Part shown: positions 1 through 64,000 of the stretch, piece by piece
How positions within the stretch are numbered: the stretch's first letter is position 1
Layout of the letters: each line of letters opens with the position of its first letter
Origin: an uncultured Thiodictyon sp.
GTDB taxonomy: Bacteria > Pseudomonadota > Gammaproteobacteria > Chromatiales > Chromatiaceae
Assembly: GCF_903946935.1 (NCBI RefSeq)
Contig: NZ_CAJAXH010000120.1
Location: forward strand, 1 to 64,000
DNA: 64,000 nt
Direction: 5' to 3'
Notes under the pieces: model-generated
Database searches by the model: none
The model's input: only the letters and a program-made list of their open reading frames with translations
What the model was told of the DNA's origin: nothing
Made by a program: the position numbers and the translations under genes

Positions 1-329
1 ACATGTCGGCTTAATAAAATCAGTTGGTTGCCGATTTTATCGAGCCCCATCGAAGTCGGCGCCGGGCCAACTTCGATCTTAGGGTCAGATTATAACAGAT
101 TGCGCTGATTGATTTTTTACGGTTTGCTGCCAGGCACTATCCTACCAAAAGGGGGGGGCGCAGTGGCGCGCTACTGCGACCCCGGGGCCGGAACTGGATG
201 GATCAGTCAACAGATTGACATCCTGGTCGCAATGTGGTGGGATTCCCCCCCCCGCCCCCGCCCGCGGTCGGGCCGTTGTTGGTTTTCCCTGACCCAGCGC
301 AATCGGATGGGGATTGGGACCACCTCAGA
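1..329. other. Intergenic region upstream of the exopolysaccharide locus
   Basis: No convincing gene. It holds an imperfect hairpin with arms at 49-56 and 70-77 (8 bp, 13-base loop) and homopolymer runs of G around 151-158 and of C around 244-252. A TTGACA hexamer lies at 215-220, but no good -10 follows at the right spacing, so I do not call a promoter. Confidence 0.4.
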
Positions 330-1805
330 ATGAGCCTTAGCCCCATGCTACCGTCCTCCTTATCCGGGTTCCCGCTGACCGCCAGCCGCGCCTCAAGAAG
401 CAGCCGCCTGGTGGTCCTCACCGGTAAGCTGATCGACTCGGGGCTGATTGCACTCTGTCTAGCCGTCACGATCGGCGCCTGGTCGCGACCCTGGTCCGAC
501 ATCCACACGATTATTTTGCTCGTCGCCATCGTTGCCTTCACGAGTTTCGCCGGGATCCTGGGTCTCTACCACCCGTGGCATGGTGAGGAGGTGGTCCGCA
601 GGTACGCACGGGTCTGGATTGCGTGGGCCGCCGCGGTATTCGTGTTGTTCGCGGCGGTGAACCTGTCCAATACGAACTTGGGATTGTCTCACGTCACCCC
701 GGTGCTGTGGCTATTGGCGACGCCACTGGCCCTGTGTGGCTGGCGATTCATCGCTGTCATGCTCTTCGTGCGCCTGGTTAAGCATCCGGAATATCAACGG
801 AAAGTGGTGGTCTGGGGGCGCGGTGAAACCGCCGATCGACTCGTCAAGACCATTCGTGAGTCCCCTCACCTGGGTCTATTTTTGGTCGATCACGTGGTCA
901 CCAGTGAGCGCGATAGCGATCGGCGCGGTGGCGACCACTCAGCGAGTTTTTCCGGTGACTGCCACGAAGGCGAGCAAGATGCCCTATTCGAAGATCTGGT
1001 GCGCCGTGCCAGACAGGGCGATTTCAATATTCTGTATATCGCACGCCAAGGCTTTTCAAGTCAACGGCTCGCCGACTTCATCGAGGGTCTGGCCGACACC
1101 GCCGTTTCGGTCTATCTGGCCCCCGATTTCTCGACGATCGACCTGTTTCAAGGACATTGGTCGGCGCTTGAAGGTATACCGCTGATCAGTGTCTTCGAGA
1201 CGCCGTTCCTGGGTGTCGACGGCCACTTGAAACGCCTGGAAGACATCATCTTGTCTATTCTGTTTATTGCCGTTGCCGGCGGCCCCATGTTGCTGATTGC
1301 CCTCCTGATAAAAATCACATCGCGCGGCCCGGTTTTCTTCAGACAATGTCGTTATGGTATCGGCGGCACGCCAATCGCGGTGCTCAAATTCCGCACCATG
1401 ACCGTCTGTGAAAATGGTGACAGCTATATCCCGGCAACGCGCAATGACCCGCGCGTCACCAGACTCGGCGGGTTGCTGCGCAAGACCTCGTTGGACGAGT
1501 TGCCCCAATTCTTCAATGTACTGCGCGGGGAGATGTCGATTGTTGGCCCCCGACCGCACCCCGTTGCCCAAAACGAATTTTATCGTACACGAGTCAGGGG
1601 GTATATGCTGCGACACAAGGTCAAACCCGGAATAACCGGATGGGCTCAGATCAACGGCTGGCGGGGCGAGACCGACGAACTTTACAAAATGGAGAAACGC
1701 GTGGAGTACGATTTTTGGTATATTCGCAATTGGTCGCTCGCACTGGACATCAAGATCATTTTGTTAACCGCACTCGGCGGATTTACGGGAAAAAACGCGT
1801 ACTGA
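330..1805 (+). CDS. Undecaprenyl-phosphate sugar phosphotransferase (WcaJ/ExoY type), priming enzyme of exopolysaccharide synthesis
   Basis: This integral membrane enzyme would transfer a hexose-1-phosphate from a UDP-sugar to undecaprenyl phosphate, starting the polysaccharide repeat unit. Its 491 aa begin with about four membrane segments, followed by a Rossmann-like CoA-binding_3 region (VVVWGRGETADRL), a fifth membrane segment (ILFIAVAGGPMLLIALL) and a C-terminal bacterial sugar transferase domain. Visible signatures of that domain are VLKFRTMTV, TSLDELPQFFNVLRGEMS and VGPRPHP. This is the usual architecture and length of the WcaJ/EpsE class. I chose ATG 330; an upstream GTG at 234 would add a proline-rich stretch with no family resemblance. 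It is the first gene of the plus-strand exopolysaccharide block. The sugar used cannot be read from sequence. Confidence 0.9.
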   Translation: MSLSPMLPSSLSGFPLTASRASRSSRLVVLTGKLIDSGLIALCLAVTIGAWSRPWSDIHTIILLVAIVAFTSFAGILGLYHPWHGEEVVRRYARVWIAWAAAVFVLFAAVNLSNTNLGLSHVTPVLWLLATPLALCGWRFIAVMLFVRLVKHPEYQRKVVVWGRGETADRLVKTIRESPHLGLFLVDHVVTSERDSDRRGGDHSASFSGDCHEGEQDALFEDLVRRARQGDFNILYIARQGFSSQRLADFIEGLADTAVSVYLAPDFSTIDLFQGHWSALEGIPLISVFETPFLGVDGHLKRLEDIILSILFIAVAGGPMLLIALLIKITSRGPVFFRQCRYGIGGTPIAVLKFRTMTVCENGDSYIPATRNDPRVTRLGGLLRKTSLDELPQFFNVLRGEMSIVGPRPHPVAQNEFYRTRVRGYMLRHKVKPGITGWAQINGWRGETDELYKMEKRVEYDFWYIRNWSLALDIKIILLTALGGFTGKNAY

Positions 1806-2050
1806 TGTTTTCTGCTAGACTCGTCAAAGGTCGGTTTCCCGCTGCTGGACGCTGGTTGGGGTACCGCACTTGCTGCCGCCGGTTGTTGCGGGGCAGCGGC
1901 GGATTTTGGTCGAACCCCACTGAGGTCCGACCAGCGACCACGATACGCCACCCCGCCTCGAAAGGCAGAAAGTCGACACCGGAGGTTATTATCGGTCGCC
2001 GGTCCGAGGACAGGTCGATACGGTCATCTTCGTTACGTGTAGCCGGTCGC

Positions 2051-2779
2051 ATGAGACTTTTGTCCTCGTTATTTTTGTCGGTGTCCCTGTTGCTCGGAGC
2101 CTGTACCGGCACGATTCGTCCCACGGAGCGGCATCCTCAGGGATTCCTGCCGTGGACCGACGACGCCGCCGTCTATCGGTTCATGCCCGGCGACGAACTG
2201 GACGTAAAACTGGTCTACAATCCGGAGTTTAGCGATCGCGTTATCGTGGCTCCCGATGGCACGATCGAGCTGACGCTCATCGGTTCCGCCCGTGCCCTCG
2301 ACCGTTCGGTCCCAGAGTTGGCGAACGAGTTGCAGGAACGCTATGCCCGCGAACTGCGTCGCCCGGAGTTGAGCGTTATACCCCGACAGTTCGGGTCGGA
2401 ACTGGTCTATGTGGGTGGGGAAGTCCAACGTCCAGGCGTCTTCAAACTTGTACACCGGATGGGTGTGCTGGAAGGCATCATCGAAGCGGGGGGATTTCTC
2501 GACACCGCCCGGACCGATCAAGTGGTGCTGATTCGGCGCACCAGCGACAACCGACCGATGCTGAAGGTCGTCAACGTCCGCGACATCATTGAGGGCAGGG
2601 TCCGCACTGACGACAATGACATACCGCTGCACCGCTTCGACGTCGTTTTTGTGCCGAAATCCTCGGTCGCCGAAGTCGATGTCTGGATCGATCAATACAT
2701 TACGCGCATTTTGCCGTTCTCGCGAAGCTTCAACTACAGCGTCAACCGGGCTTCTGTTCAAGGGGGATTCCCGTTCTGA
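2051..2779 (+). CDS. Polysaccharide export lipoprotein (Wza-like, Poly_export + SLBB domains)
   Basis: Probably the outer-membrane secretion channel of the polysaccharide. The 242 aa begin with a lipoprotein signal peptide ending in the lipobox LLGAC (Cys about residue 18). The Poly_export signature follows (RFMPGDELDVKL, PDGTIELTLIG), then a single SLBB domain (VYVGGEVQRPGVF, GVLEGIIEAGGF). At 242 aa it is shorter than E. coli Wza and matches the compact, single-SLBB class. The open frame continues upstream to 1640, but ATG 2051 puts the signal peptide at the N terminus and no domain is lost. The 250 bp between the preceding gene's stop and this start hold no other gene that I recognise. Confidence 0.88.
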   Translation: MRLLSSLFLSVSLLLGACTGTIRPTERHPQGFLPWTDDAAVYRFMPGDELDVKLVYNPEFSDRVIVAPDGTIELTLIGSARALDRSVPELANELQERYARELRRPELSVIPRQFGSELVYVGGEVQRPGVFKLVHRMGVLEGIIEAGGFLDTARTDQVVLIRRTSDNRPMLKVVNVRDIIEGRVRTDDNDIPLHRFDVVFVPKSSVAEVDVWIDQYITRILPFSRSFNYSVNRASVQGGFPF

Positions 2780-2863
2780 GTCCTGGTTTGACATTCACCG
2801 TACCGCGGGCCGGCTGGCTCGACTGTCGACCTGGCTACCCCAAGATACCGGAGATCAACTGCA

Positions 2864-4072
2864 ATGACTCACCTTGGAAACTTGCTGTCTGGGCTGGCAC
2901 TGACCGTCGCCATTGGGTTGGGACTGTCGTCGCTGCCGGTCGTCGCGGGAAAGAACTCCGCCAAGACCTCCGCCGCAGCGAAGGCGGCTGCGGCGGCCCC
3001 GGCAGTACTTAAGCGGGGGGTCAATCTCAGTCACTGGCAGCAATATTGGGGCCGCCAGCCGGTGGTAGCGGCCGACATGGCCACGATCAAAAAGGCCGGT
3101 TTCGATCATGTGCGTCTTCCGTTCGATCCGCAGAAGATGGGGTGGAATCCGGACTCCCCCACGCCGACGATCTATTGGGCCGCACTGGATCAGGCGGTGA
3201 GTATTGCGCAGCAGGCGGGGTTGGCTATCATTCTCGATTTTCATCCCGAAATGGCGCTCAGCCAGCGTATCGAAACCGAGGCCGCAGTGCATGCCGCGTA
3301 TGTGGACTTCTGGCAGCAAATGGCCACGCACTTCGCCGCCAGTCCGGTATCCGTGGTGGTGTTTGAACTGTTCAACGAACCGTCATATTGGGACCCAACC
3401 GGCCCCGCACGCTTGGCGGCACTGGAAAAGCAGGCACTGGATCGAATCCGCCAGGCGACACCCTCCCGCTTGGTACTGATCGCCCCCAGCCGAGGCGGAT
3501 TTCTGGCTGGGCTCCTGCTGATAACCCCGGTCAAAGACGCCAATGTGCGCTATGTCTTCCATTACTACGATCCCAAACTCTTTACTTACCTGCATGCCCC
3601 TTGGGAGCCCTTTCTTTCCGGTCCCCACGGGATGATCGCCAATTTGGTATATCCCGCCGCGAATGCGCTCAGTCAGGTGCAGTTGTTGCCGAATGCGGAC
3701 CCGGCGATCGCCATGGCGGCCGTTAACCAGTATGTCGCCGAGAATTGGGGGGCGACGCGGATCGCGCAGGACATCGCCCAGGCCCAAGCGTGGGCCACGC
3801 AAAATGGCGCGCGCCTGATGTGTACCGAGTTTGGCACATTGCGCGTCGGTCCGGACGTCGTATCGCGGCAAAACTGGCTTAAGGATACCCGTTCGGTATT
3901 GGAAGGCATGGGTATAGGCTGGAGTATCTGGGATTATGCCGATATGTTCGGCATTGCTGTCTCCACCAACGGGATGGTCACCCCGGCCAGCGATCCCGCG
4001 ATCGTACCCCGTGACCCCCTCAATCCTCAGCGCGTGTTTGACAGGAACCTTTTAAGAGCCTTGGGGCTATAA
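2864..4072 (+). CDS. Secreted glycoside hydrolase family 5 (cellulase-like endoglucanase)
   Basis: Likely hydrolyses beta-linked glucan or mannan in the periplasm or outside the cell, perhaps trimming or editing the polymer made by this locus. A signal peptide (about residues 1-29) and an Ala/Lys-rich linker lead into a GH5 barrel. The family residues are all visible: Arg in HVRLPF, His in DFHPE, the acid/base Glu172 in FNEP, FHYYDP, the nucleophile Glu322 in CTEFG, and the late Trp in WSIWDY. The ATG at 2864 has GGAG about 10 bases upstream. It sits between the export lipoprotein and the chain-length protein, a position often taken by polymer-processing hydrolases. Substrate is unknown. Confidence 0.88.
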   Translation: MTHLGNLLSGLALTVAIGLGLSSLPVVAGKNSAKTSAAAKAAAAAPAVLKRGVNLSHWQQYWGRQPVVAADMATIKKAGFDHVRLPFDPQKMGWNPDSPTPTIYWAALDQAVSIAQQAGLAIILDFHPEMALSQRIETEAAVHAAYVDFWQQMATHFAASPVSVVVFELFNEPSYWDPTGPARLAALEKQALDRIRQATPSRLVLIAPSRGGFLAGLLLITPVKDANVRYVFHYYDPKLFTYLHAPWEPFLSGPHGMIANLVYPAANALSQVQLLPNADPAIAMAAVNQYVAENWGATRIAQDIAQAQAWATQNGARLMCTEFGTLRVGPDVVSRQNWLKDTRSVLEGMGIGWSIWDYADMFGIAVSTNGMVTPASDPAIVPRDPLNPQRVFDRNLLRALGL

Positions 4073-4092
4073 GTGGCAGCGATGACTCATTG

Positions 4093-4136
4093 CCCCGGCG
4101 GCAATAAGCGCCGGGGACAACTGACGATGTCAGTTG
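4093..4136 (+). terminator. Two tandem perfect hairpins after the GH5 gene
   Basis: The first hairpin has an 8-bp stem (CCCCGGCG 4093-4100, CGCCGGGG 4109-4116). The second also has an 8-bp stem (CAACTGAC 4118-4125, GTCAGTTG 4129-4136). No U-tract follows, so this may be an attenuator or an mRNA-stabilising structure between two genes of the locus and not a full terminator. Confidence 0.45.
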
Positions 4137-4220
4137 CGACCATCCACCGCGCCGGCAGTCAGTTGACGGCGATCAAGGCGGGGCCCCGCCATACGACCTA
4201 TCCACCTGAGCCACGCCCCT

Positions 4221-5870
4221 GTGACAGCGATGAGTTCAGCCAACTCAAATGAAACGGCTTGGGACCGCCCGCGGACAGGTATGCGCCCGGTAGCGAGACC
4301 GTTCGCCCCAATGATGGCCTCAGGCTATGGCCTGCGCGACCTGCTTAACACCGTTTTTCGCGAAAAGCTGCTGATATTCTCGGTTTTCCTGCTGACGTTT
4401 TCCCTGGGCGCCGTTATGGCCCTGAAGCTGAAGCCGATTTATACCGCCGAGGCCCGTATGCTGGTCCTGCCCAGCCGCGAATACACCCTTAATCCCGCGG
4501 TCGGTGAATTCTCCAGCGCCTTTGGGCTGGGCGAGGAACGTATGGTCCGCTCCGAGACCGAAATTCTCAAGAACTCGACCCTGGTCGATGATGTGATCAC
4601 GGAACTGGGTATCGCGCGGCTGTATCCGGCCATGGACAAGACATCGGTATTCGGGTCATGGATCACATCCGTTAAGACCAAGGCCCTTTCTTGGTGGCCC
4701 GCCGCGCCGGCCGCGCCCGACGCCGCCCTGACCGCCAAACGCAAGCGTCTGGATACCGCAGCGGCGCGCTTCAACAGTAAGTTGGACATCTCCGTAGTCA
4801 AAGACTCCAGCGTCATAGTCGTCACCTTCTCCCACCCGCAGGCGGATGTGGCCGTTGCCGCACTCAGCAGCTTGATCCAGCGTTATCTGGATTTACGCAC
4901 CCGTGTGCTGCTCCTGCCGCGCTCCAAGATGTTCATCGAGCAACGCGATGGGTTCGCGCGGCGTCTGGCCCAGGCAGAGGCGGACATTCAGGCCTTTAAC
5001 CTGAAGCACAGCGTCAGTGAATTTGCGGATCAACGCGCGTTGTTGGTGCGTCAGCACGCCGAGATCAACAGCAATCGACTCGATGCCGAGACCCGTTTGC
5101 GTGAGACCGAAGGCCGGCTTGTGGCCTTACGTGAGCAACGCGCGACGCTGCCAAAGCAGACCCCGCTCTATTCCGATATTCTGGCTCAGGATGCTACTGC
5201 CAATACCCGTGCGATTCTGGCGTCGCTGGAAGCGCGGCGCAATGAACTACTGACTAAGTTCACTCCCACTAGTCAGTTCATCACCGACATCAACGAGCAG
5301 ATAGGTAAGTTGCGGGCGTCGGTCGGTAAGGCCGCGCCAATGAAACTGGACAACCGCCGGTCGGGAACCAATCCGGTATATGAAGAAATTAATACCGATT
5401 GGCTCCGCCAGGAAAGTGCGGCGGCCGCGCTACGTGCCAGGCGTGCCTCATTGGAAGAACAGTTTGTCGCACTGAGTGCGGACCTGGTGACCTTCGATCG
5501 GTTGGAAAAAGAGTTCAACACCCTGAGTTTGAACCGCGAACTCATGGAAAAGAACCTGCGAATCTATGCCCAAAAGGTTGAGGAGTCGTTGTTGCAGGAA
5601 GAGTTCGATCGACAGAAGACGGCGAATGTCCGGATCATTGAGCAACCGGCGACCGGACGACCGCGCAGCATAAAATCGGCGGTGTTGCTCTTCTCTTTCA
5701 TCGGTGCCGCGATGGTCGCCATACTCCTTGCCTTCTTCAAAGATTTTTCCCGACAGGTGTTTGTTTCACCGGAGGACGCTGAGCGGACCCTGGGTATGCC
5801 GGTACTGGTGGCGATTGCCCTTGATAACCGCTTGACCAGGTCTGTCGGAAAATCGAAGGAGCGAAAATGA
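4221..5870 (+). CDS. Exopolysaccharide chain-length determinant / polysaccharide co-polymerase (GumC/Wzz family)
   Basis: Inner-membrane co-polymerase expected to control chain length and link synthesis to the Wza-like channel. In 549 aa the layout is a cytoplasmic start, TM1 (IFSVFLLTFSLGAVMAL, about residue 50), a Wzz domain, long periplasmic coiled coils (about 230-300 and 370-450), a GNVR-like region, and a second TM near the C terminus (AVLLFSFIGAAMVAILLAF). A short tail follows. No kinase domain is fused; a separate CpsD-like ATPase lies about 20 kb away on the other strand of the same locus. GTG 4221 and ATG 4230 are both possible starts. Confidence 0.87.
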   Translation: MTAMSSANSNETAWDRPRTGMRPVARPFAPMMASGYGLRDLLNTVFREKLLIFSVFLLTFSLGAVMALKLKPIYTAEARMLVLPSREYTLNPAVGEFSSAFGLGEERMVRSETEILKNSTLVDDVITELGIARLYPAMDKTSVFGSWITSVKTKALSWWPAAPAAPDAALTAKRKRLDTAAARFNSKLDISVVKDSSVIVVTFSHPQADVAVAALSSLIQRYLDLRTRVLLLPRSKMFIEQRDGFARRLAQAEADIQAFNLKHSVSEFADQRALLVRQHAEINSNRLDAETRLRETEGRLVALREQRATLPKQTPLYSDILAQDATANTRAILASLEARRNELLTKFTPTSQFITDINEQIGKLRASVGKAAPMKLDNRRSGTNPVYEEINTDWLRQESAAAALRARRASLEEQFVALSADLVTFDRLEKEFNTLSLNRELMEKNLRIYAQKVEESLLQEEFDRQKTANVRIIEQPATGRPRSIKSAVLLFSFIGAAMVAILLAFFKDFSRQVFVSPEDAERTLGMPVLVAIALDNRLTRSVGKSKERK

Positions 5871-5889
5871 AGAGGAGCGATAGCAGCCG

Positions 5890-7755
5890 ATGTGCGGCCT
5901 AGCGGGTTGGGTTGGGCCGGTCTCGCCGGCGCCTTGGGAGGCACGTTTACATACCATGATTGCCAGTCTGGGGCATCGCGGCCCGGATGGTATGGGGTTT
6001 GCTGTCGCACCGGCCCGAGACGGTTCGGCGTTGGCCGCACTTGGTCATCGCCGACTGGCGATTATCGATCTGACGGGGGGGGGGCAGCCGATGCGGTCCG
6101 CGACCGGTACGGTCGTGGTCTTCAACGGTGAAATTTACAATTTCCGTGAGCTGCGGGCGGAACTCACCGCGGCTGGACATCGGTTTGTCAGTCACAGCGA
6201 TACCGAGGTTCTGCTGCACGGTTGGCGGGCCTGGGGCAGGGGTATGCCCGAACGGTTGCGCGGCATGTTTGCCTTTGCCCTCTGGGACCCGCTGCTCGGG
6301 CAGTTGTTCATCGCACGTGACCGTTTCGGCAAGAAGCCGCTATTCCTCATGGCTTACCAGCAAGGCTTGGCGTTCGCTTCGGAAATCAAGGCGCTGTTGA
6401 CCTTGCCGGAGGCGGCATCGACACTGGATCAGGCGGCGCTGGGCGCCTATTTTACCTATGGGTTTACGCCGGGCCCGGCAACCCTGTTTGAGGGCATTCG
6501 CAAACTCCAGGCCGGTTGCGCACTCCTGTGGGAACGGGGCCGGCCGCTACAGGAATGGCGCTGGTATCTTCCCCCGGATGGGCTACCATTCCCGGAGCAG
6601 GCGCTACCGGCCGATCCGGTTGCGGCCTTCCTCCGGGAATTCCAAACGGCCGTCGGCCTGCGTCTGATCAGCGACGTACCACTGGGTGCATTTCTATCCG
6701 GCGGCCTCGATTCATCCGCCATTGTGGCAGTGATGACGAAGATCTACGGAGGCGCCGTACAGTCATTTTCGATGGGTTTTGAGGACCAGGGATACAGTGA
6801 GTTGCCCTATGCGGACGAGGTCGCCGCTCATCTGGGGTGTGAGCACCACCGCTGCATCATCCACCCGGAAGACCTGGTCAACCTATTGCCGGAGGCCACC
6901 CGGTTTCGGGATGCCCCGGTGTCGGATCCCGCCGATTTGCCACTGTTGGCGTTGAGCCGAATGGCCGCGACCTCGGTCAAGGTCGTCCTGAGCGGGGAGG
7001 GTTCCGACGAGGTGCTGGCAGGCTATCCCAAGTATCTTTTTGAACGCTTCGCCCCGCTGTATCAGAGACTGGTGCCGGCCCCGTTCCGCCGGGGACTGGT
7101 TGAACCTTTGACCCGCTGTTTACCCTATCGCTTTCGCCGGGCCAAGACGCTGGTCGCCAGCCTGGGAACGGCCGATCCCGCTGAACGGATGGCGCGTTGG
7201 TTCGGCTCGCTATCACACGCCGATCGGGATCGCCTGATTGGCGCGCGCAATGTACCCATGGCGATGACCCCGTGCGCCGCGCGCAGTCCATTGCGTGCCA
7301 TTTTGTGTTTCGATCAGAGCGTGTGGTTGCCGGATAACCTGCTGGAGCGCGGCGACCGGATGACAATGGCCGCTGGGCTGGAGGCGCGCAATCCGTTCCT
7401 CGACCATCGTCTCGTGGCATTTGCTGCGGCGCTGCCGGAGCGTTACCGGATTCGTGGCCTGACCACCAAATGGATATTGAGACAGGCGGTTAAACCGTTG
7501 TTGCCGGAACGAATTCTTAGGCGGCCCAAGGTGGGATTCCGTCTGCCGCTGAATGAATGGTTCCGGCGCGATATGCGGGACTTCGTACTGGATCATCTGG
7601 ATGCACCCGATACACGCCTGCGCGCCTGTTGCGCGAACGATGAATTGCAGCGGATCGTCGGCGAACATCTGGACGGGCGCCAGAATCACGAAAAACTCTT
7701 ATGGATGCTATTGTCGCTTGAAGTTTTTCTGCGTACCTATGGCCTGAGTCCCTGA
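5890..7755 (+). CDS. asnB: Glutamine-hydrolysing asparagine synthase-type amidotransferase (copy 1)
   Basis: Class II glutamine amidotransferase fused to an ATP-pyrophosphatase synthase domain, 621 aa. Start ATG 5890 is firm: it makes Cys2 the catalytic nucleophile (MCGLAGW) and has a GAGGAG ribosome site. The glutaminase domain has HRGPDG, FNGEIYNF and SHSDTEV. The synthase domain has the PP-loop SGGLDSSA (about residue 271) and SGEGSDEVLAGYPKY. In polysaccharide loci such proteins are thought to amidate sugars such as uronic acids and not to make free asparagine; that role is inferred from context. It starts 20 bases after the chain-length gene. A second copy lies at 14811-16703. Confidence 0.88.
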   Translation: MCGLAGWVGPVSPAPWEARLHTMIASLGHRGPDGMGFAVAPARDGSALAALGHRRLAIIDLTGGGQPMRSATGTVVVFNGEIYNFRELRAELTAAGHRFVSHSDTEVLLHGWRAWGRGMPERLRGMFAFALWDPLLGQLFIARDRFGKKPLFLMAYQQGLAFASEIKALLTLPEAASTLDQAALGAYFTYGFTPGPATLFEGIRKLQAGCALLWERGRPLQEWRWYLPPDGLPFPEQALPADPVAAFLREFQTAVGLRLISDVPLGAFLSGGLDSSAIVAVMTKIYGGAVQSFSMGFEDQGYSELPYADEVAAHLGCEHHRCIIHPEDLVNLLPEATRFRDAPVSDPADLPLLALSRMAATSVKVVLSGEGSDEVLAGYPKYLFERFAPLYQRLVPAPFRRGLVEPLTRCLPYRFRRAKTLVASLGTADPAERMARWFGSLSHADRDRLIGARNVPMAMTPCAARSPLRAILCFDQSVWLPDNLLERGDRMTMAAGLEARNPFLDHRLVAFAAALPERYRIRGLTTKWILRQAVKPLLPERILRRPKVGFRLPLNEWFRRDMRDFVLDHLDAPDTRLRACCANDELQRIVGEHLDGRQNHEKLLWMLLSLEVFLRTYGLSP

Positions 7756-7811
7756 CGGCCAGATTACCCCGCGTTAGGCCAGCGGGCGGACAATTTCGGG
7801 AGTGCTCGATA

Positions 7812-9467
7812 GTGAAGTCAGTCATGGCGATACACGCTAATCTACGAACCAACAAGCAATACTTCATCGCATTGTTCTGTATCATAATTTTCGTCATTTA
7901 CGATAGCGGTAATTTTTACAGAAATACCCTGTCGCTCATGCATACAAATAGCTCCTTAATCATTCGCTATCTTAAGGTCGCGGCTTTGTTCCCGATCGCT
8001 GCCATCAGCTATTATTCAGTGGTGTGCTGCCTGTTCTCGCGCTCCCGGGTAATGGTGATGCTGGGGGCGTCGTTGGTCGTCGGCGGCATACTCAATGCGT
8101 TTGCGTTCGCGATGACGGGCAGTTTTCTGGATGCTATGATGCTCGGGGTGGCACTACAGGAGCGTTTCTTTGCCTCGCATTTCATCGCCGCCAACTGGAA
8201 GATGATCAGCTATGTCACAATCTATTCGGTCGTGATTTTTGCGGTGCTGGCGGTCGTCAGAAGACGGCTTTCCATCGCTTGCTCCGGGCGGCTGGCAGGC
8301 ACTCTAGTGATCGTCGCCATGATGGCAAATATTTTTATAGCGAACTACACTGGGGGCCGGCGCTCGGCCTTCTTTTCATACAACGCGATCATCGCATCGG
8401 CCCAGGCCTTGACGGCCACCAAGGTGCCCTTTGGCCCGCGTGCCAAGGTCGCTGATATTCCCTGCCCACAATGCCCTGACCTGTTGGTCTACATCATCGA
8501 TGAGAGTGTCAACTACGAGGCCTTGGCGGCCATGCAGTCGATGATTCTTCAGGACGCGGTACTCAAGAAAAAGCTGGGGGTACCCACGTATGTCTTCCGG
8601 AGTTATGCCGCCGGCAATCATTCGGCGGTTTCCAACTATGTGCTGCGCCTCGGCGTCGGCAAGAGTGCATACCCGGACAAAACCTATGCAACACTGCGAC
8701 TGCCAAATATCTTTGGCTACGCCAAGTCCTCGCATTACACAACTATTTTCTATGACGCACAGGAGGAAAGCAAGCGCTTGGTAAATTATATGTCCCAATA
8801 CGATCTTGTCGATATCGATCGGTTTATGGTGTCGGACGCATCATCGGATCTGTACGATCGCGATCTGTTGGCGCTTGACCGACTGCAAGGCTTTATCGAC
8901 CAAGCCAGGCCGGATCGCCGGATCGCCGTCGTCCTGGTGAAGAATGGCGTTCATTTTCCATATGTCAACTCCGTTCCGCCGTGGTTGATGGATGGGTTGC
9001 CGGCCGGTTGCCGGTCGCCTGACACGTCGTTCTCGGCCCAAGCGCTATTTTGTAAAAAGGCGCAGTATGAGACCGCGCTTAAATTTTCGGTCGATCGGTT
9101 TATGGATAAGCTTTTCTCGGTATTGTCCGGTAAGAATTTCGCGCTCGTTTATACCTCGGATCATGGTCAGAATCTATCATCCAAGTATTCGCTGCCGCAC
9201 GGTTCTACAGAGAATACATCGGAATGCGAGATCTCAGTACCCATTCTAGTTGCCGGTAAGATCTTTGGCGATACGATGCCACCGACCGGGATCCGGTCTC
9301 ATTTTCAGATTCCTCCGACCCTGTTACGTATACTGGGTCGCGCCTCTCCCGACCCGGTTCGCGACAGCACGCTCTGGGAGCCATGGCGGGGCGGCTCCGA
9401 GTTTCTTTTTGAACCTTTTGACCGGCCGGGTGAATGGCGTCACCCGGTTGCGGCCTGTGCTTACTGA
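7812..9467 (+). CDS. Membrane-anchored sulfatase / phosphoethanolamine-transferase-like protein
   Basis: Alkaline-phosphatase superfamily protein of 551 aa with about five N-terminal membrane segments (residues 15-180) and a periplasmic sulfatase-like domain. Visible landmarks are LLVYIIDESVNYEAL, where the Ser of DES sits at the usual nucleophile position, NHSAVSN, VYTSDHGQN carrying the metal-binding Asp-His pair, and LPHGS. The closest architecture I know is the EptA/OpgE class that moves phosphoethanolamine or phosphoglycerol groups onto glycans. Here it may decorate the polysaccharide. GTG 7812 has GGGAG nine bases upstream; ATG 7824 is the alternative. The donor group cannot be told from sequence. 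Confidence 0.72.
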   Translation: MKSVMAIHANLRTNKQYFIALFCIIIFVIYDSGNFYRNTLSLMHTNSSLIIRYLKVAALFPIAAISYYSVVCCLFSRSRVMVMLGASLVVGGILNAFAFAMTGSFLDAMMLGVALQERFFASHFIAANWKMISYVTIYSVVIFAVLAVVRRRLSIACSGRLAGTLVIVAMMANIFIANYTGGRRSAFFSYNAIIASAQALTATKVPFGPRAKVADIPCPQCPDLLVYIIDESVNYEALAAMQSMILQDAVLKKKLGVPTYVFRSYAAGNHSAVSNYVLRLGVGKSAYPDKTYATLRLPNIFGYAKSSHYTTIFYDAQEESKRLVNYMSQYDLVDIDRFMVSDASSDLYDRDLLALDRLQGFIDQARPDRRIAVVLVKNGVHFPYVNSVPPWLMDGLPAGCRSPDTSFSAQALFCKKAQYETALKFSVDRFMDKLFSVLSGKNFALVYTSDHGQNLSSKYSLPHGSTENTSECEISVPILVAGKIFGDTMPPTGIRSHFQIPPTLLRILGRASPDPVRDSTLWEPWRGGSEFLFEPFDRPGEWRHPVAACAY

Positions 9468-9486
9468 GGCCCGGTGGGACGGACCA

Positions 9487-9828
9487 ATGATGAAGATAAG
9501 CGGCGATCGTCAGCTATGCGTGCTCGCCCTGATCGGATCATCGCTGGTCATGGCCGGTGGGCGTGAGGACGGGGCCTGCGAGTTCGGCAATCAATGGCTC
9601 GTTGCGCGTGGCTACGGCGGCCGCTGTGGCAGTTACCCGCTCGCGATTACAACCGGTCGAGACGCCAAACACTTCGCTGTCCCCTTGCCCCAGCGTGGCA
9701 ATGCGGGCTATCTATGTCAGTTCAACGTCGATTGCCTGCCCGGTCTCGCGTGCTATAAGGCGAATTTTGGGGCCGTGGAAGGTCGGTGCGCCAGGCCGGA
9801 GCCTGCCGACGATCCGTCGGGCCGATGA
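9487..9828 (+). CDS. Small secreted cysteine-rich protein, unknown function
   Basis: The 113 aa begin with Met-Met and a short hydrophobic segment (LCVLALIGSSLVMAGG) that looks like a signal peptide. The mature part carries six cysteines after the leader, the last four spaced as C-x5-C-x5-C-x10-C in a CQFNVDCLPGLAC context. This resembles the small disulfide-knot pattern seen in secreted eukaryotic-like modules. The frame is open further upstream, but ATG 9487, 19 bases after the previous stop, gives the best N terminus. It lies between the sulfatase-like gene and the metalloprotease-like gene. I do not recognise a family. Confidence 0.55.
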   Translation: MMKISGDRQLCVLALIGSSLVMAGGREDGACEFGNQWLVARGYGGRCGSYPLAITTGRDAKHFAVPLPQRGNAGYLCQFNVDCLPGLACYKANFGAVEGRCARPEPADDPSGR

Positions 9829-10003
9829 CGCCGGGGGGCCAGCGGTGCGGGCGTGCCGTCATACCTTGCGTGAGGGCGACGCGACTCGTACTCTTGCAAA
9901 GTAACGACCACGCATCAATGTCTTGCGCCGAGCATCCTGGGATAGGCCCGCCAAACTGTTGCGTCGATCGCCGATATTTTTTCACCGCGCCAGGCGAATC
10001 ACT

Positions 10004-12073
10004 ATGAAAACCAAGATCTTTGAGAAATTGTTGACGGCTGGGGCAGGGGCGATCACGGGTTTGGCAGCGGCCGGTTGCGCATTTGCAGATGCTGGCGCAC
10101 TGGAGCCGCTGGGGCCTTGGCGGTGGCTATTTGTCCTGCCGGACACGCTGGCGGGCGTCCTGCTGGTGGTCCTATTTTCCGGGCTTGCCTGGCTCGGGTT
10201 GGCGCTTTACCGACGCCGCACCGGAAGGGGTCAAGGCGCAGGCCACTACGCGGCGCTCGCCGGCGGGTTGCTCGGCCTCGTGGTGGCCGTGTTTGCCGCA
10301 GGGCCGTGGAAGGCCTATCTATCCGACTACATCGCCGGCCTGCCGCCCACGGCGGTTGGGACCCCTGCGCCTTGGTCACCGCAGTTGCTTGAGTCGGCGG
10401 ACCGGGGCGATGTGACGGGTGCATCCCGCGAGCCCGAGAAGGCGATCGCGGGACGTGCTCGTCATGCGAAGGTCAATGTGGCCGCCTTGGGTGCAGCGCG
10501 CCTCAACCTGAACTTGTTTGACGACACGCAACTGACTGCCGTACGCGACCGGGTGGACCTGCATCTGGCGGGCGGCATGGCCTGGGTCGGTCACATCGAG
10601 GGCGTGCCCAACAGTGAGGTCGTGCTGGCTGCCAAGGGGGCTGTCATCATGGGTACGGTGGACCTGGTGGATCGGTTCTTTGAGATCGCCTATCTTTCCG
10701 GGAACACCCATGCGGTGCGCGAACTTGCTCCCAACAGTACTCCCATGCAATTTGAACCGGGGAATATTGGCCTAGCCGTTAAGCCCGCGACGACCGCCGG
10801 CAGCACCGGGCAGGTGGTCGACCTGATGATGCTCTATACGCCGATGGCGCGTGTCAATGCCGGCGGGTTTACCGGCGTGGAAACCAGGATTATGAACGCA
10901 GTGACCCGGGCCAACCAGGCGTTTCTGAACAGTCAGGTTGCTATTCATTTGAATCTGGTGTACATGGGTGAGGTCAATTACACTGAAGCGGGCGACATGG
11001 CGGTTGCTTTAAAAGAGCTCCAGGGGACGGCCGATGGGTATATGGACGAGGTCCATATGTTGCGTAACCTCTACGCCGCCGATCTGGTGACGCTGGTCGA
11101 TGCCGACAGCAATTATTGCGGTATCGCCAATACCCTGCCGGCACTGAGTGCCGCTTACGACGCCGCGGTGGCCTTTGCGGTCGTGCATGACGATTCTGTG
11201 TATAACTGCCTGGGTAGCAACAATACACTTGCCCATGCCGTGGGACACGCGCTGGGTAATTCGCACAACCCCGAAAGCCGCGGGTCCAGCGGTATTTTCA
11301 CCGACTCCCAGGGCTATGGCATCTGCGGTGCATTCCGTGATGTGATGTCTGAGCGTTGCACCACGGAGCCGCGGATCCCCTATTTCTCCAACCCCAACGT
11401 GTTCTACAACGGACAACCCACCGGTGTCTTTGGCACGAATGATACCGCCCGGTCAATGACGTTGGCCGCACCCACTGTGGCCGACTTTCGCACCTCCTCG
11501 AGCGTCACTAGCGTACCGGCCTCCCCCGACACGCTGACCGCCGTCGCTGGCACTGCCGATTCCATCCTTTTGGATTGGACGGACAACGACGACGACGAAA
11601 CGGGTTATACGCTGCAACGCTCAGTCGATGCCTCGCACTGGCTGGAAGTCGCCGCCCTGGGCCCGAATGCGGTGAATTTTGTCGACACCGGGCTGCGCTT
11701 TGGCCAGACCTATTACTATCGCGTCTATGCCTACAACAGTATCGGTTACTCGGCCTTTTCTAATGAGGCCGTGGCCACCCCGAGCACCGCGCAAGCGGAT
11801 ACCACTGCGCCGGTGGTCATTTTTGCCAATCCCTTATCAGGTGCCGGCGTCAGTGGGATGGTCAAGGTCAGTGTGAGCGCCAGCGATGACACGGGGGTGA
11901 GCGGACTCAAACTCTATATCGACAGCCGCTTGGTCGGTGCCACCAGCAGCGGGGCTCTGACTTACAACTGGAACACCAACAGCGCGACTGCCGGGAGCCA
12001 TGAGATAGCGGTCCAGGCCATTGACAGCGCTGGGAATATTGGGCGCGCTATCCAGTCGGTGACGACCCGATAG
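10004..12073 (+). CDS. Metalloprotease-like (reprolysin/M12-type) protein with FN3 and Ig-like domains; zinc-motif glutamate missing
   Basis: The 689 aa start with a hydrophobic leader, followed by two further hydrophobic segments (WLFVLPDTLAGVLLVVLFSGLAWLG and a second near residue 90). A domain resembling the M12 reprolysin group follows (VDLMMLYTP, about residue 275 on). Its zinc-site motif reads HAVGHALGNSH at residues 411-421: the three histidines and the glycine are there, but the catalytic Glu of HExxH is Ala412. An FN3 domain (about 505-600) and an Ig-like domain (about 605-689) end the protein. ATG 10004 was chosen because it gives the leader. It may bind zinc without cleaving. LapD and LapG genes follow on the same strand. 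Confidence 0.75.
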   Translation: MKTKIFEKLLTAGAGAITGLAAAGCAFADAGALEPLGPWRWLFVLPDTLAGVLLVVLFSGLAWLGLALYRRRTGRGQGAGHYAALAGGLLGLVVAVFAAGPWKAYLSDYIAGLPPTAVGTPAPWSPQLLESADRGDVTGASREPEKAIAGRARHAKVNVAALGAARLNLNLFDDTQLTAVRDRVDLHLAGGMAWVGHIEGVPNSEVVLAAKGAVIMGTVDLVDRFFEIAYLSGNTHAVRELAPNSTPMQFEPGNIGLAVKPATTAGSTGQVVDLMMLYTPMARVNAGGFTGVETRIMNAVTRANQAFLNSQVAIHLNLVYMGEVNYTEAGDMAVALKELQGTADGYMDEVHMLRNLYAADLVTLVDADSNYCGIANTLPALSAAYDAAVAFAVVHDDSVYNCLGSNNTLAHAVGHALGNSHNPESRGSSGIFTDSQGYGICGAFRDVMSERCTTEPRIPYFSNPNVFYNGQPTGVFGTNDTARSMTLAAPTVADFRTSSSVTSVPASPDTLTAVAGTADSILLDWTDNDDDETGYTLQRSVDASHWLEVAALGPNAVNFVDTGLRFGQTYYYRVYAYNSIGYSAFSNEAVATPSTAQADTTAPVVIFANPLSGAGVSGMVKVSVSASDDTGVSGLKLYIDSRLVGATSSGALTYNWNTNSATAGSHEIAVQAIDSAGNIGRAIQSVTTR

Positions 12074-12228
12074 CTCGCCGCTGGCGGGACGAGCTCACTG
12101 ACAGTTTGCGCCCAACCTTTCACGGTTCCGGCCAACCGCTCCGGGCGGCAGCACTGCGGGCGGTTGGGGTTCGGTTTGTTCCGGATGCAGATCGAGGCCG
12201 TTGGGACCTTGCGGGGCACGCTATTCAG

Positions 12229-14130
12229 ATGTCTTTTTACAAACAGTTGTTGATTTTGACCTCACTGTTGTTCTTGCTGACTTTTGTTGGCAATTTCGCG
12301 GTCAGTGTTAATGGCATGCGTGAGTATTTTCAGCTCGAATCGAAGATTCATGCCCAGGATACGGCGACATCGCTGGGTCTATCGTTGAGCCCCCATCTCG
12401 CCGACCCGCACGATCCGATCCTGGAAACCATGATAAGAGCCATCTATGACATGGGCTATTATCAAGAAATCAAGCTTGTCGACGTCGATGGACGAACGCT
12501 GGTGCGATTCAATGACGGCCGGGTGTTCACTCAAGTCCCACAATGGTTTATCAACTGGCTGCCGATCGAGACGGCGACCGCCACCAGCGAAATCAGTGCG
12601 GGCTGGAGTATTGCGGGAATCGTCTCGGTCAGCATCAATCCCGGCTACGCCTATCTCAAGCTCTATCAACAGATACAAGCCGCATTTTATTATTCGCTAA
12701 TGGCCTTGATGCTGTCCCTGCTGCTGTTGGCTGTGGTCCTTCGGCTGACCTTAAAGCCGTTGCAGATTATTGATCGATTGGCAAAGCAAATTGCAGTGGG
12801 TCGTTTCTCACGCATTGACAGGCTGCCGTGGACCACTGAGGTCCGCAATGTCGCGGTTTCTATGAACCTCATGTCCGACAAGATCGCGGGAGTCATCACC
12901 GGCCTAAACCAGAAATTGGCGGCTGTCGGTCAGCGCTTATTGCACGATCAAGTCACTGGCCTGTATTGTAAGAGCAGTTTTGAAGCGGACCTGGAACGTC
13001 TCGTTCATTCCGGCGGGCAGGGGTATATATGTTCGCTCAAGATCAACGATTTTGCCGAAGTGGCGAGAAACCGGGGTGACGCCGCGACGGATCGGTTCTT
13101 GAAGGAGTTCGCGGACATCCTCAGTGAATCCGCGACGCAAGAAGACCCGTCTTCCAAGGCCTACCGTTTTTACGGTTCGGAATTCGCACTGCTCCTGGAG
13201 GGGCTGCGGGCAGACACGGTAGAATCCTTTGCGCGCCACTTGCAGGAAAAGCTGACGTGGCTGGGTGAACAATCCCACAAGCCCGACCTGGTGCATATCG
13301 GGATAGCACCGTTTAATCCCCACGGCACGACCGAGGGCATAGTTGCTGCCGCGAACGATGCCTGCGAGCAGGCCAGCTTGATCGGTGTCAACAGTTATGT
13401 TATCTGCCGCGAAAATGAACCGGGTAAGACCGCCGAAGAATGGCGAGAACTGGTGTTCAGTATCGTCGACACGGCTGGCTATTGCGTGTCATATATGGGC
13501 CAGGTGAAGGACTTCAGCGGCGATCGGATCATCATGGAAGAAGCCTTTACCCAGGCGTTTGACGAGGCGGGAAACCCTATTCCGATAGGTCTGTTTGTTT
13601 CCATGGCCGAAAAGTTCGAAAAAATCGTCGATCTCGACACCGGCGTGACCCGCCAGGTGATGGCCCGGCTGCGCGCGGGCGCAGTGCCACATGGCATCGC
13701 CATCAATCTTTCCATGGCGACGTTGAAAAGCGGCGGATTCAGGGTATGGCTGATTGATTTGCTGCGCCAGAATGCCGCTCTGGCCGGGCATTTGGTGTTT
13801 AGCGTCACCGCCTATAGCGCAGCAAAAAATATCGTGTTATTTCGGGATTTCACCGATTTCGTGCATCGCTACGGGGCCCGTGTATTACTGAAACGCTACG
13901 ATACGCAGTGTATTTCTGTCGAGACCCTGAAGTCGCTCAAGCCTGACTATGTCCGCATTGCCAGGGATTTAACCCTTGGCATCTGCAACGACAGCGGTAA
14001 AAGGCTATGGGTCGAAACAATGAAAGAAGTCGGTGAACTGCTGGAAATTGGGATCCTCGCCGAAAATGTGCAGGGTGAAAGCGATTTTTCCGCGGTTAAG
14101 AACATTGGTCTGGCAGGCGCGAGCCGCTAA
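12229..14130 (+). CDS. lapD: LapD-like c-di-GMP receptor (degenerate GGDEF-EAL, inner membrane)
   Basis: Inner-membrane receptor that binds cytoplasmic c-di-GMP and holds the periplasmic protease LapG, so that the surface adhesin stays on the cell. The 633 aa comprise TM1, a LapD/MoxY-type periplasmic domain with the conserved Trp loop (VPQWF, about residue 102), TM2 (MALMLSLLLLAVVL), HAMP, a GGDEF domain and an EAL domain. The GGDEF motif is degraded to GSEF (YGSEFALLL) and no EAL tripeptide is present, as expected of a receptor and not an enzyme. ATG 12229 gives the family's typical start (MSFYKQLL). The next gene, lapG, starts within 11 bases of its stop. Confidence 0.88.
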   Translation: MSFYKQLLILTSLLFLLTFVGNFAVSVNGMREYFQLESKIHAQDTATSLGLSLSPHLADPHDPILETMIRAIYDMGYYQEIKLVDVDGRTLVRFNDGRVFTQVPQWFINWLPIETATATSEISAGWSIAGIVSVSINPGYAYLKLYQQIQAAFYYSLMALMLSLLLLAVVLRLTLKPLQIIDRLAKQIAVGRFSRIDRLPWTTEVRNVAVSMNLMSDKIAGVITGLNQKLAAVGQRLLHDQVTGLYCKSSFEADLERLVHSGGQGYICSLKINDFAEVARNRGDAATDRFLKEFADILSESATQEDPSSKAYRFYGSEFALLLEGLRADTVESFARHLQEKLTWLGEQSHKPDLVHIGIAPFNPHGTTEGIVAAANDACEQASLIGVNSYVICRENEPGKTAEEWRELVFSIVDTAGYCVSYMGQVKDFSGDRIIMEEAFTQAFDEAGNPIPIGLFVSMAEKFEKIVDLDTGVTRQVMARLRAGAVPHGIAINLSMATLKSGGFRVWLIDLLRQNAALAGHLVFSVTAYSAAKNIVLFRDFTDFVHRYGARVLLKRYDTQCISVETLKSLKPDYVRIARDLTLGICNDSGKRLWVETMKEVGELLEIGILAENVQGESDFSAVKNIGLAGASR

Positions 14131-14140
14131 TTCCTGGCGC

Positions 14141-14821
14141 GTGATCGCCTCCGCTAGAATTTATCTCCTGGGTCTCCGCAAGCGATTGGCGACGTTACTG
14201 GCATTACTGCCCCTTACACTCACCGCGTATGCCGCACTGGAGATCGCCCCCGACGCGATCGCCACTATCGAACGGGAATACGGTGCGCCCGCGGTACGCA
14301 GAATCGAGCGTTGGCAACGGATGATGGAGTTTGCCAGCGACTTCAAGGAGGACGAGAAGCTTAAGATGGTCAATGATTTCTTTAACAGCGTAAAATTTGT
14401 GGAGGATAGCAAGAACTGGGGCGTCGACGATTATTGGGCCACGCCGATCGAGTTTCTGGCCAAGAATGGCGGCGATTGCGAGGATTTTTCAATTGCAAAG
14501 TATTTCACGCTGATCGCTATTGGTGTGCCGGAAGCACGGCTACGCATGACCTATGTCACTGCGGTGGGTGTTAACCGATCGCACATGGTGTTGACCTATT
14601 TCAGCTCGCCCCGGGCCATGCCGCTGGTCCTGGATAATCTGAATCCACGTATCCTGCCTGCTTCCGAACGGGAGGATTTAGTTCCGGTGTATAGTTTCAA
14701 CGGTAGCGGGCTGTGGCTCGCGAAGTCCATCGGCAGCGGTAGAGAAATCGCAGGCTCGAACCGGCTCGGCGCCTGGCGGGGCCTTCAGGCGAGAATGCAC
14801 AGCATGCTGTTTAGCGAGTGA
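14141..14821 (+). CDS. lapG: LapG-like periplasmic cysteine protease (bacterial transglutaminase-like, BTLCP)
   Basis: Calcium-dependent periplasmic protease that cleaves the N-terminal retention module of LapA-type adhesins when c-di-GMP is low. A leader (ATLLALLPLTLTAYA) precedes the BTLCP fold. The triad is visible: Cys113 in GGDCEDF, His148 in RSHMVL, Asp165 in VLDNL. The spacing is close to that of Pseudomonas fluorescens LapG. The GTG at 14141 was chosen because it follows the lapD stop; in-frame ATGs at 14033 and 14066 would lie inside lapD. The last 11 bases overlap the convergent amidotransferase gene. No LapA-type adhesin or LapBCE transporter is in the window. Confidence 0.85.
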   Translation: MIASARIYLLGLRKRLATLLALLPLTLTAYAALEIAPDAIATIEREYGAPAVRRIERWQRMMEFASDFKEDEKLKMVNDFFNSVKFVEDSKNWGVDDYWATPIEFLAKNGGDCEDFSIAKYFTLIAIGVPEARLRMTYVTAVGVNRSHMVLTYFSSPRAMPLVLDNLNPRILPASEREDLVPVYSFNGSGLWLAKSIGSGREIAGSNRLGAWRGLQARMHSMLFSE

Positions 14822-16703
14822 GTTTGGTGGGCCACCAGTAGGCCAACATGAGGAGGGTAAAAATGATTCGCGAATGATCGGCGATACGCGTGCGGTGTTC
14901 TCGCAACAGGGTGTACAGGGCGCCGCGGGCGAATAGCCCCGCATCCTCGATCCCCGATCCCTGCCAAATCTCAAGGGCATGCTCGCCAAGCGGCCCCTGG
15001 AGCCAATGGGCGATCGGCACCGCGAAACCCTGTTTGGGCCGATCCAGAATGTTGGGTGGCAGCCAATCCGCAATGGCACGTCGCAAAATAAACTTTCCCG
15101 TGTTACCGCGCAACTTGAGCGATGTGGGTACGGTCGCCGCCCAATCGACGAACCGGTGCGACAGCAGGGGCACGCGTACTTCGAGCGAGTGGGCCATGCT
15201 GGCGCGGTCGACCTTGGTGAGCATATCATCAGGAAGCCAGACGGTCGTGTCCGCATAGAGCATCGCCAATAATGGGTCGGTGGGCAGGTGCTCGCCGAAC
15301 AGTTCGGCGGCCCAGCGGCGATAGCCGGGGAGGGCCGGGGAGGGCAGCCGGTCTCCCCAGAGCCGCAGCAATACCGCGGATGAGGTGCGATACTGCTTGG
15401 CGAGATCGCGCTCGGCGACACTGGTCAAGGCGGAGTCGTGGGCCAGTTTAAGCACATGTTGCCAGCGGGGGCCGGCGATACCGAATGCATGGTGCGGCAG
15501 GTGCGACAGGGAAGTGAGGACTAATTGCGCGCCTGGCAGGCGTTTCAGTGAGTTGAGGAGCCGCTCCGAGCGATAGCGTCGATAACCGGCAAAGAGTTCG
15601 TCGCCGCCGTCACCCGACAATGCAACGGTCACGTCCTCGCGCGCCAGGCGCGAGACCAGCCAGGTGGGAATGGCAGACTCATCGGCAAAGGGTTCATCGT
15701 AAACCGTGGCCAATTGGGCCAGCATGGGTGCCATGTCCTCCGGTCGCAAGGTAACGACGCGGTGGATGCAGCCAAGGTGCCGCGCAACCTCAGCGGCGAT
15801 CAGTGATTCGTCGAAGCGTGGATGCGCGAAGCCGATCGTAAAGGTACGAACGGGCTGGCTACTGAGGCGGCTCATGGCGGCGACGACCGCCGAGCTATCG
15901 ACGCCACCGGATAAGAATGCGCCGATCGGCACGTCCGCGATTAGGTGGCGTTCGACCGTGTCCAGCAAGCGGGTCCGACAAGCGTCGATCCACCCGGCAT
16001 CGCCTAGCGTTCCGACCTCTTGGGGAGCCAAACTCAGGCGCCAGAATTGCCGAATCGCGGGTGCGCCGGTGGCACCGATCCGCAATTGTGTGCCCGGCGG
16101 CAGCTTGTAGATATTGCGGTAGATGGAGCGCGGCGCCAGGATGACCCCGAGCGTGACGAATTGCTCGATAGCCTGCTGATCCGGGCTGAAATCCAGTTCA
16201 GGGACCGGACCCAGCGCCTTGAGTTCGGAGCCAAAGGCCAGGGCCGTCCCCTGTCGCGTCCAATACAGTGGTTTGATTCCCAGCGGGTCGCGCGCCAAGA
16301 ATAGTTCGCGCTCCTGACTGTCCCACACGGCGATGGCAAACATACCTTCCAGTTTTGGCCAGAGGGCATCCCGCCAGGCGGCAAAGCCTTCGAGCACCAC
16401 CTCGGTGTCACAGTGACTGTGGAAGCGGTGGCCAAGGCGCTGCAACTCCTGGCGCAATTGCCGAAAGTTGTAAATCTCCCCGTTGCAGATGACGCTATAG
16501 CGGCCGGTTGCCGTGCGCATCGGCTGGTGACCGCCGGCGATATCGACCACGGCCAGCCTCCGCATCCCAAACCCGAAGTCGCGATCGGTTAACACCCCTT
16601 CATCATCCGGTCCGCGGTGCCGAAGGGTGTCGCACATGGCCTGAATGATCCCGGGCGCGACAGCGCGCCCGTCGCGACGATACCAACCGGCGATACCGCA
16701 CAC
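14811..16703 (-). CDS. asnB: Glutamine-hydrolysing asparagine synthase-type amidotransferase (copy 2)
   Basis: The 630 aa have the same two-domain layout as the copy at 5890-7755 but are clearly divergent. The start is GTG 16703, directly before Cys2 (CGIAGWYRRDG). A longer open frame reaches 17003, but only this start exposes the N-terminal nucleophile. Glutaminase motifs are HRGPDDEG, CNGEIYNF and SHCDTEV. Synthase motifs are SGGVDSSAVVAAM and SGDGGDELFAGYRRY. It begins two bases after the stop of the GT4 gene at 16706-17836, so the two are probably translated together. The likely role is amidation of a sugar in the polymer, inferred from context. Confidence 0.88.
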   Translation of the reverse strand: MCGIAGWYRRDGRAVAPGIIQAMCDTLRHRGPDDEGVLTDRDFGFGMRRLAVVDIAGGHQPMRTATGRYSVICNGEIYNFRQLRQELQRLGHRFHSHCDTEVVLEGFAAWRDALWPKLEGMFAIAVWDSQERELFLARDPLGIKPLYWTRQGTALAFGSELKALGPVPELDFSPDQQAIEQFVTLGVILAPRSIYRNIYKLPPGTQLRIGATGAPAIRQFWRLSLAPQEVGTLGDAGWIDACRTRLLDTVERHLIADVPIGAFLSGGVDSSAVVAAMSRLSSQPVRTFTIGFAHPRFDESLIAAEVARHLGCIHRVVTLRPEDMAPMLAQLATVYDEPFADESAIPTWLVSRLAREDVTVALSGDGGDELFAGYRRYRSERLLNSLKRLPGAQLVLTSLSHLPHHAFGIAGPRWQHVLKLAHDSALTSVAERDLAKQYRTSSAVLLRLWGDRLPSPALPGYRRWAAELFGEHLPTDPLLAMLYADTTVWLPDDMLTKVDRASMAHSLEVRVPLLSHRFVDWAATVPTSLKLRGNTGKFILRRAIADWLPPNILDRPKQGFAVPIAHWLQGPLGEHALEIWQGSGIEDAGLFARGALYTLLREHRTRIADHSRIIFTLLMLAYWWPTKLTR

Positions 16704-16705
16704 GG

Positions 16706-17836
16706 TCAAGCGGCCCCGGACGCGATAAAGCGAGCGATGGCCCGCCGGTAAACAACCAGGATACGCCGGGCGATTGCGTCCAAGCTGAGTTGCTGCACGT
16801 AATCCCGACCGTTGGAGCGGTTCCCGGCATCGAGTATGGCGGCCGTCGCGGCAACAAAGGCGTCCAGGTCGGTCGGCGGGACGGCGCAGGAGCGGACCCC
16901 CATCAGACGTTCGGCGCAGTCGCCGACATTGGTCGCCACGATCGGCAGATTCATGGCCATCGCCTCTTTCACTACATTCGGCGAGCCTTCCTGGGAGCTG
17001 CAACTGAGCATGACATCGGCGGCGGCCATCGCCAATACGATGTCACTCTGGGGTCGGCCGTAGAGGGACTCCAAGCGGATCGTCCGGCCGCCGGACAGCA
17101 GACGCTCATGCACCGCCTTGGCCAAGGAAAAATTCTTGCGTGGTTCGCGGCGATCGGCCGGAAACAGCAAAATGGCCTCGTCCTGGGGCCAGCCCAGGGC
17201 GGCGCGTGCCTGCTGGCGCGGCAATGGCTGAAACAGTTCGAGATCGATGCCGTTGGGAATCACCGCAACGTCCGCATAGCCAGGACCCAATGCCCGCGCC
17301 ATTTCATCACTCTTGACGATAACGGCCTGCGACCTGCGGGCCGCGTACTTACTCAGACGCGCCAGGGCCAGGCTATAGCGCGAAGAGCGACCCGCTTCAT
17401 CCGGCTGCCCGAGCAGGTCGCTACCGCAGAACGACAGCACGCTGGGCAGATGCCGAATGCCGATGGCGGCCAGCGCGGTATAACCGAAGTGAATATGCAG
17501 GAGATCGTATGGCCGGGCGCGGGCGCGCCCTGGAAGCATGGCGAGCGCCCACAGGTAGTTGAGTTTTGAGCCATCCCCGGGGATTTGGACGACCTCGCTC
17601 GCGACCCCATGACGACTGAGCGATTCGATCTGAGAGCGGATGAAGACTCCGTAGTTCGGACGTTCTTTTCGCGGATACATATTGGTGATATGCAGGACGC
17701 GAAGTGGGGGCGAGTCCGGGTCTGCTGGCGGTTGAGGACAAGCGATCTCACGTAGCCCCAGCAGGTGCCGGAAAATCTTAGAATGCCCAAGATGTTCGGT
17801 TTGGCGTCGAGTGAGAGGGGGCTTCCTGGCGACCAT
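16706..17836 (-). CDS. Glycosyltransferase family 4 (GT-B fold)
   Basis: Adds a sugar to the lipid-linked repeat unit at the cytoplasmic face. The N-terminal acceptor half is recognised by LRVLHITNMYP and RPNYGVFIRSQIESL. The C-terminal donor half has AVIPNGIDLELF, LLFPADRREPRKNF and the nucleotide-sugar signature SCSSQEGSPNVVKEAMAM with the E-x7-E spacing of GT4. From ATG 17836 it has 376 aa; the frame also holds an ATG at 17884, which would add 16 poorly conserved residues. Sugar and linkage cannot be assigned. Confidence 0.85.
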   Translation of the reverse strand: MVARKPPLTRRQTEHLGHSKIFRHLLGLREIACPQPPADPDSPPLRVLHITNMYPRKERPNYGVFIRSQIESLSRHGVASEVVQIPGDGSKLNYLWALAMLPGRARARPYDLLHIHFGYTALAAIGIRHLPSVLSFCGSDLLGQPDEAGRSSRYSLALARLSKYAARRSQAVIVKSDEMARALGPGYADVAVIPNGIDLELFQPLPRQQARAALGWPQDEAILLFPADRREPRKNFSLAKAVHERLLSGGRTIRLESLYGRPQSDIVLAMAAADVMLSCSSQEGSPNVVKEAMAMNLPIVATNVGDCAERLMGVRSCAVPPTDLDAFVAATAAILDAGNRSNGRDYVQQLSLDAIARRILVVYRRAIARFIASGAA

Positions 17837-17958
17837 GAATAGGATTACCGTGTTGTTGACAGGCGCAAGGCGTGTTACGAGCACTAAGTCGGCATTATGC
17901 CAAAATCAGAAACCTAAGTATTGAAAGTTCTTGGGTTGGCGGGAACGGCCTCATTTCC

Positions 17959-19086
17959 TCATGGAAATGGCTCGCAATCGTTGCGTTCCAGCGAATCAAA
18001 ACACGCCCCGGCATATTGATCGAGGATTCGATCAAGGGCGAAGTCCTCGGCGCGTTGGCGCAGCAAATCCTGGTCGGGCGGTGGCCCCTTAAGTACATCC
18101 AGGATAGCCCGGGCCATCGCCTGGACATCATCCATGGGGACCAGCCGACCGTAACGTCGGTCGGGGAGGATTTCCGCTGGGCCACAGACGCAATCGGTCG
18201 ATACCACCGGTGTGCCCGCCGCCAGGGCTTCCACCAACACGTTGCCAAATCCTTCCACACGGGAAGAAACCGCCAATACCGCGGCCCCGCGCAAGAAGGC
18301 CGCCGGGTTGGTAACGAAGCCGGGCAGGGCGACCGCGCTGCCCAGATCAAGCGCGGCAATGAGCCGTTCAAGACGCGGTCGCTCTTCGCCTTCGCCCAGG
18401 ATGATCAGCCGGACCTTCTGCTGTCGCCGTACCGCAGCACAGGCGCGTATCAGCAATGCAAAATTTTTCTGTACACACAGACGTCCAATGCCGAGAATGA
18501 CGGGGACCCCGATCCCTGCCAGCCAGGGATGATCGGGGGTCTCGCACAATTGCCGGCGCAGCGCCGGGGTCACAATGGGGTTATAGATCGTGCGGATCCG
18601 CTCCGGCGCCACGCCAAGGCAATGCAAATCGTCCTCGACCCCGTGCGATACGGCGATCACGCGATCCGCATGATTATAAAATAGCCCTACCAGCCAGGGC
18701 GTCAGTCGGCGTTTAAGGCTTGTCTCATGCTTGGCCCCCTCCGACACATGAGAGTGCTCCGTAATCAGGATGCGAGTCGGGACGCGCGCCAATCGAGCGG
18801 CGAGGATCGCGATGACGTTCGCATCGTTCAATGCCGAGAGCATCGCCCGCGGCCGCGCCCGGCGCAGATAGCGCACGAGCCCCGGTATGCTGCGGATGAG
18901 ACGGGACGCGGCGAGGTCGATCACGTTCAGCCGTGCAGACAAGCCGCTGAGATAGGGACCCTGGCGTTTAGCCAACACGAGATCGACCGCGTACCCGCGT
19001 TCCGCGAAACCCTCCGCGAGGTTGATCATCACCCGTTCCGCACCGCCGCCGGCGAGATCGGTTAGAAAGATGGCCAGGTCAGTCAT
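17959..19086 (-). CDS. Glycosyltransferase family 4 (GT-B fold)
   Basis: Second GT4 enzyme of the locus, 375 aa. The start has the typical LTDLAGGGAERVMINLAEG loop of the WbpH/TuaC-like group. The donor domain shows VILGIGRLCVQKNF, LIILGEGEERPRLE and SSRVEGFGNVLVEALAAGTPVVS, containing the E-x7-E element. The ATG at 19086 overlaps the stop of the upstream polymerase gene by four bases (ATGA), so the two are translationally coupled. Donor and acceptor are unknown. Confidence 0.87.
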   Translation of the reverse strand: MTDLAIFLTDLAGGGAERVMINLAEGFAERGYAVDLVLAKRQGPYLSGLSARLNVIDLAASRLIRSIPGLVRYLRRARPRAMLSALNDANVIAILAARLARVPTRILITEHSHVSEGAKHETSLKRRLTPWLVGLFYNHADRVIAVSHGVEDDLHCLGVAPERIRTIYNPIVTPALRRQLCETPDHPWLAGIGVPVILGIGRLCVQKNFALLIRACAAVRRQQKVRLIILGEGEERPRLERLIAALDLGSAVALPGFVTNPAAFLRGAAVLAVSSRVEGFGNVLVEALAAGTPVVSTDCVCGPAEILPDRRYGRLVPMDDVQAMARAILDVLKGPPPDQDLLRQRAEDFALDRILDQYAGACFDSLERNDCEPFP

Positions 19087-20393
19087 GGTCGAAGCGTTTT
19101 CCGCAGTTTGGCCTCGGCGGCCCCCCCGATCAGCACCGCTACCAGAATCGCCAGACCCTGGTTCTTCGTCGCCAAAGAGTTATTGGCGGATGCCAGGAGC
19201 AAGAATATCACTGCCGCCCATTTTAGCGCCGGCGGTCCCCTCCTGGTCAGACCGATGATCATCCCGAACAAGGCGATCGTCAACGGGATGAATCCGGCCA
19301 GTCCGACCTGCATGAACAACAACACCCAGAAATTTTCCCAGCCGGCCACGGTGGTGGAGCTGATGAGGCGCTCCAGCACCCCACTGATGCGGTCCGGTCC
19401 CATGCCCCATAACCAGTCTTCCACCCCAAGATAGTTGAAGGCCTGGAATACCAATATCCGCGAGTGGGCACTGTTGTCCCAAGACAAATTCTGGAATATT
19501 CGGTGGCCAAAATCAAAACCAACGACCAAGGTCACCATGCCGGCCCCGATCATCAGGAATGCCGAGAAAAACGCGAAGATCAGACGCGGATCGATAGACC
19601 GGGCTGCGAGCTCTTTAACAAAGTAATAACCGCCCAAGCCCCCCAAGATCAGTAAACTCAGTCCCAACGGGAGGCGCTCGCCGAATCCCAATATGCCGAG
19701 CACCAGCAGCGGGATCAGCCACATCAATACGCCGCGCGGCAGGATCACGCAAGCGATCAGCGTGGTGGCCGTAGTCAGGCTGTTCTTGAGCGGATGTCCG
19801 CCCAGCGCAGTGGCGCGGAAGAAGTCATCGTCGAGGTTGGGCACAGAGGGAATCAGATTGATTTTAGTCGCCGCTTCGCCAATGCTCAACAGGGCGTTGA
19901 GCGCCAGCACCACCACCACCATCCGGAAGGCGCGCCGCCGTAACTCCAATGGGGCTTGCAGTAGCAGCGTGGCCAGCAGTGGCGGCATGAGCAGGGTGTC
20001 AATATAGAAGGCGCTGCCCGATGGCCCAAAACGTATCAGGCTATAGATCGCCACGCTCAGCACCACCCCCCCAAACAGCAGCGGGGCGGGGGCCACGGCG
20101 AACAACCGCGGCCAGTGTTGGCGAGGATCGCCCTGCAATAACAACAAGACGAATCCCAAGGCGATAAGGTAGGTTCCGGGATGTAATTTGATCAGGAACG
20201 AACCGCCCGGGATATTGTAAGGGATGCCGACAAGAACCAGCAGATCGTCGGAGATCAGCAGATAAAGCAGGAGTCCCAGCCAGGCCAAATAAAACGGCAG
20301 GCGATCGTCGCCTTGGCGCTGTTGGGCACGGTGCCCGGCAAGGTTGGGATAGGCAATCTGGAACGCGGAGCGCGCCCCATTTGTTGCTGTCAC
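19083..20393 (-). CDS. O-antigen ligase / Wzy-like polysaccharide polymerase
   Basis: Integral membrane protein of 436 aa with about ten to twelve hydrophobic segments and a larger hydrophilic loop in the second half (about 295-345, containing NSAHSRILVFQAF and WGMGPDRISG). That His/Arg-containing loop is typical of Wzy/WaaL polymerases. It probably joins repeat units on the periplasmic side of the inner membrane. The start is GTG 20393 with GGAG seven bases upstream. The stop overlaps the next gene's ATG. Family members diverge strongly, so ligase versus polymerase is decided only by the Wzx/Wza/GumC context. Confidence 0.75.
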   Translation of the reverse strand: MTATNGARSAFQIAYPNLAGHRAQQRQGDDRLPFYLAWLGLLLYLLISDDLLVLVGIPYNIPGGSFLIKLHPGTYLIALGFVLLLLQGDPRQHWPRLFAVAPAPLLFGGVVLSVAIYSLIRFGPSGSAFYIDTLLMPPLLATLLLQAPLELRRRAFRMVVVVLALNALLSIGEAATKINLIPSVPNLDDDFFRATALGGHPLKNSLTTATTLIACVILPRGVLMWLIPLLVLGILGFGERLPLGLSLLILGGLGGYYFVKELAARSIDPRLIFAFFSAFLMIGAGMVTLVVGFDFGHRIFQNLSWDNSAHSRILVFQAFNYLGVEDWLWGMGPDRISGVLERLISSTTVAGWENFWVLLFMQVGLAGFIPLTIALFGMIIGLTRRGPPALKWAAVIFLLLASANNSLATKNQGLAILVAVLIGGAAEAKLRKTLRP

Positions 20394-20483
20394 CGTATTG
20401 ACTCCTCAAGGGATTGCTGGATATCGTTCAGGCCCGCCACACCGACCGCGGCGACTCGCCCCGTCGGAATGCTGTGGTGGCCG

Positions 20484-22070
20484 CTAGCGGTGGATGAAGG
20501 TCCGCACTTGCGCCACGGCTTCATAAAAGCGGGGAAGCAGCTTTCGCAAATTGCCGTGCGCATACTCGACCAGCAAGTTCTGATCGGTAATGACGCCGGG
20601 CGCTGGCGTCAACCCGGCGTACTGTTGGTCACGCGGCATAAAGGGGCTGTCGATCATGCTTCTGACGAGTCCATCGCCGTGGAATGCGGACTCCTCAAAC
20701 ACCGGCTTGTCGTTCAAGCGCAATTCCCGAAACGCTTGCTCGGCGCCAGCCGGCGGTCGCGCAAAGTCGACTTTACTCGCGTAGATGAAATTGGCTCGGC
20801 GCTCCACGAACGGAAAGACTTGCCGCGCAGTTTCCAAGACGTCGCTGGAGTAGGTACTGTTGATTGCAAGGATGCCACCCGGCTTGAGATGGGCCGCCAC
20901 CAGTTGCATGAACTCACGCGACAGCAGGTTGGTGGCATAGGCGCGCCAGAAGAAGGAGGTGTTCATGACGATCAGGTCGAAGGTGTCGTCGCGATGACGG
21001 CGCAGCCAACGCCGACCGTCGTCGGCGACGATCTCGACCCGTGGATCGGACAGCAGTCCAGCCACTTGCGGATAGCCCCTGATGACTTGCAAATAGCCGG
21101 GGTTGATTTCTACTGCCACTAACTCCTTGATACGCGGGGACGCACTGAGGATACGCGCCCAGGCCCCGGTGCTTAAGCCAATCACCAGCACCCGGTGCGG
21201 CTGCGGATGTACCGCCAGCAACACCAGCGGGCGCTCAAGTCCGTTGATGTTCTCCTGCATATCGACGGCCACCCGGCCGTCGTAGACGTTGCCGCCGAAC
21301 ACCCAATCAGGTTCGCCATCCGGCGCCGTCGCGGTATAGATGATGCCATGCCGGTTCTGGACGACGTGTTCGATCCGGCTGCCCGGCGGGAAGTCCTCCT
21401 TTTGCGTCGCAATGGCGATGGTCGGGACGACGCTTGGGGCCATCGACCAAACCAGGATCGCAAGCGGCAGAACGCCGGCCGCACTGGCCAAGCCCAGGGT
21501 AAGCGTGCGCCCACGCGCGGCGCACAGCAGGGATAAGGCGCCGGTGCCAAGGCCAATCAACCATAAACACCGTTCAAAGGTCAGGTAATCGAGCAGGATG
21601 TAACCCGTGACGATCGGTCCGAGGGTCGAGCCGATGATATTAAAGAAATAGACCCGGGAGACCGAGCGCCCGATGCGCGCCCCTGACGGTTGAGCGCCGA
21701 GGTGATGCGCAATCGGAAACATAATGCTCTTCAGGAGGGCCGTGAGCGTAACCAACAGCATGATGCCAACGAACCCCACTGGCCGGAGGATCTGTACCAG
21801 GACCGGTAGCAGCAGGACCACACTCAGGTCGACCATGGCGGCAACCGCCAACACCATCGCGGAGGTGCGCAGCAGGTCAGTGTGGCGCTCGCAGAAGCGC
21901 TTGCCGATGGCGGCACCGGCGGCAATCCCGACCAGGAAACAGAACAGCACGAGCGCGAACGACTGGGGCAGCCCCTTGGAAATGAATGTAACCACCCTGA
22001 CCCACAGAATTTCCTGACTCAGGCTCAGAAAGCCGATGATCAGCGAGAGCAGGCACGCGAAATTTGCCAT
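20484..22070 (-). CDS. Spermidine-synthase-like membrane protein (MFS-like N terminus + SpeE-like C terminus)
   Basis: The 528 aa begin with about six membrane segments (FLSLSQEILWVRVVTF, then GFVGIMLLVTLTALLKS and others) and end in a SpeE-type Rossmann domain (about 270-500) with VLVIGLSTGAWARIL, VAVEINPGYLQVI and IVADDGRRWL. At the position of the catalytic Asp pair of true aminopropyltransferases it reads VMNTSFFWRAYATNLLS, so polyamine synthesis is unlikely. Such proteins occur in polysaccharide loci; transfer of a group to the polymer or its carrier is a guess. The ATG at 22070 lies 31 bases inside the preceding gene. Confidence 0.72.
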   Translation of the reverse strand: MANFACLLSLIIGFLSLSQEILWVRVVTFISKGLPQSFALVLFCFLVGIAAGAAIGKRFCERHTDLLRTSAMVLAVAAMVDLSVVLLLPVLVQILRPVGFVGIMLLVTLTALLKSIMFPIAHHLGAQPSGARIGRSVSRVYFFNIIGSTLGPIVTGYILLDYLTFERCLWLIGLGTGALSLLCAARGRTLTLGLASAAGVLPLAILVWSMAPSVVPTIAIATQKEDFPPGSRIEHVVQNRHGIIYTATAPDGEPDWVFGGNVYDGRVAVDMQENINGLERPLVLLAVHPQPHRVLVIGLSTGAWARILSASPRIKELVAVEINPGYLQVIRGYPQVAGLLSDPRVEIVADDGRRWLRRHRDDTFDLIVMNTSFFWRAYATNLLSREFMQLVAAHLKPGGILAINSTYSSDVLETARQVFPFVERRANFIYASKVDFARPPAGAEQAFRELRLNDKPVFEESAFHGDGLVRSMIDSPFMPRDQQYAGLTPAPGVITDQNLLVEYAHGNLRKLLPRFYEAVAQVRTFIHR

Positions 22071-22729
22071 TGGCGTTTTACCCAGAACAGAGTGATGATA
22101 CTGACGAGAATATTAAGGACGGCGGCCATACGAATCGCGGTGTCGATTTCGAAGAAAAGAAACCAGGGGAAGCCCACCACCGCGATACCCATGGCGGCAC
22201 CGAAGGTGTTGACCTGATAGAGCATGCCGATCGACTTACCGACATTGCCCCAGCGGCGCGTCACATGCGCAACCAGTATCGGCAGCGTGGCGCCCATGAG
22301 GCAGGTTGGCAGCAAGAGCAGCAGAAAATTGGCGATCGCGATCTGCCATTGGGGTGCGGCCACGAAGAGCGCGCCGGTCATTCTGATAAGGTCGGGGCTG
22401 AACCAACCGAAGAGGCCGATCCCGAGTTCGGAGAGGGCGAAAAAAAGTAATGCCAGTTGCGGTCGGCGATCCGCGATGGTGCCTCCGACCAAGGCCCCAA
22501 GGCCCAGGCCGAACATGAATACCGAAACGATGATTGTGACCGAATCGATATCCACTCCGAAGGCCGCGAACAACAAACGCTGCCAACATACTTGGTAGAT
22601 CAGTGCGGCCGCACCAGAGACGAAGAACAATGGCGCCAATCGTCTTGCCAACAGGTCTCCGTCATTCGCCAGAATGGCGAAGTCGGTATTCGCAGACCGG
22701 GCCTCGGTGGCGACGCTTGCGGTAGTCAT
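22040..22729 (-). CDS. MFS-like membrane protein related to the N-terminal half of fused spermidine-synthase-like proteins
   Basis: The 229 aa have about six membrane segments (APLFFVSGAAALIYQVCWQ, IIVSVFMFGLGLGALVGG, FLLLLLPTCLMGATLPILV, and others) and no enzymatic domain. The opening segment is the signature of the N-terminal half of fused MFS/spermidine-synthase-like proteins. ATG 22729 has AGGAG nine bases upstream. The 3' end overlaps the next gene by 31 bp in another frame, so the two products may act as one split 12-segment protein. I see no frameshift that would simply rejoin them, since the next gene starts its own membrane domain. Confidence 0.68.
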   Translation of the reverse strand: MTTASVATEARSANTDFAILANDGDLLARRLAPLFFVSGAAALIYQVCWQRLLFAAFGVDIDSVTIIVSVFMFGLGLGALVGGTIADRRPQLALLFFALSELGIGLFGWFSPDLIRMTGALFVAAPQWQIAIANFLLLLLPTCLMGATLPILVAHVTRRWGNVGKSIGMLYQVNTFGAAMGIAVVGFPWFLFFEIDTAIRMAAVLNILVSIITLFWVKRQWQISRACSR

Positions 22730-22956
22730 TGTGCTGCACTCCTCGCGACAAAATAGTGATCCGGCGTACGCGGTCCCGACCTCCAGTCGCGACGTGGCGC
22801 CGCGACCGCAACTCCTGCCACCGGTCCTCGCGCTGGGTGATTCGTACTGGGGCCTTGGAGCGGTTGACACCGGAGTGTAGACCATTGTTTGACTCCCGTA
22901 CAGCGCGGTTGCTGGCCGCGACGCTGCCGGTCGGCATCACCGGTCCGTCGCCTCCA

Positions 22957-24399
22957 TCAGCCGTCCCGCCGCCAGCGCGCCATGAGCCATGAGCGGCTAT
23001 CGGCGACGTTCAAGGCCAGGGCACTGATGCCATAGGCGACGATACCCAGCAGGATCGACAGCATCAATCCGCCCAGTGTCGTCGGCAACCCCGCGGCCGT
23101 GATGAGTGCCACCAGGACGCCGCACGCCAGCACCGCGCGGATGAAATGTGAGCCAAGCAATGGTACGGGCAAGAACCGCCGGGCCAGAAAGCACTGAAAC
23201 GCGAATCCCAGGGCGTAGGCGATGATGCTGGCGGCGACCGCACCATCCAGCCCATACGCGGGAATCAGTAACAGGTTAAGGGCCGTATAGAGGATCGCTA
23301 CGAGCAGGTTGCTGAGCAGCAGCAGGCGGGTATTTTCAGTGATCAGGAAGGCGTGCGCGGTGTAGTGAACCGTGGCGCCGGAGAGCAGACTGGCGAGTGC
23401 GATCCAGGGGATCAGGTGCGCGGTTTGCTCACGGAATTCCACGCCCACCACCACCGCGGCCAGCGGTGCGGCCACGGCGGCTAGGCCGGCCGTGCATGGC
23501 AGCATAAGCAGGATCAGGGTCTTGGCCGTATTTTCCATGACCGCGTGCGCTGCCGCAGTGCCCTCGCGCTCCATAGCGACGTAGGCCAGGGGTAAGGCCG
23601 CCATCGCCACCCAAACGAACAGGATAGTCAATGGCCGGTCGACCAAGGTATAAGCGACCGAGTATAGCCCGACGGCCTTTTCACCGATCAGCCAGGCAAT
23701 GAAAAAGCGGTCTGAGTTGGCGATAATCTGGCTCAGGAGTCCCGCTGCGGCCAGGGGCATCCCATAACGCGCCAAGCGCTGCATTTCATCGTTTGACCAG
23801 GCGTTGAGGCGAATGAACGAACGCTGGCCGGGTGCGTCCAACAGCAGGACGAGCACGCTGGCCAGGGCGATGCCCCAGAGGGCAGCGGCCGCACCGCCGC
23901 CGGTCCCCAATACCAATAGCGCCCCCAGTCCCAAGCCAAGCACCGACTGCGTTCCCTCTAACAGGCTATAGCGTGCGACATGACGGGCGGCGCGGTGCGC
24001 CTCCACCCCGACCAGTAGGAGTGAGCGGGCGATCAGGCTGACCAGTCCGGCAACGACGAGCCAACGCCAGGGGCCACGCAGAAAGAGTGCCACCAGTCCC
24101 GCGGTCACGGCCACTAAGGCGCTCAGACAGAGCCCGGCGCCATAGGCGGTTGTCAGCAGCGCCGGCAACCGATCAGGCGCACGTCGCGCCTCGTAAAATC
24201 GCGCAACGCCGCCGTGCAGCCAGGCAAACAGTAAGCTTTGCAGCCATTGCATGGCGATTAACGCCAGGGCATAACGTCCATATTGCTCCGGCACCAGCAA
24301 CCGGGTATAAACCACCACCAACCCCAGCGACGTGAACGCCTGAATCAGGTTGAGCGGCAAATAACCGGCAAGATAAGTCTTGAACTTGCCATGCAGCAT
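22957..24399 (-). CDS. Lipopolysaccharide/oligosaccharide flippase (Wzx, MATE/MVF-like)
   Basis: The 480 aa have about fourteen predicted membrane segments and the polysaccharide_synt signature at the start (YLPLNLIQAFTSLGLVVVYTRLLVPEQYG). It should flip the undecaprenyl-linked repeat unit to the periplasm for the Wzy-like polymerase at 19083-20393. A second landmark is the block LARYGMPLAAAGLLSQIIANSDRFFIAW. About 230 bp separate its stop from the MFS-like gene downstream. The ATG at 24399 fits the family start. Confidence 0.87.
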   Translation of the reverse strand: MLHGKFKTYLAGYLPLNLIQAFTSLGLVVVYTRLLVPEQYGRYALALIAMQWLQSLLFAWLHGGVARFYEARRAPDRLPALLTTAYGAGLCLSALVAVTAGLVALFLRGPWRWLVVAGLVSLIARSLLLVGVEAHRAARHVARYSLLEGTQSVLGLGLGALLVLGTGGGAAAALWGIALASVLVLLLDAPGQRSFIRLNAWSNDEMQRLARYGMPLAAAGLLSQIIANSDRFFIAWLIGEKAVGLYSVAYTLVDRPLTILFVWVAMAALPLAYVAMEREGTAAAHAVMENTAKTLILLMLPCTAGLAAVAAPLAAVVVGVEFREQTAHLIPWIALASLLSGATVHYTAHAFLITENTRLLLLSNLLVAILYTALNLLLIPAYGLDGAVAASIIAYALGFAFQCFLARRFLPVPLLGSHFIRAVLACGVLVALITAAGLPTTLGGLMLSILLGIVAYGISALALNVADSRSWLMARWRRDG

Positions 24400-24491
24400 G
24401 GATCACTGTCTTGGTTGGTTGGTGAAAGAGTCCGGCCGCCGCCTGGGTTCGGCCCCCCCGGCGCCAGCCTGGATGCGCCCGCGACTCGCAA

Positions 24492-25184
24492 TTAATCGAT
24501 TTTAGAATCGTGGAGATTATACAAGCCGACACCGACCCGCAGCTCGCCGTCCAGCGTCCTGATGATCAATTCCAGTGGGGTGTGGCGGGTGGCAATTAAG
24601 CCATCGTCTGCGATATACAAATCGATGACCCCATGTTGTGGTGGATTGAATCCGGCAATGCTGCCGGTCGCGGAATTGATCTGGTGTCCCCCGTAGAAGA
24701 CCTGTAACAATGGGTAGCGGCTATTTGCCAGGGTATCCCAACGCCGATAAGGATAGCCCTTGGTTTGCAGGATCAGATCCTTGATATAATAGCCGCCACC
24801 GCGGCGCAGGTAAAATCCCAGATTGGGCGCATTCAGACGGAACCAGGTATCGGGCCGACCGTCACCGGCCACCGTGCGGGTCGGCGAGGCCAGATCGCGG
24901 CTCGGTTCCCGTCCCATCAGATAGCTATAGGGTGGGGGGGGATCTTCGGTATAATCACCGCCGAAAAACTCATACGAGATCGCCCGGGGATCGGGGTCCA
25001 TGCCGGGTTGGGGAGTGGCCGCCCAGCCGAGCGGGGCCTCCCGGTCATAAACCGGCAGGTTCGGGTCGGGATTCGCCAGTCCAACCCCCACCTGGCGGGC
25101 CGCCGACGCCGTCGTACTGGCCAGCCCCAGGATCATCGCGCAGGCCCAGTCTTTGACCTTGAGTCGGTGTGGTCTGGCGTTCAT
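24492..25184 (-). CDS. Secreted protein of unknown function in the exopolysaccharide locus
   Basis: The 230 aa start with a basic segment and a hydrophobic leader (WACAMILGLASTTASAA, about residues 13-29), so it is probably periplasmic. The mature protein is rich in Pro, Gly and Tyr, with few charged clusters and one DPPPPYSY stretch. I do not recognise a domain. The ATG at 25184 overlaps the stop of the CpsD-like gene as TGATG, so the two are coupled; a GTG directly before it (25187) is an alternative start. The position between a flippase and a polysaccharide-regulating ATPase suggests a role in export or assembly. Confidence 0.6.
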   Translation of the reverse strand: MNARPHRLKVKDWACAMILGLASTTASAARQVGVGLANPDPNLPVYDREAPLGWAATPQPGMDPDPRAISYEFFGGDYTEDPPPPYSYLMGREPSRDLASPTRTVAGDGRPDTWFRLNAPNLGFYLRRGGGYYIKDLILQTKGYPYRRWDTLANSRYPLLQVFYGGHQINSATGSIAGFNPPQHGVIDLYIADDGLIATRHTPLELIIRTLDGELRVGVGLYNLHDSKID

Positions 25185-25957
25185 CACAGGCGATCCAGCA
25201 AGCGGTAGATGCGCTTGGGAATATAAAAGCGGCGCTGATTCAACACCAGGCCGGCCAGCGGTGCGCCTTGGGCGATCAGACGATCGCGCAGACCCTCGAC
25301 GACTGGCGCACGGGTGGATTCCGCCCGCACCACCAGGACGACCGCATCCATGGCACCACTGAGCACAATGCCATCGAATGACTGGCTGGACGGTGGGGAG
25401 TCAACGACAATCATCATGAAGTGGCCGCGCAGCGCGGTCCAGATGTCCGGTCGGTTCAGGATCGAGGGTGTCCGGTCGGGCATGGCGCCCAGGACGGACG
25501 CGGTGCGCCCAAGAACCAGCCCGAGTTCCGGTAGACCGTGAAATGTCAGTGGGGAAAGGGCAGAGGGGGGGCCCGAGACGCCCACGAGCGGAGTCAGGTC
25601 GATATCCAGCGTCAGGCGCACTGCGAAATCGGTCGTCGCGCCCTGCTGCTTGAGGATTCGTTGGAAATGCGCAAAGTGGCTGTCGCACCCCCAGTCGAAA
25701 TCCAGTAGCAACACGGGACCGTCGACGTGTTGGGCGGCGGTCAAAGCAAAGTCGCGGGCGATGGTGGAAACCCCTTCGCCGGGCTGGGCGCCGATAAACT
25801 GCACCGCCAACCCTTGGCCGGCGACAAAGGCCGGATTCATGAGGCTGAACAGACGACCAACATCCGTGGCGAGGGACATGAACCGCTGCGGATTCAAGAA
25901 CGCAACGCCGATGGACGGAGGCGAGGCGACCGACGCGCTCTCAACAATGCTACTCAT
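25184..25957 (-). CDS. CpsD/CapB-like P-loop ATPase (BY-kinase family) with altered Walker A
   Basis: The 257 aa belong to the cytoplasmic ATPase family that partners with Wzz/GumC proteins. Walker A reads GAQPGEGVSTIA: the essential Lys of GxGKST is Val63. Walker A' (VLLLDFDWG) and Walker B (MIVVDSPP) are present. No C-terminal tyrosine cluster is seen; the tail reads FYIPKRIYRLL. It is therefore probably not an active tyrosine autokinase and may act as a structural or nucleotide-sensing partner. ATG 25957 is the only good start. It is coupled to the unknown secreted protein downstream. Confidence 0.75.
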   Translation of the reverse strand: MSSIVESASVASPPSIGVAFLNPQRFMSLATDVGRLFSLMNPAFVAGQGLAVQFIGAQPGEGVSTIARDFALTAAQHVDGPVLLLDFDWGCDSHFAHFQRILKQQGATTDFAVRLTLDIDLTPLVGVSGPPSALSPLTFHGLPELGLVLGRTASVLGAMPDRTPSILNRPDIWTALRGHFMMIVVDSPPSSQSFDGIVLSGAMDAVVLVVRAESTRAPVVEGLRDRLIAQGAPLAGLVLNQRRFYIPKRIYRLLDRL

Positions 25958-26042
25958 GGGCGAGATTCACCTTGATGTTAACCAGTACGATCATATCGTG
26001 TTGGTCGGTCGGGCGCGCGCGGTTCGGCAGCCGGGACTGCGC

Positions 26043-27272
26043 TCACGGGGCACCGATTAACGCCTGATACACCCCCAGATAGGCGGCGACCTGGTTGGAC
26101 CAGGCCAGATCCGTGTCGACCCGGTGACGCCCGAGGTTACCCATGGTCTGGCGGCGTGGTGGATCGTCCAAGAGGGCCGCGATCGCCTCGGCCAAGGTTT
26201 GCGGGTCATTGTCGTCGCCGGCGTAAACGGCGGCGTCGCCAGCCAGCAGCCGATTTTCAGTCAGGTCGAACTGGACCACGGGTAAGCCAAAGCTCATATA
26301 TTCCATGACTTTGTTCATGGATAGCGTGTCGTTCATCGCATTCTTGGGGTCGCAACACAGCCCGATATCCGCGCTGGCCAGACGCGCAAATAAGGGGGCG
26401 CCACTGAGATAGCCGGTAAAACGCAGGTACGGTGCGATTTTCAGTTCCGTCGCCAGCGCTTCGATGGCGGATTTCCGCGGTCCATCGCCAACCACCAGGA
26501 ATAGGGTGTCCGTACGCCCCATCCGATACACGAGGTGGGCGACGGTCTGCATCAGCAGATCCAGCCCATCCTGCTGCCCGATGATCCCAATATAGAGTGC
26601 CAAATGGCAAAAACCTTCCCGTAATGCAGGGTCCGGGGGCGGGTGCTGCAGTCGCTGTAAATCCGGGCCACTGCGCACCAGCGTGATCTGGTCAAGGGTC
26701 TTGCCGTTACGCTCGGCCGTCATGCGGCGCAAGGACTCACTGGTGCTAATCACCCGATCCGCCATCCGGAAGGTCAGCCATTCCGCCAGGCGGGTTGCCC
26801 GATAAAGGCGCTTCAGTCTGGGAAATTTAACTTGGAATAGCTCCGGAAATGGATCGTGATGGTCAAACACAAACCGCGCGCCAAGGAGCTTAAAGGGGGC
26901 CGCCACGAGAAAGAGCAAGTCCGGGGGATTGCAGGCTTGTATGGCATCGATACGGCTCCGCCGATACGCCTTCAGGGCGAGCGTCATTTGACCAACCAGG
27001 CCACTGGCATACTCCAGAATAAACCCGGCGACGCCGTCGGCCTCAAGAGGAAGAAAATGACGGTAAATGTGGACGCCTTCCAACAGCTCGTAGCGCTCGG
27101 TATAGCCTCTGGTTCTGGGGCAAATGACGGAGACCTCGTAGCCGCGCGTGGCCAGGGATGTGGCCTCCTGCCAGACCCGGCGGTCAAAGGGGACGGGGAG
27201 ATTCTCGACCAGGATCAGAATATGTTTTTTCCGCGGGGATGTGCGCTCGGCGGTGCGTTTGGACTTGAACAT
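26043..27272 (-). CDS. Glycosyltransferase family 4 (WbuB-like)
   Basis: From ATG 27272 the protein has 409 aa. The start motif ILVENLPVPFDRRVWQEATSL, a hallmark of the WbuB-like GT4 group, is followed by HIYRHFLP and FDHHDPFPELF. The donor half has TLVRSGPDLQRL, LFLVVGDGPRKSAIEAL and a final block around MSMNKVMEYMSFGLPVVQFDL that carries the conserved donor-site Glu. Earlier ATGs at 27329 and 27302 exist but add only basic residues. It is the last gene of the minus-strand exopolysaccharide block in reading order from the 27 kb side. Confidence 0.87.
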   Translation of the reverse strand: MFKSKRTAERTSPRKKHILILVENLPVPFDRRVWQEATSLATRGYEVSVICPRTRGYTERYELLEGVHIYRHFLPLEADGVAGFILEYASGLVGQMTLALKAYRRSRIDAIQACNPPDLLFLVAAPFKLLGARFVFDHHDPFPELFQVKFPRLKRLYRATRLAEWLTFRMADRVISTSESLRRMTAERNGKTLDQITLVRSGPDLQRLQHPPPDPALREGFCHLALYIGIIGQQDGLDLLMQTVAHLVYRMGRTDTLFLVVGDGPRKSAIEALATELKIAPYLRFTGYLSGAPLFARLASADIGLCCDPKNAMNDTLSMNKVMEYMSFGLPVVQFDLTENRLLAGDAAVYAGDDNDPQTLAEAIAALLDDPPRRQTMGNLGRHRVDTDLAWSNQVAAYLGVYQALIGAP

Positions 27273-27401
27273 GGTTGCGGCACGTCTCCGTAGAACCAAC
27301 ATTGAGAAGGGGTTACGCCGAAGGAACATGGCGGACGGTTATCTCATCCGTGACCGACGCCGATGACATCGCGAGCAACCGCGATGCGGCCATTTTCCGT
27401 C

Positions 27402-28820
27402 TCAGTCCCCCGGCAGGTTCGGCGCCGGCGGCACGACCTTGCGTCGGACCTTCCTGGGCTGCCCGGGCGACGGCACCCCAACGGTGGCGCGACTGCGGGT
27501 CGCCCTGGGCGGCTTGTCGGCCCGGCCCGGCTCGCCGTCGGAGATCGCGAGCAACAACGCGATGGCGCCGAAGGCAGTGAGCAGACTGGCACCGCCGTGG
27601 CTGATGAAGGGCAGGGTGGTGCCAGTCAGTGGGATCGACTTGGTCACGCCGCCGATATTGAGCAGGGTCTGGACGGCCAGCACGGCGGTCAACCCGCCGG
27701 CAAGCAGTCGGCCGAACGGCGAGCGTGCCTGGCCCGCGAGCGCGATCCCGCGCTGGAACAGGACCAGGAAGAACAGGACCACCACGACGCAACCCAGGAA
27801 TCCCAGTTCCTCGCCGATCACAGAATAGATGAAATCGGCGGCGGCGATCGGGGTGTATTCGGGGCTGCCGATGCCAAAGCCCTCGCCCCACAGGCCCCCG
27901 GCGTACATCCCGGACAGGCCTTGAAGGATTTGCCAGCCCTCGCCGGTCGGGTCCTGGAAGGGGTCCAGCCAGGTGTCGATGCGGCGCTGCCCGTGTGCGA
28001 AGAACATGAGTAGCAGTGAACCCAGTCCCACCGCGGCCAGCAGTCCGTAAACCAGATAGCCGATGCGCCCGGTGGCGCTCACCAGCACGGCGAGCAAGGC
28101 CACCCCCAGGATCATGACCATCCCCAGGTCGCGTTGCAACGCCAACAGCCCGGTCAGCACCGCCCAGAAGGCGAGCAGCGGCCAGAGCGCACGCCAGGGG
28201 GGCAGACCGGCGTGCCAACGCGCCAGGGCCTGGCCATGTCGCTCAAGGTACGTGGCAAGCCCTAGCACCACCGTGATCTTGAGCGCCTCGGTCGGCGTCG
28301 TGAATCCCAGCGCATAGACCGCGCCGCGGAAGCGCTGGCCGGTGACCAGCAGGGCGACGACCAGCAGCAATGAGAGCGCGGCCCACAGCCAGAGCCCACG
28401 GGCCAGCACCCGATAGCGCCCGTTGGCAAAAATCAGGGCGCCGGCGGTCATGACGCAGAGCCCGGCCGGTACCAGCCATGGGGTGAGGGCGCCGGAGTCG
28501 CCCTGGAAGCCCCCCATGCGGACCTGGGCGAGCAGACCGAAGCCGGCAAGCCCGGCGACGGTCGCCGTCAAGACCTGATCGCCGCGAAAGCCGGTCAGCA
28601 CCAGGGTCAGATGCACCGCGACCAGGCAGAGCGCGTAGAGGACGAGCGGCAGCAGATCGGTGGCGGCGAGGTGCCGGCCGTCGGCGGCGTCGGCCCCCAG
28701 GATCAACACGAAGCCCAAGGCCATACAGCCGATGCAGGAGAGCAGCAACTCACGTTCGCCGTGACGCCGCTCCCAACTGGCGGCGAACCCGGCGCGCGAC
28801 CCGTTGAGCGGGGCGCTCAT
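27402..28820 (-). CDS. FtsW/RodA/SpoVE-family peptidoglycan glycosyltransferase
   Basis: SEDS polymerase that would polymerise lipid II into glycan strands. The 472 aa have about ten membrane segments. Family landmarks are LLALQRDLGMVMIL, FIYSVIGEELGFLG, GVTKSIPLTGTTLPFISHGGASLL, and the loop with DTWLDPFQDPTGEGWQ. The C terminus is a basic, Pro-rich cytoplasmic tail. ATG 28820 overlaps the stop of the PBP gene by four bases. This coupling of a SEDS protein to a class B PBP is typical of an elongation or division pair. The locus lacks mreBCD and mltB, so it may be an additional pair beside the main mrd genes. Confidence 0.85.
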   Translation of the reverse strand: MSAPLNGSRAGFAASWERRHGERELLLSCIGCMALGFVLILGADAADGRHLAATDLLPLVLYALCLVAVHLTLVLTGFRGDQVLTATVAGLAGFGLLAQVRMGGFQGDSGALTPWLVPAGLCVMTAGALIFANGRYRVLARGLWLWAALSLLLVVALLVTGQRFRGAVYALGFTTPTEALKITVVLGLATYLERHGQALARWHAGLPPWRALWPLLAFWAVLTGLLALQRDLGMVMILGVALLAVLVSATGRIGYLVYGLLAAVGLGSLLLMFFAHGQRRIDTWLDPFQDPTGEGWQILQGLSGMYAGGLWGEGFGIGSPEYTPIAAADFIYSVIGEELGFLGCVVVVLFFLVLFQRGIALAGQARSPFGRLLAGGLTAVLAVQTLLNIGGVTKSIPLTGTTLPFISHGGASLLTAFGAIALLLAISDGEPGRADKPPRATRSRATVGVPSPGQPRKVRRKVVPPAPNLPGD

Positions 28821-30409
28821 GGCCCGACCCCCAATTCGAGCGCTTTGACCAGCAGGTCGCGGGCGATGGGTGCCGCCACACTGGCGCCGAACCCGCCATG
28901 CTCCACCAGCACCGCCACCGCGAGCGTTGGGTCGGCCGCCGGGGCAAAACCGATAAACCAGCTATGGGCGGCCCCGCTTGGGTTCTCGGCGGTGCCGGTC
29001 TTGCCGGCGATGGCCAAGTCGGCGCCATTGATGCCGCGACCGGTCCCCTCGGTGACCACCTTGCGCATCATCCCGGCCAACCGAGCGGCGGTCGACGCCG
29101 ACATATACTGACCCAAAGACGCCGGGGGGTCCTGGGCCAACAGGCGAGGGCGCATGGCAAGCCCCCGGTTGGCCACCGCCGCGGCGATGGTCGCCAGATG
29201 CAGGGGTGAGGCGAGCACGCGGCCCTGGCCGATGGACGCCTGGGCCAGCCCGTAGCGGTCGGTTGCTGCTAGCCGGGGCAGGCGGCCGGTGCTCAGGCTC
29301 CCGTATCGGTCGGTCCCCGGATAGAACCGGACTTGCCGGTCGAACTGGAACCGCTCGCCGGTGCGGGCGAAGGCCTCATGCCCGTAGCGCACGCCGAGTT
29401 GGGCGAAGAAGACGTTGGACGATTGGGCGAAGGCCGTCGGCAGGTCCAGTGCGCCGGCCCCGGACCAGGCGCGGCCCGCCGTGCGTGCGCTGTAGAACTC
29501 GTGGTCGCGGATCGGCGGGTACTGTCGCGAGGTGGTGTAGCCCTGCGCCGGGCAGTTGAGGGTGCCGGTGAAGCCGGCCTCGATCGCCGCCGCGGCCATC
29601 ACCACCTTGAACGCCGAGCCCGGCGGATAGAGCCCCTGGGTGGCGCGGTTCAACAGCGGCGTACCCGGCGCTGGCGAGCGGAACAGGTCGGGGGCCAAGT
29701 GATTGGGATCGAAGGCCGGGTTGGTCGCGAGCGCCAGCAAGGCGCCGTCACGGGTACGCATCAGCACCGCCGCCCCGGCGCGATCCCCCAGCCGCTGCAA
29801 GGCCAGGAGTTGTAGCTCGCTGTCCAGGGTCAGTGTCAGGTCCTGGCCGCGCGGGCGCTGGTCCTTGGTCAGCAATTGGCGACCCAGTTCGCCCCAGGAG
29901 GCCAGGGTCCGCGGCGTCGCCCCATTGAGTTGGGCGTTGCCCGCTGCCTCGGCACCGATCGCACCAAACCGGGGGTCGCTGTAACCGACCGTGTGGGCGA
30001 AGGCGGCGCCGAATGGATAGACGCGATAGACCTGGCCGTCGACCTCCCGGCTCAGTGCCAGGACCCGGCCGCGCCGGTCCAGGATACGCCCGCGCGCAAT
30101 GCGGTGGGCCGGGTTGAACTCACGGCGATCGTGGGACTGCATGAAGGCAACAAACTGTGGTCGAAAGAGCCCGGTCAGTTGCCAACTCGCCTGGTAGAGG
30201 AGCACCGCCAGGAAGACCGTGAGCAAGGCGAGCAGCGGCGCAATGCCGCCCGAAGGGGGCGCGTCGACCGGTCGAAGTTGCGTCCAGGCGCGCCACAGGA
30301 TCACACACGCGGCGAGGAAGAAGGCCAGGTGCAGAATCAGGCGTAGCGCCGGCCAAGCGGCGGAACCGACCAGACTAGCGAAGAGTTGCAGCGGATCAAA
30401 GGCGGTCAC
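28817..30409 (-). CDS. Class B penicillin-binding protein (PBP2/PbpA-like transpeptidase)
   Basis: Cross-links peptidoglycan together with the SEDS polymerase encoded next to it. The 530 aa begin with two hydrophobic segments (about 20-40 and 57-75), followed by a pedestal region and the transpeptidase domain. The three active-site motifs are present: SAFK with Ser265 and Lys268 (YPPGSAFKVV), SSN in FAQSSNVFF, and KTG in AGKTGTAE. The arrangement resembles the PbpA-RodA pair of Gram-positive bacteria. Start is GTG 30409. It overlaps the SEDS gene as ATGA. Confidence 0.85.
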   Translation of the reverse strand: MTAFDPLQLFASLVGSAAWPALRLILHLAFFLAACVILWRAWTQLRPVDAPPSGGIAPLLALLTVFLAVLLYQASWQLTGLFRPQFVAFMQSHDRREFNPAHRIARGRILDRRGRVLALSREVDGQVYRVYPFGAAFAHTVGYSDPRFGAIGAEAAGNAQLNGATPRTLASWGELGRQLLTKDQRPRGQDLTLTLDSELQLLALQRLGDRAGAAVLMRTRDGALLALATNPAFDPNHLAPDLFRSPAPGTPLLNRATQGLYPPGSAFKVVMAAAAIEAGFTGTLNCPAQGYTTSRQYPPIRDHEFYSARTAGRAWSGAGALDLPTAFAQSSNVFFAQLGVRYGHEAFARTGERFQFDRQVRFYPGTDRYGSLSTGRLPRLAATDRYGLAQASIGQGRVLASPLHLATIAAAVANRGLAMRPRLLAQDPPASLGQYMSASTAARLAGMMRKVVTEGTGRGINGADLAIAGKTGTAENPSGAAHSWFIGFAPAADPTLAVAVLVEHGGFGASVAAPIARDLLVKALELGVGP

Positions 30410-30510
30410 GCTTGGGGCTGGTCCTGAGTGTGGAAGGGCTGAGCATTATCGTGAAAGTCGCGCCGGGAGCGCGCTCCAATAAGCAATTCACGGAGCCAGA
30501 AATAAAGCAA

Positions 30511-30540
30511 TTGACATTATTTAGTGAAGTATGCTAAAAT
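30511..30540 (+). promoter_or_regulatory. Sigma-70-type promoter upstream of the methyltransferase gene
   Basis: TTGACA at 30511-30516 and TAAAAT at 30535-30540 with an 18-base spacer. The stretch is AT-rich, unlike its surroundings. It lies about 40 bases before the GTG start at 30583. Confidence 0.55.
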
Positions 30541-30582
30541 CGATACGCATTAATTTTGATAATTATTTTTGGAGTCTTGTCT

Positions 30583-31380
30583 GTGACACAGGAAGCGCAA
30601 AAACTTAGCCTTTTGAAAAAAACGCTTACCTCTATCGCACGCAATGGAATTATTGCGACTTTTTTTAAAATTCTAAGGTACCCGGCGCTTGCTTTCAATA
30701 GGGCAAAGTTAAGTTATCTTATAAAACGCGGCAACGCCGAAGCTATTTTCACCGAGATTTTTACTCGCAACCACTGGAGCAACGACGAGAGCGTCAGCGG
30801 TGACGGCTCGACGCTTGCCTATACGGAAAACATCAGGACTGAGCTGCCCATACTGTTAGGCAAGCTTTCGGTAAAGAAAATTTTCGATGCTCCTTGCGGC
30901 GATTTTCGCTGGATGCGTTGTGTTTTAGATAACTGCAAAGGCATCAGTTACATCGGCGGCGATATCGTTAAGCCACTGATCGAAGGGCATAATTCAAAAT
31001 TCAGAAACATCAGCACCGAGTTTATACATATCGACCTTATAAATGGTCGTTTTCCGCCCGCGGATTTAATGATATGTCGCGACTGCTTATTTCATTTTTC
31101 TTTTCGCGACACCCGCTCAGTGCTCCAGAACTTCCTGGAATCTGAAATACCTTTTCTGTTAACAACGACCCATCTTAAAAATGGGGCGATGGTGCGAAAC
31201 CACGACATCAAAACCGGTGAGTTCCGGCGTATTGATCTATTCGCTGAGCCGTACTTTTTCCCAGAAAATACAGTCTGCCGGATCAATGATGGCAGAGGCC
31301 CGGATTACGAGAGAGCGATGTGTCTCTGGACCAGAGAGCAAATAGCGACTGTACTTGATAACCTCAAGAAATTTTGTTAA
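30583..31380 (+). CDS. Class I SAM-dependent methyltransferase, probably acquired
   Basis: The 265 aa have a Rossmann-type core with motif I written FDAPCGDFRWM in place of GxGxG, then YIGGDIV (motif II-like) and DLMICRDCLFHFSF. The substrate is unknown; the motif-I variant is known from proteins near glycan genes. The DNA is much richer in A and T than every neighbour. GTG 30583 follows GGAG at eight bases and is preferred over a TTG at 30556. It interrupts the space between the PBP gene on the other strand and the SPFH gene. The signs point to horizontal transfer. Confidence 0.72.
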   Translation: MTQEAQKLSLLKKTLTSIARNGIIATFFKILRYPALAFNRAKLSYLIKRGNAEAIFTEIFTRNHWSNDESVSGDGSTLAYTENIRTELPILLGKLSVKKIFDAPCGDFRWMRCVLDNCKGISYIGGDIVKPLIEGHNSKFRNISTEFIHIDLINGRFPPADLMICRDCLFHFSFRDTRSVLQNFLESEIPFLLTTTHLKNGAMVRNHDIKTGEFRRIDLFAEPYFFPENTVCRINDGRGPDYERAMCLWTREQIATVLDNLKKFC

Positions 31381-31415
31381 ATCGGTATCCAGCAAATTGA
31401 TTCGGAGGTGGTGAC

Positions 31416-32537
31416 ATGGGCTTGTGGGGCAAACTGACCTCGGAGTTCATCGACATCGTCGAATGGACTGAAGACCGGCCCGATGTGCTGGTCCATCGTT
31501 TTGAGCGATATCAACACGAGATCAAGATGGGCGCCCAGCTCACCGTGCGCGAAGGCCAACTGGCCGTGATGGTGAATGAGGGTCAATTGGGCAAGGACCA
31601 GGTGGCCGATGTATTCGCGCCCGGCATGTATACGCTGACCACCGATAACATGCTGGTCCTGACCACGCTCAAGGGCTGGAAATACGGCTTCAGTTCGCCC
31701 TTCAAGGCGGAGGTGTATTTCTTCAACACCCGCATCTTCACCGATCTCAAGTGGGGCACGCCCGGGCCCGCCACCATGCGTGACCCGGAGTTCGGTGTGG
31801 TGCGGGTGAGCGCCTTTGGCATCTATGCCATCCGCATCAAGAACCCCACGCTCATGCTGGTCGAGCTGGTCGGTACCAAGGCCGAATTCACGGTCGGCGA
31901 TATCGAGGACAATCTGCGCGGCAAGGTGGGCTCGCGGATCAAGGAGGTCATGCCGGAGGCCGGTCTGCCGGTCATCGACTTGGAAGGCAAGGTCAGCCTC
32001 CTAGGCGAGCGGCTCAAGGAAAAAATCGCGCCTGATTTCGACAAGTTCGGTCTGACGCTGACCGAGGTCCAGGTCCAGGATATCGGCCTGCCCGAGGAGG
32101 TTGAGAAGGCCATCGACCAGCAGGGCGCCATGCGCGCCATTGGCAACATGAACCAGTTTGCCCAGTACCAGGCCGCCCAGTCCATCCGCGATGCGGCGCA
32201 AAATCCGGGTACGGTCGGCGCCGTGCTGGGCATGGGGGTCGGCGGCGGACTCAATCAGGCCATGGGCGGCCTGTTCCAGACGGCGCCCCAGGCACCGGCG
32301 GCCGGTCCCGCCACGCCTCCCCCGTTACCGGGTGCGGTGAGCTTTTTTGTCGCCAGCGATGGCCAGCAGACCGGGCCATTCGATCTTGCCCTGTTACAGG
32401 CGCAGATTCAATCCGGGCAGTTGCAGCGCCAATCCTTGGTCTGGAGGCAGGGCATGGCCGCCTGGGTGCCGGCCGGTGAGCAGCCCGAGTTGGCGCCCTG
32501 GTTTGCCCAGATGCCGCCGCCACTGCCGCCGCACTAG
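31416..32537 (+). CDS. SPFH-domain (virion-core-like) protein with C-terminal GYF_2 domain
   Basis: The 373 aa consist of an SPFH/band-7-like domain of the YdjI type (about residues 30-255), a Gly/Ala-rich linker with MGVGGGLNQAMGG, and a C-terminal GYF_2 domain (FFVASDGQQTGPFDL, then WRQGMAAWVPAGE). YdjI-type proteins are linked to membrane stress or phage-shock-like complexes in other bacteria. A good ribosome site (GGAGGTG) precedes ATG 31416. The zinc-ribbon gene follows 29 bases later, a pairing that recurs in many genomes and suggests a shared complex. Exact function is not known. Confidence 0.8.
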   Translation: MGLWGKLTSEFIDIVEWTEDRPDVLVHRFERYQHEIKMGAQLTVREGQLAVMVNEGQLGKDQVADVFAPGMYTLTTDNMLVLTTLKGWKYGFSSPFKAEVYFFNTRIFTDLKWGTPGPATMRDPEFGVVRVSAFGIYAIRIKNPTLMLVELVGTKAEFTVGDIEDNLRGKVGSRIKEVMPEAGLPVIDLEGKVSLLGERLKEKIAPDFDKFGLTLTEVQVQDIGLPEEVEKAIDQQGAMRAIGNMNQFAQYQAAQSIRDAAQNPGTVGAVLGMGVGGGLNQAMGGLFQTAPQAPAAGPATPPPLPGAVSFFVASDGQQTGPFDLALLQAQIQSGQLQRQSLVWRQGMAAWVPAGEQPELAPWFAQMPPPLPPH

Positions 32538-32566
32538 CGCTCAGTGACGCCCCCAAGTTAAAGACG

Positions 32567-33661
32567 ATGACAATGTCGACCCATGTCTATCCCTGCACTG
32601 CCTGTGGTGCCAAGCTGGAATTCGCCCCCGGTCAGTTGGCGCTGCGTTGTCCCTACTGCGGGAGCGAGAACGCGGTGGCGCAACCCGCCGCGCAGGACAC
32701 CGCACAGGCGCTCGAAGAGCTTGACTATGCCGCCTTTCTAGCCCAAGCGGTCGGCAATGAACCGGCCATCGAGCGCCAGACGGTCAAGTGTCCGGGTTGC
32801 GGGGCGGCCTCCCAACTACCGGCCAATGTCACCGCCGACCGTTGTCCGTTCTGTGCCATCCCGCTGATTGCCGGCAATGCCTATGCCGGTCGCACCATTG
32901 CGCCACGCGCCGTGGCACCCTTCGACATCCCCGAGGCGCGGGCACGCACGCAGTTTCGCGATTGGATCAAGGGCCTGTGGTTTGCCCCCAATGCGCTCAA
33001 GCAGGCCTATCGCGCGGCGAGCGGGCTCAAGGGCATCTATCTTCCTTATTGGACCTATGACAGCGATACCGTCACGCCTTACCGAGGCGAACGCGGTGTG
33101 TACTATTATGTCACCGAGCGCTATGTCGAGAATGGCGAGACCAAGACGCGTGAGGTGCAGCACACCCGCTGGCACCCGGCCGCGGGGCAGGTGGCGGTGG
33201 GCTTCGACGATGTGCTGGTGCCCGCCAGCCAGTCCCTGCCGGGCGATTATCTGAACCATCTGGAACCCTGGAAACTGACCGGCCTACAGCCCTATCGCGA
33301 GGACTATCTGGCCGGCTTCACCGTCGAGGCCTACCAGATCGGGCTGGAGGACGGGTTCACCGCCGCGCGCGCGCGCATGGAGCCGCAGATTCGCGCCGCC
33401 ATCTGTCGCGACATCGGCGGCGATGAGCAGCGGATCCACCAGATGACGCCGCGCTACCATCAGATCCGCTTCAAGCACATCCTGCTGCCGGTGTGGCTGT
33501 CGACCTATCAGTATGCCGATAAGACCTGGCGCTTCCTGGTCAATGGCCAGACGGGCGAGGTGCAGGGTGAGCGGCCTTGGTCGGCGTGGAAGATCGCCTT
33601 TGCCGTCGTGGCGGTCTTGCTGGTGGTGGGTGGATTGATCTATCTGAATCAAGGTCAATAG
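32567..33661 (+). CDS. Zinc-ribbon membrane protein, partner of the SPFH protein
   Basis: The 364 aa carry two zinc ribbons near the N terminus: CTACGAKLEF with CPYCGSEN, and CPGCGAAS with CPFCAIPL. A long soluble domain follows, with FDIPEARARTQFRDWIKGLW and the repeated KGIYLPYWTYD and ILLPVWLSTYQY blocks. The C terminus is a single membrane anchor (IAFAVVAVLLVVGGLIYL). It is probably the effector or scaffold partner of the SPFH protein. ATGs at 32567 and 32573 are both possible starts. A strong terminator follows at 33678. Confidence 0.78.
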   Translation: MTMSTHVYPCTACGAKLEFAPGQLALRCPYCGSENAVAQPAAQDTAQALEELDYAAFLAQAVGNEPAIERQTVKCPGCGAASQLPANVTADRCPFCAIPLIAGNAYAGRTIAPRAVAPFDIPEARARTQFRDWIKGLWFAPNALKQAYRAASGLKGIYLPYWTYDSDTVTPYRGERGVYYYVTERYVENGETKTREVQHTRWHPAAGQVAVGFDDVLVPASQSLPGDYLNHLEPWKLTGLQPYREDYLAGFTVEAYQIGLEDGFTAARARMEPQIRAAICRDIGGDEQRIHQMTPRYHQIRFKHILLPVWLSTYQYADKTWRFLVNGQTGEVQGERPWSAWKIAFAVVAVLLVVGGLIYLNQGQ

Positions 33662-33677
33662 TCGTGCGCGGTTAACC

Positions 33678-33711
33678 CCGCCGCGGCGCTGACACGTCGC
33701 CGCGGCGGTTT
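33678..33711 (+). terminator. Rho-independent terminator after the zinc-ribbon gene
   Basis: Perfect 11-bp stem, CCGCCGCGGCG at 33678-33688 with CGCCGCGGCGG at 33698-33708, loop of nine bases, followed by TTT. Confidence 0.75.
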
Positions 33712-33748
33712 GATAAACTAAAAGCGATTAAATTTCGAGGAGTTCACA

Positions 33749-34042
33749 GTGGACTATACCATTCGACAAGGCACGCGCTTTCCGCCCAACGATGGCGCGG
33801 TGGCATGGATCGACCCCAGGGTATACGAGGACAAGAGCCAGTTTAAGCCCGCCTTCGCTGCACTGATCGTCAACGAGGCGCTGGCCGGTTGCGGGCTGGT
33901 GACACTGCAACAGGACTGGCTCACCGCCGGGATGATCTGCATGGTGCGGGTCGAGAACCTGGCGCCGCTCGCGGCAGAGATCCGCTGGATCAGGGAGCTG
34001 GGAGAAGGTGTGGTCAAGATTGGCGTCGCGTTTCTCGAATAG
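33749..34042 (+). CDS. PilZ-like small protein
   Basis: The 97 aa are compatible with a compact PilZ fold: ALIVNEALAGCGLVTL, then the closing strand VKIGVAFLE, typical of PilZ C termini. The N-terminal RxxxR part of the c-di-GMP site is not clear, so ligand binding is doubtful. GTG 33749 has GAGGAG seven bases upstream. It stands alone between two terminators. Confidence 0.6.
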   Translation: MDYTIRQGTRFPPNDGAVAWIDPRVYEDKSQFKPAFAALIVNEALAGCGLVTLQQDWLTAGMICMVRVENLAPLAAEIRWIRELGEGVVKIGVAFLE

Positions 34043-34133
34043 CGCGCGAGACCTCGTTGGCCGTGAATCCTGCACGGCCATGGAGCCTCACAGCAGGGGC
34101 CAGATTCTGCAAGAGAGATGACACGCGCAAGGA

Positions 34134-34154
34134 CGGCTTTCGGCACGAAAGCCG
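34134..34154 (+). terminator. Hairpin after the PilZ-like gene
   Basis: 8-bp stem CGGCTTTC (34134-34141) with GAAAGCCG (34147-34154), followed by GTTTCCTT. The U-tract is weak. The remaining bases up to 34327 hold no gene that I can support. Confidence 0.5.
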
Positions 34155-34327
34155 GTTTCCTTCGACGTGATGCGGGAAGATTCTATACACAGTCACTGGG
34201 CTAGGGAACAGGCGTTACGCGGCCCTAAGCCTCCTGGCCCCATGGCGAAGACGGCCGATAATGTATATTATGTAAAGTCACGGCAACCGGGGCACGGCGG
34301 CAGACTCGGGCCGAACCCATCGCCCAG

Positions 34328-35002
34328 TCACAGCAGCCCCCGTTCGGCCAGCGAGGTCCCCGGTCCTTCGCCGATGATCAGGTGATCGAGGACGCGCACC
34401 TCGATCAGGGCGAGCGCCTCCTTGAGCCGCTGGGTGATCCGCAGGTCCGCCTGACTGGGCTCCGCCACCCCGGATGGATGGTTGTGGGCGAAGATCACCG
34501 CGGCGGCGTTGGTCTCCAGCACGCGCCGAACCACCTCCCGCGGATGGACGCTTGAACCGTCGATGGTCCCATGGAACAGCTCCTCATAGCGGATCACCCG
34601 GTGGCGGTTGTCCAGGTACAGGCAGGCAAAGACCTCGTGAGGGAGCCCGTAGAGCTTGAGTTTCAGAAAGTCACGGGTCGCCTCCGGGCTGGTGAGCACG
34701 TCTTGATCGGCGACCCGGGTCAGCAGATAGCGGCGACTGAGTTCCATCACCGCCTTGAGTTGGGCGTACTTGGCCGGGCCGAGGCCCTTGACCGCACAGA
34801 AGCGGCGCTCGTCCGCCGCCATCAGGCCGGTCAGCCCCTCGAAGGTGGTGAGCAGGTCGCGCGCCAGATCGACCGCACTCTTGCCGGGGATGCCGGTGCG
34901 CAGAAAGATCGCCAGCAGCTCCGCGTTGGTCAGCGACTCGGCCCCACGCTCCAGCAGTTTCTCCCGCGGGCGCTCGTCCGCGGGCCAATCGGTAATTGCC
35001 AT
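34328..35002 (-). CDS. radC: RadC family protein (JAB/MPN metalloprotease-like)
   Basis: The 224 aa combine an N-terminal helix-hairpin-helix region ([32 protein letters not shown]) with a C-terminal JAB domain carrying [18 protein letters not shown] and the metal motif HNHPSGxxxPSxxD (about residues 172-184). This is the full family length. The biological role of RadC remains uncertain; the old DNA-repair label is not well supported. ATG 35002 has a purine-rich GGGAGG site; the frame extends upstream to 35110 without conserved sequence. It is divergent from coaBC. Confidence 0.92.
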
Positions 35003-35166
35003 GCCCCTCGCCTCCCGCTCAACATCCGCTCGCCGCCCGCTCCCGAACCGTGCGGGCGGCGTCGTTGGCGACGAAGCCCCCGCGGATCGGGTACACTTTA
35101 GGCCATTCAAGGCCCGTGGTCACGACCTAAGGCTAGATCAAATCCCTCGACGGTGCCAATCCCTGG

Positions 35167-36360
35167 ATGAACATACTGCTCGGCGTGAGCGGCGGTATCG
35201 CCGCCTATAAGGCCGCGGACCTGGTGCGGCGCCTGCGCGAGCGCGACTGTGCGGTGCGGGTAGTGATGACGGCCGCGGCGACGGCCTTCGTCAGCCCGCT
35301 GACCTTCCAGGCGCTCTCCGGTCATCCGGTGCGCACGGCCCTGCTCGATCCAGCCGCTGAGGCCGGCATGGACCACATCGAACTGGCCCGCTGGGCGGAT
35401 CGGGTCCTGTTGGCCCCGGCCACCGCCGACCTGATCGCCCGGCTGGCCGCCGGGCTGGCCGATGACCTGCCGACCACCCTGGTGCTGGCCACGGCCGCCC
35501 CACTGTATCTGGCCCCGGCGATGAATCAACAGATGTGGCGCCACCCGGCGACCCAGGAGAACCTGGAGCGCCTGCGCGGCCGCGGCGTGCAGGTCCTGGG
35601 CCCGGGCGTCGGCAGTCAGGCCTGCGGCGACCACGGGCCGGGACGGATGCTGGAGCCCGCGGAGCTGGTCGCGGCCCTGCTCGCCGCCGACCCGGGGCTG
35701 GACTCAGGTCCGCTGACCGGGGTACGTACACTGGTCACTGCCGGCCCCACCCGCGAACCGCTCGACCCGGTGCGCTACCTGGGCAACCGCAGCTCCGGGC
35801 GCATGGGCTACGCGGTGGCCACGGCCCTGGCCGAGTTGGGGGCCAGGGTGACCCTGGTCAGCGGCCCGACGGCCCTGCCCTCCCCGGCTGGGGTCGCGCG
35901 GGTCGACGTGGAGACCGCCGGTGAGATGCACGCGGCCGTGCTGGCGCGGGTCGACGCGGTCGATCTGTTCGTCGCCGCGGCGGCGGTGGCGGACTATCGG
36001 CCCGCCGCCCCAGCCCCGCAGAAAATCAAGAAGGCGGACGCCGAACTGGTGGTGCGTCTGGTGCGTAACCCGGATATCCTGGCCGAGGTCGCGGCCCGGC
36101 CAAGCCCGCCCTTCACGGTTGGCTTCGCCGCCGAAACCGACCGGCTGGAAGACCACGCGCTGGCCAAGCTGCGCACCAAGCGGCTGCGCATGATCGCCGC
36201 CAACTGGGTCGGGGCGACTGAAGGCGGCTTCGAGCGCAGCGACAACGCACTGACCGTGTTGTGGCCGGACGGCCGCCGGGAGTTGCCCATGATGCCCAAG
36301 ACCCAGCTCGCCCGGGAACTGGCCCTGTTGATTGCGGAGCGGTATGTTGCATCGTCTTGA
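35167..36360 (+). CDS. coaBC: Bifunctional phosphopantothenoylcysteine decarboxylase / phosphopantothenate-cysteine ligase
   Basis: Two consecutive steps of coenzyme A synthesis. The 397 aa open with the flavoprotein CoaC domain ([20 protein letters not shown], the active-site region APAMNQQMW, and CGDHGPGRM) and continue with the CoaB ligase domain ([32 protein letters not shown]). It overlaps dut by 17 bases, the usual coaBC-dut arrangement of Gammaproteobacteria. ATG 35167 fits the family start. Confidence 0.95.
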
Positions 36361-36802
36361 GGTCAAGATTCTGGACCCCCGCCTGGGGACTGAGTTTGCG
36401 CTGCCGCACTATGCGAGCGCGGGCGCCGCCGGGCTCGACCTGCGGGCCATGCTGGCGGCCCCACTCGACCTGCCGCCCGGGGGTTGCGAGCTGATCCCCA
36501 CCGGGATGGCGATCCATATCGCCGCCCCCGGGGTTGCCGGCCTGATCCTGCCGCGCTCGGGACTGGGGCACCGCCACGGTATCGTGCTCGGCAATCTGGT
36601 CGGCCTGATCGATTCGGACTATCAGGGCCAACTCCTGGTGTCGTGCTGGAACCGCGGCGGCGAGTCCTTCCGGGTCGAGGTTGGCGAGCGGATTGCGCAA
36701 CTGGTGCTGGTCCCGGTGCTGCACGCCCAATTGGACCTGGTCACTGACTTTGCCGAGTCGGCGCGAGGCGTCGGCGGCTTCGGCCACACGGGTCAGCACT
36801 AA
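36344..36802 (+). CDS. dut: dUTP diphosphatase
   Basis: Trimeric dUTPase that turns dUTP into dUMP, keeping uracil out of DNA and feeding dTMP synthesis. All five motifs are seen in 152 aa: [40 protein letters not shown] and [10 protein letters not shown]. The ATG at 36344 lies inside the end of coaBC. Confidence 0.95.
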
Positions 36803-36871
36803 GACGGCACCGGCCGATCCGGGATCATTCAGCTTGCGCGCCCGCCGGGTTGCGCGATGGGGAGACACGGC

Positions 36872-39129
<2,258 letters not shown>

Positions 39130-39130
39130 C

Positions 39131-40192
39131 TTAGGGTAGCGCCCCCGCGGGGGGCGCGCCGGTGGCCGGGGCCCCGGTCACCGCATCGCGGAACTCGTTC
39201 AGGACCTTGGCGGCGTTGGCGTTGTCAGCGCTGCAATTGGCGTTGGCGGGTGATTTATTTCTGCATTGCAGATCCAGAAAGATGGATGCGGCCGATCCCT
39301 GTTTGTCCGGGATACGCGAGAGTGTTAGGCCCACGTCCTGGGGGGTCTCCGGCGGCGCCGTAATCAGCATGGTGGCACCGGAGGCCTCGATCTTGGTGGT
39401 GGCATGGGCCTGGACATAGGCGAGTGCCCGCCCCCAGTACAGGTCGCATTGGGCCGTGTCCGGGCAGGTCACCAGGTTGCGCAAGGCGAGTTGAGCCGCC
39501 TCCGGCGGCGCCGCGGCGGGGTCGTCGGGGAGGTTCTTGAGCTGGCGGAAGCGCTTGAGGTCGCCATCGAAGTCTTGGCGGATTGCGGCCTTATCCTGCT
39601 CCCGAGCGACGATCGTCTCGTAGGACTCGCGGATCGTGCGCTCACTCTTCTGTAGGCTGTCGGTGAGGGTCTGGGGAATCGGCTTGCCCGCGCGCTCCAG
39701 GTCGGCCGCCTCGGAACGTAGCTTGCGCATCCGGTCCTGCTGCTGCCGGACAGTACCGCGGGCCACCTGGATGGCCACGTCAAGCGCCGCGACCTTGCCA
39801 TCCCGGGCCATCAGCATATCGTCCGCCGAATGATAGGTCCGCAGCAGCACCCGATCGGCGGCCATTTGTTGCTCACGCAACACGGTCTGCTGGGCGCGCT
39901 GGTTCTCCAATTCAGCTTCGCGCTGGAGCTCCTCCGGGCTCTTGGCCGGCGCCACCACGTCCATGCGCGAACCCTGCTTACTCATGGTTGCATGGCCCCG
40001 CTCGCTCTGGCTCGGCGGGATTTGATCGGTATAATGGACCTCGCCCTTCTCGTCCACCCAGCGAAACATGGTACCCGCGGCCGCATTGCCGACCACACTG
40101 AGCGCACACAGCAAGGTCAGCGCGGGCCAGCACCGTGCGGATGACCGCGGGGCGTGGGGCAGCGCTGACTGAATCAAGCGCGAATGTTTCAT
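39131..40192 (-). CDS. DUF4124 domain-containing periplasmic protein
   Basis: The 353 aa begin with a leader (about residues 20-40, ending NAAAG), immediately followed by a DUF4124 module (MFRWVDEKGEVHYTDQIPP). A coiled-coil region with many Arg, Gln and Glu spans about 95-215. The C-terminal part carries two conserved cysteines (VTCPDTAQCDLYW) and a further CRNKS/NCSAD pair. Function is unknown; the family is common in Gammaproteobacteria. ATG 40192 was chosen over 40258 because it gives a normal signal peptide. Confidence 0.78.
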   Translation of the reverse strand: MKHSRLIQSALPHAPRSSARCWPALTLLCALSVVGNAAAGTMFRWVDEKGEVHYTDQIPPSQSERGHATMSKQGSRMDVVAPAKSPEELQREAELENQRAQQTVLREQQMAADRVLLRTYHSADDMLMARDGKVAALDVAIQVARGTVRQQQDRMRKLRSEAADLERAGKPIPQTLTDSLQKSERTIRESYETIVAREQDKAAIRQDFDGDLKRFRQLKNLPDDPAAAPPEAAQLALRNLVTCPDTAQCDLYWGRALAYVQAHATTKIEASGATMLITAPPETPQDVGLTLSRIPDKQGSAASIFLDLQCRNKSPANANCSADNANAAKVLNEFRDAVTGAPATGAPPAGALP

Positions 40193-40196
40193 GTTG

Positions 40197-40838
40197 TCAG
40201 ATCCCATAAGAAACCCGGTAGGTACGCATCGCGGTACGCAATGCCTCATCGATCGCAAAATCGTCTAAACAGCCAATCAGGTGGTCAAGCGTCACAATGC
40301 TGAACACGGGAATGCCGAACAAGTCCTGGACCTCAGCCACGGCCGAGCGGTCGTGGGCACCGCGCTCCTGACGATCCAAGGCAATGACCACCCCCACGGG
40401 TTGCGCGCCGGCGGCACGGATTACCTCGATCGATTCCCGCACCGAGGTGCCAGCGGTGATCACGTCGTCGATGATCAGCACCCGTCCGGCGAGCGGGCGC
40501 CCAACGATGACCCCACCCTCCCCATGGTCCTTCGCCTCCTTACGATTGAAGGCAAAGGGTAGGTCCCGCCCGGTGTCGCGCGCCAGCGCGATACTGGTGG
40601 CCGCGGCCAGCGGGATACCCTTGTAGGCCGGGCCGTAGAGCATGTCGAAGGCGCAGCCGCAATCGCTGATCCGTCGGGCGTAGGCATCGGCCAGCCGCGC
40701 CAGTCGGGCACCGGTATCGAAAAGCCCCGCGTTGAAAAAATAGGGACTGCGGCGGCCGGACTTCAGGGTGAAGTCGCCGAATCGCAGTGCCCCCACCGTG
40801 GCGGAAAAACTGAGAAAATCGCGTTGATAGGCTTGCAT
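40197..40838 (-). CDS. pyrE: Orotate phosphoribosyltransferase
   Basis: Joins orotate to PRPP in pyrimidine synthesis. The 213 aa include [35 protein letters not shown] (the Lys loop) and the PRPP-binding signature [13 protein letters not shown]. Start ATG 40838. Its stop is four bases from the DUF4124 start on the same strand, so they may be co-transcribed. Confidence 0.95.
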
Positions 40839-40948
40839 GGTCACGAAACAGGTGCGGGCTGAGGGCACAATGATACACCATGCCGGAAACCGAAAACCCT
40901 GATCCAGCCCCAGGGAAGTCCCGCGCGAAAGGCGCTCAGTTCAGCAGC

Positions 40949-41710
40949 ATGCGGTATCATGGCGCGCGCCTGCCGCCGCCCGCCGACAGTCATATCCCAG
41001 TTCGCTCTCCCAACCGGATCGCACACCATTTGATCGCACACGGCACCTATGTCACCGCCTTCCTGGTCGGCCTGCTGGGGGGAGTGCATTGCCTCACCAT
41101 GTGCGGAGGGCTGGTAAGTTCACTAACCCTGGGGTTGGACCCGCGCCGCCGCCGCGATCCGTGGCGCCTGTTGCCTCTGCAACTCGGTTACAACCTGGGC
41201 CGGGTGGCCGGCTACGGCCTCGCCGGTGCACTCGCCGGCGGCCTGGGCGCCATCCTCCTGCAACTGGACTCGCTCCAGTTAGTCGCCCGCGGGCTCTACG
41301 CCCTGGCGGGCGTGGTCATGGTCCTGCTCGGACTCTATCTGGGCGATTGGTGGCGCCAACTGGCGCAGGTCGAGCGCCTGGGGCTCCTGCTCTGGCGTCG
41401 GCTGCAGCCGCTCACCCGCCGCTGGCTGCCCGTGCGGCGACTGGATCAGGCGCTGGCGATCGGGTTGATCTGGGCCTGGATCCCCTGCGGCCTGGTCTAC
41501 AGCGTGTTGATCACGGCGGTGGCGACCGGCAGCCCACGCGACGGTGCCTTGGTGATGCTCGCCTTTGGCGCCGGGACGCTGCCGAACCTGCTCGGCATCG
41601 GCCTGCTTGCGGGCGCCGCCGCCCGCCTCGCGGAGCAGCGCCGATGGCGACAGACGGCCGGACTCTTCATCGTCGGCTGCGGCCTCTACGCACTGTGGCA
41701 GCTCGCGTGA
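40949..41710 (+). CDS. TauE/SafE-like (UreH_2 / DsbD-type) membrane protein
   Basis: The conserved part starts FLVGLLGGVHCLTMCGGLVSSL, the signature of the UreH_2 group often annotated as a sulfite exporter and frequently tied to cytochrome oxidase biogenesis. Six membrane segments follow, with a second signature, WAWIPCGLVYSVLITA, carrying the paired Pro-Cys. Metal (copper) transport is one proposal for the group. The true start is uncertain: ATG 40949 gives 253 aa, while a TTG at 41030 would start just before TM1. Divergent from pyrE. A hairpin terminator follows. Confidence 0.75.
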   Translation: MRYHGARLPPPADSHIPVRSPNRIAHHLIAHGTYVTAFLVGLLGGVHCLTMCGGLVSSLTLGLDPRRRRDPWRLLPLQLGYNLGRVAGYGLAGALAGGLGAILLQLDSLQLVARGLYALAGVVMVLLGLYLGDWWRQLAQVERLGLLLWRRLQPLTRRWLPVRRLDQALAIGLIWAWIPCGLVYSVLITAVATGSPRDGALVMLAFGAGTLPNLLGIGLLAGAAARLAEQRRWRQTAGLFIVGCGLYALWQLA

Positions 41711-41738
41711 AAAATCGCCCACTGGGCGATTTTTCACG
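41706..41738. terminator. Perfect hairpin terminator, bidirectional
   Basis: 15-bp perfect stem CGTGAAAAATCGCCC (41706-41720) and GGGCGATTTTTCACG (41724-41738) with a three-base loop. The A-run and T-run inside the stem suit both strands, ending the TauE-like gene and the convergent DUF4426 gene. The left arm begins inside the stop codon region of the upstream gene. Confidence 0.75.
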
Positions 41739-41774
41739 TTGTTAACACCGAATCAAAATAGCCAGAGGCACCAG

Positions 41775-42221
41775 TCATTCGGTAAAGAATTCCTGGCGCA
41801 GGTGGATGGTCGTGGTCTCGGGGGTGCCGGCCGGGCGGACACGGATCTCGAAGTTCAGTTCTTGGCCGTTGGCGATGGGAAACTGACCGAGGTAAGACAC
41901 GGCGCCCTGGGTCGCAACCTCGTGCATGACAACCTGTCCGGTGCGGACCTTGTCTTTGACCAGGTCCACGTCCACCAGGGCCTTCACGGAGGTGCCGGTG
42001 GTTCCGGCTTGTTGCTTGATCACGCTCACATTCAACACGCCGAAGCCTTTACCGCGCTGGATGCCATTGGCTGCGGCAATCTCCGGGGTCAGGGTATCTG
42101 CTGTAAAGGCACTATGGTAAATCGTGAACTCACCCACGCGGGTGCTCTCCGCGGCCAGCGTCTGGGCACCCTGGAGCAGGACACCCGCTGCACAGACCGC
42201 GAGGGCCAGGCGCTTTAACAT
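41775..42221 (-). CDS. DUF4426 domain-containing periplasmic protein
   Basis: The 148 aa comprise a signal peptide (ALAVCAAGVLLQGAQTLAA) and one DUF4426 domain (FTIYHSAFTADTLTPEIAAANGI, NVSVIK). The family is restricted mainly to Gammaproteobacteria and has no assigned function. ATG 42221 is preceded by AAAGGAG. It lies 13 bases after the dynamin-like gene on the same strand. Confidence 0.85.
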   Translation of the reverse strand: MLKRLALAVCAAGVLLQGAQTLAAESTRVGEFTIYHSAFTADTLTPEIAAANGIQRGKGFGVLNVSVIKQQAGTTGTSVKALVDVDLVKDKVRTGQVVMHEVATQGAVSYLGQFPIANGQELNFEIRVRPAGTPETTTIHLRQEFFTE

Positions 42222-42234
42222 CGGATTTTCTCCT

Positions 42235-44193
42235 TTAGAATGGATCATCGTGCAAGGCGTTGTGGATCGTGCGCAGGGCCTTGAGCTCTTCGGCCAAGAC
42301 CTCCGACTGGCCCTGCATGACGTCGATACGGCTGCGTAAGGCATCCTTAGAACGGCCGATCCGCTGGAGGTTTTCGAGCCGCTTCTGCATCATCAGTTGG
42401 TGCTCTTGGACCTCGTCGACCAGGGGCTGCAGGCTGTCGCGCATCCAGCCATCATAGGCCAGGCGCAGTTGCTCGAACAGTGCCTGGGCGCGGCTCACCA
42501 GTTGTTGGTTGAACCGCCGGATCACCATTCCCTGCCCGGACAGGGCCATGCCGGGGCTGTGCCGGAACGCCTCGACCTCCTGATACAGCAGCTCGATCTC
42601 GAGGCGATAGCGCATGGGCGCGAAGACCTGGGGGGTGGCGAGATCGTACGCGAAGTCGTCGCGGAAGACCTGATAGGTCTCGCGCACCTGCTTGCGGATG
42701 CCCTCGCTGTCGACCGCGACGGTTTGCATGGCCAACCGTAGCTCGTCGAACAACCCCTTCATGGCACGCCGCAGCCCCGCGGTACTCCAACTATGCATCA
42801 GTTCGTCCTGGGCGCGCGCCACCATCGCGTCGATCACGTCACGCTCCAACAACCGTCGGCATTGGCTGGTCTGCGTGAGCAAGGTCTCACGGGTCTGCTG
42901 TAAGCGCTGCACGCCCTTGAGATAGCGCTCCTGTTCGCGCCGGGTCGGCCCGAGCAACTGCGCGATGACGTCTTGGCGCTGGTCGCGCAGTTGCTCCAGC
43001 TCTCGCAACTGTGACTTGACGTGGGCGAGGCGCGAGCCGATCCGATTGCGGTTGCGCTCCAGGACCGCACCGGCGCCAGCGTCGATCGCCTCGATCGCCG
43101 ACTGGCGCTTGGTCTCCAGCAGCGTGTCGGCCAGGTGCCGCTCCAAGACCGGCAAGGCGCTGCGCCGCAGCAGCGCCGCGTCCTTGCGCATCGCCGCCGC
43201 CAGGGCCGCCCAGGCCGAGACCGGGAAGACCAGGTCCTCGGCAATCGTGAGTGCCGCCGCGGCCTCGCGTCGGCGGGTGGCGACCAGGGCGTCGGGGTCC
43301 TGGCCGGAGTCCTGGCCGGCGGCCTGGTCCGCAGCGGGGCGCTCGTCGCCCCACAATCGGTCGACCTTGTTCAGCGCGACCAGGATGGCCCGCTGTCGCC
43401 CGGCCTGACCGCCCTTGAGGTGGCGTTGCCACAGGGCCAGGTCGGTGTCGGTCACCCCCGCATCGGCGGCCAGCACCAAGAGCACCGCCGCCGCCGCAGG
43501 CAGCCTGCTGATGGTGAGCTCCGGCTCATGCCCAAGGGCAGCACCTGGGATGTATAGGATGACCAGACCCTGCTTGAGCAGCGGATGGGGCAGACTGACG
43601 ATGGCATAACGCCACTTGGCGATCTCCACGGCGGCCGTGTCCGGCGCCCGCTCCAGGGTCGGGTCGGCACTCGACAGGCCCAACCGCACAGCCTCCGCCA
43701 GGGGGACTCGCTTGGTCTGGAGGATGACGTTTAATGCATCGGCGAGCTGTTGCGGACCGCGCAGATCGAGCGGGCGGTGGACCCAAGGCTGCGGATCGGC
43801 CTTGAACGCCGCCAACGGGGTGTCAGCGGCCCGGGTCTCCACCGGCAACAGGCGTAGATAGGGGTCGGGATGCTCCGCGTCCCACAGGAACTCAGTTGGG
43901 CACAGGGTCGTGTCGGGCGCCGCCGCGGGCAGCAGGCCCACCCCCAGGTCCGAGAAGAAGAGCGCGTTGATCAACTCGGCCTTGCCCCGGGACGCTTCGC
44001 CGACCACGGCCAGCGTCAGACGGTCGCGGTCCAAGAACCCCAAGGTGGCGCTGAGTTGCTCGTGGGTGCGAGGGGTGGCTTGGCGGTGCGCTGCGAGCCA
44101 GGTCGCCAGTTCGGTCACCGCGTGCGTAACCCGCACCTTCCAATCCCGGTAGGTCGCAAGCCGCTCCGACAGTGCCGGGATTTGTCCGCTCAA
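42235..44193 (-). CDS. Dynamin-like GTPase family protein with degenerate nucleotide motifs
   Basis: The 652 aa pair an N-terminal GTPase-like domain (about 55-370) with a long helical region (380-652). G1 reads GEASRGKA (65-72), with Ala where the Mg-binding Ser/Thr belongs. G3 reads YIPG (214-217) in place of DxPG. G4, LNKVDRL, is intact. Homologues in other Gammaproteobacteria have intact motifs as I recall, so this copy may bind but poorly hydrolyse GTP. I start it at TTG 44193, which overlaps the yggU stop as TTGA; an ATG at 44331 would run 140 bp into yggU. It probably acts in membrane remodelling. Confidence 0.75.
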   Translation of the reverse strand: MSGQIPALSERLATYRDWKVRVTHAVTELATWLAAHRQATPRTHEQLSATLGFLDRDRLTLAVVGEASRGKAELINALFFSDLGVGLLPAAAPDTTLCPTEFLWDAEHPDPYLRLLPVETRAADTPLAAFKADPQPWVHRPLDLRGPQQLADALNVILQTKRVPLAEAVRLGLSSADPTLERAPDTAAVEIAKWRYAIVSLPHPLLKQGLVILYIPGAALGHEPELTISRLPAAAAVLLVLAADAGVTDTDLALWQRHLKGGQAGRQRAILVALNKVDRLWGDERPAADQAAGQDSGQDPDALVATRRREAAAALTIAEDLVFPVSAWAALAAAMRKDAALLRRSALPVLERHLADTLLETKRQSAIEAIDAGAGAVLERNRNRIGSRLAHVKSQLRELEQLRDQRQDVIAQLLGPTRREQERYLKGVQRLQQTRETLLTQTSQCRRLLERDVIDAMVARAQDELMHSWSTAGLRRAMKGLFDELRLAMQTVAVDSEGIRKQVRETYQVFRDDFAYDLATPQVFAPMRYRLEIELLYQEVEAFRHSPGMALSGQGMVIRRFNQQLVSRAQALFEQLRLAYDGWMRDSLQPLVDEVQEHQLMMQKRLENLQRIGRSKDALRSRIDVMQGQSEVLAEELKALRTIHNALHDDPF

Positions 44194-44573
44194 CGCCGTC
44201 GCTTCAGGGTGGAAGTCGCGCCGGGAGCGGGCGCCCTGGCCGTTAGCCGGGCCGACGAGGGCGCGACCGGCGGTTCGATTGGCACAGGGAAACGGCGAGG
44301 GGAACGGATCAGCAGCCGCTTTAAGCGGCATTGCTCGCCGCTCAAAAACTCGACCCGCGACTGGGCTACACCGAAGGCATCGGCGATAAAACGGCGCAGG
44401 CCATCATTCGCCTTGCCCTCGACCGGCGCCGCCTGGATACGCACCCGGAAACTCCCGCCCTGTTCTTCGACAAAGCAATTCTGGGACGCGCGGGGCTGTA
44501 CCCGCAGCGTGATCTCCAGATCCTCACCGCACCAGCGATACCACTGGGGCTCAGACGTTGGTGCGGGCGCCAT
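44190..44573 (-). CDS. YggU / DUF167 family protein
   Basis: The 127 aa hold one DUF167 domain: ITLRVQPRASQNCF, RVRIQAAPVEGKANDGLRRFIADAFGV and VEFLSGEQCRLKRLLI. A basic, Ala/Pro-rich tail of about 30 residues exceeds the usual family length of about 100. Function of the family is unknown. ATG 44573 is the first start near the domain. Its stop overlaps the start of the dynamin-like gene. Confidence 0.85.
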   Translation of the reverse strand: MAPAPTSEPQWYRWCGEDLEITLRVQPRASQNCFVEEQGGSFRVRIQAAPVEGKANDGLRRFIADAFGVAQSRVEFLSGEQCRLKRLLIRSPRRFPVPIEPPVAPSSARLTARAPAPGATSTLKRRR

Positions 44574-44640
44574 GGCCGCTACCTGGGCGACGCGGGCACC
44601 GGGGCGATGCCCAGCGGACCCCACGCCACCGCGGGCGTTC

Positions 44641-45105
44641 TCAGCCGCCCTTGAGCCCACCGGTGATGTTGGCGTGGAAGATGGCCTTGTGGACATCGCC
44701 CAGACTCAACATACCCACCAGCAAACCGCCCTCGACCACCGGAATACGCCTGAAATTGTGCCGGACCATGATGGTGGCGGCGCGCAACAGGTGCATATCG
44801 GCGTCCACCGAGATCGGCGTATGGGCCATCAGGTCCTCCACGTTCTTCTCCAGCACGCCCCGGTAGAGGCTCAACTGATGGTCCAGGTCCACCGAGTGCA
44901 TCCCTTCGGCCACCAAATCGTCGAGCCGCGGGAACAGACTGTGTAATACGTCTTTTTCTGAGATGACCCCGATCAAATGCCCGTCATCATCGACCACGGG
45001 CAGCCCGTGGAAGCGGTGCAGGCACATCAGGGAGGCGACTTCCATGATCTTGGTGCCCGGCTTGACCGCGCGCACCGAACGACTCATTGCGTCTTTGACC
45101 TTCAT
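44641..45105 (-). CDS. CBS-domain protein (two CBS repeats)
   Basis: The 154 aa are made only of a pair of CBS domains (MSRSVRAVKPGTKI..., and VEDLMAHTPISVDAD...). Such pairs bind adenine nucleotides or SAM and sense energy state, but there is no fused effector here. ATG 45105 has a strong AGGAGG site. The partner is unknown. Confidence 0.85.
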   Translation of the reverse strand: MKVKDAMSRSVRAVKPGTKIMEVASLMCLHRFHGLPVVDDDGHLIGVISEKDVLHSLFPRLDDLVAEGMHSVDLDHQLSLYRGVLEKNVEDLMAHTPISVDADMHLLRAATIMVRHNFRRIPVVEGGLLVGMLSLGDVHKAIFHANITGGLKGG

Positions 45106-45252
45106 CGGCGAAATCCTCCTCAGGATTCGTGGCCCCGTCTTGGTTGCGCCCGGTCATGCCCGGGTCTGCGGGGGGACGCGAAGTATACCTGAGGTTAAGG
45201 CCTTGGTGCATCGCCCGCACACTCGGCGGCCACCGCCTCGCAAGGCCGACAA

Positions 45253-45268
45253 ACTCAACATCTAGTGG
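45253..45268. promoter_or_regulatory. NrdR-box-like site 1
   Basis: 16-base match to the NrdR consensus acaCwAtATaTwGtgt as I recall it, 12 of 16 positions, ending TCTAGTGG. It is adjacent to the -35 hexamer. NrdR represses ribonucleotide reductase genes when dATP is high. Confidence 0.5.
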
Positions 45269-45296
45269 TTGACTGATCAAAACTGGCGTATATATT
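45269..45296 (+). promoter_or_regulatory. Promoter of nrdA
   Basis: TTGACT (45269-45274), 16-base spacer, TATATT (45291-45296). It lies about 110 bases before the nrdA start and between and over the two NrdR-box-like sites. Confidence 0.6.
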
Positions 45297-45300
45297 GTGT
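45285..45300. promoter_or_regulatory. NrdR-box-like site 2
   Basis: Twelve of 16 consensus positions match, including an uninterrupted TATATATTGTGT. It starts 32 bases after site 1, three helical turns, the usual spacing of paired NrdR boxes, and covers the -10 hexamer. Confidence 0.55.
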
Positions 45301-45406
45301 CCCGTCCCCGCCCGCGCCAACCGGCCCAGCCGTCCGGCCGCGCCTCGCCCCGACTGCCGGGCGCCCCTAAGTACACCCCAAGACCAAGGCCAGATCAGGA
45401 GGAACC

Positions 45407-48325
45407 ATGTCCGCATCAGTCACCGCCCAGGTACCCACCGTGCCGACTCAAGCGCCCGCCCCAGCCGCGGCGTCCACCGGTCAACCGACCAGTGCCGAGC
45501 TCGGCGCCCTCACCCCGGGGCGCGTTCAGGTCATCCGTCGCAACGGCAAGGTCACCCATTTCGACCCCAACAAGATCATGGTGGCACTCACCAAGGCCTT
45601 CCTCGCGGTGGAGGGCGGCAGCGCCGCCGCCTCCAGCCGGGTCCATGATCGGGTGCAGGAACTCGCCGAACAGGTCGTCGCCGCCCTCACCCGCCGGCTC
45701 CCCGGCGGCGGCACCGTCCACATTGAGGACATTCAGGACCAGGTGGAACTGGCCCTGATGCGCGCCGGAGAGCACAAGGTCGCCCGCGACTATGTCCTGT
45801 ATCGCGATGAGCGCGCCCGCGAGCGCGCCCACAAGGCCGCCGCCGAGACCGCACCGCCGGCCGCCTCGCCGCTGTCAGTGACCCTGGCCGACGGCAGCAC
45901 GCAACCGCTGGACCGCGCGCGCCTGCGCCGCCTCCTCGACGAGGCCTGCCGGGGGCTCAGTGGCGTCGATGCCGCGTTGATCCTCACCGACAGCACCCGC
46001 AACCTCTTTGATGGGGTGCGCGAATCCGACGTGGGCCAGACACTGGTGCTGTCCGCCCGCGCACTAATCGAGCGCGACCCCGCCTACAGCCAGGTGGCCG
46101 CCCGTTTGCTGCTCGACCTGATGCGCCGCGAGGCCCTGGGTTATCTCGATCTCAGTGTCGGGGTCGAGACCCAGGCCGATCTCGCCGAGCGCTACAGCGA
46201 CTATTTCAGCGCCTATGTCCGCCGCGCCGCCGACCTGGAGCTCTTGGACCGCCAACTCACCCGCTTCGACCTCAATCGACTGGGTGCCGCGCTCAAACCC
46301 GAGCGCGACCTCGACTTTACCTATCTGGGGCTCCAGACACTCTACGACCGCTACTTTATCCACACCGCCGCGGGCCTCCGCATCGAACTGCCCCAGGCCT
46401 TCTTTATGCGCGTCGCCATGGGGCTCGCGACCAACGAGATCGACCGCGAAGAGCGGGCCATCGAATTCTATGAGTTGCTCTCCAGCTTCGATTTCATGTC
46501 ATCCACCCCTACCTTATTCAATTCGGGTACCCTGCGGCCGCAACTGAGTTCCTGCTTTCTCACCACGGTCCCGGATGACCTCGACGGTATCTACGGCGCC
46601 ATCAAGGACAATGCGCTGCTGTCCAAATTCGCCGGCGGTCTGGGCAATGACTGGACCCGGGTGCGCGGTATGGGGGCGCACATCAAGGGGACCAACGGCA
46701 AGAGCCAAGGGGTGGTGCCCTTCCTCAAAGTGGCCAATGACACGGCGGTGGCAGTCAATCAGGGCGGAAAGCGCAAGGGCGCCGTCTGCGCCTATCTTGA
46801 GACCTGGCACGTCGACATTGAGGAGTTCCTGGATCTCCGCAAGAACACCGGCGACGACCGCCGCCGTACCCATGACATGAATACAGCCAACTGGGTGCCG
46901 GACCTCTTCATGAAGCGGGTGGCTGAGGACCAGCACTGGACCCTGTTCTCTCCGGACGAGACGCCGGACCTGCACGACCTGATGGGCCAGCCATTCGAGG
47001 CCGCCTACCTCGCCTATGAGGCGCGGGCCGAGCGTGGCGAGATGAAGGTCAGCAAGCGGCTCAAGGCGGTCGACCTGTGGCGCAAGATGCTCGCCATGCT
47101 GTTTGAGACCGGCCATCCCTGGATCGCCTTCAAGGACCCGTGCAATGTGCGCTATACCAACCAGCATGTCGGGACGGTACATTCCAGTAATCTTTGTACC
47201 GAGATTACCCTGCACACCAATGACCAGGAAATCGCCGTCTGCAATCTGGGCTCGGTGAATCTGGCCGCCCATGTCACCGACCAGGGCCTCGATACCAAGC
47301 GCCTGCAACGCACGGTGCGCACCGCCATGCGGATGCTCGATAACGTCATCGACTACAACTTCTACAACGTGCCCCAGGCGCGCAAATCCAACCTGCGCCA
47401 CCGCCCGGTCGGGCTGGGCATCATGGGCTTCCAGGATGCGCTCTATAAACTGCGTATCGCCTATGGCAGCCAGGAGGCCGTCCAGTTTGCCGATACCAGC
47501 ATGGAGCACCTGAGCTATTACACCATCCAGGCAAGTTCGGACCTGGCCGAGGAGCGCGGGCGCTATCCGAGCTTCCCCGGCAGCCTGTGGAGCCAGGGCA
47601 TCCTCCCCATCGACAGCATCGGACTCCTGGCGGCGGCGCGCGGCGGCTATCTGCAGATGGACACCGGCAGCACGCTGGATTGGGAGACGCTTCGCACCCG
47701 CGTCCAGACGGTCGGTATGCGCAATTCCAACACCATGGCGATTGCCCCCACCGCGACCATCAGCAACATCGTGGGTGTCAGCCAGTCGATCGAGCCGACC
47801 TATCAGAACTTGTTTGTCAAGTCGAACCTCTCCGGCGAATTCACCGTGGTCAATCCCTATCTGGTGGCGGACCTGAAGGAGTTGGACCTCTGGGATGCCG
47901 TCATGGTCAATGACCTCAAGTATTATGACGGTTCAGCGCAGCCCATCGACCGCATTCCGGAGGAACTCAAAGCGCTCTATGCCACCGCCTTCGAGGTCGA
48001 CCCCCGCTGGTTGATCGAGGCCGGCAGCCGCCGCCAGAAATGGCTCGACCAGGCGCAGAGCCTCAATCTCTATATGAGTGAGCCGAACGGCAAAAAGCTC
48101 GACAACCTCTACAAACTCGCCTGGGTCCGCGGGCTCAAGACCACCTATTACCTGCGCTCCATGGGCGCCACCCATGTGGAGAAATCCACCATGTCGGATG
48201 CGACCAAGGCCAATCGCCTGAGTGCGGTCGGGGGGAGCTACATCGCACTGGACAAAGGGAAGGGTAACGGGGCGGCGCCGGCGGCGTGCTCCATACTCGA
48301 TCCTGAGTGCGAGGCCTGTCAGTAA
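45407..48325 (+). CDS. nrdA: Ribonucleoside-diphosphate reductase, alpha subunit (class I)
   Basis: Reduces ribonucleotides to deoxyribonucleotides. The 972 aa begin with an Ala/Pro-rich lead and an ATP-cone (VIRRNGKVTHFDPNKI, about residue 45 on), followed by a second cone-like region and the catalytic barrel. Active-site elements are visible: SSCF (first redox Cys), SSNLCTEI (Asn, radical Cys and Glu), IAVCNLGS (second redox Cys) and the C-terminal CEAC shuttle pair. A strong AGGAGG precedes ATG 45407. The partner nrdB, normally next, is not found downstream; repeats and accessory genes follow instead. Confidence 0.93.
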   Translation: MSASVTAQVPTVPTQAPAPAAASTGQPTSAELGALTPGRVQVIRRNGKVTHFDPNKIMVALTKAFLAVEGGSAAASSRVHDRVQELAEQVVAALTRRLPGGGTVHIEDIQDQVELALMRAGEHKVARDYVLYRDERARERAHKAAAETAPPAASPLSVTLADGSTQPLDRARLRRLLDEACRGLSGVDAALILTDSTRNLFDGVRESDVGQTLVLSARALIERDPAYSQVAARLLLDLMRREALGYLDLSVGVETQADLAERYSDYFSAYVRRAADLELLDRQLTRFDLNRLGAALKPERDLDFTYLGLQTLYDRYFIHTAAGLRIELPQAFFMRVAMGLATNEIDREERAIEFYELLSSFDFMSSTPTLFNSGTLRPQLSSCFLTTVPDDLDGIYGAIKDNALLSKFAGGLGNDWTRVRGMGAHIKGTNGKSQGVVPFLKVANDTAVAVNQGGKRKGAVCAYLETWHVDIEEFLDLRKNTGDDRRRTHDMNTANWVPDLFMKRVAEDQHWTLFSPDETPDLHDLMGQPFEAAYLAYEARAERGEMKVSKRLKAVDLWRKMLAMLFETGHPWIAFKDPCNVRYTNQHVGTVHSSNLCTEITLHTNDQEIAVCNLGSVNLAAHVTDQGLDTKRLQRTVRTAMRMLDNVIDYNFYNVPQARKSNLRHRPVGLGIMGFQDALYKLRIAYGSQEAVQFADTSMEHLSYYTIQASSDLAEERGRYPSFPGSLWSQGILPIDSIGLLAAARGGYLQMDTGSTLDWETLRTRVQTVGMRNSNTMAIAPTATISNIVGVSQSIEPTYQNLFVKSNLSGEFTVVNPYLVADLKELDLWDAVMVNDLKYYDGSAQPIDRIPEELKALYATAFEVDPRWLIEAGSRRQKWLDQAQSLNLYMSEPNGKKLDNLYKLAWVRGLKTTYYLRSMGATHVEKSTMSDATKANRLSAVGGSYIALDKGKGNGAAPAACSILDPECEACQ

Positions 48326-48331
48326 GAGGGG

Positions 48332-48351
48332 CTCACGCCAAGGCGCCAAGG
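48332..48351 (+). repeat. Short direct repeat, copy 1
   Basis: CTCACGCCAAGGCGCCAAGG; 18 of 20 positions match the copy at 48461-48480. The motif CGCCAAGG recurs again directly after (48353-48360). Such CTCACGC-AAGG-CGCCAAGG strings are common interspersed repeats. Confidence 0.6.
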
Positions 48352-48402
48352 ACGCCAAGGGGGACGCGATGCGCACGCGTGACACCGCCTACCCCCACGA
48401 TC

Positions 48403-48455
48403 ATGACACCGCTTCGCGGTGTCACGCATGTGTTTGGCGCTCTGCGCCGGGAGTG
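48403..48455 (-). repeat. 53-bp inverted repeat, left copy
   Basis: Read on the minus strand it matches 49542-49594 at 48 of 53 positions. It contains its own hairpin, TGACACCGC (48404-48412) and GCGGTGTCA (48416-48424), plus a GGCGC...GCGCC core. It is either a REP-type element or the end of a small mobile unit. Confidence 0.7.
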
Positions 48456-48460
48456 TCGTT

Positions 48461-48480
48461 CTCACGCAAGGGCGCCAAGG
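48461..48480 (+). repeat. Short direct repeat, copy 2
   Basis: CTCACGCAAGGGCGCCAAGG; differs from copy 1 (48332-48351) at two positions. Confidence 0.6.
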
Positions 48481-48653
48481 AAGAGTGCGAGACCGACTTA
48501 CCCGGAACCGGATCGAAGCCTGCGCGATGGGCAGGTTTTCTTGATCATTGTGCTACCTCCCGCCTTGGATGCACATGATCAGTGAGCGGCTTGCCGCATG
48601 AACCTGGATTCTGCCGCGCTTTATCCAGGATACAACTGTATTGGAGGATAGCC

Positions 48654-49263
48654 ATGCAACTTAATGACAACACATCTCACCCATCAGCCTTTATTAGCTC
48701 GACGTTTCTCGACCTCGAAAAAGAACGGCGCGCAGTTGACCAAACACTTGCGCATGCCGGAGTATACGATAAGCGTAACCGAATGGGAATACAAAAAAGC
48801 CTTGAGCTATGGCAAGAGCATACAAGTCTATTTCAAAAAAACTTCGAACCACCCGAACCAGCCGCCGCTCGACCAACATGGGCATATCGTTCCAGAGGGC
48901 GAGACCCAAGCCGCTCACTTGAAACGATTCAGGGACACCCTGGAGCGCAGCCATTCACCGAGATATTTTGACTCAACCGAAGAACTTGCGGAACTCGTGA
49001 AAGGAAGCTTGATTCAAGTGTACCGAGAAGGTGTTCGCCACCACCTCAGAGATGTGCAAACATTGAAGGAGAAGCTCGCTGCAATGGAAAAGGTTGTGTC
49101 GGAACTCAAGGCCACATCAACTTATTTCACTGGGTCACAAACTACCCCACGGGGACTCACAATGGCAAGGCCTTCGACAAGTTTGGAAATTTCTCCGTTC
49201 AGATTACCAATTGACGGGCTCCGACCGGTAGCGCCTCCGCCACCTTCCTCGAAAAAGCCTTAA
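48654..49263 (+). pseudogene. Broken DUF4062 domain gene (internal deletion with frameshift)
   Basis: ATG 48654, with a GGAGG ribosome site, opens a DUF4062 start: SAFISSTFLDLEKERRAVDQTL. After AHAGV (about 48770) the frame runs out of family sequence, while the next frame continues with ISVTEWEYKKALSYGKSIQVYF, which belongs roughly 45-50 residues further on in intact proteins. So a deletion that also shifted the frame lies near 48770-48780. The rest, in the second frame, holds the later family region, a coiled coil (LKEKLAAMEKVVSELKA) and a Pro-rich end. Intact relatives are often defence- or STAND-associated. Sequencing error cannot explain the missing middle. Confidence 0.65.
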
Positions 49264-49280
49264 ATTAATGATTCCGGCTC

Positions 49281-49499
49281 ATGGCCAAACCGAATCGAAA
49301 GCTGACTACCGCCGAGAAGACGGCGAAGAAGCGAAGAAATGAGCAATATATGGTGGTGTTTCTGAACGGAAAACAAAAAAAGGTACGCCGGCCGCTGATC
49401 ATTGACGGCTTGCCGGAGGAAGAATTTGTTCTCCGCAACGCCGACCCCATCTGGCTGCATCAGAACGGAATGTGGGAGTCTATAGACAGTGGGGCCTGA
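49281..49499 (+). CDS. Small basic protein, unknown
   Basis: The 72 aa are very basic at the N terminus (KPNRKLTTAEKTAKKRRNEQ), then MVVFLNGKQKKVRRPLIIDGLPEEEF and a Trp-rich end. I do not recognise a family. It lies inside the inverted-repeat pair, 17 bases after the DUF4062 pseudogene, and could be its former operon partner. ATG 49281. Confidence 0.5.
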   Translation: MAKPNRKLTTAEKTAKKRRNEQYMVVFLNGKQKKVRRPLIIDGLPEEEFVLRNADPIWLHQNGMWESIDSGA

Positions 49500-49541
49500 T
49501 GCCGGAGACAAGTCAGCCTCCATCGGCATTCTGGCCGCTTG

Positions 49542-49594
49542 CACTCCCGGCGCAGAGCGCCTGACACATGCGTGACACCGCAAAGCGCTGTCAC
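49542..49594 (+). repeat. 53-bp inverted repeat, right copy
   Basis: Partner of 48403-48455 in inverted orientation (48 of 53 identical). It also folds into a hairpin (GTGACACCGC with GCGCTGTCAC, one mismatch, 49572-49594). The pair encloses the DUF4062 pseudogene and the small basic protein. Confidence 0.7.
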
Positions 49595-49690
49595 GAGCCC
49601 GGTGGGTTTGGCAATGTCGGGATGAAGGTCGAGACCTTGTCTTAGACACTACACCCATCTTGGTTTAATGAAACAACTGGAGACCTCGTC

Positions 49691-50185
49691 ATGATCTGGA
49701 CCATCAAGATTACTTTGCTTGGAGGTGCGTACGCAACATCGCAGTGGGTCCGGGTCTTCGAGATGGACGCTGCCACGGACCAGGAGAGCCTACACTATCT
49801 GATTCAGCGCACCATCGGTTTCGATGACGATCATCTCTATGACTTTTTTGTCGCCAGAACACCGCGTAGCCGGGGCCTGATAGGGCTCGACGGCGAGGGC
49901 GACGCGTTTTGCGAAAAAACGCTGGCCGGGTTGTTTCCGCTGCCGAAAGACAGGAAGCTCTTCTACTACTTCGACTACGGCGATTCTTGGGTCTTTCAGG
50001 TAGCGCGAACACGCAAGGCACCCTTCAATCCGCGCCCCGGCACCCACTACCCACACCTGATTGAGAAGATCGGGGAGAACCCCGACCAGTACGGAAAGTG
50101 CCAGGAGGATTGTGAAGAGGATGAGGATGAGGATAAGGATGCGGGTGACGGGGAGTCCACAGGCGCACCCGATAGCACGACCTGA
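49691..50185 (+). CDS. PRiA4_ORF3-like protein (IS1096 TnpR / pRiA4b ORF-3 family)
   Basis: The 164 aa carry the family start IWTIKITLLG, SQWVRVFEMDAATDQESLHYLI and the central FYYFDYGDSWVFQVA. The tail is strongly acidic (EDCEEDEDEDKD). These proteins occur on plasmids, insertion elements and in mobile regions and have no proven function. ATG 49691. Its presence supports the accessory nature of this stretch. Confidence 0.8.
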   Translation: MIWTIKITLLGGAYATSQWVRVFEMDAATDQESLHYLIQRTIGFDDDHLYDFFVARTPRSRGLIGLDGEGDAFCEKTLAGLFPLPKDRKLFYYFDYGDSWVFQVARTRKAPFNPRPGTHYPHLIEKIGENPDQYGKCQEDCEEDEDEDKDAGDGESTGAPDSTT

Positions 50186-50480
50186 CGCACCCGCGGCCCC
50201 GGCCCAAGCTCGAGCCGGGCTGCGAACGCTTGCGCTGCCGCATCGTCCCGGCCACTCCGGGACCAGGATCACCGCGTCGGCGCCCATCTGAGTGCGGGGC
50301 AGGACAGACCGGCTTGGAGCGGGTCGGCCAGGGTCCGGGCAGGCGACCGCCGGAAGACGGAGGTTGAAAAATCGTTGCGGGCGGTTACCTATTCCTGCGG
50401 CAGCGGTCGTCTCGACGCAACTGCATCGATGTTGGCGGCTGGGGCCTTCCGTGCTTTCAATCCATAGCGGAGACACGTCG
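50186..50480. other. Intergenic stretch without recognisable gene
   Basis: GC-rich with a few short palindromes (for example around 50199-50220). I see no gene, promoter pair or terminator. It could be decayed coding sequence. Confidence 0.35.
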
Positions 50481-50984
50481 ATGTTAGAGCAAGTCATCAT
50501 TCCGGGGACGCCTTCCTGGTTGCCGACCAGCGGGGCTGGCGTGGTTGGCGGCGGCGTTCTGTGTTCGAATGGCATCGTCAACGGGATCTATCAGGGCAGC
50601 CACAAATACGTGCCGTTCGTGCTGAATGGTATCAATTGGGTTGCACCAAATGGCGAGGATGTCATCAGCTACCCGTTTACCGGCTGTATCATGGCCGTTT
50701 TCACCTATGGTGGGATCAGGCGGGTCTGTCATGTATCGACCGGCGCGGGTCAGGATTGCAAGGCGCAATGGGAACAAATCAAGTCGCAATCCACGAACGT
50801 CTTTGAGTTCAAACCGTCGGACTTCATCGATAGCGGCGGCAGCGCGATGCTAGGTTGTTATGGATTGATCACCGCCGACCTGCAGACGTACGCGATAACG
50901 GTCGTGAGCGGGGGTGTCGCGGTCGGCGGACTCTCGCCAAGCCCCAAGATTGCAAGCGTCGTCAGAGCCCGCCTCTTGCGCTGA
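50481..50984 (+). CDS. Hypothetical protein, unknown
   Basis: The 167 aa start MLEQVIIPGTPSWLP, rich in Gly, Val and Ile. No signal peptide or clear membrane span is seen; the composition suggests an all-beta protein. Three Cys are in the first two thirds (LCSNG, TGCIM, RVCHVS) and two follow (DCKAQW, LGCYG). ATG 50481 has GGAG eight bases upstream, which favours a real gene; the frame is open back to 50292. I do not recognise a family. It lies directly before the EAL remnant. Confidence 0.5.
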   Translation: MLEQVIIPGTPSWLPTSGAGVVGGGVLCSNGIVNGIYQGSHKYVPFVLNGINWVAPNGEDVISYPFTGCIMAVFTYGGIRRVCHVSTGAGQDCKAQWEQIKSQSTNVFEFKPSDFIDSGGSAMLGCYGLITADLQTYAITVVSGGVAVGGLSPSPKIASVVRARLLR

Positions 50985-51059
50985 ATGTTTGTTCGCTGAC
51001 GCATCTTGCCATGATCGACCGCCCCCCCGACCCGGACAACAAACTCGTCGCCTATCTCG

Positions 51060-51188
51060 GAGCGGATTCACCCTGAGAATCAGGAAACGGTCTCGCGGGT
51101 CTGGAATTGCGGCACCGATTTCGTTCAAGGCAATTACATCCAGGTCCCCAGCGAGGAGATCAGCGCATCGGCCCATGACGCGAGCTGA
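51060..51188 (+). pseudogene. C-terminal remnant of an EAL-domain gene
   Basis: One frame (stop TGA 51186-51188) reads PENQETVSRVWNCGTDF followed by VQGNYIQVPSEEI, which matches the closing helix-strand of EAL domains where VQGxYxQ is typical. No start or upstream EAL sequence is present; the frame before about 51060 is unrelated. It is a leftover from a deletion in this block. Confidence 0.6.
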
Positions 51189-51278
51189 CGTCGACACCCC
51201 ATGCTCGTAACTTATTCCGCCTACTCTTGTGCCCCTGATCAAGCCCCGCAGGGGCGCGACATAGGGTGGAATGGGGTA

Positions 51279-51497
51279 CTAGACCGGGCCGTCATCCGAA
51301 CGCGCTGCGGGCGTTGGACTTTGCCGTTCCCGTTCGCCTTCGCGGCGCGGTTCGGCCTCGTCCTCATCCATGAGGATACGCCGCCCGTCGCCCTCCAGGT
51401 CGTCGAACTGGCCGCTACGGGCGGCCCAGAACAGCACGGCAACCGCGGCCAGGCCGAGGATGATCATGCCTGGAATCAAGCCGTAGATGACTTCCAT
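51279..51497 (-). CDS. ccoS: cbb3-type cytochrome oxidase assembly protein CcoS
   Basis: The 72 aa have one N-terminal membrane segment (IYGLIPGMIILGLAAVAVLFWA), then the family motif SGQFDDLEGDGRRILMDED. CcoS is needed for cofactor insertion into the oxidase. ATG 51497 with GGGAG upstream gives the family start MEVIYGLIP. It is the last gene of the ccoGHIS group, 29 bases after ccoI. Confidence 0.92.
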   Translation of the reverse strand: MEVIYGLIPGMIILGLAAVAVLFWAARSGQFDDLEGDGRRILMDEDEAEPRREGERERQSPTPAARSDDGPV

Positions 51498-51526
51498 CTG
51501 GAGTCTCCCATGTGGAATCGCTGAGG

Positions 51527-54055
51527 TCAAAGGCGGCCCTTGAACAGGCCGCGGATACGCGCCGAATTACCGATGACCGCGAGCGAACTCAGCGGCATGG
51601 CGATGGCGGCGATGAGTGGGGTGAGTACGGCGGCCATCGCCAGCGGGACCATGATCAAGTTATAGACGATGGAAATACCGATGTTCTGGCGGATGGTGCG
51701 CAGCGTGCGCCGGGAGAGTTCCGCGGCCTCCGCCACCCGCTCCAGGTCATTGGACATGAGCACGATGTCGGCACTGGCAATGGAGACATCGGTGCCGCTG
51801 CCCATGGCAATGCCGACCGCGGCGCGCACCAGGGCCGGGGCATCGTTGACCCCGTCGCCGACCATAGCAACCCGCCCGCCGCCCCGCTGTAGTTCAGCGA
51901 TCGCCCGCTCCTTGGCCTCCGGCAGGACGTCGGCGATCACCTCGACATCGCCCAGGGCGGCAGCGACCCGCTCGGCCGCGGCGCGCCGGTCGCCGGTCAG
52001 CAGGGTGACGCGGATACCCTCGGCACGCATCCGCCCGACGACCGCGGCCGCACCCGGGCGCAGGCGATCCTCCGTGGCCAGGACCAGGGGCGGCAGTCCG
52101 GCGACCGCGCAATGGATCAGACTGCCGTCCGGTTGCCCCGCGGGCTCTGCGGGTGGTACGCCGTTGCGCAGCAGCCAGTCGGCGCTACCGACCATCACCG
52201 TGGCACCATCCACCTGGCCGCGGATCCCCAGACCGGGGACCAGCTCGACCGACTCCACCCGGGCGCCCGCGGTCGGAATCCCCAGCCGTTCGCAGAGTGC
52301 CAGCACCGCCGCCGCCGCCGGGTGTTCCGAGCGCCGCTCCAGCGCGCCGATCAGGCGCAACTGCGCGCGTGCGTCCGCGCCGAAGACCGGCGATTCGGCC
52401 GCCAGCCGCTGCCAGGGTGCGGCGCCGCTGCGCCACGCGGTCACCTCCGGCCGCCCGGTGGTGAGTGTGCCGGTCTTGTCGAAGACGAAATGCTCGATGG
52501 ATGACAGTTGCTCGAGCACGGCCCCGTTCTTGATGAGGATGCCACGGGAGGCGCCCAGCCCAGCGGCGACTGCCACCGCCATCGGGGTCGCCATGCCGAA
52601 GGCGCAGGGACAGGTGACGATCAGTACCGCGGTGCCGGCCAGGATGGCGGTCTGGAGGTCGACCCGAACCCAAACGATGAAGGTCAGTGCCGCGAGCCCC
52701 AGGGTGACTGCCACAAACCAGGGGACGATGCGGTCGGCCAGGCGCTGGATCGGGGCGTGGCTCGCCTGGGCGTCCTCCACCAATCGGATGATGCGCCCCA
52801 GGGCGGTGTCACGCAGGGTGGCGGTGGCGCGCACGATGAGCACCCCGGCACCGTTGATGGTCCCGGCACAGACGCCCTCCCCCACCTCTTTCAACACGGG
52901 CAGGGACTCGCCGGTCAGCATCGACTCATCCAACTCGCTTGCCCCCTCCAACACGGTGCCATCCACCGGCACCCGCTCGCCCGCGCGCACCAGGAGGCGT
53001 TCGCCCGGGGCAATGGAGCGGATCGGCACCACCGACTCGGTGTCGTCGCGCAACACGGTGGCGACCTTGGGCTGGAGGTCGAGCAGGCGCGCCGTGGCGG
53101 TGACGGCCTCGCGCCTGGACAGGCCCTCAAGGAAACGCCCGAGCAGGATCACGAACAGAAAGTTGACGACGGTATCCCAATAGACCTCGCCCGCGCGGGT
53201 GCCGCTCACCGTGACATAGAGCGAATACAGATAGGTGATGGAGGCGCCGATGGCAATCGGCAGGTCCATGCTCAGGTGCCCGGTGCGCAGGCCGTTCCAG
53301 GCGGCCTTGTAGAAGGGATAGCCGCAGTAGATCAGGGTCGGTGTGGCCAGCAGACAGCCGGTCCACTGGAAGAGCCCGCGAAACTCGCCCTGGTCCGCCC
53401 CGCTGTAGAGTGCAATGGAGATCCACAGCAGGTTCATCATGGCAAACCCGGCCCAGGCCAGGCGGTAGAGCTGGGCGCGCCCGGCCCGGCGCATGGCGCC
53501 CTCGGCGGAGTCCGGGTCGAATGGGACGGCGGCATAGCCCAGGTCGCCGAGCCGCCGCAGGATGCCCGAGAGCGCCAGCCGGCCATTGTCCCAGCGTACC
53601 CGCAGCCGCCGCCCGGTGAGGTTGACCCGCGCCTCGGCCACCCCCGGCAGGGTCTTGAGCCCGGTTTCGATCAGCCAGACACAGGCGGCGCAGTGGATAC
53701 CCTCCACCAACAGGTTGATCTCGCGCTCCGCCCCCGTGGTGTCGACGAACTCCTCTTGCACCGCATCCAGGTCATAGAACGACAGGTTTTTCGGTAACTC
53801 TGGCGGCGGCCCCAGCGGCTCACCCTCCTGGGTGCGACGGTAGAAGCCGTCCAGACCGGCCGCGTGGATCGCCTCGCACACCGCCCGGCAGCCGGTACAG
53901 CAAAAGGCCCTTTGGTCCCCGCGGATGACGGCGCAGACCTCCGCCCCAGGTGGCAGCGGCAGGCCGCAGTGAAAACAGCCAGGCGCGGGCGGGCTCACCT
54001 GGGCCTGGCGGTCAGGGACGCGCGACCTGGATGCGTTCGCCGGTGGTGACCTCAT
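51527..54055 (-). CDS. ccoI: Copper-translocating P-type ATPase CcoI
   Basis: Exports copper for the CuB site of cbb3 oxidase. The 842 aa open with an N-terminal Cys-rich metal-binding region (CFHCGLPLPPG, CCTGCRAVC) and an HMA domain (GIHCAACVWLIE). The CPC membrane motif follows in VTCPCAFGMATP, then the phosphorylation motif DKTGTLTTG, and GDGVNDAPAL. The extra N-terminal domain is typical of CcoI/FixI. ATG 54055 overlaps ccoH by 44 bp; GTG 53998 is an alternative after the ccoH stop. Confidence 0.92.
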   Translation of the reverse strand: MRSPPANASRSRVPDRQAQVSPPAPGCFHCGLPLPPGAEVCAVIRGDQRAFCCTGCRAVCEAIHAAGLDGFYRRTQEGEPLGPPPELPKNLSFYDLDAVQEEFVDTTGAEREINLLVEGIHCAACVWLIETGLKTLPGVAEARVNLTGRRLRVRWDNGRLALSGILRRLGDLGYAAVPFDPDSAEGAMRRAGRAQLYRLAWAGFAMMNLLWISIALYSGADQGEFRGLFQWTGCLLATPTLIYCGYPFYKAAWNGLRTGHLSMDLPIAIGASITYLYSLYVTVSGTRAGEVYWDTVVNFLFVILLGRFLEGLSRREAVTATARLLDLQPKVATVLRDDTESVVPIRSIAPGERLLVRAGERVPVDGTVLEGASELDESMLTGESLPVLKEVGEGVCAGTINGAGVLIVRATATLRDTALGRIIRLVEDAQASHAPIQRLADRIVPWFVAVTLGLAALTFIVWVRVDLQTAILAGTAVLIVTCPCAFGMATPMAVAVAAGLGASRGILIKNGAVLEQLSSIEHFVFDKTGTLTTGRPEVTAWRSGAAPWQRLAAESPVFGADARAQLRLIGALERRSEHPAAAAVLALCERLGIPTAGARVESVELVPGLGIRGQVDGATVMVGSADWLLRNGVPPAEPAGQPDGSLIHCAVAGLPPLVLATEDRLRPGAAAVVGRMRAEGIRVTLLTGDRRAAAERVAAALGDVEVIADVLPEAKERAIAELQRGGGRVAMVGDGVNDAPALVRAAVGIAMGSGTDVSIASADIVLMSNDLERVAEAAELSRRTLRTIRQNIGISIVYNLIMVPLAMAAVLTPLIAAIAMPLSSLAVIGNSARIRGLFKGRL

Positions 54056-54527
54056 CCCCGTCGTGGCGCACGGCGATCAGGGCGTCCCAGGCCCCGAACA
54101 GCGGGAAGGTCACCCGCACCGAGTAGCGTCCCGGACCCTCCACCACCATCGGCACCGAGAAGTCCGCCGATTTGTCGGATGGCCGATAGGCGAAGAAGTT
54201 CACCCGCTCCGGTGTCACCGGCTGCCCGGTCTTGTCCACCAGGGTGACCAGGATGGTCGCCGACTGCTTGGCCTTGATATCGTCAGGGATATCGATGCGC
54301 TGGGTCCAGCCCGGGGCCTTGGCGAGACGGGAGTTCAGGGTCTTCTCATAGCGCTGGCCGCGGTCGTAATAGTCGTCGGCGACCAGCCCCGGGTTGGTGG
54401 CGATGGCGAAATAGATGAAGGTCGCGTTGACCACCAGCACCGTCGCCACCAGGCCGACCCAGGCCAATACCCAGGGGTTGCGCCAGGGGGAGTTGAGGGT
54501 GTCACCGGTGGTGGCAGATGCTTGCAT
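54012..54527 (-). CDS. ccoH: FixH/CcoH family cbb3 assembly protein
   Basis: The 171 aa have one membrane segment (WVLAWVGLVATVLVVNATFIYFA) and a periplasmic domain with DDYYDRGQRYEKTL, the hallmark of the family, and a beta-rich end. CcoH stabilises early assembly of the oxidase and works with CcoI. ATG 54527 with AGGAG upstream is used; the frame is open further upstream without family sequence. Confidence 0.9.
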   Translation of the reverse strand: MQASATTGDTLNSPWRNPWVLAWVGLVATVLVVNATFIYFAIATNPGLVADDYYDRGQRYEKTLNSRLAKAPGWTQRIDIPDDIKAKQSATILVTLVDKTGQPVTPERVNFFAYRPSDKSADFSVPMVVEGPGRYSVRVTFPLFGAWDALIAVRHDGDEVTTGERIQVARP

Positions 54528-54550
54528 GGCGATGGATCTCCTGATGAATC

Positions 54551-55981
54551 CTAGCGTGGTGGGCCGACGAAGACGCTGGTACGCTCGGCGCGGATGACCT
54601 GACCATTGGGGCGAACCGTCTCGACACGAAACCGGATCGGCTCCTGCTCCCGCGTGAGGTTCGCCCGCGGGACCTTGATGAAGACCTCGGCCGGGGTGAC
54701 CCCACCGGGGGCGACGGCGATCGGTGCGTCGGCCCCGATCAGCTTGAGACCCGCGGGCCCGGTGACGTCGATCCGCACCGCGAGCGCCTCGGGCATCTTG
54801 TTCAAGAGCTTGAGGGTGTAGCGGTTCTGGACCGACCCGTCGCTCAAGGTCACGAAGAGCGGTGCCCGCTCGTGCAAGACCTTCAGATCCACCGCGTCCA
54901 GGGTGGACAGGCCGTAGAAGATACCGCCGAGGGCGGCCATCAGGATGCCGGAGTAGACCCACACCCGCGCGCGTTTGAAGAATGCCCGGGCGGGCTTGCC
55001 CTCGAACTCGTCGAGCGAGGCATAACGGACCAGGCCGCGCGGACGTCCAACCTTGTCCATCACCGAGTTACAGGCGTCGATGCACAGCGCACAGGTAATA
55101 CAACCCTCCTGTTGACCATGACGGATATCGATGCCGGTGGGGCAGACGGCCACGCACTGGTTGCAATCCACACAATCGCCGAGCGACAGCGGCGCGGCGG
55201 CCCCCTTTTGCAGCCGGCCGCGCGGCTCCCCGCGCCGCTCGTCATAGGTCGGCACCACGGTGGACTTGTCGAGCATCACACCTTGAATACGGGCATAGGG
55301 GCAGAGCCAAAAGCACACCTGTTCGCGCAGAAAGCCCGCCAAGCCGTAGGTACCGACGGTAAAGAGCGCGACCGTGAAATACAGGACGCTGTTCGCCTGC
55401 CCGGTAAAGAACTCGCCCCAGAGGTCCGGGGCCACCGTGAACCAGGAGACGAAGCTGAAGCCGGTCGCAAAGCCGATGATGAGCCACAGCAGGTGCTTGG
55501 TGGCCTTGATGCGCAGTTTGGCTAAGGTGAGTGGCGCCTGGTCGAGCTTGCGCCGCTGGGGCGGGGACCCCTCCAGCCGCTCCTCGATCCAGGTAAACAG
55601 ATCGGTCCAGACGGTCTGAAAGCAGAAGAATCCGCACCAGACGCGTCCCACGAGCGCGGTCGCCACCGCCAGCAGGATCGCGAAGAACAACAGCAGCAGC
55701 GACAACATCCAGAAGTCCTGGGGCAGGACGGTCACGCCGAACAGGTGGTACTGGCGATTCGGGATATCGAAGAGGACCGCCTGGCGGCCATCCCAGCGCA
55801 CATAGGGCCCCAGAAAGAAGACCAACCAGACCGAGGCGGTGAGCCACTTGATGGTGCGCCAGCGCCCAGGCAGACGCTTGGCATGGATGGTTTCGCCACC
55901 GGTGTTGACGTGCCAGTGGACGGCCTCGTCATAGAGTGCGTCCACCGTTGCCGGTGCCGCACTGGGTTTGCTCGTGTTCAC
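54551..55981 (-). CDS. ccoG: Cytochrome c oxidase accessory protein CcoG (FixG)
   Basis: Membrane iron-sulfur protein, reported to act as a copper reductase in oxidase assembly. The 476 aa have about five membrane segments, the FixG pattern CGFFCFQTVW and CPYARIQGVM, and two 4Fe-4S clusters (CVDCNQCVAVCPTGID, CITCALCIDACNSVMDK). A C-terminal Ig-like domain (about 355-476) completes it. Start GTG 55981 has GGGAG seven bases upstream. Confidence 0.92.
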   Translation of the reverse strand: MNTSKPSAAPATVDALYDEAVHWHVNTGGETIHAKRLPGRWRTIKWLTASVWLVFFLGPYVRWDGRQAVLFDIPNRQYHLFGVTVLPQDFWMLSLLLLFFAILLAVATALVGRVWCGFFCFQTVWTDLFTWIEERLEGSPPQRRKLDQAPLTLAKLRIKATKHLLWLIIGFATGFSFVSWFTVAPDLWGEFFTGQANSVLYFTVALFTVGTYGLAGFLREQVCFWLCPYARIQGVMLDKSTVVPTYDERRGEPRGRLQKGAAAPLSLGDCVDCNQCVAVCPTGIDIRHGQQEGCITCALCIDACNSVMDKVGRPRGLVRYASLDEFEGKPARAFFKRARVWVYSGILMAALGGIFYGLSTLDAVDLKVLHERAPLFVTLSDGSVQNRYTLKLLNKMPEALAVRIDVTGPAGLKLIGADAPIAVAPGGVTPAEVFIKVPRANLTREQEPIRFRVETVRPNGQVIRAERTSVFVGPPR

Positions 55982-56051
55982 GAACCATCTCCCATTGGGG
56001 GGGCCGCGCCGCCTGTTCGGTCGCACGGCCGATCACGGCACGACGGGCAAG

Positions 56052-56173
56052 CTAGCAGGCTGTCGGACTTAGTGATGCAACCGATTGAATGCAAAGAGTT
56101 TCCTCTTTTGCGCCAAAAAGTCGTTTTCCTGTTTAATCAATCGGTTACGCCATCAAGTCCGACAGGCTGCTAG
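56052..56173. repeat. MITE-like 122-bp palindromic element
   Basis: Terminal arms are near-perfect inverted repeats: CTAGCAGGCTGTCGGACTT (56052-56070) pairs with AAGTCCGACAGGCTGCTAG (56155-56173) with one mismatch, and AACCGATTGA (56079-56088) with TCAATCGGTT (56137-56146). The centre has no coding capacity. It lies between the two cco transcription units. Confidence 0.75.
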
Positions 56174-56243
56174 GCTCCAGCCGCCTCGCGCGCCATGCGT
56201 TTTGTCAATCACAATTGATTGATTCGACGAGGCTTCAGGCAAT

Positions 56244-56279
56244 AAAAAAGGGGGGATGCCCGCGGCTGGGCAACCCCCT
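56244..56279 (-). terminator. Rho-independent terminator of the ccoNOQP operon
   Basis: Read on the minus strand: AGGGGGTTGCCC stem, short loop, GGGCATCCCCCC, then TTTTTT. It ends transcription after the DUF3149-like gene. Confidence 0.85.
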
Positions 56280-56329
56280 ACCCGGCTGGATCATCACCCT
56301 TGACAGGCGATCTGTCCACACCGCAGACC

Positions 56330-56485
56330 CTAGGGCTGCTCGTCCTTGTGTGCCGCCGCGTCTTGTTTGATCAAGGCCGACACCTTAAAGGCCAGGAAGA
56401 CGACGATGGCGACTGCGATCGCCACCATCAAGATCGACATCCAGGCCACGGGGTCCCAGTTCATCAGGTTGGTCAGTACGTTCAA
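56330..56485 (-). CDS. DUF3149-like small membrane protein at the end of the cbb3 operon
   Basis: The 51 aa hold one membrane segment (ILMVAIAVAIVVFLAF) and a charged tail (KQDAAAHKDEQP). Composition and layout fit the DUF3149 family. The TTG start at 56485 has AGGA in front; an internal ATG at 56464 would give 44 aa. It lies 70 bases after ccoP and directly before the operon terminator, so it is co-expressed with the oxidase. A CcoM-like accessory role is possible but not proven. Confidence 0.62.
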   Translation of the reverse strand: MNVLTNLMNWDPVAWMSILMVAIAVAIVVFLAFKVSALIKQDAAAHKDEQP

Positions 56486-56555
56486 GGCGCTGTCCTCTCA
56501 TGGGCGGGGGACACACGGCGCCGCCGCCGTGCGTCTGGACTGTCTGGCGGGCGCG

Positions 56556-57470
56556 CTACTGCCCACCGCCGAGTTCGTGGACATAGACCACGAGTTTCTT
56601 GATCTCCTGCGGACCCAGCTTGGCCTGGTTGCCATGGGTCGCATCCGGCCCGAAGACCGGCATCACGGCGATCCGGGTCTGGGGGACCCCGGGCTGATTC
56701 ACGCCATAGGTGATGGTGTACTTGGCGCTCTCATAGCCGCCCGGCTCGTAACGCCAGATCCCATCGGTGAGGTTGGCGGCACCGAGGGTGACGAACTCAC
56801 CATTGGGCAGGTCCACCAGGTGGCCATTGGCCTTCTCACCATGACAGGCGATACAGCCCTTGGTCTTGAACAGCGTCCAGCCCTCCTCGCTCCCGCCCTT
56901 GCCGAGTGTATCGTGCATCTGCACCACCCATTTGGCCAGGGTATCGATCTCCGCCGCCGTGAGTACCTTCTCATGCGCGGTCATCTGACCGCCACGCCCG
57001 CCGGTGATGGTCTCCTGGATCTTCGCGGGCGTGCCGCCGTAGAGCCAGTCGTCATCGGCCAGCACCGGGAAACCGGGGTTCCCAGCGCCGCCAGTGCCAT
57101 GACAGGCGCGGCAGTTATCCCCGAACAGCACCTTGGCAGCGGCCAGGGTGTATTGCTTGAGGCCCGGATCGGCAATGATCTCGGCGGGTGTCATCGCGGC
57201 GATCTTGTCCTCAAACTTGGCACGCTTGGCGGTCAACACCGCGGCGTCCTCCTGATATTCCTTGATCTGGCTCCAGCCCAGTATGCCGGGGGTCGGCTGC
57301 TGACCGATCGGCCACATGGGATAGAGGATCCCATACCCGACCCAAAAGGCCAGCGACGCCCAGAAGGCCAGCATCCACCAGCGGGGCGGCGGGTTTTTCA
57401 GCTCCCGCAGGTTGCCGTCCCAGACATGACCGGTGTTATTTTCACCGGGAAAGGGATTATTTTCCGCCAT
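56556..57470 (-). CDS. ccoP: cbb3 cytochrome oxidase subunit CcoP (dihaem cytochrome c)
   Basis: The 304 aa begin with a CcoP_N membrane part (WMLAFWASLAFWVGYGILYPMWP), followed by two cytochrome c domains with the haem sites CRACH (about residue 140) and CIACH (about 224). It passes electrons from soluble cytochrome c to CcoO. It overlaps ccoQ by 14 bp. ATG 57470. Confidence 0.94.
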   Translation of the reverse strand: MAENNPFPGENNTGHVWDGNLRELKNPPPRWWMLAFWASLAFWVGYGILYPMWPIGQQPTPGILGWSQIKEYQEDAAVLTAKRAKFEDKIAAMTPAEIIADPGLKQYTLAAAKVLFGDNCRACHGTGGAGNPGFPVLADDDWLYGGTPAKIQETITGGRGGQMTAHEKVLTAAEIDTLAKWVVQMHDTLGKGGSEEGWTLFKTKGCIACHGEKANGHLVDLPNGEFVTLGAANLTDGIWRYEPGGYESAKYTITYGVNQPGVPQTRIAVMPVFGPDATHGNQAKLGPQEIKKLVVYVHELGGGQ

Positions 57471-57672
57471 CTTTGTCTCCGTTGAATTCGTTGTCGTCTT
57501 CGAACGGGATGTACTTGCGTGCTTCGAGTCGATCCCGGTTCTTGGGACGGAAGACCTGGAAGTACACCACGACCATCAGGACGAAGATGACGACGGTCAG
57601 GATAGTCCCAATCCAATCGCTGACCGTCATCGCCGCCCAATCGGTATGGAAGTACTCGGCTAGACTATTCAC
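57457..57672 (-). CDS. ccoQ: cbb3 cytochrome oxidase subunit CcoQ/FixQ
   Basis: The 71 aa have one membrane segment ([19 protein letters not shown]) and a family tail [20 protein letters not shown]. The start is probably GTG 57672, which overlaps the ccoO stop; ATG 57630 would give 57 aa. CcoQ stabilises the CcoP interaction. Confidence 0.85.
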
Positions 57673-58462
57673 GATACGCCTTGGCATCATCGAGCCGGGC
57701 CATGGTACCCAACACTTGCAAATAGCTGACCAAGGCATCCAATTCCGTCTTGCCGTCAACCAACTGCGGCGCGGCCGCGATATCCGCATCCGTATATGGG
57801 GTCCCGATCAGCCGCAGGCCCCGCATATGCCGCTGCATCCGCGAGCCGGTCGGAAGCGACCACAGTGTCTTGCCGAATAGCGTGATTGATGCGTCCGCAT
57901 CGACGGGGGTCTTCTCCAGCCAGACATAGGCCGGCATCACCGATTCGGGCACCAGATTCTGGGGGCGGCGCAGGTGTTGACGATGCCAATCATCCGAGTA
58001 TTTTCCACCCACCCGGGCCAAATCCGGACCGGTGCGCTTGGAACCCCATTGCATCGGGTGATCGAAGAGCGACTCGGCGGCCAATGAATAATGACCATAG
58101 CGCTCCTTCTCATCGCGGAAGGGACGGATCATCTGCGAGTGACACAGATAGCAGCCCTCACGTTGATAGATGTCTCGGCCAGCCAGCTCCAGTGCGGTAT
58201 AGGGACGCACCCCGTCGCCCGGCGTCCAGTTCCAGACCTGCTTGCCGTCCGCGTCGACCGTCACGATCGGCTCCTTCCCCGCCTTGGCCCAGACGAGCTC
58301 GGGGAATCGATTGTTCTCCATGGTATTCTTCATGATGAACAGCGGCACGATCTCCACCAGACCACCCACCGACAGGGCCAGTGCCAGGAAAAACAGCAGG
58401 CCCCAGATGTTCATTTCCATCCATTCCTGGAAGCCCTTCGCTTTGACTTTTTTCTCAGCCAT
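57665..58462 (-). CDS. ccoO: cbb3 cytochrome oxidase subunit CcoO (monohaem cytochrome c)
   Basis: The 265 aa have one N-terminal anchor ([19 protein letters not shown]) and a cytochrome c domain with the haem motif CYLCH in [14 protein letters not shown]. The conserved Met-containing segment is [10 protein letters not shown]. It passes electrons from CcoP to CcoN. ATG 58462. Confidence 0.94.
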
Positions 58463-58484
58463 TTCGCTTCATCTCCGGTGGTGA

Positions 58485-59918
58485 TCAGGCCGCGGCCGGC
58501 ACGTTGCGTGCGGCCGCCAGACTGCCGGCATTGGCAGACTTGCGAACGGTCATCAGCACATTAAACAGCATGACAATGGCGCCGGTGAGGAAAATCGCCC
58601 CGCCGACGGCCCGCATCGCATAGTAGGGGTGCATGGCATCCACCGACTCGACGAAGGTATAGGCCAAGGTGCCATATTCGTCATAGGCGCGCCACATCAG
58701 GCCCTGCATGATGCCCGAGACCCACATGGCGGTGATATAGACGACGGTGCCGATAGTCGCGGTCCAGAAGTGGAAGTTAACCAGCCGCTCGGAGAACATC
58801 TCGGTATGGTAGAGGCGCGTCATCAGGTGATAAATCGCCCCGATGGAAATCCCTGCCACCCAACCCAAAGCGCCGGAATGCACATGGCCGATGGTCCAAT
58901 CCGTATAGTGCGAAAGGGCATTGACCGTCTTGATCGCCATGACTGGTCCCTCAAAGGTGGACATGGCATAAAAGGCCAGTGCCATGATGAGGAACCGCAG
59001 GATGTAATCGGTACGCAGCCGGTCCCAAGCCCCGGACAGGGTCATCATGCCGTTGACCGCACCGCCCCACGAGGGGATGATCATGGCGATCGACACCGCC
59101 GCACCCAGCGAACCGGTCCAATCCGGCAGCGCGGTATATTGCAGGTGATGGGCGCCGAGCCAGACATAACCGAACATCAGTGCCCAGAAGTGGATGACTG
59201 AGAGTCGATAGGAATAGATCGGCCGGCCGGCCTGTTTAGGCACAAAATAATACATGATGCCGAGGAAGCCGGCGGTGAGATAAAAGCCCACCGCGTTGTG
59301 GCCCCACCACCATTGGATCATGGCGTCCTGGACCCCGGAGAACAGCGAATAGGACTTGAACAGCCCCACCGGAATCGCCAGGCTGTTGACCACATGCAGA
59401 TAGACGATCATCACCATCATGCCGAGGAAGAACCAGTTCGACACATAGATGTGCGAGGACTTACGGGTGGCGATGGTCATGATGAAATTGAAGGTGAAGG
59501 CGACCCAGACGACCGCGATCAGGATATCGACCGGCCACTCCAGTTCAGCATATTCCTTGGATTCGGTGAGCCCCAGCGGCAGCGTAATCACCGCGAGCAG
59601 GATGACTGCGTTCCACCCCCAGAAGACGAACCAAGCGATCTTGTCGCTCCACAGGCGCACGCCGCAGGTGCGCTGCACGGTATAGAAGGCGGTGGCCATC
59701 AGGGTGCAGCCGCCAAAGGCAAAGATCACGGCATTGGTGTGCAAGGGTCGCAATCGCCCAAACGAGATGTAGGGGCTATCGAAGTTGAGAAACGGCCAGG
59801 CCAGCTCCGAGGCGATATAGACGCCAATGGACGCCCCCACCACCAGGTAGACGACCGCCATGATGGTGAACCAGCGTACAACATCGAGATTGTACTTCTG
59901 CTCCAATCCGGATTCCAT
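58485..59918 (-). CDS. ccoN: cbb3 cytochrome oxidase catalytic subunit CcoN
   Basis: Haem-copper oxidase subunit I, 477 aa, about twelve membrane segments. Metal-ligand histidines are seen in [31 protein letters not shown] and [10 protein letters not shown]. It reduces oxygen with high affinity, suiting microaerobic life. ATG 59918 has GGGAGGG just upstream. It is the first gene of the ccoNOQP operon. Confidence 0.95.
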
Positions 59919-60411
59919 AAGCCCTCCCGGGAGTTAAATGAGACAGGACACGGGGGCGCTCCGGCCAACATTGCCTCACCTCGATCCTTAAGGCAGGCCG
60001 CGCCTCGAGCCGACGTACCGGAGGCCATCAACCAAGCCTCGAAGGTCGCTCCAGGCCGCAAAAAACCCAATCTTAACAGCGTTCTCCAGGATCGACTGGC
60101 GAAATGAGGCAGCGATAGCCACGCTTAGTCAGGTCAGTTCTGAGAAACTGCGTTAATCCTTTCTATTTGTTCTCAAACGGTCGCAACCTTGCGGCGTGTC
60201 GCCCGACGCACTTGATCTGCATGGCCGGGAAAGTTTGAGCCATTCGTGCAAGGGGGAGCGCTCCCGGAACCTTGGCGCATGACTATCGTCAATGACACTG
60301 GAACGGCACTTGAAAGTCAAGAGACAGGGCAAGGTACCCGCCGCCAACATATGGTAAGGCGCGGCGGCAGAGGGTCCACTTCTGGCCAGCAGGGCCGCTG
60401 CGCAGGTACAC
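59919..60411. other. Intergenic region between ccoN and the cobalamin riboswitch
   Basis: It should contain the ccoN promoter on the minus strand. I could not find a full FNR/Anr box; only a TTGAT half-site occurs near 60212. No gene recognised. Confidence 0.4.
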
Positions 60412-60441
60412 TTGACACACCCCGGTAAGAGACCATATCGT
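60412..60441 (+). promoter_or_regulatory. Promoter of the cobalamin-riboswitch transcript
   Basis: TTGACA (60412-60417), 18-base spacer, TATCGT (60436-60441). Its start site would lie at the beginning of the riboswitch. Confidence 0.55.
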
Positions 60442-60449
60442 AAAAAAGT

Positions 60450-60625
60450 CATCGGTTCCCCTGCGGCCAAACGCCGGCTGGGGATGAAAAGGGAACATGG
60501 TTCAAGACCATGGCTGCCCCCGCAACTGTACGCAGCGAGTCGCACCCGAAATCACCACTGGCCACCGAACGGGGCTGGGAAGGTGGGTGTCGATGCCGAC
60601 CTGCAAGCCAGGAAACCTGCCGATG
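60450..60625 (+). ncRNA. Adenosylcobalamin riboswitch
   Basis: Conserved elements appear in order: GGGAACATGGT and CTGCCCCCGCAACTGTA in the core, GCCACTGG-like and GGGAAGG segments, and the B12 box AGCCAGGAAACCTGCC at 60606-60621. The ends CATCGG and CCGATG can pair as P1. It controls the cobalt-transport genes just downstream. Confidence 0.92.
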
Positions 60626-60786
60626 TCCTGTGTCGATCAGTCAATCCGGGCGGGGTGTTCCGGTGGCGAGATTCAAGTTTTCCGCTTGCCTGGAGCGCCC
60701 AGGGCCGGCTTGTCGCTGGTCTGCCTGGGTGTTTCGGGGTCTCTCCCCAGAACGATCCGCCCCTTCACCCTGGGGAGATCGTTGTT

Positions 60787-61011
60787 ATGCATATCATGGA
60801 GGGGTTCCTACCCCCGCTCCACGCCGCCGCTTGGGGCCTTGCGTCCCTGCCCTTTCTGGTGATGGGCGCGCGCCGGATCGCCCGGATCACCCGGGAGCAG
60901 CCGCGGACCAAGCTGCTCCTGGCAAGTGCCGGCGCCTTCACCCAGGTCCCTTTGGCCATCATTGAGGGGCTGCTCACCGTGGTGGTGGTCAACCTGCTGA
61001 TCCAAATATAG
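60787..61011 (+). pseudogene. cbiM: cbiM remnant: cobalt ECF transporter S component with internal deletion and 3' frameshift
   Basis: ATG 60787 (GGGGAG upstream) gives 74 aa, while CbiM is normally about 210-250. The N terminus is intact (MHIMEGFLPPLHAAAW, with the cobalt-ligand His2). After LLLASAGAF it jumps to TQVPLAIIEGLLTVVVVN, the last helix of the family, so about 140-170 central residues are gone. At the 3' end an extra A in ATCCAAATATAG shifts the frame: reading past it gives YSRDDLDDLAFAPGVVR and a stop at 61058-61060, overlapping cbiN as ATGA. Two independent lesions indicate decay. Confidence 0.8.
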
Positions 61012-61056
61012 CCGCGACGACCTCGACGACCTGGCCTTCGCCCCGGGGGTGGTGCG

Positions 61057-61422
61057 ATGAGCCGCGTCAACTTGTGGTTATTGGCGGCGGTCCTGGCCAT
61101 CGCGGTCTTGCCCCTGGTCCTGCCGGTGCCCCAGGGTATCGCGGAGCCCTTCACCGGGGCCGATGATCAGGCCGCAGCGGCGATCAGCGCGTCCAGGCCG
61201 GATTACCGCCCCTGGTTCGCCCCCCTGTGGGAGCCGCCGAGCGGTGAGATCGAGAGCCTGCTATTCGCCCTGCAAGCGGCCCTGGGCGCTGGCCTGCTCG
61301 GCTATTACCTCGGGCAGCGGCGCGGCCAGTCGCAGCGGCGCAGCGCGGGAGCAGAGGCGCCCCAGCTCGACCCGCAAGCACAATTGCCAGGCGCGCAGGA
61401 AGTCCAGGTTCGTCCCAGGTAG
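61057..61422 (+). CDS. cbiN: Cobalt ECF transporter component CbiN
   Basis: The 121 aa comprise TM1 (LWLLAAVLAIAVLPLVLPV), the periplasmic stretch FTGADDQAAAAI and YRPWFAPLWEPPSGEIESLLFALQ, and TM2 (AALGAGLLGYYLG). The domain ends near residue 92; the tail (RRGQSQRRSAGAEAPQ...) is longer than usual. cbiQ and cbiO, which should follow, are absent. With cbiM broken, this subunit probably has no working transporter. Under control of the upstream riboswitch. Confidence 0.85.
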   Translation: MSRVNLWLLAAVLAIAVLPLVLPVPQGIAEPFTGADDQAAAAISASRPDYRPWFAPLWEPPSGEIESLLFALQAALGAGLLGYYLGQRRGQSQRRSAGAEAPQLDPQAQLPGAQEVQVRPR

Positions 61423-61685
61423 GGCGCGATCCCCGTGGCCGCGATCCGATACCCGGCGTCCGCCAGTTCATTGCTGGTCGGCGTCACCTTGAGGGTGCCG
61501 GGCACCCAGAGGTCCACGCTGATTGCCCTGGGCATCCGGCCGACCAGGGGGGCCGCCGGACGAGGCTGTTGAGTGGTTCAACGGATGCGACCGACCGGCC
61601 ATGGATTGCGCTGGATGCCGCGCACCCCACGTTAGGGTCACGGGTTATTTCATCCGCTGTCCAGACTCAGGCCCGAAGACTGCCT

Positions 61686-62915
61686 ATGCTGCCGAAACTC
61701 CTACCTCTCGCGATCATGGCCCTCGGAGTCGGCGGCTTCCTGGTCCTGAAGGCCACCGGTCCGCGGCCGACACCGGCGGTGCCGCAAGAGCGCGTCTGGC
61801 GGATCGATACGATGACCGTGAGCCCGGGGCTACACAGTCCGGAACTGCGCCTGTTTGGGCGGGTGGAGGCGCCGGACCGGATCCGTGCGGCGGCCCCGGT
61901 GGCGGGGCGACTGCTGGAGGTCAAGGTGCGCGACGGTGAGCTCGCGGCACCGGGTGCGCTGCTGGCCCGGCTGGACCCGGCCGACCTGGAGCCGCGGCTC
62001 GCCCAAGCGCGGGCAGATCTGACGCGGGAACGGCTCAAGCTCACGCACGACACGCAAGCGATCGAGCAGGAGCGGGCCCTGCTGGCGCTCGCGCGGGCGG
62101 CCCTGGGGCGGGCGGACAAGGTCCAGTCCCAAAAACTGGGCACGGCCTCCGAGGTCGACCAGGCGCGCGAGCAGCTCGCGCGGGCGCAGCTTGCGGTCAC
62201 CCTGCGCGAGCAGGCGATTGCCGAGCACCCGGCGCGGCTGGCAGCGCTCGAGGCGAAGCTTAAGGAGGCCGAGCGCGACGCCGACCGCGCCGAGATCCGC
62301 GCGCCCTTCGCGGCGCGCATCGGCCGGGTCGAGGCCGGCGCGGGCGATCAGCTGCAGGCCAATCAGACGATCCTCACCCTCTTTCCGGTCGACGGGCTCT
62401 ACCTGCGGGCCAAGGTCCCCGGCGACCGGGGCGAGGAGCTGCGCGCGGCGCTGGCGACCGGCCACCGCCTGAGCGCCCAGGTCAACCACGCGGGCCGGAC
62501 CTTCACGGCGACCCTGGAGCGGCTGGCGGGCGAGGCCGACGCCCGCGGGGTGGACGCACTGCTCAAGGTGGATGGCGATGCCAACCTGCCGGTGGGGGCC
62601 TTCGTCGACCTGGTGCTCCAGCGCCCCGCCATGCCGGACACCATCGCCCTGCCCTTTGCCGCGCTGAACGGCGGGGAGCGGGTCTTTGTGCTGAACGCGG
62701 GCCGGCTCAAGGGGATCGCGATCGAGCGGGTCGGCGAGCTCACGCAGGACGGGGTGAGCGAGGTGCTGGTGCGGGCGCCCGGGCTCACGGCCGGGACCCG
62801 CGTGATGGTCACCCATCTGCCGAATGCGGTGGACGGGCTCAAGGTGCAGGAGGTCTCGGCGCGCACGACGGCCGCCGCCCAAGACGCTGGCGCCCGCCCG
62901 GAGCGGGCCAGATGA
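61686..62915 (+). CDS. RND efflux periplasmic adaptor (membrane fusion protein)
   Basis: The 409 aa begin with an N-terminal membrane anchor or leader (LPLAIMALGVGGFLVL). A lipoyl/barrel-sandwich domain (AAPVAGRLLEVKVRDGEL), a long coiled-coil hairpin (about 105-200), the second lipoyl half (RAEIRAPFAARIGRVEAGAGDQL) and a beta-barrel complete the HlyD-type fold. It links the inner-membrane RND pump to an outer-membrane channel. ATG 61686 fits the signal. The stop overlaps the permease start as ATGA. Substrate unknown. Confidence 0.88.
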   Translation: MLPKLLPLAIMALGVGGFLVLKATGPRPTPAVPQERVWRIDTMTVSPGLHSPELRLFGRVEAPDRIRAAAPVAGRLLEVKVRDGELAAPGALLARLDPADLEPRLAQARADLTRERLKLTHDTQAIEQERALLALARAALGRADKVQSQKLGTASEVDQAREQLARAQLAVTLREQAIAEHPARLAALEAKLKEAERDADRAEIRAPFAARIGRVEAGAGDQLQANQTILTLFPVDGLYLRAKVPGDRGEELRAALATGHRLSAQVNHAGRTFTATLERLAGEADARGVDALLKVDGDANLPVGAFVDLVLQRPAMPDTIALPFAALNGGERVFVLNAGRLKGIAIERVGELTQDGVSEVLVRAPGLTAGTRVMVTHLPNAVDGLKVQEVSARTTAAAQDAGARPERAR

Positions 62916-64000
62916 AACGTGGGCTGATTACCGTCTTCGCCCGCCACAAGCTGCTCGCCAACGTGTTGACGGTCTTGGTGTTCGGCCTCGGCACGGTGGC
63001 GCTCTCCCGGATGAACATCCAGTTCTTCCCGAGCTTTGCCTTGGACATCATCGCGGTGCAGGTGGTGTGGAGCGGGGCCTCGGCGGAAGACGTGGAGAAC
63101 GGCATCGTCATCCCGTTCGAGGAACGCCTGAAGACGGTCGATGGCCTCAAGCGCATGACCTCAACCTCCTCCCAGGGCATCGCCAGCGTGTCGCTGGAAT
63201 TGAACGAGGGGACCGATGCCCTGCTGGCCCTGGACCAGGTGCGCCAGCGCGTGGATGAATTCCGCAACCTGCCCAAGGACGCGGAGACGCCGCAGGTCAG
63301 CCGGATCTCAAGATATGAATCGGTGGCGCGCGTCCTGGTCTCCGGGCCGAGCCTGCACGACGTACGCCCCTGGGTGCGCCAGTTCGAGCGCGAACTCCTG
63401 GCGCGCGGCATCGACCGGGTGGATATCGCCGGGCTGCCGCAGGAGCGCATCGCCATCGAGGTCCCCGGTCGGACCCTGGAAACCCTTGGGCTGTCGCTGG
63501 ATGGGATCGGCCAGCAAGTCGGCCGGCTGGCGCAGGACCTGCCCTCCGGGGTCGCCGGCGAGGCGGACGGGGCGCGCGAGCTGCGCGGCCTGGAGCAGCG
63601 CCGCGACCCGGTCGCCTTCGAGAACCTGAGCATCGTCAGCGACGAGCGCGGCCTGGTGCGCCTGGGGGACGTGGCGACCATCGTGCGGGAGTCACGCCCG
63701 GCGGCCTTAACCATGACCGAGGTGGAGACGGGGACGGCGCGCTCGCACGGCGCGGTCACCGTCGAGATGCTGATCCAGCGCGCCGAGACCGGTCACTCGC
63801 TGCGCGCCGCCCGGGTCTTCGAGCAATGGCTCGCCGACACCCGCCCGACCTTGCCGCCGTCGATCCAACTGACCGTTTTCGACCAGGCCTGGCAACTCAT
63901 CCGGGACCGCATCGACCTCCTGGTGAGCAACGGGCTCCAGGGCTTCGTCCTAGTCCTGGTCCTGCTCTATATCTTCCTGCCCGGGCGGGTCGCCCTGTGG
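62912..64000 (+). CDS. RND efflux permease (AcrB/MMPL-like), 5' part only
   Basis: Starts at ATG 62912 (MKRGLITVFARHKLLANVLTV) and stays open to the window end, 363 codons. The first membrane segment, the porter subdomains (VQVVWSGASAEDVENGIVIPFEE, SSQGIASVSLEL) and the start of TM2 (LQGFVLVLVLLYIFLP) match the ACR_tran family. The stop is outside the window. Coupled to the adaptor. Confidence 0.9.
   Translation, partial: MKRGLITVFARHKLLANVLTVLVFGLGTVALSRMNIQFFPSFALDIIAVQVVWSGASAEDVENGIVIPFEERLKTVDGLKRMTSTSSQGIASVSLELNEGTDALLALDQVRQRVDEFRNLPKDAETPQVSRISRYESVARVLVSGPSLHDVRPWVRQFERELLARGIDRVDIAGLPQERIAIEVPGRTLETLGLSLDGIGQQVGRLAQDLPSGVAGEADGARELRGLEQRRDPVAFENLSIVSDERGLVRLGDVATIVRESRPAALTMTEVETGTARSHGAVTVEMLIQRAETGHSLRAARVFEQWLADTRPTLPPSIQLTVFDQAWQLIRDRIDLLVSNGLQGFVLVLVLLYIFLPGRVALW

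Follow-up and report, generated by a model that had tools for sequence, protein, structure and literature searches.

The DNA analysed here, referred to as the window, spans bases 1-64,000 of the 71,925-base contig C120 in the 6.0 Mb draft genome of a purple sulfur bacterium of the genus Thiodictyon (G000), an assembly of 321 contigs. A cobalamin (B12) riboswitch, a broken cbiM and an open cbiN follow one another on its forward strand. The original prediction placed this locus at 60450-61060; the locus is real, but those coordinates start 14 bases into the riboswitch and exclude almost the whole of cbiN. The riboswitch aptamer (60436-60638) is complete, as had been predicted, since its match to RF00174 spans the whole model (positions 1-189), with a score of 125.4 bits against a gathering score of 31.5 and an E value of 4e–31. 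The aptamer core is 91% identical to those of congeners, which are 95% identical among themselves. By inspection, P1 contains one compensated pair (C-G to U-A) and has lost two outer pairs.

A sigma-70-like promoter (TTGACA-18-TATCGT, 60412-60441, forward strand) was predicted 5′ of the riboswitch by a consensus scan (10/12). One promoter-like site was found where 0.2 would be expected, although a predicted site of this kind says nothing of activity. The 148 bases between aptamer and cbiM (60639-60786) form the leader, or expression platform, and are 82–87% identical to those of congeners. This leader holds an SD-like CTGGGGAGA and an upstream complementary TCTCCCCAG, together with AACGATC/GATCGTT. 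Its sequence and folding suggest a candidate SD-sequestering pairing; the folding barely beats that of shuffled sequences (z about –1.1).

The cbiM gene (ATG at 60787, stop at 61011, forward strand), delimited by alignment and profile searches, has 74 codons. The orthologous loci in four congeners (G002, G004, G006 and G007) show 85–88% DNA identity and carry an intact cbiM of 223 aa, which ends in APGVVR and has a TGA overlapping the cbiN ATG (GTGCGATGA). It is apparent from the alignment with these four that the window gene consists of the first 51 codons and 23 codons from the 3′ end, joined by an in-frame deletion of exactly 399 bp, or 133 codons (GAF/TQV), and followed by an early stop. 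This is the missing middle that had been predicted from a jump from ASAGAF to TQVPLAIIEG. The junction, GGCGCCTTC/ACCCAGGTC, lies at 60936-60943. No clean long repeat was seen there in the junction alignment; the ends of the deletion share a short similarity, GGCGCCTTCGCC and GTCTTCGCC-like, with a few bases of microhomology, which would allow a slippage deletion.

The deletion removes residues 52-184, approximately, and with them the invariant GSCSHPTG, whose His aligns with a His of the NikM structures 4M58 and 4M5B that we take to be a metal ligand. An intact CbiM encoded elsewhere in G000 (contig C216, see below) matches the CbiM structure 5X3X along almost its whole length; the relic does so at its two ends only. 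The N-terminal Met-His-Ile-Met-Glu-Gly is kept (MHIMEGFLPP). In profile searches, the best stretch matching Pfam CbiM (PF01891) covered profile positions 1-47 only, and this N-terminal part passed the weaker Pfam cut-off; the TIGR00123 score was 65.2 bits, against an equivalog cut-off of 184.15. Both the central part and the metal-site His of a functional CbiM are absent from the relic.

A second lesion, a one-base insertion, lies near the 3′ end of cbiM. Where the orthologues read ATCC-AATTCAG or ATCC-AGTACAG, the window reads ATCCAAATATAG, and the frame that follows the extra base in ATCC(A)A reaches a TAG about 46 bp 5′ of cbiN. Comparison with the orthologues thus bears out the extra A that had been proposed here, with the qualification that the region also shows ordinary substitutions. 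The ATGA overlap with cbiN, likewise predicted to have been lost, is kept in the orthologues; in the window the cbiN ATG remains and cbiM ends short of it.

The cbiN gene (61057-61422, forward strand) is open and encodes 121 aa. It covers the whole of both profiles, with scores of 97.5 bits for PF02553 (cut-off 25) and 122.2 bits for TIGR01165 (cut-off 104.85), and it aligns with its orthologues except in the C-terminal tail, where about the last 13 residues have been replaced and lack homology to congeners. A break is situated inside the 3′ end of cbiN. It is followed, at the place expected for cbiQO, by a 91-bp piece (61420-61510) that marks a rearrangement breakpoint: sequence matches put its relatives in G002 and G003 on the contigs that carry the cbi locus, at a distance of 5–7 kb from it. 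Next comes the upstream region of an RND efflux operon (61521-61690), which is 85–87% identical to sequences located over 200 kb away in G007 and on another contig in G004. In G004, a porin and a nickel-type gene directly follow cbiMN, so that the RND operon of the window separates cbiMN from these two genes. No remnant of cbiQ or cbiO was found by tblastn 3′ of the window cbiN, in agreement with the prediction that both were gone, and the locus lacks two genes of a complete CbiMNQO operon. Only two CbiQ proteins are encoded in G000, one on C216 and one in a nickel-type locus.

Contig C216 carries a complete riboswitch-cbiM-cbiN-cbiQ-cbiO array, designated type A, which is divergent from cobM-cbiX; the possibility of an intact cbiMNQO elsewhere in the genome, raised with the original prediction, was thereby realized. 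The other of these two loci (C120:66648-71114) starts about 2.6 kb beyond the window end, extends to about 7 kb, and comprises a porin, a CbiM/NikM-like fusion (about 4 kb beyond the window end), CbiQ, CbiO and a NikR-like gene; it looks like an intact nickel-type ECF system. With both systems present in G000, cobalt uptake need not rely on the broken locus. In G005, a second riboswitch precedes cobM (C408:18435-18656), divergent from the cbiM riboswitch; no match to a riboswitch was found before cobM in G000, where the interval is only about 138 bp (C216:63864-64002).

The distribution of the window form, designated type B, was determined by using the locus DNA as a query against eight Thiodictyon genomes. 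The rpoB tree of these genomes, ((G003,(G002,G006)),((G000,G005),(G001,(G007,G004)))), has good support at every fork and places G000 and G005 as sisters. Type B is complete in G002 and G006. In G004 and G007, cbiMN stands at the locus with cbiM intact, and cbiQ is reduced to about 44 and 11 codons, respectively. The importer of these two species is split, with riboswitch-cbiMN in one place and cbiQO as the last genes of a cobalamin-synthesis operon in another (C313 and C848 in G004; C3, about 209200-211170, and C1:4575736-4577070 in G007). In G007, ‘Candidatus Thiodictyon syntrophicum’, the cbiQO pair resides on plasmid NZ_CP020372 (contig C3). G003 (C203; reverse complement of L038, 4912-6190) has kept cbiN and cbiO, with cbiQ internally deleted to 18+27 codons; riboswitch and cbiM are gone from the locus, and a cobalt-type CbiM was found nowhere in that genome. 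G005 has only type A besides a nickel-type gene, type B not being found, and the only CbiM of G001 is of the nickel type. Breakpoints vary from genome to genome, and the type-B reductions thus look independent. The 74-aa form of CbiM, whose occurrence in relatives bears on the original prediction, was present in no relative searched, all orthologues being full length. Among 26 genomes sampled from other genera of the family (G008-G033), none contained CbiN.

Phylogenetic analyses separate the two copies in G000. The riboswitch-cbiM-cbiN of the window is nearest to those of G002, G006, G007 and G004, and belongs to the form found in most of the genus; the C216 copy groups with that of G005. A nearest-relative relationship of the window and C216 copies was rejected (AU P about 4e–84), and the CbiQ and CbiO trees likewise split type A (C216 and G005) from type B. 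Alternative positions of the window copy inside type B gave AU P values of 0.27–0.51. DNA differences between the types are about 17% for cbiM and 21% for cbiN, as against 12% across the deepest fork in type B. Within codons 29-42 (window 60870-60915), the relic cbiM resembles the C216 type at four amino acid sites (RRI.RIT..PRTK). No gene-conversion tract from the C216 copy was detected at synonymous sites in the relic; the type-A-like residues may be ancestral states or the product of partial gene conversion.

Selection on the genes that remain was estimated by branch. For cbiN, dN and dS were 0.105 and 0.337 on the window branch and 0.046 and 0.303 on the G002 branch, so that dN is about twice as high on the former with dS similar; since the 95% intervals of dN overlap, relaxed constraint on the window cbiN is suggested, short of proof. 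The frame of the relic cbiM is mostly conserved (branch dN 0.041, dS 0.144). These values, and the conservation of the aptamer, fit a fairly recent loss of the locus.

Taken together, these data make it very probable that the window locus is a redundant, pseudogenized copy of a cobalt ECF importer (CbiMNQO) under riboswitch control, undergoing ordinary gene decay. The original prediction of a cobalt-uptake locus caught in decay is upheld by the full-length orthologues, the absence of the 74-aa form from relatives and the intact copy on C216. The present analysis adds that the decaying copy is redundant, that the genus contains two lineages of the importer, and that cbiQO has also left the locus in G004 and G007. 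With a complete type A present in the G000-G005 lineage, type B would have become dispensable, the redundancy lifting selection. A rearrangement just inside the 3′ end of cbiN would have taken cbiQO from the locus, a 399-bp deletion would have removed the central part of cbiM, and its C-terminus would have been lost to a one-base insertion; no order of these events is implied. The riboswitch and promoter would persist simply as nothing has removed them so far. According to a review, cobalt transport requires at least CbiM and CbiN (PMC7689651); the loss of cbiQO alone may therefore have been tolerable, but that of the metal site is not. If the locus is transcribed, its RNA could still sense B12, but the products would be a CbiM devoid of its metal site and a CbiN lacking its partner. 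The open cbiN, the mostly conserved relic frame and the well-kept riboswitch core weigh against decay.

The source of the spare copy bears on how that decay came about, and type A may have been acquired horizontally or be an old paralogue. It is quite possible, if somewhat short of probable, that type A is an ancient paralogue that only G000 and G005 have retained, in which case the window copy decays through late resolution of an old duplication. In the CbiM tree, both types fall into a single Thiodictyon group (87/98) with respect to the sampled outgroups, and the closest CbiM outside the genus is 73% identical, as such a duplication would have it; the CbiQ and CbiO trees, however, do not clearly join A with B, and searches of the six other Thiodictyon genomes yielded no type A. 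An ancient paralogue would change where the spare copy came from and leave the reading of decay as it is.

A different fate for the locus, namely that selection preserves the short CbiM together with CbiN as a minimal pair of membrane proteins under B12 control, with a new function such as tuning or assembling with the type-A transporter, resembles the less favoured suggestion of the original prediction and is very unlikely. In its favour, there is no damage to the riboswitch, the promoter-like site, the SD or either start codon, the cbiN frame is open and the branch dN/dS of the relic cbiM is below 1, but the last of these would be expected anyway if the lesion is recent. Most of CbiM has gone, with the metal-site His and the C-terminus, and the form recurs in no relative. 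It is more doubtful still that the riboswitch has been re-used to control the RND efflux operon (about 61687 onward). The operon is on the same strand, about 265 bp beyond cbiN, and no convincing terminator was found between them; its upstream region, however, is conserved in G007 and G004, where it is located elsewhere, and in G007 no riboswitch lies nearby, which argues that the operon brings its own leader. Errors of sequencing or assembly in an intact cbiM are scarcely credible, even in a draft of 321 contigs, because the 399-bp loss is in frame with few bases of microhomology, its flanks are both type B and the assembly has no second type-B copy with which to confuse it, while the insertion site carries ordinary substitutions and cbiQO is missing too, beyond a breakpoint in cbiN.

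The interpretation of the locus as a decaying, redundant importer may be set beside known systems. The order riboswitch-cbiM-cbiN, the presence of PF01891 and PF02553 and the DNA identity to the intact loci all liken it to CbiMNQO transporters under cobalamin riboswitches, from which it differs in the internal deletion and truncation of cbiM and the missing cbiQO. Minimal CbiMN modules also stand without an adjacent cbiQO, but a CbiM without its metal-binding part cannot be such a module; G004 and G007 are a better fit, yet carry cbiQO elsewhere. A third parallel is with resident operons that decay after a divergent equivalent has displaced them: the old copy is broken, the genome also contains a divergent and complete copy, and the sister species G005 has the second copy only. 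The difference is that the second copy here may be an old paralogue. Literature searches on CbiMN, Thiodictyon cobalamin and riboswitch pseudogenes brought up no title on this case.

Nothing in this case changes how CbiMNQO/riboswitch systems are understood to work. It does serve as a warning to annotators that a good riboswitch match does not imply a working gene downstream. It also provides a clear case of decay in a regulated transporter operon whose riboswitch has stayed intact, with a second, divergent and complete operon elsewhere in the genome, and the related species show other stages of type-B reduction.
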